Part shown: piece after piece, positions 1 to 64,000 of the stretch
How positions within the stretch are numbered: position 1 is the stretch's first letter
Layout: every line of letters begins with the position of its first letter
The notes under the pieces: model-generated
What the model was told of the DNA's origin: nothing
Database searches by the model: none
What the model saw: the letters and a program-made list of their open reading frames with translations, nothing else
From: Hyperoplus lanceolatus
Lineage: Eukaryota; Chordata; Actinopteri; Uranoscopiformes; Ammodytidae
Assembly: GCA_026929865.2 (NCBI GenBank)
Contig: CM049404.1
Coordinates: 1,366,501-1,430,500, forward strand
Reading direction: 5' to 3'
Length of the DNA stretch: 64,000 bases
Position numbers and translations under genes: made by a program

Positions 1-430
1 TTGACAACATCATCACACTGGCTTTGAACCATTGGAGTTCAATCTAAAAGTTCTGCAGCGCAATATTTTACACTTCAGTAACTCACTGTTTGCTGTCTTT
101 TAAGTCATTCTGTTATGATGACGAAATATTGGTCTCTCAGGAGCTTTGTAATATAATTGTTTGCCTGTGACAAGCAATGGAAAATGTGCAACTGTGTGTG
201 TGTGTGTTTGTGTGTGACGTGGTGAGGAGGACCAAGGGCGGGTGAGCACTTTAGGGAAATAAAGACATTATGAAATTCTTGGTTTGCCACTGCGCGACTC
301 ACATATCCATGTAGAATATTAATAAAGAATGGCCATTTTAACCAACATAATCACTTTACAAGGCATGACCCGAGATGAAACTCTATTACTTTAAATACCC
401 TGATACTGATTCTATTGATTTGCTCTGTAG
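1..430 (+). other. kcnq2 intron, partial
   Basis: This is the 3' part of the intron before the S5 exon. It ends in a normal acceptor (tgctctgtag). It holds a short interrupted TG run near 195-213 and no recognisable gene or repeat. Confidence 0.75.
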
Positions 431-25646
<25,216 letters not shown>

Positions 25647-27375
25647 GGCAGGTAAAAGATGGCTGTGCCTGGTAGAGAGCCTCTCAGTGAGAGAGAACGG
25701 CCCTTCAGTCACCAACAGCAGACCTATCATAAGACCTCGTCTCCAACTGGCTGAGGTTTTGCTGAAGGCGCCATTAAAGACTGAGGTGAACAGTCACAAT
25801 TAACTGTTTACCACAAATGATGGAAAAGAAGGGTTGTCCTCTCACCTCTTTTGTTTGTGCTGTAACACTTTTCAAGCAATGTCAACATGTACACTATGTG
25901 CATGGTATCCATCAAGATATTAATTTAATGCAAATGAGCTATTTAGTCACATTCCTTTAACTTAGACCTTTTTTGTTGTATTTATGATTATGTATTGATG
26001 AATGGTAAATGAGAGAATAGATGTGTGTGAGATATTTCATTGTTCATGGATGTTTTACTTTTACATTGATTTGTATGTAACTTTCAAGAGAAAACCCCCT
26101 AGAGTAAGCATTTCAGCACTTCCCCCCGTCACATGACCACTTTGACTTCTAAAACATAGCGAGACTTCATGCGAGCAATGCAAGATTGTTATCACAAGGT
26201 TAGCATAGCGTCTCAATAACTTCTATACCTTTGAATGACTCGAGGAGATAATCAATTAGAATATGGCAGAGTTATGAAAAAAGAAAAACTCTCGCTTATG
26301 AGCCTCATTAATTCAGCCTGGTGTTTACTGAATACTACAGAAGAACCATCTTGAAGTATTGCATATACTTCCACATTAATAAACCAGTGAACCTGCAGCA
26401 TGGCATGTTACATGGTTGATTAATAGACTGTTAAATGAGCTGCAAAACCATCTACAAAAGAACTGTTGAGAAAAGTCAGAACAACATCTCAAACAAGTGT
26501 TATATACAGACCAAGTAGTTGGTGAATAAAACATGGACAATGTGCATGCACGACTGGTTTACAAAGTGTTGATTCTTTTATGGGGCCTTGCTAAGATTCC
26601 AATCATGTAAATACAGCCCAAGTTTGCTATTTTTTTTCTGGTCAAAAAAGTCAAAAAATTATGTATGCATTAAATACAAAGGTAGAAGTTTAAGACCACA
26701 TAATGGAGACAATATGCCCTTAAATGGACATCAGCTTTAATTTGTTATGTTGGATTGAGTTATTCATATGGGTTTTACATGATGATATTTAGCCTGCAAT
26801 GCATAGCTCAGGCATCCAGACTCTCTGCTGCTATGTCACTTGTGCACTAAATGCAATAAAAAGCAAGCAAGGCAATCAAGAACCATCCTTCGTCAACATT
26901 AACATGGCCTTACTTTTCACACCTCAATCCATTGTTTTTTTAAGTAAACAAATTAACAATTTAATGATAAACATTTAACAAAAGTAGTACCTTTTCAAGT
27001 GTTATATAGGAGGTTATATGACTTGAGAGCAAGTAGTTCTGGGTTACAAATTAAAAAGCATGGGATTAAATAGGGGCAACTGAAGCATGAACAGTTCCTG
27101 TCGAAACTAACCCAAGTCATAGGGGATCATTTTCAGAATTTTTAACATCAACACTGAAACCGAGACATGCCAACAGAGGTTTCAGTGGGCACTTAGTAAA
27201 GACTGTTCACACAATCTATATTTTCAGAAACAAAGAAACAAAGCTGCTGGCATGTTTTTCTACAACCATAGATGAAGAACCTGTTAGCTTTAACATGATA
27301 GCTCTTAGTTCAACACCTTCATGTAACTGCACCTTGTACTTCTTCAATAATAAAACTTTGTACATCTCTGAAAAA
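25647..27375 (+). other. kcnq2 3' UTR and polyadenylation signals
   Basis: This is AT-rich non-coding sequence after the kcnq2 stop. Two AATAAA hexamers are visible, at 26855-26860 and 27349-27354, giving candidate 3' ends near 26,880 and 27,375. The end point is inferred; there is no further open frame here. Confidence 0.6.
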
Positions 27376-27820
27376 AAGGCATCTCTTTATTGTGCTGTTT
27401 GTAGGCGTCATTACTGAAAAGCAATATAACATGTTCCACTGTGTTAAAACAAGACTAAGAAGTGTATTAGCCATGGTGTAATAGTGGCCATGCATCACTA
27501 GATGGCAATCTAGAGCTTCAGTTTATTGATGGATTACTACAGGGAACCTGGACCAGAATCCATTCATTAAAAACAAAGACTTTTAACTACTGACTCCAAT
27601 GGATTATTAGAAAGTATATCCATATATTATACAAATGTTTATATTTCCACTTAAACCATATTGCAAAGGTACATTTTTATTTTGGGTTTTTTAATTTAAA
27701 CATGATCAATAAATTGACAAAAAAAAGAAAAAAGTAGCCAGGGGGAATTGTTACAACCGGGCAACCCATTAAAAAATAATAACATCATTAGTTACAATGA
27801 AGTCCTTAAATGATCAGAGC

Positions 27821-28764
27821 CAGGGCTGTACGCTTATTTTTTTAGGTGGTAGCACTGGTGCTAGCAAGCAAAAGAATTCAGTAGCACAAAAATAAATTTG
27901 GTAGCACACAAAGTATGATCGAAAACTTGCATAACTTTAACCCTTGCATTTCGCTCTAATTACCTTTGAGCATGTCATCTTGGTCTCATTTGAGATTCTC
28001 AATTAATATTATATCCTAGTGTGTGCAGTAATAATTATGGAAAAATTAATAGGGGTGCACTGATTGCAATTTAGACAAAAGAATCTATCCTGCCAATTGC
28101 AATTTTTTGCTGATTCAGAATTATTATTATTATAATGTCCTTCTGTTACTTAAAACCAAACTTTAAAACATTAAACATAGCCTATTAGATAAATAAGTAT
28201 ACATATTGGTACAATTTAGGATAAATTAAATAGGTTGTTGTGAATGTGTTGGGAGTAGCTTTTCAGTGGCTTATTTAAAACTTTGTTTAAATAGACTATA
28301 GGCTACTGTTGACTGCTCGCTGCAGCTGAAGGAGTTGCCTTTCAAGCTAGAAAAAAGCGCTAACTTTCTGTTCTTACCAACTTCAAAATAAAAGTCAACT
28401 CACTAGTAACAGGCTTTTAATGTGAATGCGCACAGGAAATGTTCTGTTTGTACACGCGCTAACTTAACTGCGGTAATGTGCCGTCTCCTTCCGGTTATTA
28501 CCGTTTGGTGAAGTTTTTATACCTAATCGCTGCACGAGCACATCTTTCACCAGCCAAAGTGGAGGGTGGACTCAATAACTTACTTGCCTACGAGTGTTAA
28601 TGTAGAGCCCTCTAAGCAGTGTTGTGCATCTCTCCTCTGTGTTTCAAAGACAGCCTCTCCTCATTAGCAGCCTGTCGCACGAGTGCTAATGGATTTGTAT
28701 TCATCATCGCACGTGATCAATTTCAGTAGCAAATGCGATCAAAACTGTCGCACTGTACAGCCCT
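27821..28764. mobile_element. non-autonomous hAT element, 944 bp
   Basis: CAGGGCTGTAC at the left is matched by GTACAGCCCTG at the right. The 8-bp duplication ATCAGAGC is perfect (27813-27820 and 28765-28772). It has no coding capacity. Confidence 0.93.
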
Positions 28765-29637
28765 GATCAGAGCATTGCATGGGAAAAACTTTCCACAAGA
28801 TTTTAAAACTGAGCCACTGAGCATTGGTGACGTGGGCCCTTGCGGACTTTGCGTGCGCAGCCCCGGGAAGTCCGCGAGTCCTCAACGTTGTCCAAAACAA
28901 CAATTAATCAAGTCCACAAGGGTCCTCAAGCGGACCTTCTGCAGACTTCCACTGAGTCTGCTGAGAGGGCAGACTTCACCGATTACATAATTGAACAAGT
29001 CACTTCATAGTCAAGGTTACAATATTCAGCCAAATATTCCATGTGAACTATGTAGATTTAGAGGCCGTAGAGCTCGTCAAAATGGTATTTATTATTTGAG
29101 ACTTTGAGTGGTGGTAGAATAAATCTGCCCGGTGTAATATCAATTTATTGAGGTCTAATCAATCATAGTGTTGTGCCTACACAGAGTGTCTTTTTTGTAA
29201 TGTGTTAATGCTGATGCCATAGACTTTAGTCTCTTGGAATGCACTAACGCATGTTTTAATGAATATCTCTGTAGAATCAACCATCCCAGACCCCTGCGGA
29301 GGTCATAAACTAATTTAAAATGGGATAGTCCTTTTAAAAGTTTGGTGAATCCAACCAGACCTTTGCGTACTGAGTCTCTGCAAGTTCCATAGGATGAAAC
29401 TCTGTTTGAAGCCTACCTTAAAGTCCAAACCAGACATTGCAGGGCCCAGGCAACCTGCTATGTTTACCTTATTGACGTCTGGAGGTGAGAGGACGCTGCC
29501 GCTGCCGCGTTTGGCTGCCGCTTCTCCCTCCTGAAATTAGTTTGAAATTAGTTTAAATTTGTTTCCTTCGGTCCTTACCTGGGTCTTTCGACTCCGTATC
29601 GCTGCTTCTTCCCCTGCTGCTTTTTCGGCTTGCAAAC
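28765..29637. other. intergenic sequence, nothing recognised
   Basis: This is non-coding. The part near 29,460-29,637 is GC-rich (gctgccgctgccgcg) and may be the 5' leader of the L2 LINE that resumes at 38,156, because a hAT insertion separates them. That link is an inference. Confidence 0.4.
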
Positions 29638-30688
29638 TAGTGTTGTTTTTGGCGGCCTGTTTTAAGTTTAGTTTTAGTCTAGTCTTTGTGTCAAACTGTA
29701 ATTTTAGTTTTTATTAGTCTTAGTCACATTTAAACTCTTTTTAGTCTAGTCACGTTTCAGTTGACTAAAAGTCTTGAGCTTTTTAGTCTTCTCTTAGTCA
29801 GCATTATCTGGGACTATTTTCGTCTAGTCTTAGTCAACAAAAACAGATGACATTTAAGTCTAGTCTTAGTCAATGACATTTGTATTTTAGTCTTTTTAGT
29901 AATGCAATTTATATTTAACCCAGTTAATATAGTACAAGTACCTAGTATAGTACAGCCAAAATCAAACTGTTCTTTAAGTCCCCCATTTCACAAGTCAAAC
30001 AAGGTTATCTTATCTTATTATATTATTTTTACCTTATAGACTCAAGAATACATTCAATTCCAGACACGGAAGACGCTCTGATTTAATTTACATCATATTT
30101 ATTTGAGCTATCAAACATGTAAGAATGCCGGATTCCTCAACCTGAACAGCAGTCTGGTGGAACTCAGACAGCTTCTCTTTGTTTCAAAATCTCCTGTCTA
30201 ATGACATACATTTACATAAAATAAATAGGCCTAAATAAAATAGCTTCAAATGACAATGCCAGAAAAAAATTACATTACATTCAAGTTTAATTAAGAGAAA
30301 AAAGGTTCTTGAATGCTAGAGCTACAATAACATAATAACAAAGTGCAAATAAAATGTTTGTGCATGACTTCTATTGCTTGTAAACTGAAGTCAGATCATG
30401 AGAGTTTGGAAGCACAGACTGCATACAGTGGAATTCGTTGACTGAACTTATTACATGGCACTTTGAAAATCCTATGTAAATCACGGCATTCTACAGGTCT
30501 GTTATTTCCAGCAAGACAGACCTCTGTCAAGGGTATAATAGTCTGGCTGAACCGTCTATTGGCGCTGGCGTCGGCTAACAATGCTTCGCCTCCATTTCCT
30601 GTTGCTGGCGTTCCCGTATTGAGCTCCCCCTCAAACTAGGAAACAATTTGCTCACAGTCAACCTGTGTGCTTCTGTGCAGCGCTCTCC

Positions 30689-30832
<144 letters not shown>

Positions 30833-32210
30833 AAGGGTGTGAGAAGTCACATTACTGTAGACAGAAATAAAGTGTGGCGATACTTTGAGATAATAATATT
30901 GGCGGCGGCGGTCCGGGACGCTGCGCAGCCTAGCTTAGCCTAGCTTAGCCTAGCCTAGCTGTCCAACTTCATTGTACAACTTCCCCTGGGCAGAAATACC
31001 CTCATAAACTCTGGAAAATGAAGCGTGGTGGTTTGGATTGAGCACCGGACCTTATAACCAGCTAGATTAAGACCCGCCGTTCCCTTTCTTTGGTGATTTA
31101 CAGGACAACGGGCCGCCGATGATAATGTTACCAGAGATAACACTGCGTGACTACGTGGCTAGTTAATTCCGGTTAAATTCTCCCGTGAGCTCCTCGGGGG
31201 CTAAAGTGTATGGTGTCTTGACATGCTGGTTAGAAAGCAACACTATGTGTATTCCTTTTGTCTTTAATAGTTTTTTTGTGGCGTTTGCGGGTTAGATTTA
31301 GCCATTTCTCTGACAGCCTCTGGACGTGAAGATGTTCCATCAGAATAATTCCCCCCCCGGCACTATTTTGCATCGACACCGCTGCTGTTTCCGGGGTTAG
31401 CCCCGCTCTAGATGATCGTGATTGGTTTAAAGAAATAAAAACAGGCCAGCCCAGTTTCCCCCCCGAATAGACGGCTCTAAACGGTGTGCTTTCAGACCAT
31501 ACTACTTGCTGTAGTTTGTTCTGGCTTCGCGAGACAAAGGGTATAATGACCGTTGCTAAGGACCTACGTCATAGTTTTGATGGATAGACGTCCACACACA
31601 GGGCTACTATTCGTTCAGAAAACAATGGAATACTTTTTCGACATGACTCAGGAGAGCAGGGAACACAGGAGTCATGGTTAATATCCGACAGGAATCCAGT
31701 CAAGATGACGTCAGTACGTTTGGCCGCATATTGACAGTTAGCCTAAACAGTAACTTCAGGCTGCAGCTGGTTAGTCGTTAAAGTTAAGTTAACCCACCGC
31801 CGCAGCTGCATCTTCCATAGAGACAGTGTATAACACGTCATAATCTGAGGCCACGCCCATCGTGGGGGAAAACAATTCACAGCGCTCCATTCACTTTGTA
31901 TTGAAGGAGACCTGTCTTCCACAAACAAACTTAATAAAAACGTAATACAACATCCCATTCACAAATAAACGTTACTTATTTTAAAGCCACGACTCTTGTC
32001 TGTCTATACAAGCTGTTTTTGTTAAATATTTTTGAGTATTTTTCAATATTGAGGTGTTTTTGTCACTGCGGCCACGTCAATCTTGGGGGAAACAAAATGC
32101 TTCGAAAAAGCGCAGCTAACCGGCACCCGTCAGACTACAATCGCCTTCTCTAATACACATACCGGTATTACTCATTTAGCTGTTGTTTTGATTTCATAGT
32201 TTGATAGGCT

Positions 32211-34096
32211 ATGTCTAAAGAATATTTGTTGACTCTTCCTATGGAAGAGAGGACAAGGTATATCCAAAAAATGGATATGGTTGGCCTCCATCAGTGTCTT
32301 TTTTCAATAAAGAAATAAACTTGGTTGAATGATCCAACCCAGTGGCCGGACGTCAACTATATCGACATTTACCACTACTTAATTGAATCACAAGGTAAGA
32401 TATTAATACCGTGAAAAAATCATATCAGTTTGAAATACTGATATGATTTCTGAGTTTAGCGGCACTGTTTATTATTAGCATATTTTTACGGCACGAAGAT
32501 GATGACTGTTAGTTTTAGCTAAATAGCAGTTTGGCTACTAACTGACAAGTTTGTAGTGGGTCCGCACTTTTCTTTTTGCTACATCAATTTCTTTTAGGAT
32601 GCTTAGCCTATTAGCAGTATGATGTGCCTTGCCTGCTCTTTTCCTAAAAGCCCCGACAGTTGCAACATGAGAACCAAATATAGACTACTGACTTGATGGT
32701 GTCATTCCAGGAATATACACAGCTTCAGCAATGAAAAACTACCGTTCCTTGGACGCCCACACTTTTTTCACCAGCGGATGGGTGCAAGTTAACCACAAAC
32801 CCCTAGACATTGACTGTACCATCTTTAAATATTATCCTAAATGCACTTTTTAAATGTGTTCTAACATATCCATGGGTCCACGGTGTGCCTGCCAAAATAT
32901 TTAAAAAAATAACAATCTCTCCTGTTCTCACTCTCCCCCTTTCTGAAACCCCCACCCCTCCCCCCCAATATACTCCAGTCAGAATGTTCCCCTTTTCTGA
33001 CCTCACAAACTGGAAAGCCAGAAGCTTCCACTGTGCACCCCTATTTCTTATTGGTCCACGGCCCTGACAGACAGAGGGCGAGGCGGATCTGGCTTCGCTT
33101 CCGGACAGGGGGCGGGGGCAGCTCAAAGATTGTATATTTACGAGGGGAGCTGCAGCTCTTTTTAAAAAATAGGCCATTGTGAGATTAGCCGAACTTCAGC
33201 ATAGTACAATAAATTATCTGAAAGTTTTTTTCAGCAAACAATTAAAGAAAAACGTATTAGGGACCACTAAGACCATATAATATGGTGTATAATAGTACCG
33301 AAAAGTGTATAATATGGGAGCTTTAAGGAGGTGAAGCTGTCCTGGAGGGTAACACAAAAGCCACATCAGGCATGGGTTGCAGTAAGGAGCAATGGGGCAG
33401 TTGTTGCTGCACACTGCAACTGTATGGCAGGGTAAGTTAATGTAATTTAAACATTTTTCAGTCTCCTCTAACACTTCAAAATAAAGTAATTAAATAAATT
33501 AAACTTCAAAATAAAATTTGATATATTCGAAATGACCATAATTAACTATTATATTAATCCACTTATAAAAATCCAAACATTATCATAAAATATTAACCTA
33601 AATAAAACAACTACACAAAAATTGTTGAATCTTTAAAGTCATGAAAGTGCTTCTGGACTACTCCTTGAAGGCAGATTATTGTAAAATAATGTACATATGG
33701 ATAGTCAAGGCAATGTTTACCCTTTACATTTTTGCACAGTAGAATAATAGTGTCCTGCATTTCTTTGTTTAATTTGAGTGAAATCTTGTTCTTTTTTTTC
33801 ATATCAGGCTTGGTGAGACTTGTTCTCATGTGGGAGCTGTGCTTTTTAAGTTTGAAGCCTCTGTGCGCCTGGGCTTCAATAAAGTGGCTTGCACCAGCGT
33901 CGTTTGTGAGTGGAACCAGGTGTGCACAAAAAAGATTGAGCCATCTCTGTTGAAGGACATTGATTTTTACTGCACATCCTCCAGGCAACATTCCAGCAAA
34001 GCAGCGCGTCCAGTACCATCGGCAACGACATCTCAAAAATTGCAGCTTTTGGAGATGCTCTCTGCAACAAAAACTGGTGCCTGGGTCATGTTGTAG
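32211..34096 (+). pseudogene. SWIM zinc-finger (YqaJ-type companion) protein of the transposon, broken
   Basis: Exon pieces: 32211-32394 (MSKEYLLTLPMEERTRYIQK, then after a stop and frameshift NDPTQWPDVNYIDIYHYL, donor gtaaga); 32711-about 32810 (IYTASAMKNYRSLDAHTFF and TSGWVQVNH); about 33330-33431 (HQAWVAVRSNGAVVAAHCNC, donor gtaagt); and 33808-34096 (LGETCSHVGAVLFKFEASV). The SWIM motif CxC...CxH is complete across the last splice (CNCMAGLGETCSH). The YqaJ nuclease domain expected downstream is absent, and unrelated sequence lies between the second and third pieces. Confidence 0.75.
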
Positions 34097-34203
34097 TTAC
34101 ATTTGGATTGTTTAATGTTTTCTCTGTGTCTGTGTGGTTATGACAGCATGATCCCTTTATTTAGTTATGTCGCAACCATGAATTTAATGCTTGAACAGTC
34201 TAC

Positions 34204-35654
34204 TTACCGAGCGTTAAGCTTTTTGGGGCGCTCAATCCTGATTTCGAAGCAGTCAGTGATGCTTGTCAAACGAGGAAAGCGCAGACTCATTTCGGGGGGC
34301 AAAGTAGAGTGAATGCATTCTCTGTCCGGCCAATGAATAAGGAAAGACATCTTGGTGTGCATGATGTCAATCCATTTGATGAAAACTATTGGATCTGCCC
34401 AGTGCCACTCTGGATTAGCCAACCAATCGCATAACGTTTGGTCGTCACGTGTGTCATGAGCCGGCTTCTGGCAACTGAAACTGGAGCGCGACTTCGACGT
34501 CATCGTTCTCAGCCACTCGCTCTGTTCGCTGATTGGACCGGCTGTCGAATCTCCAGCAAAACTGGGAAATGGGCTGCACACCCAGACTGACTACTGAAGG
34601 GAGAATAAAATTTGGCCGGAAGTAGGCGGGCGGGCGGAGCCAGGCTAGTGTTGAGGTGTTCTGTCTCAGTTTCAGCAGGCAAAGGTACAGCTGGTCTTCT
34701 GACGACAGTTTGCTGAGCTTGGAGAACTTGATAAATTGACTTATGTATGTATGCAGCACATTGATCACAGACCAAGTTACACCACACATCAGCTTGCATT
34801 TTTCATAATTTTCTTTTAAACTGCTAGCTTTAAACTTTCTTTGAGCCTCATCTCTCTCTCTCCTGGCTATATCCCTTTCCTCCCTGAGAACAGTAATTTC
34901 CCAGTTAAGCTGTTCATCTGTTGGGCTGGGCACTTCATTCTCTCCCTCGGTACTTGTGGGCACTTCATTCTCTCCCTCGGTAGGCCTACTTGTAGGCAGG
35001 GCTGTAGTGCTACAGTTCTTATCAACCCTCTCTCTGATGTTCAACCTTCTCATGACAGTGTTTGTGCTGACTTTTCTGTGAGGTAGCAGAGTAGGGATGT
35101 AGTCTGGATGTGATTTCTCATTACTTTTGTGCCCTAAAGGGGCAGCCAAAAAAGAACTATGACACTACACGAAAAAACAACTCTCACAACTCATCTGTTT
35201 AGTTAGCTTTTATTCTTAGCTTGAACCATTATGACATCATGCTTGAGTTTAACGTTAGGACTATGTTAAGGCTTATCAATTCAGTCTCTCTCGTTTGACT
35301 ATTTATAGGCATATGTTTGAGTAGAATGAACATTTTGGTTTTATTCTATAATGTAGCCTATATGGTAGAAACCATATAGGCTATACAATAATTAGCAGGA
35401 GACCATGAGTAGGAAGCCAAACTTATTTACTTACCAGTGACAAAGTGCTGGCTACAAACATAACTGTACTTGGATGCAGGGTCCCAAAGCTTCCAACTTT
35501 GGCTAACTGATCCTGTCTCCTCTCTTCTAATCACCTGTATCCACTGTTTTCGTCTTAACAGATCACGGCTCTTACTTGGTATAATAAAAAAAAGAAATTC
35601 CGGGTTTTTGATTTTGTTGGCTGTACAGCCAACAACACAACAGCTTTTAGGCAT
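34204..35654 (-). pseudogene. THAP-domain DDE transposase of the transposon, broken
   Basis: Exon 1 on the minus strand (35654-about 35432) is a THAP DNA-binding finger: MPKSCCVVGCT, then WKLWDPASKYSYVCSQHF with its C-x2-H pair, donor gtaagt. The next exon (from about 35132) continues HKSNEKSHPDYIPTLLPHRK, a Glu/Arg-rich coiled coil, and SSEDQLYLCLLKLRQNT, a helix-turn-helix start. The frame is then interrupted by a foreign repeat (34,385-34,625). After it, KWIDIMHTKMSFLIHWPDRE and SITDCFEIRIERPKKLNAR follow, with the first catalytic Asp of the DDE_4 nuclease. The frame ends at 34204, so the rest of the nuclease is lost. Confidence 0.8.
34385..34625 (+). repeat. dispersed repeat, copy B, inside the THAP transposase
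   Basis: Same sequence as 22,405-22,640 (inverted). It splits the transposase between its helix-turn-helix and catalytic domains, which shows that it inserted there. Confidence 0.65.
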
Positions 35655-36309
35655 TGTTTGACCACAGAAGTTGTCGACAAACACAGTGGATAAGCCGGCG
35701 TCTCTCCTCTCACGGCCATGTAGTTACGGGTTTGCGCTGTTTTCCCGCCAGGTCCGACTGGACAAAAACACCTCAATATTGAAAATTACTCAATTATTTT
35801 TCACAAAAACAGCTTGTATAGACAGACAAGAGTCGTAGCTTTCAAGAAAGTAATGTTTTTTTGTTAAATGGATGTTTGATTAAGTATTAATTAAGTTTGT
35901 TTGCAGAAGACTGGTCTCCTTCAATACAAAGTGAATGGAACGGTGTTCAATGTTTTCCCCCACGATGGGCGTGGCCTATTTCATGCACTGTCTCTATAAT
36001 GCCGCGAGTGGGGATTGAGGAAGTAACGTCGCCTGCTAACTTCCTGGCATTTCAAAATAAAAGCCAACTCACGTTTGTCTAGTTAAATACCCATGTTAAG
36101 CCAGTGACATGCTTTTAATCTGAAGCCGTAGACTGTTTGCAGCCCCGAGACTCAGGAAACAGAAATATTGCAAAAATAATAATAATGGCGAGACAAAATA
36201 GCCTTAGAACATTTCATGTCCTCTCGTTGTTGTCAATGAACATGAAGAAATATTTTATCAGAGTTTTTGTAAACCACATGTAGTCCCGTTTTTATTAGTC
36301 AACATTAAA

Positions 36310-38026
36310 GCATTATATGTTGGAGGGGGAAGCGGGGAACCATCCAAGCTGTGTACAGTAAGGATGGGACGCTGTTGACCTCAACTGAGGAGGTAGTCGG
36401 TCGGTGGAAAGAGCACTTTGAGGAACTCCTGAATCCGACTAACACGCCCTCTATGTTGGAGGCAGAGCTGGAGGCTGATGGGGGATCATCGTCAATTTCC
36501 CTGGTGGAAGTCACTGAGGTAGTCAAACAACTCCACAGTGGCAAAGCCCCGGGGGTTGATGAGATCCGTCCAGAAATGCTGAAAGCAATGGGTGTGGAAG
36601 GGCTGTCCTGGATGACACGCCTCTTCAACATTGCGTGGAGGTCGGGTACAGTGCCGAAGGAGTGGCAGACCGGGGTGGTGGTTCCTATTTTTAAAAAGGG
36701 GGACCAGAGAGTGTGTTCCAACTACCGGGGTATCACACTTCTCAGCCTTCCCGGCAAAGTCTACTCCAAGGTACTGGAAAGGAGGGTTCGGCCGATAGTC
36801 GAACCTCAGATTGAAGAGGAACAATGCGGATTCCGTCCTGGCCGTGGAACAACGGACCAGCTCTTCACTCTCGCAAGGATCCTAGAGGGAGCTTGGGAGT
36901 TTGCTCATCCAGTCTACATGTGTTTTGTAGATCTGGAGAAGGCATATGACCGGGTTCCCCGGGAGATACTGTGGGGGGTGCTGCGGGAGTATGGGGTGAG
37001 GGTGTCTCTTCTCAGGGCCATCCAATCTCTGTACGCTCAAAGCGAGAGCTGTGTACGGGTTCTCGGTAGTAAGTCAGACTCGTTTCCGGTGGGGGTTGGC
37101 CTCCACCAGGGCTGCGCTTTGTCACCAATCCTGTTTGTGATATTTATGGACAGGATATCAAGGCGTAGTCGTGGTGGGGAGGGGTTGCAGTTTGGTGGTC
37201 TGAAGATCTCATCTCTGCTGTTTGCGGATGATGTGGTTCTGATGGCATCATCGGCCTGTGACCTTCAGCTCTCATTGGATCGGTTTGCAGCCGAGTGTGA
37301 AGCGGTTGGGATGAGGATCAGCACCTCTAAATCGGAGGCCATGGTGCTCAGCAGGAAACCGATGGATTGTCTATTACAGGTAGGGAATGAGTCCTTACCC
37401 CAAGTGAAGGAGTTCAAGTACCTCGGGGTCTTGTTTGCAAGTGAGGGAACAATGGAGCGTGAGATTGGCCGTAGAATCGGAGCAGCAGGGGCGGTTTTGC
37501 ACTCGCTTTACCGCACTGTTGTGACGAAAAGAGAGCTGAGTCGTAAGGCAAAGCTTTCGATCTACCGGGGCGATCTTTGTTCCTACCCTCACCTATGGTC
37601 ATGAAGGCTGGGTAATGACCGAAAGAACAAGATCGCGGGTACAAGCGGCCGAAATGGGCTTTCTCAGGAGCGTGGCTGGCGTCTCCCATAGAGATAGGGT
37701 GAGAAGTCATTCGTGAGGAACTCGGGGCAGAGCCGCTACTCCTTTGCGTTGAAAGGAGCCAGTTGAGGTGGTTCGGGCATCTGGTAAGGATGCCCCCAGG
37801 GCGCCTCCCTAGGGAGGTGTTCCAGGAGCGTCTAGCTGGAAGGAGGCCTCGGGGAAGACCCAGGACTAGGTGGAGAGATTATATTTCCACGCTGGCCTGG
37901 GAACGCCTCGGGATCCCCCAGTCAGAGCTGGTTGAGGTGGCCCGGGAAAGAGAAGTTTGGGGTTCCCTGCTCAAGCTGATGCCTCCGCGACCCGATTTCG
38001 GATGAGCGATTGAAGATGATGATGTT
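36310..38026 (+). mobile_element. Rex3 (RTE-clade) LINE, 5' truncated
   Basis: The sequence includes tggcagaccggggtggtggt (36663-) and ccagggctgcgctttgtcacc (37106-), which are the regions used for classic Rex3 primers. It starts inside ORF2 and ends in a gatgatgatg tail near 38026, typical for Rex3. It lies within the large hAT insertion. Confidence 0.85.
36351..38005 (+). pseudogene. Rex3 reverse transcriptase
   Basis: An open frame of 417 codons (36351-37604) covers the reverse transcriptase: VVVPIFKKGDQRVCSNYRGI, EEQCGFRPGRGTTDQLFTL, FVDLEKAYDRVPREILWGVL, LHQGCALSPILFVIFMDRI and an intact LLFADDVVLMASS catalytic box. A frameshift near 37600 separates it from the conserved C-terminal block at 37763-38005 (MRWFGHLVRMPPGRLPREVF). 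The endonuclease domain is missing through 5' truncation, so it cannot retrotranspose by itself. Confidence 0.88.
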
Positions 38027-38267
38027 TGATTATAGTCTTCGTCACATGACCACCATTTACGTTGCGTCTCGTCTCGTTTCTGTCACGTGATACATGTTTG
38101 TTGACGACGATATTTTGTCATACATTTCGTTGACAAAATCAACACTATTGCAAACCTTTGCTGGGTGACCACCGGTACCGTTGTGGTTAGCCATTGCTGC
38201 CTTCCTGCATTCAGCCACCGGCTAGGACCGCTGCCACCGTAGCCCAGGCTCGGCTACTCCATCCGCC

Positions 38268-41200
38268 ATGTTGGTATTCCTTTGCCTGCTACTCTGTTTC
38301 CATCTGTCACGGAAATACACCTCCTCCGTCAACCCGGCCATGGCTGTACGATACACAACTTCACAACTTCTCCGGCTAAATCATCAAACGCCTCTCACTA
38401 CGGAACTCACCACTTCAATAAAAACCGCTGGACTTCTAAGACGACGACGCTACATTCACAGAGGCTCCCGTCGCATGTTTATCCTAAATTCCACAGAGGA
38501 AAACAGTCTCACTTCTCTCTGGACCGACCACAGCTACCGCACTTCCTCATTCCGTCATCACAACAACACACGTCATCAGAGCAACCTACCGGTGAATGGC
38601 TTCAACCTCCGCCCGGTACCCACTTCCTCCACATACATTTCAAAACAAAAGCCTCTGAAAATAGCCCTGTTCAACACAAGATCCCTCATCTTAAATTAAT
38701 TTATCACTGACAATAAACTGGATTTACTCTGTCTCACAGAAACCTGGCAAAAACCCCTGGATTACCTTGCATTAAATCAAACCACCCCTGCTGAATATTC
38801 ATATTTGGACAACCCACGTACTAAAGTTCGGGGGGAGGAATTGCTGCCATTTCACCACCAAAACCTCAACTCTCGGCCCCTCCCCATCCCTGCTGCACCA
38901 TCTTTTGAACACCTGGTTTTTAAACTCCCCGGCCCAAAACCTATTATCATTGCTATTATTTACCGTCCTCCAAAACCCAACCCTTCCTTTCTGTCAGATT
39001 TCACAGACTTCTTCACGCACCTGTCCCTCATCTCTCCATCCATTTTAGCGTTTTTTAATTCACATTGACTCTCCGGACTGCAAAGCTACAACCGACTTTC
39101 TGGATCTACTAAACTGCTTTAACCTGACCCAACATGTAAATTTCCCCACACACAGCCATGGACACATCCTGGACCTGGTCTGTTCCATCGGCATTCCACA
39201 TAGAACATCTCTCACACACCGACCTCACCATCTCCGACCACCTAGCAATCACTATAGAGATCAACACTCCCACCCCACAACCCAAACAACAACGCTCTAT
39301 TACTTTACGTAATCTCAAATCCATCTGTCCAATCTCCCTCTCTACATGTATATCATACACTCTAGCTGACTCCAACCTCCCTGAAAACCCAACTCAAACG
39401 GACCTCATCAACCTTTACAACCACACTCTGTCCACCAGCCTCAACCAGATGTCACCCATAAAAACAAAAATGGTCAAATTCACTCACTCTGCCCCCTGGT
39501 ACACTCCTGAACTGTACAAACTCAAAAAACAACGCAGACAACTGGAACGCCTTCACAATAAAACTGTACTCACTGTACCCAACCAAGCCTACGAGCACAC
39601 CCACCTGTACCAGACTGCACTCCATAAAGCCCGTTCCACCTTCTACTCCAAGATCATCCCTCCTCAAACCCCCGCACTCTGTTTTCCACCAATGGACAAC
39701 ATCCCACACTCCTTCACCCCTGACAAATGCAATATTTTTTTTATAATTTTTTCAATAAAAAATTTAAATAATACACAGCCAGCTAACCACCTCATCTCCC
39801 ACCTCCCCTGACCCGGAACTCCCAGACCCCCTATGTGCAGACCAAAGTTTTTCCTCATTTTCACCCATAACGACATCTGACCCCACCAAAATGCTATCTG
39901 GCATCAAACTCTCCTCCTGCCCCTTGGATCCCATCCTCTACCCTTGTCAAAGCCTGTCTCCCCAACCTTACCCCACTCATCACTGCCATTTTAAACTCCT
40001 CCCTCACCTCTGGTACGGTACCCCATTCTTTTAAACTTGCTGCCATCACAACAATCCTCAAAAAACCCGGCCTGGTCCCTGAAAACCCTGACAACTTCCG
40101 ACCCATTTCAAACCTCCCATTTCTCTCCAAACTGCTTGAACGTTCTGTCACCATCCAGCTCAAACAACATCTCCACTCAACCCAACTGTATGAAACATTT
40201 CAATCCGGCTTCAGAACTCACCACAGCACAGAAACAGCTCTACGCAAAGTCACCAATGACCTCCTGCTTGCATCTGACTCTGGCTCACTCAACATTCTCC
40301 TCCTCCTCGACCTCAGCGCCGCCTTTGACACCATCAACCACACCATACTCCTCAGTCGCCTGCAATCATGCATTGGCATCACCGGCTCCGCACTTTCCTG
40401 GTTCAGTTCATACCTTTCAGACAGATTCCACTTCATTTCCATCAACAACTGCAAATCCATAACCACCCCAGCCACACATGGTGTCCCCCAAGGTTCCGTA
40501 CTCGGTCCCCTTCTGTTCATCCTATACATTCTTCCCCTTTGTCACATCATACGCCACCACAGACTACAATTTCACTGCTACGCCGACGATACCCAGCTTT
40601 ACATCTCCACAGCAACCATCACTCCTGCCATTCTTTCCACCCTCACAACCTGCCTTACTGCAATAAAAACCTGGACGAACAACAATTTTCTCAAACTCAA
40701 CTGCAATAAATCGGAAATCATCATCATTGGCCCCAAATCCCGCCTCCCCTCCACCCAAGACACCTCACTTTGCATTGATGGACATACAGTCACTCCCTAC
40801 AGTCATCCTAGATCCTACTCTCTCCTTCAAATCCCACATCAAGAACATCACTAAAATATCTTTCTTCCACCTTCGTAACATTGCACGCCTTCGACCCACT
40901 CTCTCCCCCTCCACTGCAGAAACACTCATTCATGCCTTTATCACCTCTAGACTGGACTATTGCAATAGCATCCTCTACGGCCTCCCCTCCACAAACTCCA
41001 ATATGTCCAGAACTTTGCTGACAGATTACTCACCCACACCCGCTCTAGAGAACACATCACTCCCATCCTCAAACAACTTCACTGGCTCCCAATACAGCAA
41101 CGAATTAATTTCAAAATCCTGCTCATCACCTACAAAGCCCTCCATAACCCCCGCCTACCTTACCGACCTCCTCAAACAACACTCCCCCACTCGCCAACTC

Positions 41201-41335
41201 AGATCATCCAACACAAACCTTCTGACCCCCATCACAAGATCAAAACATCGCACCCTGGAGACAGAGCTTTTGCCATTTCTGCCCCAACCCTCTGGAACTC
41301 CCTCCCCCCTAACATCCGAAACTCAGACTCTATAA
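38268..41335 (+). pseudogene. L2 LINE ORF remnants: endonuclease and reverse transcriptase
   Basis: The endonuclease is seen as PIIIAIIYRPPKPNPSFLSD (38938-) and, in other frames, ATTDFLDLLNCFNLTQ and DHLAITIEINT (39239-). The reverse transcriptase is seen as [36 protein letters not shown] (about 40299-), [18 protein letters not shown] (about 40480-) and [14 protein letters not shown] (about 40570-). The C-terminal SSRLDYCN-type block is at 40926-. The catalytic YADD is intact, but many frameshifts and stops break the frame. The codon use is C-rich, unlike the other L2 copy at 973-3585, so it is a separate family. Confidence 0.85.
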
Positions 41336-41532
41336 ACTCATTCAAAACCCAACTCAAAACTCACCTCTTCAAGAAAGCATATGACACCTGACTCCACCCA
41401 TACCACACCTGACTCTATTTTGAATTAGTTTTTGTAACTTGTTTTTGTGTTTTTTCTTTTCTTTAAGTATATTCTATGCGATGTAAAGCGTCTTTGAGTG
41501 ACCTCCAAAAAAGCGCTATATAAAACCTATCA

Positions 41533-41579
<47 letters not shown>
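41533..41579 (+). repeat. (ATT)n LINE tail
   Basis: ATT trinucleotide run ending the L2 LINE. Confidence 0.95.
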
Positions 41580-42496
41580 CACATCATAGTGACACCGACT
41601 TCAAAGCTTTCTTTTTCCTAAGGAAGGGAAAGCACCTTATTGGCTGGTTTGAATGCAAACACTGCTTGCTGATAAGACAACAAACGCATCTGATTGGATG
41701 AGAATGCATTTGGACCATTTTAAAGGTGAAGTAAGCGATTTATTTATGTTAATATAAGTGTTAAATCGCTCTTTATTCATACAGTGATCACTTACAAAGT
41801 GTGCACGTTTCATAAAGCATAAAATCTCTCAGTCACCTGCTCTGCATGTAATGGGCAAATAAACTTTTCGGGGATCCCAAAACTGATATCCAATCACAAG
41901 AGAGAACGCTACACACCGGCACCCGTCTCACTGCCGGTGCACGCGCAGAGCAACAGATGGGTGAATGTGTATGCGCCTACAATGGCGGAGCAGGTAAAGA
42001 TCCTTCCCAATGTCTGTTTTGATGGTTATTATCACACTTACTTATCTGAGATGATGCTAGATAACTCGCTGCTTGAAGACCACAGTGCATTAATGTGGTG
42101 ACGGGGATGAGGGAGAGGACTGCTAACTTCAGGAAGTTAGCTAAACTGACCATTCTGCTTACTGAACCTTTAATAAGGAACACAATGCTCTCATCTTTGC
42201 CATTCCATCTCGGCGTTTGCCGGACAGGAAGTACCAAAATGCTTAAAACTGAGGCCTCGGGAAAAGTAACCCCAACCTTCAGTCTTTATGCTCGCTGGAC
42301 GAGTTCAGGGTCAGGGGTCAGGCATTTAGTAGTCTGATTGCCCAGGGGTAGAAGGCACAGCCGGCCCGAGGCATAAGCGAACTAAGCGGTTACTCGGGGC
42401 CCCCGACCGCAAGGGGGGCCCCCTCCAAAAAAATAAATATATATATATATATTTTTTTTAGTTTGTGTGTTTGATATTGATCATATTATGCAAATG
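41580..42496. other. intergenic sequence, weak repeat traces
   Basis: It contains aaaggtgaagtaagcgat near 41725, a type of sequence common in fish repeats. At 42362-42450 is a GC-rich stretch with ggggcccccgaccgcaag followed by a short TA run. An ATG followed by gtaaag lies at 41981-41998. None of these supports a gene. Confidence 0.4.
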
Positions 42497-42499
42497 TAA

Positions 42500-45108
42500 A
42501 GGTGTGAACACACCAAACGCGTTTGGTGCGGTGGCGGCGTTGAAAAATCCTATTTTTGCATAGGGAACCGTTGGTTTAGGCGCGATGATGCGTTAGCGGC
42601 GCTTTGGGCGCGGTAGCCGCGTTGCCAAAGCGTCACCGCACGAGTTCAAAAAATTTAACTTTTAACGCTCCAACGCGTGATGTTTAGCCGCGTTGGCCAA
42701 TCAGCGGTGAGCTTGACCTGACGTCACGGACATCGGCACAGTGGGAGCATGGGTGGGAGGACAACACAGAGGCTGAGAAACACAGAGTAGGAAATGCGGC
42801 TGGCTGGTGATATGAAGCCGCTCAGGGTTGGGTTAGAAGACGTGGGGAAAGTGAGCCAGGAGAATGGGCTTCCTGGTTAATTCAGTGAATATAGCGGCTG
42901 TGCTTTAGCCGATAAACCAAGTTAGCACCGGTCGGATAGCGTTAGTTAACTCACCCGGTTGTGTGCGGCCACCACCTCCATAATGAACCCAAACATAACA
43001 GCTAAGTCCGGGGAACTTTCACGAGCACAGCGAAGCACCATTATGCCTATATCTACGCCAGCCACGGTCCCGTCACAGCCAGGTAGGGTAATGTAGGCTA
43101 CTTGCCTTTATTTTCTACTGCCCTGTGCACAATGCTGCTGTAAATGTGTTTGGTATGGTGCTGCCTTGATGTTTGTGTTCATTTCCGAGTGGCGTGAATA
43201 TGCAATGCTGTTTTAAGGCTATTTGTTCCGTTCAGTTGCTGTTTATTTGTCTTTTGGCACAATTGCTGGCCGTGTTGTTGTTGTTTTTGTGTGGACATCA
43301 GGGCCGGCCCTGACCAATTTGGCGCCCTAGGCAAGATTTTGGCTGGCGCCCCCAGTGCATTGCAGTCAGGTCCACCACTGGTCATACACTCACACAGAAC
43401 TGGATAGCTTTGTCTTTGACATTTCATTTTATTTTAGATAGAAAATAACCCACAACATAAAAAAACATATTACAAAACAAGTGACATAACATTAAAAAAT
43501 GAATACAATATTACGATTTGCACAAAAAAATGCAGACGTTAACATTTAAAATTATAATCTATTACAAGTATAGTTTCAATAAATCATAACTTTGCATTGA
43601 ATATAATTCCACACAAAAGCTATATTACAAAATTAAATGACAGAGACCTCTGATTTGTACTGCTATTTAACTTGATTCCAACAGAGAGCTGTGTACATTT
43701 AGATGTTAAGACCTCATCTTCATATCTCAACAAGCTCACCTCACCTTGCTACAGCCTGACTACTCTTGCCTTTGGGTCTATTGGTGAAGCCTTTATTCCT
43801 CATGCTGCATCACTGGGCTGTGCTGAGGTGGAGAAGATGTCTGCAGGACAGGTGGCTCAAAGTATTTCAAATGAAAACCTGAAGAGAAAAGAGAAGTATA
43901 CATGTTGTTATATTATTTATATTAATACATGGTGAAAAGCTTTCAAATGGAAATTAGATAAGATTAAACTCTTGTCATTAAAATGAAATGCAGTTTAGCA
44001 TCCAACAAGAGTGAAGAGAAGCAGTAACTAATTGAAAGCTATAGGCCTAGGTAAGGTACAATCAAACGGAAAAGTTTGCTCCTGCTTTTTATTAAATCAG
44101 AATCAAGCCTTCTGATGATATCTCATGGCTTTATGTATAGCACTTTGATTTACCTTGTGTTGAAAAGTGCCTCACAAATAAACTTGACTTGCCTCAAGTA
44201 TGCAATATTAACAGTTATTATACTGTGCACTTTTAACACTGATGCAAACTAACACAATAAACCCAAGGTTGACAACCATTAATTATAGTGGAAAAGGAAT
44301 AGCTTTCTAATAACCATTACAAGCAGTGCAAACTTTGGCAAATTATGACAGGGGACAGTAGGCTACATGAAAAATATTTCTAAATGCCTCTGATGAATTT
44401 AAGCTGGGAGTAACGTTACCCATCTTTCAAAAGTAAGCTAGCAAGTTAACACACTGCTCCTACAACGGCTAAAACAATGCAGCACACTATTCATTCATCA
44501 CATTAACGTCACTGTTGGCCTACCTCTGTCTTTGTCACGTTTTTCCTCCTCTACTTTTCCTTTTCAGTCTTCCCTCGGCACGAGAGAGCTTTTGTCATTT
44601 TGACATGGCGTGCGCTCTTTTTTTCCGGTTCCGACCGGTGAAGTTACCGTTCAGATACCTGGCTGATCGCCAGAAATCTGGAAGAGTCTATCGGAGGAGA
44701 GGGGGGCGCTTCAATGTTTTGTATAGTTTGTCTATCCTCAGTAGTTGTCATATTTTAAGCTTAACTCATATTTTGAAATTATAGTATTAACAGTATTAGT
44801 AAAAAAAAAAAAAAAAAAGTTTTGGTAGCCCATTTCTTTTTTTTTTTCGTAGCGGCGCCCCCTGCGGATGGATGCGCCCCTAGCATTTGCCTATACTGCC
44901 TATGCCCAGGGCCGGGCCTGGTGGACATGAACGCTGTTGTGTCGGGTCAGGTCTGATCGCAGCCATGGTTGATTAGGCGAATAAATATATCGGGGGAGAC
45001 TAGCTGCGTAGCGTTGGACCATTTTTTGACACAAAATGACCAAGCGCCAGATCAGGTGAGTTGGGCGCTTTGGCCACTGCACCCAACGCGTTTGGTGTGT
45101 TTGCACCT
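42500..45108. mobile_element. Harbinger-like element with TAA duplication, invaded by a hAT
   Basis: AGGTGTGAACACACCAAACG at the left is matched, with two changes, by cgtttggtgtgtttgcacct at the right. TAA flanks both sides (42497-42499, 45109-45111), the PIF/Harbinger target type. It has no transposase. A hAT element occupies 43,299-44,920. Confidence 0.8.
43299..44920. mobile_element. non-autonomous hAT element nested in the Harbinger-like element
   Basis: CAGGGCCGGCCCTG at the left and cagggccgggcctg at the right bound 1.6 kb of sequence that starts with a ggcgccctaggcaag block and ends with a similar inverted block. The 8-bp duplication GTGGACAT is perfect (43291-43298, 44921-44928). Near 44130-44190 lies a SINE/LINE-type tail (aaaagtgcctcacaaataaa). 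No transposase is visible. Confidence 0.9.
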
Positions 45109-45149
45109 TAAGTGATCGTACAAAAAAGCAATACAATGTTTTGGTCCAC

Positions 45150-45345
45150 TCTAGATAATTAACAGCCTAATAATTGAATCAGTTTATCTGGGAGGTAATC
45201 CGAAATTAACTGATCATGTCACGTTCACGCCAGTGTGTATTGAGTTCATTTAAAAACAATTGGAGATGGGGCTGTCCTCAGTTGCCCATGCACTGTGTAT
45301 AGCCTATAGCCTATTTCAGCCTCGTCTATAAAAAAAAAAGAAAGC
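45150..45345. repeat. inverted partner of 45,640-45,845
   Basis: The sequence aattgaatcagtttatctgg to agcctatttcagcctcgtct recurs inverted in the MITE that follows, forming a large imperfect palindrome. Confidence 0.7.
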
Positions 45346-45500
45346 TGGACAACATAGTTCTTCTGCTTCGTTCCTATCACTGCAATTAAATCCATTCATT
45401 ATATTACAGAGAAATATGTAATATATATATGTAAAAGATAAAGAGCTCCAAGCCCATCCCAGAGGACCCTCCATAATATTGTATTTTAAATTAATATTTT

Positions 45501-45965
45501 GGTAACACTTTATAATAACTATCCGTTGTAACTCGTTAATAGATCATTAGTAAACTCTTAATTAATGAGTATTAATGATTTGTTAAGTGTTTGTTAGCAG
45601 TTTGTTAAGGATTTATAACAATGGTAGATAGTTAATAGCTTCATAATTGAATCAGTTCATCTGGGACGAGGCTGAAATAGGCTATAGACTATACACAGTG
45701 CATGGGCAACTGAGGGCAGCCCCATTTTCAAATATTTTTAAATAAACTCAATACACACTGTGCATGCCATGGACTTGAACGTGACGTGATCAGTTAATCT
45801 CGGATTACCTCCCAGATGAACTGATTCAATTATTAAGCTATTAACTATCTACCATTGTTATAAATCCTTAACAAACTGCTAACAAACACTTAACAAATCA
45901 TTAATTAAGAGTTTACTAATGATCTATTAACGAGTTACAACGGATAGTTATTATAAAGTGTTACC
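45501..45965. mobile_element. MITE with about 175-bp inverted terminal repeats
   Basis: It starts GGTAACACTTTATAATAACT and ends with the exact reverse complement. The arms match for about 175 bp (for example gttgtaactcgttaatagat and taacaatggtagatagttaa). The centre contains the segment shared with 45,150-45,345. Non-coding. Confidence 0.85.
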
Positions 45966-46019
45966 AATATTTTTATGGAAAATCCATGTGTCCTTCTTCA
46001 ATAGCTTCAATAGGGCCGG

Positions 46020-46352
46020 CTCTGGTAAAAGGTACTGCTCTGCCTGTTTGTCCGACCCCCCCCCCCCTCCCTCCCTCCCCCCCATTATTTTATCTTGTTC
46101 TTTTATTATTTATTTGTCTTGTGTTGATTTAACTTTTTACTAATTTCCTTGTTTTTTTATTTTATTTTATGGTTGCTTCAATGACTTGCATGTCCCTGTT
46201 TATATCCTAAGCATGGGTACACACTTAATGTACTGTTGGGATATTGTGGTCTTAATGTGTGTTTTATTTACTGTAATCTCGGCTACATTGAAAATGAGGG
46301 CTTGCCCTCAATTGTACCCCCGAGAACTAAATAAAGGTTGATTGATTGATTA
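46020..46352 (+). mobile_element. LINE 3' end with TTGA tail
   Basis: The tail reads aatgagggcttgccctcaat, then gagaactaaataaaggttga and tgattgatt. It shares its 3' pattern with the minus-strand LINE at 51,690-53,002, so both belong to one LINE family. The 5' border is uncertain. Confidence 0.6.
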
Positions 46353-47205
46353 TCCACATACATTTGGCAATATAGTGTATATTCAACCACTGTTACTCAA
46401 CACTACTGAGTAAGTCAGCAAAAAGTTGACTTATTCATTGCTATCGCCTGACACATTTAATTTAACAACCTATTTAACAACCATTGAAATAGCAAAGGAG
46501 CGTTTCCATGCCACATGCTCAACCCTAGGTCAGCCAATTTGTTAAGTGTTGTGAGACCGGGATTTGAGTTGAAAGGGTGATACCAATAGGAATTGATTGG
46601 CTCATTAATAAAAGTCAGATGGTGTGGCGACACAGCACCGAGCCTATTTACTCTCTATAAGCACCTGGAGAAATGCAGAAATCTTGACCATCCAAAGGGC
46701 AGACCAGAGGACAAACAACCAGCACACATCCTTTTGAAATGTAATCTATACGACCATGAATACATGCATATTAACATTACACCGCCATAATTGGAAAGTG
46801 CAGGACAACAGTGTACAGAGGACAGACAGAGTTTACACCAAAATGAATAGCAGAGTTGCCACTTTTCGATGTGAGCATCTGTTTTTTTGGAGCCCTTCTG
46901 CACCAGACCTTTATTCAAAGATGAGAGCTTTCTGTTTAAACAGTGCCATTAGATAAAGGTGGGTCTTGACCCTTTGGTGATGAATGATAGGACCTACCAA
47001 TCAATGGAAGCCATTAGCGATCCCACTCTTATGAGAGACAGGTCCAAAACAGATGGACTGGTTGCATTTTAGTAAAGGCACGTGTGTTGACATCTTTCTC
47101 CATTTGGACAGGAATGCAATGAAATGTAGTTCATCCAGTAGTACACATTGTACACATTTAAAGGTTAGTATAGTTTATTTGTCAGGGAACATGTACAAAA
47201 TAACA
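46353..47205. other. intergenic sequence, nothing recognised
   Basis: I see no coding motif, terminal repeat or LINE motif here. Confidence 0.5.
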
Positions 47206-47676
47206 TTAATTGTCATGACTCACGGCTCGGCAGTCTCTCTTTCTCCTATGTGTGTTTTCCCTCGTCTGTCTTTCCTTTGTTTTTCCATGTGTCGGCTTCC
47301 CTGTTGGCATGTGGGCGTGGTGGCACTCCAGGGCTGGCTGTTCCAGGTGTGGATCGTTGGGCTAATCAGGGCTCCCTATTTAAACCTGTGGACTCCAGTC
47401 ATTCAGCGCCAGTCTACTACGTACCAGAGCGGTAACTAACCCGAGATCAGGAATATCGTTTGTTATTGTTTTCTTCATGTCTCCAGTTGGAGTGAGTTCT
47501 AACTCTGCTCCTTGTTGTCCTTCCGTGCCAGTTGCCTCCGCTGTTCACTTTTCCTGCTCGCCTGCCTGCGGGTTTCCGGATATCCACTTGCCTCTGATCG
47601 CCACGTCATTCAGCCGTCCAGTGTCCTGCCTGCCTGTCTGCCTGCCTAATAAACATTGTTCTAAACTGACTACCTG

Positions 47677-49410
47677 GGGCCTGTTTCAGGTAGCTGGTTT
47701 TACATACTCTGTGTCAGGTTTCCAGGGAAAGACAGACAAGAACCCAATAGCAAGACACAACACAGTTTGGGTGCAGCAACAAAGTTTTAATAAATAATTC
47801 AAACCAGGTAGTCGCGTGGCAAACACGTTCAATAGGGGCAGGCAAAAAGGGGGAATCCAAAGGGTGGGTAGAAAACACGAACAGGCAGGCAGGAATACAG
47901 ACAGGTTTGCAGGAACGTAACGGACGCTGGAGAACTATGTGAACACCCAAGGACATCTAACAATCTGGCAGAGAACTGAGGGAATGAACCGGTAATATAC
48001 TGTGGGGCTGATTAGCTGATGGGGAGCAGGTGAGTATGGGTAGACCGGGTGAATGTAATTAACAGGGAGTGCAGAGCAGGAGGGAGTGGCCGGGTCTGAA
48101 ATGACAAGAGAGTTAGAATGGGAACAGACAAGTGAAAAAACTAAATAGTGGCTGAAGTGTGACACTCTGGGTTTAACCCTGCGCTCTGAGTTGGTAAACT
48201 CAGAGCGCAGGGTTGATAAGCAACTCTGGGTTTTCGGTTTCAGAACAGTGGATCAGCGTTGGGTTTATCAACTCTGAGCGCGTTCACTCTGGGTGGAGCG
48301 TGTGCATAAAAGCCATCGTCAATGGATCGCTGATAACATGATTCACCATGGAAACAGAAGAAACAAATGATTGATCCTCCCACTTCTCCACTTCTCAAAA
48401 AAGAAAAAAAGAAATCTCCGCTCCTCCCACTAGAGTTAGAAATATTAACGAATGAGTTTATGGTAGCCTATGGAGAAGAATTAACGGGATATTGTCTCAT
48501 AACTCTGATTTAATCTCCTCGGCAATTCAGAAAAAAACAGAGCAAACATTTTTTGTCAAGATAATCATTTCCCTTCCGTATGAGAAGCCATAGTCTATTT
48601 TAAAAAGTTACGCATATCAGCTGTAAAGTAATAAAGCTGGCGCGGCACAGCATTGCTGACAGTGCCTAAAGCCTACTGTGCAGTAAACAGAACAGACTGT
48701 CGCTTCTTTTAAATGGGGAGTGAAATACATTAACGTCAAGACACATTAGGTGACAGTTTCCATTGAAGAGCCTGATTGATTTATTACCAGATCCATTTTC
48801 CTCAAGTGATCACAGTTTAAATTATTATATAATTTTTATATTCATATTAGGCTATTTAACGAGGCTTGTCTGTGACTTTAGGATCGCACAAGTGAACTAC
48901 AACGATCGCGTGCAGCCGCAGCGTTACATGAATCCACCTGACATAAATCTGTTCAGTGGCACAGACGTTAAAAAACATACAATACAAATAGGTTTATTAA
49001 TCTGAATGTAGAGCATGTCACGATGTGTAAGGTGGCCGCCTATATGAACGGACCGAGGGCTGAGAACAAGGCTACTGATCAGATAAATGATCGGTCAAAC
49101 GTAAAATCATCAGGAAATGATAAAAACATACCGATGGAGATTTCTATAGAGTGATTTTGCTTCAAACTGTACAGGGACGCGTGTGACAGTGACACTCTTT
49201 CTTCAGTCGGAGCTGCAGCGTAAAGTGAAAACAAACTCAGGGTAGGTCTAACCACCTCCCGAGCAGGTTAGACCCACGGCGTATGTTGCCGCAGTAACTG
49301 ACTCTTGGTTGCGCTGAACCTGCTACCTGAAACGGAAAACCCAGAGTTTCCACCAACTCAGAGCGAACAAACTCTGGGTTGCCTCAAAACCAGCTACCTG
49401 AAACAGGCCC
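47677..49410 (-). mobile_element. PIF/Harbinger-like element, copy 2 (inverted), carrying solo LTR 2
   Basis: Same terminal repeats as copy 1, with CTG on both sides (47674-47676, 49411-49413). Its orientation is opposite to copies 1 and 3. It is the most complete copy: about 1.28 kb once the inserted LTR is removed. It carries no recognisable transposase. Confidence 0.9.
47712..48164 (-). mobile_element. solo LTR 2 inside Harbinger copy 2
   Basis: It begins TGTCAGG and ends GTGTGACA, flanked by the 5-bp duplication CTCTG (47707-47711, 48165-48169). The uninterrupted Harbinger sequence is rebuilt exactly when it and one duplication are removed. A TTTATT near 47788 suggests minus-strand orientation. 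Confidence 0.9.
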
Positions 49411-49469
49411 CTGGTATCTGTTCTGCTTTTGGGTCCAACCTCAAGCTATCACAACATTAATGTTTAGAT

Positions 49470-49720
49470 AGATTTAGATTGTTTTATTCGTCACATACAC
49501 AATTGCACAGGGCAATGCGTAGTGAAATTCTTCTTGTAAACCGGTCCGGCTGTCATTCAACTATAAAGTGCAAAATTAAAAAAAGAAAAATGTCACAGAG
49601 AAAAGACGTGTTGTACCATATTATAGCAGTTTGCTCATTTCCATCTACAGTCCCTGTGCAGGTCAACACAGAATATAATGACACACAAGACAATATACAG
49701 TATATATATCACATCACTAT
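49470..49720 (-). mobile_element. LINE 3' tail, minus strand
   Basis: The minus strand ends gtgacgaataaaacaatcta followed by a repeated TCTA tail, typical of fish LINE 3' ends. No coding part is present. Confidence 0.5.
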
Positions 49721-50069
49721 ATGCCACACATGAAATAACCATTTCAGAGTTGCACTCATTGAGATAAAACTATCATTAAACGAGGACTTTCAAGACTTCA
49801 TTATAGAAACAATGGCACTGATACCGTTTAAAGGACTTTACTACATGTAAGCATGTAAACTAATTTAAAAGCTGGATCTTCCAATGAGTTTAGGTAAACT
49901 GTAAAACCTTAATTTGCCATAGAAGACCAGCTGACAGAAAGAAATGCCTGTCAGCTGTAGGCTGGTTGTCTCCATGTAAACATTGTATTTATGTCCAGTG
50001 TTACATCAGCAAAAGGCCATCAATGTCCACCAAGGGCCTACACAGCTGACCTTCCTTTGTCTCTCTCCC

Positions 50070-51689
<1,620 letters not shown>

Positions 51690-53002
51690 TAACTTTTATT
51701 TATCCTCGAGAGAGCAATTGAGGGGTGACCCTCATTTACAATGACGTTGAGATCAAACAAATTCAAAGGAAAAACAACAATACATACACAATATTCAATG
51801 CAAATACATCAAATACACAACAACAGGTGAAGAGAAAAACAATTGAAACATTTACATAGTGGTGAAGAGTGGCAGCAATTAAAATGAAATGGGTGAAAGT
51901 ACAATATAGCCTAATTAAAACAGTTACAGGTAGAGTTTGGCAGATTTAAGATAGTTTGTTTAAATTGGTTAAAGGATATGAAGTTAGTTTAATTTGTTGC
52001 TGTAAGTTGTTCCAGGAGTCAGGGGCACTGAAGCTAAAAGCTGTCTTTCCCAGCTCAGACCGGGCTTGTGGGACATAAAGCATAAGCATGTCAGTGGAGC
52101 GGGTCTGATAAAGCCCATCTGAAATTTGCAGCATTTCTGTTAAATAACGAGGAAGCTTCCCGGTCAAGGCTTTGTAAATAAAAATGTGCCAATGTGCGTC
52201 ACGTCTCTCTTTAAGGGAGGACCACCCAACCTTTTCATATAAGAGACAATGGTGTGTGTCATAAGCATCTCCTGTAATGAACCTTAAAGCAGAGTGAAAA
52301 ACAGAGTCCAGGAGTTTAAGACATGAATGTGATGCATGCCGGGAAACCACATCACCGTAATCAAGGACAGACATGAAAACTGCCTCAATAATCCTTTTCC
52401 TACTAAATAAAGGGAAGGTGGTTTTGTTCCTATAAAAATAGCCAATTTTCTGTCGTAGTCGACAAAATATTTTTTATAGGAAAATGAAAAGTGAGTTTAT
52501 CATCTAACCAGATGCCAAGATATTTGTACTCTGTGACTCTTCCAATTAAAAATCCATTCTTTGTAAAAATATTAAAATCATTAAAAGTTGTAGTTCTTGC
52601 TCTGGAGAAACACATATATTTGGTTTTGTCTGTATTTAGAACAAGCCTGAGGTCCACAAGACAGTCCTGCAGGGTGTTAAAAGAGCTTTGTAGGTTCTGA
52701 ATAGATTGGTGCACCGAATCGGAAATGCAATACAGTACTGTGTCCTCAGCGTATAGATGGGCGTGACAGTTTTTTAGCGATGAAACAATGTTATTTATAT
52801 AAATTGTGAAAAGAACTGGACCTAAAATTGAGCCCTGTGGGACACCATTTGTAACAGTTAAAAACTCAGATTGGTATCTTCCGAGTTTAACTGACTGCTG
52901 TCTATCAGAGAGATAATCCCTAAACCAGCTACATGCAGAATGATCTAAGCCAATGTCATGCAGCCTCTGTAAAAGCAAATGGTGGTCAACAGTATCAAAG
53001 GC
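51690..53002 (-). mobile_element. jockey-superfamily LINE, minus strand, 5' part cut by hAT
   Basis: The 3' end (51,690 side) reads on the minus strand gaggataaataaaagttaat. Coding remnants lie at 51946-52374 and 52430-53002. The reading breaks exactly where a hAT terminal sequence (caggggcgtcactaggtttt) begins at about 53,003. Confidence 0.8.
51946..53002 (-). pseudogene. LINE reverse transcriptase remnant with mutated catalytic box
   Basis: On the minus strand: FDTVDHHLLLQRLHDIGLDH, NGVPQGSILGPVLFTIYINN, HAHLYAEDTVLYC, VLNTDKTKYMCFSRA and EYKYLGIWLDDKLTF, then a C-terminal block with DYGDVVSRHAS. The catalytic YADD has become YAED, which should inactivate the enzyme. A frame break lies between 52,430 and 52,374. 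The clade is CR1/L2/Rex1-like and was not resolved further. Confidence 0.85.
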
Positions 53003-55150
53003 AGGGGCGTCACTAGGTTTTAAGGACAGGGGGGGCTTAGCCCCAAGGAGATGCACAGAAGGTGAGCGAACGTTTAATTTCACAAACATCTAACAAAAAC
53101 TAAGAAATTGCACGTTTTGGATAGATTTAACATATATACTTTACTGTGTAAATGTTTTAGGCCACCATTACATTTTTAACACAGTACAACAACACACACA
53201 GGAACTACTGTATGTTTACAGCATTAACAACAACAACAAAAGAAAAAAATCCACATAGTTACAGTGCCGTATTTATCCAATGCTTCTTATTCATTAAGAG
53301 CCCACATGTATTAGCCAAAACTGTGCGCAAAAAAAAGAGCACTGTGTTCTCACAAAGTACACCATTTTAAAATAACATGGCTACAATTGTCAGTTACTTG
53401 GTGGGTGGAAGCATCAAAGAATGTCGTCTGTTTTTAAGGGTGGCAAAGGCGTCTATCACTCTATTGTGATTTAGGTGCTGAAGCTCCTCTTTTTCAATTG
53501 ACATGACTGCAAGACTGTGAAGTCTTGTCTGACCCATTGTTTGACGGAGCCAGGAGTGCAGCCGACGCAGTGCACTGAAGGACCTTTCACACGAGCAGCT
53601 GCTTACAGGCAGTGTTAGGGCAACTTGGATGGTTGCCTTCAGAGAGGGAAACATGTCTGAATCAAGAAGGTTGTGCACAGTCAACATATCTTTGGGTGAA
53701 CATCCAGCCTCTGTTTTCCGGGCAAGAAAGTTTCTGGCCACCAGAACCTCCTGTTTTCAGGTCAATGCTGTAGTGTTTTGCAAGTTCATTCAAGTGTGAT
53801 TCACTCAAGAAGTTCTCAGACTTAGGACTGCATGCCTGTATGCTTCTTAGTAGCCCTGCATCTACACTGCAAAATCTTTGCTCAAGCTCACCAACCATCC
53901 TATCCACACAAGGGAAAAGGAACTCTCTTTTCAATGTGTCTGAGTTGTTCAATTCAGTGCGTGCACCTGCAGTTGTCTCCAGCACAAAATCATCCATTTT
54001 CCTCTGTTTATGCCTTGTCCTGGCACCTTGTTCAGGGATATTGTGGATGTGGCACAGGGCTTTGGTTCTCTCATAAAGCTCTGTGGCAAATGCATCTGTG
54101 CGTTTGCCCTTAAGTGTGTCACACACTGCTTGTTTGCAGATCAAAGCTTCTGCCAGGCCTAAAGTCTCTTTCTGAAGGAGCTTGTGGAGTCCTTTGTTTA
54201 CAGACAGAAGTGACTGAAACATCAGTAGTGCATAGACTGCTGAGAACTTATAGAGCTTTGCTCTGAGACCAACAGCTATAGGGGATCTAATAGCAGAAAG
54301 GCACTCCAAAATGGCAGACAATGTGTCAAGAACTGCACTGATTGACCGCAGCTGACATGCCCAGCGAGTGTTTGAAAGTTGCACAAGCTCAACTGTTGTC
54401 AATCTAAGCCTTGTCTGAGCCTCCATGAACTTGTGATGATTCACTAGGGAGATGCTGAAGAAAGAGTAAACACACTCCAACAAGCTGAAAAGCTCCACAG
54501 CCTCTGGGATGGCCTTGCAAGTATGGCATAACACCAGGTTGAGTTCATGAGCATAACAATGCACATGATAGCTTCAGGATGGAGCCTTCTAAAGTGTGCT
54601 TGTACACCTCCAGTGGTCCCACTCATGACAACTGCACCATCATATGTTTGTGTTACACACTTCAGCTCTGCAAGACCGTTGTTTTGAATCTGCTGCTGCA
54701 GCTCATTTGCAATGGACTGGGCATCAAATGATCTTATCTCTGCAAGTGCTAGGAAACGTTCCTTCACTGCACCACCTGACACATACCTGACACAAACAGC
54801 TAACTGCCCTGATTTGACATCTCTTGCCTCATCTGCCATGATGGCATAGATTTTGGACTTTGTCATTTCAGTTACAATGACACTTGTCACTTCCTGGGCA
54901 CAGTCAATCATCTCATTCTGGGAGGTTGCTGAGGTATAATGAGCATTAATGGGGGGTTATGTTTTTGAAGAAAAGGATCAAATTCCTTCAAAAGCTCCAT
55001 GCACGCAAGAAAATTCCCTCTGTTTGTGCAGTCTTTTCCTTCATCATGGCCACGAAAAGGGAGTCCCTGTCCCTAAAAATTGCCTTTTTAGCCCTATCTA
55101 TCTCAATCATTTATTTCATCCTGTTTTTTTCTGAGGATCAAATATGCTCC
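53003..55150 (-). mobile_element. hAT transposon of ZMYM/TTF type, minus strand
   Basis: The 3' end caggggcgtcactaggtttt at about 53,003 is followed by a broken transposase to about 55,140. No matching 5' end was found, so the left border in element sense is approximate. Confidence 0.7.
53394..55140 (-). pseudogene. hAT transposase (DUF4371-type core, hATC domain), frameshifted
   Basis: Minus strand in order: KEFDPFLQKHNPP (about 55,000-54,960), then after a frame change IDCAQEVTSVIVTEMTKSK (from 54,911), ADEARDVKSGQLAVCVRYV and YDGAVVMSGTTGGVQAHFR. After another change near 54,550 come CYAHELNLVL and NTRWACQLRSI. After a third near 53,740 comes the dimerisation block SCSCERSFSALRRLHSWLR (about 53,600). 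This is the hAT group related to ZMYM1-like and TTF-type proteins. At least three frame breaks make it a pseudogene. Confidence 0.87.
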
Positions 55151-56070
55151 CTAAAACCATTTTTGTACTTTTTTGTAAATCTTTAGAGTTGCAGGCCTAA
55201 ACATAATAAATATGAGAAATTAATGGAAAGTGTGGATCCATATGGATACCTTAGGGTTGTGTCTGTGTGTGTGTTGTGAAATTACTGTGTGTGTGTGTGT
55301 GTGTGTGTCTGCGCATGCATATGTGTGCAGCTATAAGGTGCAATTTGTGGGTTTTCAGGTGGGACGAGTAACAGAATCATGGGGTTTGGTTAAGAAAAAA
55401 CGTTTCTAAACGCTTGAAAGTAACTCTGATCAAATACCATATAATTCATATTCAATAATTAACATTCAAATGAACGATAGAACTAGTTAGATTAAAACAC
55501 AGTCTGGGGGTCAGAACACAGAACCCTTAGAGCCAGCTAGTGTCTGGGGGTCAGAGCAAAGAACAATCAGAACCAGCTAGAACAGCCTGGGACTCAGAAC
55601 ACAGGATTAGACCTAGCTGTCATTTTCCATCTTTTGAGTCTTTGATTAATATTTTTCTGCATTGGTTTTATTGGGATCATTCATTTAATAAAGACATATT
55701 ACTTAGACCCCGTTTCCACTTGTCTTTAACATCTGACTTTGGTAATCCGATCAAAGGTGGCCAGCTCTCAGTCCGTGTGTTCCCACTTGTATTTTCAAAT
55801 GTGACTTCTTTGTCTACTTGTGATCCGATTCCATTTACCCGCACAATATACCCTTAAAAATCAATCTCTTTATTTTAAAGAAAAAAATAGACTAGAATGA
55901 TAAAACATGAAAGAAACATCACAAGTCTGTCACAAGTCAAACTGAATAAGTCAGTCAGATAGCTTCTGTTTGGCACTGATCAACAAACTGAAATGACAAT
56001 CTTAATTAACTGCTCTCACTGCTTCAAATACTGCAAAACTTAACACAAAAAAGACTCTCTCTCTAATATT
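55150..56070. other. intergenic sequence with short repeats
   Basis: It contains a short TG run at 55284-55308 and a three-unit degenerate tandem repeat at 55502-55618. Nothing coding is recognised. Confidence 0.5.
55502..55618. repeat. degenerate tandem repeat, three units of about 40 bp
   Basis: Units begin gtctgggggtcagaacacag, gtctgggggtcagagcaaag and cctgggactcagaacacagg, each ending near agctag. Confidence 0.75.
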
Positions 56071-56330
56071 TCAATTCAAATCAAATCACTTTATTCGTCC
56101 CTGAGGGGCAAATTAAAGAGGGCACATGACAGTAGCTTAAAAAAGAAACACAAGACACAATCAACAAACATAATCCGCGCACACACAATATGATCAGCAA
56201 CACACACATCACCCTCACACACATTACACAATCACAATCAAGCAGCATAGACATTTGCGACCAAAACATTTAACACACAAGTAATGACTTAATGATTTAT
56301 AAAGTGCTTTGGGAGGTGCTTGAATTATGA

Positions 56331-56446
56331 AGTGCATAGCAGCGTATTATAATATAGTGCATTGTGGCATGTAGCAAAGTGCATTTCAACATGTTCTAAG
56401 GTGCATTGCAGCAGGTTTAAAGTGCATTGCAGCGTGTTCACAGCGT
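56331..56446 (-). repeat. tandem repeat of about 22 bp in the LINE 3' UTR
   Basis: Five units start gtgcatagcagcg, gtgcattgtggca, gtgcatttcaaca, gtgcattgcagca and gtgcattgcagcg, spaced 21-24 bases apart. Confidence 0.75.
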
Positions 56447-56465
56447 GGTCGGCATTAGGGAGCTG

Positions 56466-58107
56466 GGGCCTATTTCAGGTAGCTGGTTTTGAGGCAACCC
56501 AGAGTTTGTTCGCTCTGAGTTAGTGGAAACTCTCGGTTTTCCGTTTCAAGAAGCAGGTTCAGCGCAACCGAGAGTCAGTTACTGCGGCAACATACGCCGT
56601 GGGTCTAACCTGCTGGATAGGTGGTTAGACCTACCCTGAGTTTGTTTTCACTTTACGCTGCAGCTCCGACTGAAGAAAGAGTGTCACTGTCACAACGCAA
56701 CCCTGTACAGTTTAAAGCAAAATCACTCCATAGAAATCTCCATCGGGATGTTTTTATCATTTCCTGATGATTTTACGTTTGATCGATCATTTGATCAGTA
56801 GCCTTGTTCTCTGCCCTCGTTCGTTCATATGCGGCCACCTTACACATCGTGAACATGCTTTACATTCAGATTAATAAACCTATTGTATTGTAAGTATCTC
56901 GTTATATATTTTTATCATTATCAGTAGTTTTTTAACATCTGTGCCACTGAACATAGGCTATTTATGTCAGGTTGAAATGTAATTCTGCGGCTGCACGCGA
57001 TCATTACTGTTCACTTGTGTCATCCCAAAGTCACAGACAAGCCTCGTTAAATAGCCCAATATGAATATAGAAATAATATAATAATTTAAACTGTGATCAC
57101 TAGAGGACAAGGGATCTGGTAATAAAACAATCAGGATCTACAATGGAAACTGTCACCTTATGTGTCAAACGTTAATATCTTTCACTCCCCATTTAAAAGA
57201 AGCGACAGTCTGTTTACTGCACAGTAGGCCTATTATAGCTTGCCTACATAATAGGCAACAGCGAATATAAAACACTGTCAGCAGTGCTGTGCAGCAGCAG
57301 CTTAATAATTTTGTTGCTGCTAATATGCGTAACTTAATTCTTAAAATAGACTTGCTTCTCATACGGAAGCAATGATGCTCTTGACAAAAAACGTTTGCAC
57401 CGTTTTTTTCTGAATTGCCGAAGTGATTAGATCAGAGTTATGAGACTATCCCCGTTCATTCTTCTCCATAAGGGGCGGCAGTGGTGAAGTGGGTAGGAAG
57501 TTCGCCTCTGGTGTGCAGGGTCGGAGGTTCGATCCCCCGTCTCCCCGCCACATGTCGAAGTGTCCCTGGGCAAGACACTGAACCCCGAATTGCTCCCGAT
57601 AGTAAGCTTAGTTAGCTTAGCACCCTAGTGCTAAGCCTACCCTGCGTGGTAGCTGCTGCTATCGGTGTATGAATGTGTGTGTGACTGGGTGAATGTGTAC
57701 AAAAAACAATGTAAAGCGCTTTGAGTCTGTGATAAACGGAGATATAGCGCTATACAAGTCCATTTACCATTTACCATAAGCTCATAAGTTAATATTTCTT
57801 ATTCTACTGGGAGGAGCGGAGAAGTTTTCTTTTTTTTTTCTTTTTTGAGAAGTGGAGAAGTGGGAGGATCAAGCATTTGTTTCTTCTGTTTCCATGGTGA
57901 ATCATGTTTTCAGCGATCCATTGACGATGGCTTTTATGCACACGCTCCACCCAGAGTGAACACGCTCAGAGTTGATTAACCCAACGCTGATCCACTGTTC
58001 TGAAACCAAAAACCCAGAGTTGCTCGTCAACCCTGCGCTCTGAGTTGACCAACTCAGAGCGCAGGATTAAACCCAGAGTATGTAAAACCAGCTACCTGAA
58101 ATAACCC
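56466..58107 (+). mobile_element. PIF/Harbinger-like element, copy 3, carrying a SINE
   Basis: Left end GGGCCTATTTCAGGTAGCTG and right end cagctacctgaaataaccc, with CTG on both sides (56463-56465, 58108-58110). Same orientation as copy 1. It is about 1.33 kb without the SINE. It is the most diverged of the three copies at its tips. Confidence 0.88.
57472..57777 (+). mobile_element. tRNA-derived SINE with L2-like tail
   Basis: The head ggggcggcagtggtgaagtg and the B-box-like ggttcgatcccccg look like a tRNA gene promoter. The tail aatgtaaagcgctttgagtc, then tatagcgctatacaagtcca and a ccatttaccatttaccat repeat resembles the 3' end of the L2 LINE at 41,478-41,532. The Harbinger sequence resumes directly after it (aagctcat). 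Confidence 0.85.
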
Positions 58108-58275
58108 CTGGACAACCTTGGGGATGAAGGTTGCCTTCCTCCTTTGTGTCCGACAGAATGGAAAGCGGAGTCTGTGTCCTGAGGGGAGCCACTCAAACTC
58201 ATGAAACAGTGTCATATAGGGGAGAGAGAGGCTGCCCAATGATTCTTGAGCAGACCTTAACCACACTCAACAGGC

Positions 58276-59077
58276 AGTTCTTGTTTTGCAGGGTGATTGA
58301 GTGGAACCAGCTAGTGAAAGAAAAAGTTATTACATTTTCAATGAATGCATAATAGAATGTGGTGAGAATGTCCTTGTTGATCCAAAATGATTTGAATAAT
58401 GATTGAATAAACTATTTGTGTTTCAGGTGACCAATATTCACCCTTGTAGCTTTGTTCTGGGTCTATCAACTGCTGAGGAAGTTTTATAAAGAAAGTAAAA
58501 GATAAAACTGAAGTGAAAATGTATAATAATTCCTTTTGCAAACAGAAGGCATATTTGTGATATTTAAAAAGCTTTAGGCATGTGTGTTGGTATTATACTA
58601 AGATATTTATTAAAATCAGAGGAACTTCTGTCGGATCAATCTCACTGCAGGGACACACACACACAAAGGAAAGTGGGAGGCTGAGTTAGATGAAGGCTGC
58701 AGGCCTTAGTAATAAATAGTCCTTGACGGGCCAACAGCCCATTTCTTTTGAATGCAGAAAATGACAATCTTTCAGGAGAGGAGTGACGTGGGTTTACAGC
58801 ACGTCAGCCAATCTCTCATATAATATCTTTGGAGGGGCAAGAACATTCAGGTAATGTGTTATCACAGATAACATTTTATATCTAATGTGTAAGCTAGTGA
58901 CGTTAACTGGATTCAAAGAAACCAAGTTGAGCTCAGACTTTTGACTAAACAGAAATGTATGAATTAAACAAAGGGCAGCAATGCCTTTACACTACAAATC
59001 AAAAGTGTACCTTAGATTTTAGGTAAGTGATCAAGGAGACATTTATACCAGTATACAGTACTGAATATACTATATAT
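58276..59077. other. intergenic sequence, nothing recognised
   Basis: AT-rich, non-coding; no terminal repeats seen. Confidence 0.5.
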
Positions 59078-59441
59078 TAGGGCTGCAACTAACGATTATT
59101 TTGATAATCGATTAATCTGTCGATTATTTTCTCGATTAATCGATTATTAATCGATTAGTGTTTTGGTCCGTAAAATGTCAGAAAATGGTGAAAAATGTTG
59201 ATCAATTTTCCAAAGCCCATGTTGACGTCCTCAAATGTATTGTTATGTCCAAAACACACAGATATTTCAGTTTACTGTCATAATAGGATAAAAGAAACCA
59301 GAAAATATTCACATTTGAGAAGCTGAAATCAGAGAATTTGGAAATGTTTTATTAAAAAATTACTTGAAACGATTAATCGATTATCAAAATAGTTGGCGAT
59401 TATTTCAGTAATCGATTCGTCGATTAATCGTTGCAGCTCTA
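59078..59441. mobile_element. hAT MITE, 364 bp
   Basis: TAGGGCTGCAAC at the left and gttgcagctcta at the right, flanked by the perfect 8-bp duplication CTATATAT (59070-59077, 59442-59449). The interior is rich in ATCGATT repeats. Confidence 0.93.
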
Positions 59442-59449
59442 CTATATAT

Positions 59450-60790
59450 ATTGGGGAGAACGGGGGAATCTGAGGCATAGGGTAATGTGAGCCACCCACT
59501 GTATCTAGGCAATGGAAAACATTTGTGGTCATGTGAGATATATGTTTTCAAGCCCCTCTCATTTCCCCATGGCCCTGAAAGAGTGGACCTCATGGTGCTG
59601 TGGTAAGCATGTTTTTTTCACCAAAATAGTTATTTTGCATGTAAAAGTAAATGTTATTGCTGTCAACTTAATCAACTGTTGTGCCAAAGCAAATGTATTC
59701 ACGTAGAAAAACGTCTACCATACGTGTTGATGAACTACCAACATATGAAACCATGTGATGCTGCTAACTGAAGATTAGCCTGAGAGGTAAGAGAGGTTAA
59801 TACAGGACCTTGTGTCAGATCAAAGGGTTTTGATTTGATTGATGGGTTTGACCTTTGATCGATTTTATTCCTTTTAGTGTCCATTAGTCCCTCCTGTGGG
59901 AATTGATTGATTGACTTTTGATCGATTTATTCCTTTTAGTGTTAATTATTCCAACTGTATGTCCACCTGTGTCCCCTCTTGGGATTCCCAGTTCTTACAG
60001 GTCTGGGTTTCCCAAGAGGGGTCACAGTTGGTCTCTGGTGGGGGTTCTTTAAGTGGTGTAAGTGTTTTGTACAGTTGGTTGTAAGTGTGTCCCTAGGCAT
60101 TCCTGTGGTGATTTCCGGGGTAATTTTTCCCCGCCCATCTGTCAACGGCCAGTCCACAACCACCTGTCGTGTTGGCCAAGGTTTATATGATCCTATTTTT
60201 GGTTGAGGCCGGTTGATTTGGATTCTGAGAAAAGAGAGAAGCTTTGAGCCATAAAACTATAAACCTGAGAATCAAACACAGTGCAAAGCACAAATCAAAA
60301 TATGTACATTGCCCAGTGTTTTGTTTCTCATCCCTGGATACTCTCTGGTGTGTGTGTGAAAGTGTGGCCCTAGGCATTTCTGTGATGTCACGATTCCCTT
60401 CTCATACCTGGCCAGCTGGTCTCTGGTGGATGTAAGTGCAGCCCAAGGCATACCTGTGAGGTCACGATTCAGATGCCCCATCTGTCAGCCAATGGTCAAT
60501 CCACATCATCTGATATGTGCATTGCTCTGTGGTTGTTTCTTTTATTTTTTAAAAGATTTTTTAAGCCAAGCTAGTATTACTAGTATTAGTATTGGTCCGA
60601 GGGATGCCGTCTTACCAGCAGAGCTATGTATCTATACAACAAAAAGTGTAGAATGTAGAAATTCTTTTAAATGAAGTGTCAACAGCTCCGACAGCTGTTT
60701 AAAAAAAAATTAAAAAGGACAGGGTGTCTGGGTCGACCCCGCTGTTTAGCCAGTGACAAGATAGCAAAGATCTCAATTACAGCCTCAGGT
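59450..60790. other. intergenic sequence with local direct repeats
   Basis: Two copies of a segment around gatcgatttattccttttagtg occur about 62 bp apart near 59,858 and 59,920. A looser unit with a cctaggcattcctgtg-type core recurs near 60,092, 60,371 and 60,441. No gene is recognised. Confidence 0.45.
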
Positions 60791-60791
60791 G

Positions 60792-60797
60792 TATAAA
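60792..60797 (+). promoter_or_regulatory. TATA box of the three-exon gene candidate
   Basis: TATAAA lies 54-59 bases before the ATG at 60851, a spacing that allows a start site near 60,822 and a short 5' UTR. The assignment depends on the gene being real. Confidence 0.4.
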
Positions 60798-60850
60798 CAA
60801 CAAACAACCAAAAGTGCAAAGACGCTATTGATCTGCCTTGGATTTAACAG

Positions 60851-61736
60851 ATGTTAAGAGGGTTTAAAAATACAAGGTTAGCCCTCAAGAAATCACTCCG
60901 ACATCCGGCTGCTGGTATGTTAAAACTTTGATTTTTTTCGTATTCATTCAAATTTGCTGTACAACATGTTTTCTTTATAATTCTTGATATTATTTCAGAA
61001 TCTTATTGCCGTCAAACTCTACTGCATCATCAAGTGGAATCTTTTCGTCAGCAAGAACAAGAAAATGTCCAGGTTGATGAACAAACTTTGATGGACAACA
61101 ATGGTAAATATAAATAGGTTAAACATTAAAAAAGTTAACATTTTTGATTACTCCAATACACACTAACATTTTTGAATACTCAAACACACACGCTAACATT
61201 GTGTTTTATTTGTTTCAGATCCCTACGAGTCTGACATAGACCCGAATTTGTTCGACGATATTTGGCCAGCGGAAGAACACAACGATTTAACAACGCAGCA
61301 CGGTGGAGAGGCCGACGATGTAGAAGCAGAACCAACAGTAGAAACACCAGAGAGGCAAGATCAGAGACCCCCGCAACGGCCCTACAGAGCATTCGCCCGT
61401 GTACAACCATCACAATGCGTGGTGCCTATCGACCTACACAGGCCACCGTCGGAGGCAGGAACTCTTCACTCCGTTGACGCAGTGATCCTTGACACGCCTC
61501 CGCCCAGCCAGCTAGAACCAGCCGTGGAAAACGCTGCCCAACCTGTCCTGCAACAGAGTCCACAACACACCCCGAGTGACGGGACGTACGCCCCTCCGTC
61601 TTCCCCTGATGTCCAATACCAGCGCCGTGTGATTCGCCGCTGGCTTTACAGAGACTGCGTTGATCGGGCAGCGAGATTCAGAGAGGTGGAGAGACGTATT
61701 GTGACAGAACGACACGCCAGGGGTGAGTGCTTCTGA
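60851..61736 (+). CDS. unrecognised three-exon protein, 228 aa
   Basis: Exons 60851-60914, 60999-61103 and 61219-61736 join in one frame. Both introns are in phase 1 and short (84 and 115 bases), with good sites (gtatgt...tatttcag; gtaaat...tgtttcag). The protein starts MLRGFKNTRLALKKSLRHP (basic), then has a Gln-rich stretch (HHQVESFRQQEQENVQVDEQ), an acidic stretch (DPYESDIDPNLFDDIWPAEE), a long Pro/Gln-rich middle, and a basic C-terminus with RVIRRWLYRDCVDRAARF. A strong donor (ggtgagt) at 61723 could add further exons beyond the TGA at 61734-61736. I recognise no domain. It may be a fish gene, or part of an unknown mobile or viral element. No signal peptide or membrane segment is visible. 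Confidence 0.55.
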
Positions 61737-62163
61737 GACACTTACGCCGTTTCTCAATTCGCGTTCTTTTCTGTACTTGTGTACTTGCGTTCTCGTAAAA
61801 CGTCATCAACCGTAGCCCAAGTACTGTTCCAATTCAAAGTTCGCATCAAGTCAAGTACCCGGAAGTGTTCCTGATGTGTTCTTCAACTGGCCATTCTATC
61901 GAGGATGCATCGGTGGTGACTCGTGCGGACTTGGGGCCGTTAGATATCCCAGAATGCATTTCGCAGCGTAGTAGCAGAGCAAGGAGGCAGAGTCGGCAGA
62001 GGCGGACAAGGCGGAGAAACCCACAACTGTAAGCATAATTATTACTATTTTATAAATACTACTTTTGTTTCAGAATACCGGTATGTTGTTTTGAAGTTTT
62101 TATTAGATGATAATTTAATTCTCCAACCTGTCAAATCCTACTTAGCTCCGTAAACGTCCGACT
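61737..62163. other. intergenic sequence, possible repeat
   Basis: The part near 61,745-61,950 (gtttctcaattcgcgttctt, ccaattcaaagttcgcatca) looks like a dispersed fish repeat, but no terminal repeats were confirmed. Confidence 0.35.
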
Positions 62164-62329
62164 GCTAGCTTGCCCAGCTGTCCCACGGGATTTCTAGCTT
62201 CCCCCGCGGGACAGCTAGCTTGCCCCGGGGGATTTCTAGCTTCCCCCGCGGGACAGCTAGCTTGCCCCGGGGTATTTCTAGCTTCTCCCGCGGGACAGCT
62301 AGCTTGCCCCCTGGGACAGGGACAGCTAG
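62164..62329. repeat. GC-rich minisatellite, 42-bp unit
   Basis: Units start at 62164 (50-bp variant), 62214, 62256 and 62298 with gctagcttgcccc, followed by ggatttctagcttcccccgc and gggaca. The two central units are nearly identical. Confidence 0.92.
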
Positions 62330-62659
62330 TCCCGTTTGGGGGTGCAAAGTTGTGGTTCATAACCGTATGGTGAATTGCCCTAATGTGGGACACTGCTTAT
62401 AAGGTCCATCGCATTTATCTCCTATTTCTGACACATGTTAATAGATAATATTGTTGTCAAATCCAAGCAGGGGTTCCCTGTGATTGAAATCACATGAATT
62501 CACAAATCAATGCTAAGGCTCTACATTTGAATGGTATCAAGTATTGGTCAAATGTATTGGCTTGATATGTTAATATATTACATAAGTTGTAATTGCAAAT
62601 ACTGTCCTCACCCTATGTTTTTTATGTTTACTTTATTATACTAGCTATGTTTTTTGAGC
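62330..62659. other. intergenic sequence, nothing recognised
   Basis: Non-coding; no repeats identified. Confidence 0.5.
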
Positions 62660-64000
62660 AAATTGTTTTGATTGATTTGATTTGATTTGTGTATGGACAT
62701 GACAATGACATTGGACGAACCAGATGCAATGTTTTCAGTGTATTAGCATAAAAGCTAGTTTACAACACCTGTCCACAGGAGGCTTTTAAAAACAACAAAA
62801 TAAACAAGTCAAAACAAAAACAAGATCAAAATACTGATAAAAACTGACAATTAAAAGAGTAAAAATGCAGAATACAATGGAGTACAGAGCAGCAATATAA
62901 TGAGTCAAATATATATATATATATATAGGCTACGTAGAGTAAAATAAAGGCAGCATGATCAAACAATACACCAGTTGTAAATTATTTGTGTGAGCACTGT
63001 TGATTTGATTTGAGCCGTTGTTTAAGTTCTCTGTTAAAAGTGCTGCTATTAGTCTCTAGTTTTAGACTAGTGGGCAAGAGGTTCCACAATTTTTCCCCTT
63101 TTGCAGAGAAAACAGACTGAACGAAACACTGCTCGTGTATTTGCCCGACGAGAGCTCTGACGTCTGATGGCCAATTCAGACAACAGTGGTGACACATGGT
63201 TATTTACACACTTGAAAAAACAATTTAAGATTACTCAAATTAATAAAGTTATCAAAGGTGAAAAGGTTGTGTTTTTTTAGAATGCCACAGTGATGCCATC
63301 TCATGGGTTTCCGGTCCATGACTTTTATTGTCTGTTTGTATATTGAAAAGATAGGTTTTAATGTGGTAGAAGAAGTTTGTGACCATGATGTGATACAGTA
63401 TGACAAATGAGAAAAAATCATAGCGTGCATAAATAATTTGGCCGTTTGACATGACAAGTCCCCTCTTATGAAACGGAAACAGTTTAGATTTAGTTTGACC
63501 TTCTTTGCAACATACTTGACCTGCGTAACAAATTTTAAATTCTTATCCAGAATGATGCCCAGATATTTTACTTCATTTACTGATTCAATTAATTCATTTT
63601 TGATCCGTACCTCAAAACATCGGTGACTATTACGGATGGAGAAGCACATAGAGACGGTTTTCTTCACATTAATGGTCAACTGAGACAGCTCAAGCCATTT
63701 TGAAATGCTGAGTAATGCTTGTGTCAGGTGCTCACCTGCAATGCTGGGTGTTTTACTGGACACATGGATAACAGTGTCATCAGCATACATTTGACAGTTG
63801 GACCCCGGACAGCAGTTTGGTTGGTCATTGATATACATAGAAAACAACAGTGGACCAAGTACAGACCCTTGCGGTACTCCCGTGCTGCTGGCACGCAGAT
63901 GGGACCTGACCCCATTGACCCTGACACATTGCTCTCTCCCCTCCAGGTAAGATGTAAACCACTGCAGAGCTTCTGATGACATTTTGAACTGTTTTAACTT
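62660..64000 (-). mobile_element. jockey-superfamily LINE, minus strand, continues beyond window
   Basis: The 3' end on the minus strand is a caaatcaaatcaaatcaatc tail near 62,660-62,690, preceded by a 3' UTR with a TA repeat near 62,910. Coding sequence covers 62,982 to the right edge. Confidence 0.8.
62982..63982 (-). pseudogene. LINE reverse transcriptase, 3' part
   Basis: The minus-strand frame from 63982 to 63200 covers [54 protein letters not shown] with intact YADD, and EVKYLGIILDKNLKFVTQV. A frame break near 63,200 separates the last block (62,982-63,197), which reads FSAKGEKLWNLLPTSLK. The 5' part lies outside the window. The block order is that of CR1/L2/Rex1-like LINEs; the exact clade is not resolved. 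Confidence 0.85.

Follow-up and report, generated by a model that had tools for sequence, protein, structure and literature searches.

Two coding exons of a candidate low-copy gene in front of a Harbinger-type transposon in Hyperoplus lanceolatus

What is the interrupted open frame that lies directly in front of a transposon in Hyperoplus lanceolatus: a gene, a piece of one, or a chance arrangement of codons and splice-like signals? The window, by which we mean the whole 64-kb stretch of DNA analysed here (C10:1366501-1430500, in a searched genome of 806.7 Mb and 527 contigs), was originally predicted to hold a three-exon gene that might be a host gene, a captured gene or the gene of an unknown element, and leaving its identity open proved right. 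Joining 60851-60914, 60999-61103 and 61219-61736 indeed yields 687 nt in one frame, that is 228 codons and a stop, and bears out phase 1 for both introns (Table 1). With approximate weight matrices, not those of a tool, the donors at 60915 and 61104 score 7.5 and 5.9 and the acceptors at 60999 and 61219 score 7.2 and 8.3, each outranking 95.6-98.2% of the window's GT or AG sites; splice sites that had been called good are good, not exceptional. The introns have a G+C content of 23% and 25%, exon 3 one of 57%, and intron 2 contains a 28-bp tandem duplication at 61136-61200.

Table 1. Features of the candidate gene, of the DNA behind it and of related loci (window positions unless a contig is named)
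Feature	Position	Strand	Observation
TATAAA, possible TATA box, weak	60792..60797	+	sequence
Exon 1 as originally predicted, coding status uncertain	60851..60914	+	homologous to C13 DNA, alignment 69%, gaps 2, 3, 60
Intron 1, phase 1	60915..60998	+	82% identity to C13 relative, donor and acceptor kept
Exon 2, coding	60999..61103	+	66% identity to C13, gaps 6 and 3 only; period-3 jointly with exon 3
Intron 2, phase 1	61104..61218	+	73-78% identity to C13 over 77 aligned columns
Exon 3, coding; acidic block, Pro/Gln-rich middle, basic end	61219..61722	+	period-3; first 160-180 nt alignable to C13
Probable intron 3 start, donor GGG/GTGAGT	61723..61745	+	score 10.0
PIF/Harbinger-type transposon, ~2.9 kb, left part	61746..62672	+	resumes at 67242-69239 past the window, split by nested LINEs; DDE_Tnp_4
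LINE nested in Harbinger-type transposon	62673..64000	-	runs on to ~67241; RVT_1 at 63200-64000 and L004:1875-3110
Four dispersed loci, shared two-part gene	C13:28459102, C13:32198246, C1:7953063, C14:6485798		integrase-like remnants

The in-frame joins had been held unlikely to arise by chance, a view that the controls do not sustain. A mechanical gene-model scan of the candidate region reached 39.5 bits, with a four-exon model unlike the predicted one, and none of 200 block shuffles came as high (largest 27.9), yet 16 of 180 tiles of the window gave equal or better models. Many of these tiles overlap transposon or kcnq2 coding sequence, and at least two (10501-11900 on the plus strand and 41601-43000 on the minus strand) fall where no gene was identified. 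Since so many tiles match the score, the joins alone prove no gene.

Exons 2 and 3 are nevertheless coding. Jointly they have a three-base periodicity with P = 4.8e-7, and exon 3 has one with P = 0.0006, the candidate frame being the best of six; the signal in exon 3 is carried by its 5' half (P = 0.003), and the 3' half alone gave no significant periodicity (P = 0.14). Values below 0.01 were reached by 8 of 12 known coding ORFs versus none of 14 long ORFs taken as non-coding, a fifteenth presumed non-coding control (16498-16857, P = 0.0043) having been left out as it proved to be a kcnq2 exon. Of 3000 dinucleotide shuffles, 2 (0.07%) left the frame of exon 3 open, and 2.9% of the exon 3 shuffles produced an ORF of that length in any of the six frames. 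A codon score in which stops were not counted was reached by 4 of 300 shuffles for exon 3; this score is not specific, because the presumed non-coding ORF at 15791-16177 on the minus strand, reached by only 1 of 300, does better.

Both ends of the predicted gene are less secure than its middle. A TATAAA is present 53 nt before the ATG, as claimed for a TATA box, but it is weak alone because the window has 25 copies on the same strand, and it is not common to the relative on contig C13 described below, as the match to that relative starts only at about 60821. Exon 1 is not supported as originally predicted: an alternative first exon at 60671-60788 scores as well (38.1, versus 36.0 for the exact predicted model), and the frame of exon 1 is not kept in the C13 relative, where its ATG is followed by a stop after five codons. 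An acceptor-like AACAG, common to the relative, directly precedes this ATG. Exon 1 and the TATA box are weakly supported. At the other end, the donor at 61723, which lies 14 nt before the end of the claimed stop, is better than 99.66% of the 3775 GT sites of the window (top 0.34%) and has phase 1 like the other two introns. Because of this strong donor just before the stop and the transposon directly behind exon 3, the 3' end was probably misplaced in the original prediction.

The DNA from 61746 onward belongs to a transposon family for which 40 places were scored, the window copy included, out of 83 candidates, with long matches 92-98% identical. Two of the three copies taken at greater length have terminal inverted repeats, and the match to the other copies runs only rightward from about 61731-61746, which places the candidate exons outside the terminal inverted repeats; no target-site duplication was evident by eye. 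Three proposals for this region were rejected: a fourth-exon candidate at 62074, which lies inside the transposon; an inverted repeat between exon 3 and downstream DNA, whose right arm also lies inside it; and, from 61746 on, a CpG-rich promoter behind exon 3, the DNA there being the young transposon. A 21/42-bp tandem repeat occupies 62187-62319 within the element.

In the genome, the candidate DNA has, besides its own place, two inverted matches on C13 that start 3.6 kb apart, at 74% over 60908-61156; a protein search of the genome with E up to 10 returned the same places only. The two C13 places are the arms of one palindrome and are 99.3% alike over 1.2 kb of the gene. This palindrome, at C13:10.48 Mb (L005 3281-8665 with L006), has arms about 95-99% identical, holds two copies of the C13 relative and could be real or an assembly artefact. 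The candidate therefore has three places at two loci, its own and the palindrome arms, where hundreds of copies with random frame breaks had been named as a sign against a gene; frame and splice sites are kept against the C13 relative, and the many dispersed copies of a multi-copy transposon gene were not found.

Comparison with this relative suggests a constrained protein. Over 92 codons dN is 0.48 and dS 1.01, a dN/dS of about 0.47 that is rough, dS being close to saturation and no more than 38 of the 92 residues identical; pN exceeded pS in 0.7% of 1000 bootstraps. Confidently aligned exon gaps measure 6, 3, 3 and 3 (not counting a gap of 10 where the exon 3 block was cut), intron gaps 1, 8, 1 and 37. 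With dN below dS, exon gaps in threes and the frame kept, the candidate protein looks constrained. The introns, however, are more alike than the exons, with 125 of 161 positions identical (78%) versus 174 of 282 (62%; P = 0.0007, or P = 0.0002 with the counts of another alignment), and the synonymous sites differ far more than the introns, which simple selection does not account for. One way to obtain introns more alike than synonymous sites is an exchange of exon segments with homogenised introns. Within exon 3, the first part is 59-62% identical to C13, and the last two thirds, at 37%, fall below their own shuffles and give no alignment.

How does the relative go on where the window copy meets the transposon? 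In C13, exon 3 ends in a donor AGG/GTGAGA (score 8.8), followed 79 nt on by a weak acceptor (2.7) and then by an open fourth exon of 151 codons in the forward arm and 126 in the reverse arm. In the reverse arm an AATAAA begins 15 nt after the fourth-exon stop; the forward arm has none within 600 nt. A single-base difference in a G run of exon 3 separates the arms, and the frame in which exons 3 and 4 join therefore differs between them: the third donor, of phase 1 in the window, has phase 0 in the forward arm and is displaced by a single base in the reverse arm. From 40001 to about 113900 in window numbering, nothing homologous to the fourth exon of C13 was found.

With the C13 DNA as query, four more loci emerged whose likeness to it begins inside exon 3 and is confined to its 3' half, at 90-92% identity (Table 1). 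These four have another upstream stretch in common, 94-97% alike and distinct from that of the C13 relative, and a fifth place, at C1:13.43 Mb, holds only 171 nt of this stretch. Across the join the reading frame does not change, either in C13 or in the element copies. Of the four loci, one has an open fourth-exon frame, another an open but shortened one and two a broken one; in the C13 frame, three of the four have a stop near the end of exon 3. The 5' part of the four-locus gene encodes a Cys/His stretch, CYGCETDHPSQ, and had no Pfam match in the two copies scanned. All four loci carry, 0.2-1.2 kb behind the gene, a putative integrase-like remnant, labelled so by a motif that no profile confirmed. 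The 3' part of exon 3 is thus unrelated between C10 and C13, one such pair having been compared, and that of C13 is common to four other loci, none of which the window exons match; the C13 relative therefore looks chimaeric, its 5' half resembling the window copy and its 3' half the elements.

Beyond this genome, a search of 5.8 billion proteins with the candidate protein of the window as query, covering relatives of 125-399 and of 265-843 aa and requiring shared five-residue words, gave no homologue, in other fish or elsewhere; the lack of fish homologues had been named beforehand as a point against a gene, and here the outcome is indeed adverse. A hAT-type transposase used as control gave 1883 protein matches, with many fish among the 120 listed, and because this shows many fish proteins in the database, the two negative searches carry weight. 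The earlier remark that the protein has no known domain holds: it is without a match in Pfam, PDB or viral contigs, and its PHROG search gave one chance-level match only (E 0.15). Other frames and the C13 exons gave weak Pfam matches, all below the cut-off with E no better than 0.0075, and there were weak PDB matches at E 0.13-1.3; both were taken as chance. The C13 fourth exon had no relative in viral contigs, nor was a pattern from the transposon end found in these; searches of the DNA against phage records, and for Rfam families and tRNAs, likewise returned none.

In its make-up the protein is as originally described, with an acidic block, a Pro/Gln-rich middle, a basic end and, if exon 1 is coding, a basic N-terminal end as well. 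The acidic-block stretch is partly conserved in C13 (SDI...F.D.W...H.DLT) and has, by eye, an F-x3-W spacing that may be p53-like. Structure models are poor (pLDDT 58 and 44); for exon 3 alone AlphaFold predicts, with little confidence (mean pLDDT 58), a long C-terminal helix. Going by composition alone, the most likely role, and no more than a guess, would be that of a disordered adaptor or activator whose end is basic and helical, and which is exposed to shifting selection, for example through conflict with pathogens or mobile elements. The ratio of observed to expected CpG is 0.90 over 60550-62340, versus a window mean of 0.47; it is 0.97 in exon 3, 0.45 in a kcnq2 exon and 0.16-0.63 in nine transposon regions, and the left flank is CpG-poor. 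The high CpG of exon 3 could mean either a recent arrival or an unmethylated gene start.

Elsewhere in the window, kcnq2 exons lie at 16498-16857 and 24744-25646 on the plus strand (Pfam KCNQ_channel and KCNQ2_u3, ankyrin-G binding motif), so this host gene covers part of the first 26 kb. The hAT-type (ZBED5/SCAND3-like) transposase ORF spans 18255-19361 on the plus strand and has a Gadus morhua match of 91% over 59%. The segment at 33611-35164 on the minus strand is, by eye, possibly a second, degraded transposase of Harbinger/ISL2EU-like type; Pfam gave nothing on two pieces of it. Long CA/TG runs, a kind of repeat reportedly prolific in cod, occur at 5984-6055, 7953-8072, 30699-30828 and 50072-50181.

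Which explanation best accommodates these observations? We think it rather probable that 60999-61722, together with some upstream exon, is the 5' part of a real coding gene, a member of a low-copy, probably lineage-restricted and fast-evolving family. Such a gene would have run through the donor at 61723 into further exons, and a Harbinger-type transposon, later filled with LINEs, would have landed 23 nt behind this donor. With the transposon in that place, the window copy would have to be spliced across more than 7 kb unless it is truncated, and truncation is the more probable. The family would be modular, with a disordered N-terminal half, acidic and then Pro/Gln-rich, and a helical C-terminal half that was seemingly exchanged in frame within exon 3 at C13. 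That open frame and splice sites coincided by chance is very improbable: the tiles that reach the gene-model score and the shuffles of exon 3 with an equally long ORF would allow it, but they leave the frame and splice sites kept in the C13 relative, and dN below dS, without an explanation. The odds are about even that the window copy is a pseudogene remnant, once coding and dead since the transposons cut off its last exons; it ends at the transposon and has no fourth-exon homologue within the span searched, but 225 codons are still open, and the cut may be recent, given that long matches among the transposon copies are so much alike.

Other readings concern the origin of the family; all these alternatives overlap, so that our odds do not sum to one. 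Somewhat less than evenly likely is an ordinary host gene of one lineage, which was duplicated and whose C13 copy later fused with an element gene by recombination. Its low copy number and kept introns speak for this, as does the contrast of exon 3, behind a CpG-poor left flank, with a kcnq2 exon, as near an unmethylated promoter; the high CpG could equally mean recent arrival, however, and a homologue of 125-843 aa is missing from a database with many fish. An accessory gene of a DNA-virus-like mobile element of Maverick or adintovirus type, left as a fragment, appears unlikely. The dispersed 3' half of C13, with its shared upstream stretch and with integrase-like remnants at all four loci, argues for such an element, but the integrase label comes from a putative motif, and no such remnant was found in the window, in the C10 DNA covered up to about 113.9 kb or within the palindrome on C13, nor do the window exons match the four loci. 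Vertebrate Mavericks carry accessory regions with diverse ORFs, which would suit this origin, although intact ones reportedly showed no introns (PMC8097293). Still more doubtful, if far from negligible, is the more specific proposal of a modular, intron-bearing gene that moves between host and virus-like elements; fish DNA-virus-like elements would have it as a spliced accessory gene, and its N- and C-terminal halves would be swapped in frame between members, with the introns conserved.

What would a gene of this kind teach us? Genes without homologues are easily missed by annotation; in this case a conjecture made on the bare sequence brought to light a relative whose introns are conserved and whose exons evolve fast, and also an apparent in-frame exchange with seemingly virus-like elements. 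The candidate is a concrete, checkable case of gene birth or of gene exchange between host and element in fish; should it be no more than a truncated orphan duplicate, it would be ordinary.

Among the closest known systems are the teleost-specific genes of zebrafish, which are reported to have few exons and to be enriched for immunity (PMC3599513). Like the taxonomically restricted (orphan) genes treated there, the candidate is short, has few exons and no known domain, and had no homologue in our searches; it differs in having introns more alike than its exons and a C-terminal half that varies between loci. In evolutionary pattern only, it recalls the viperid three-finger toxin genes with exon segment switching, in which highly similar introns accompany sharply different exon segments (PMC2474615); here there is one pair of relatives only, and the likeness implies neither a sequence relation nor a toxin function. 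The accessory region of vertebrate Mavericks/Polintons comes to mind in that four loci with the C13 3' half carry integrase-like remnants, whereas the window copy, with two conserved phase-1 introns and no adjoining remnant, differs from the intact, reportedly intronless elements (PMC8097293). PIF/Harbinger transposons, finally, are represented by the one directly behind exon 3, and the candidate exons lie outside that element.
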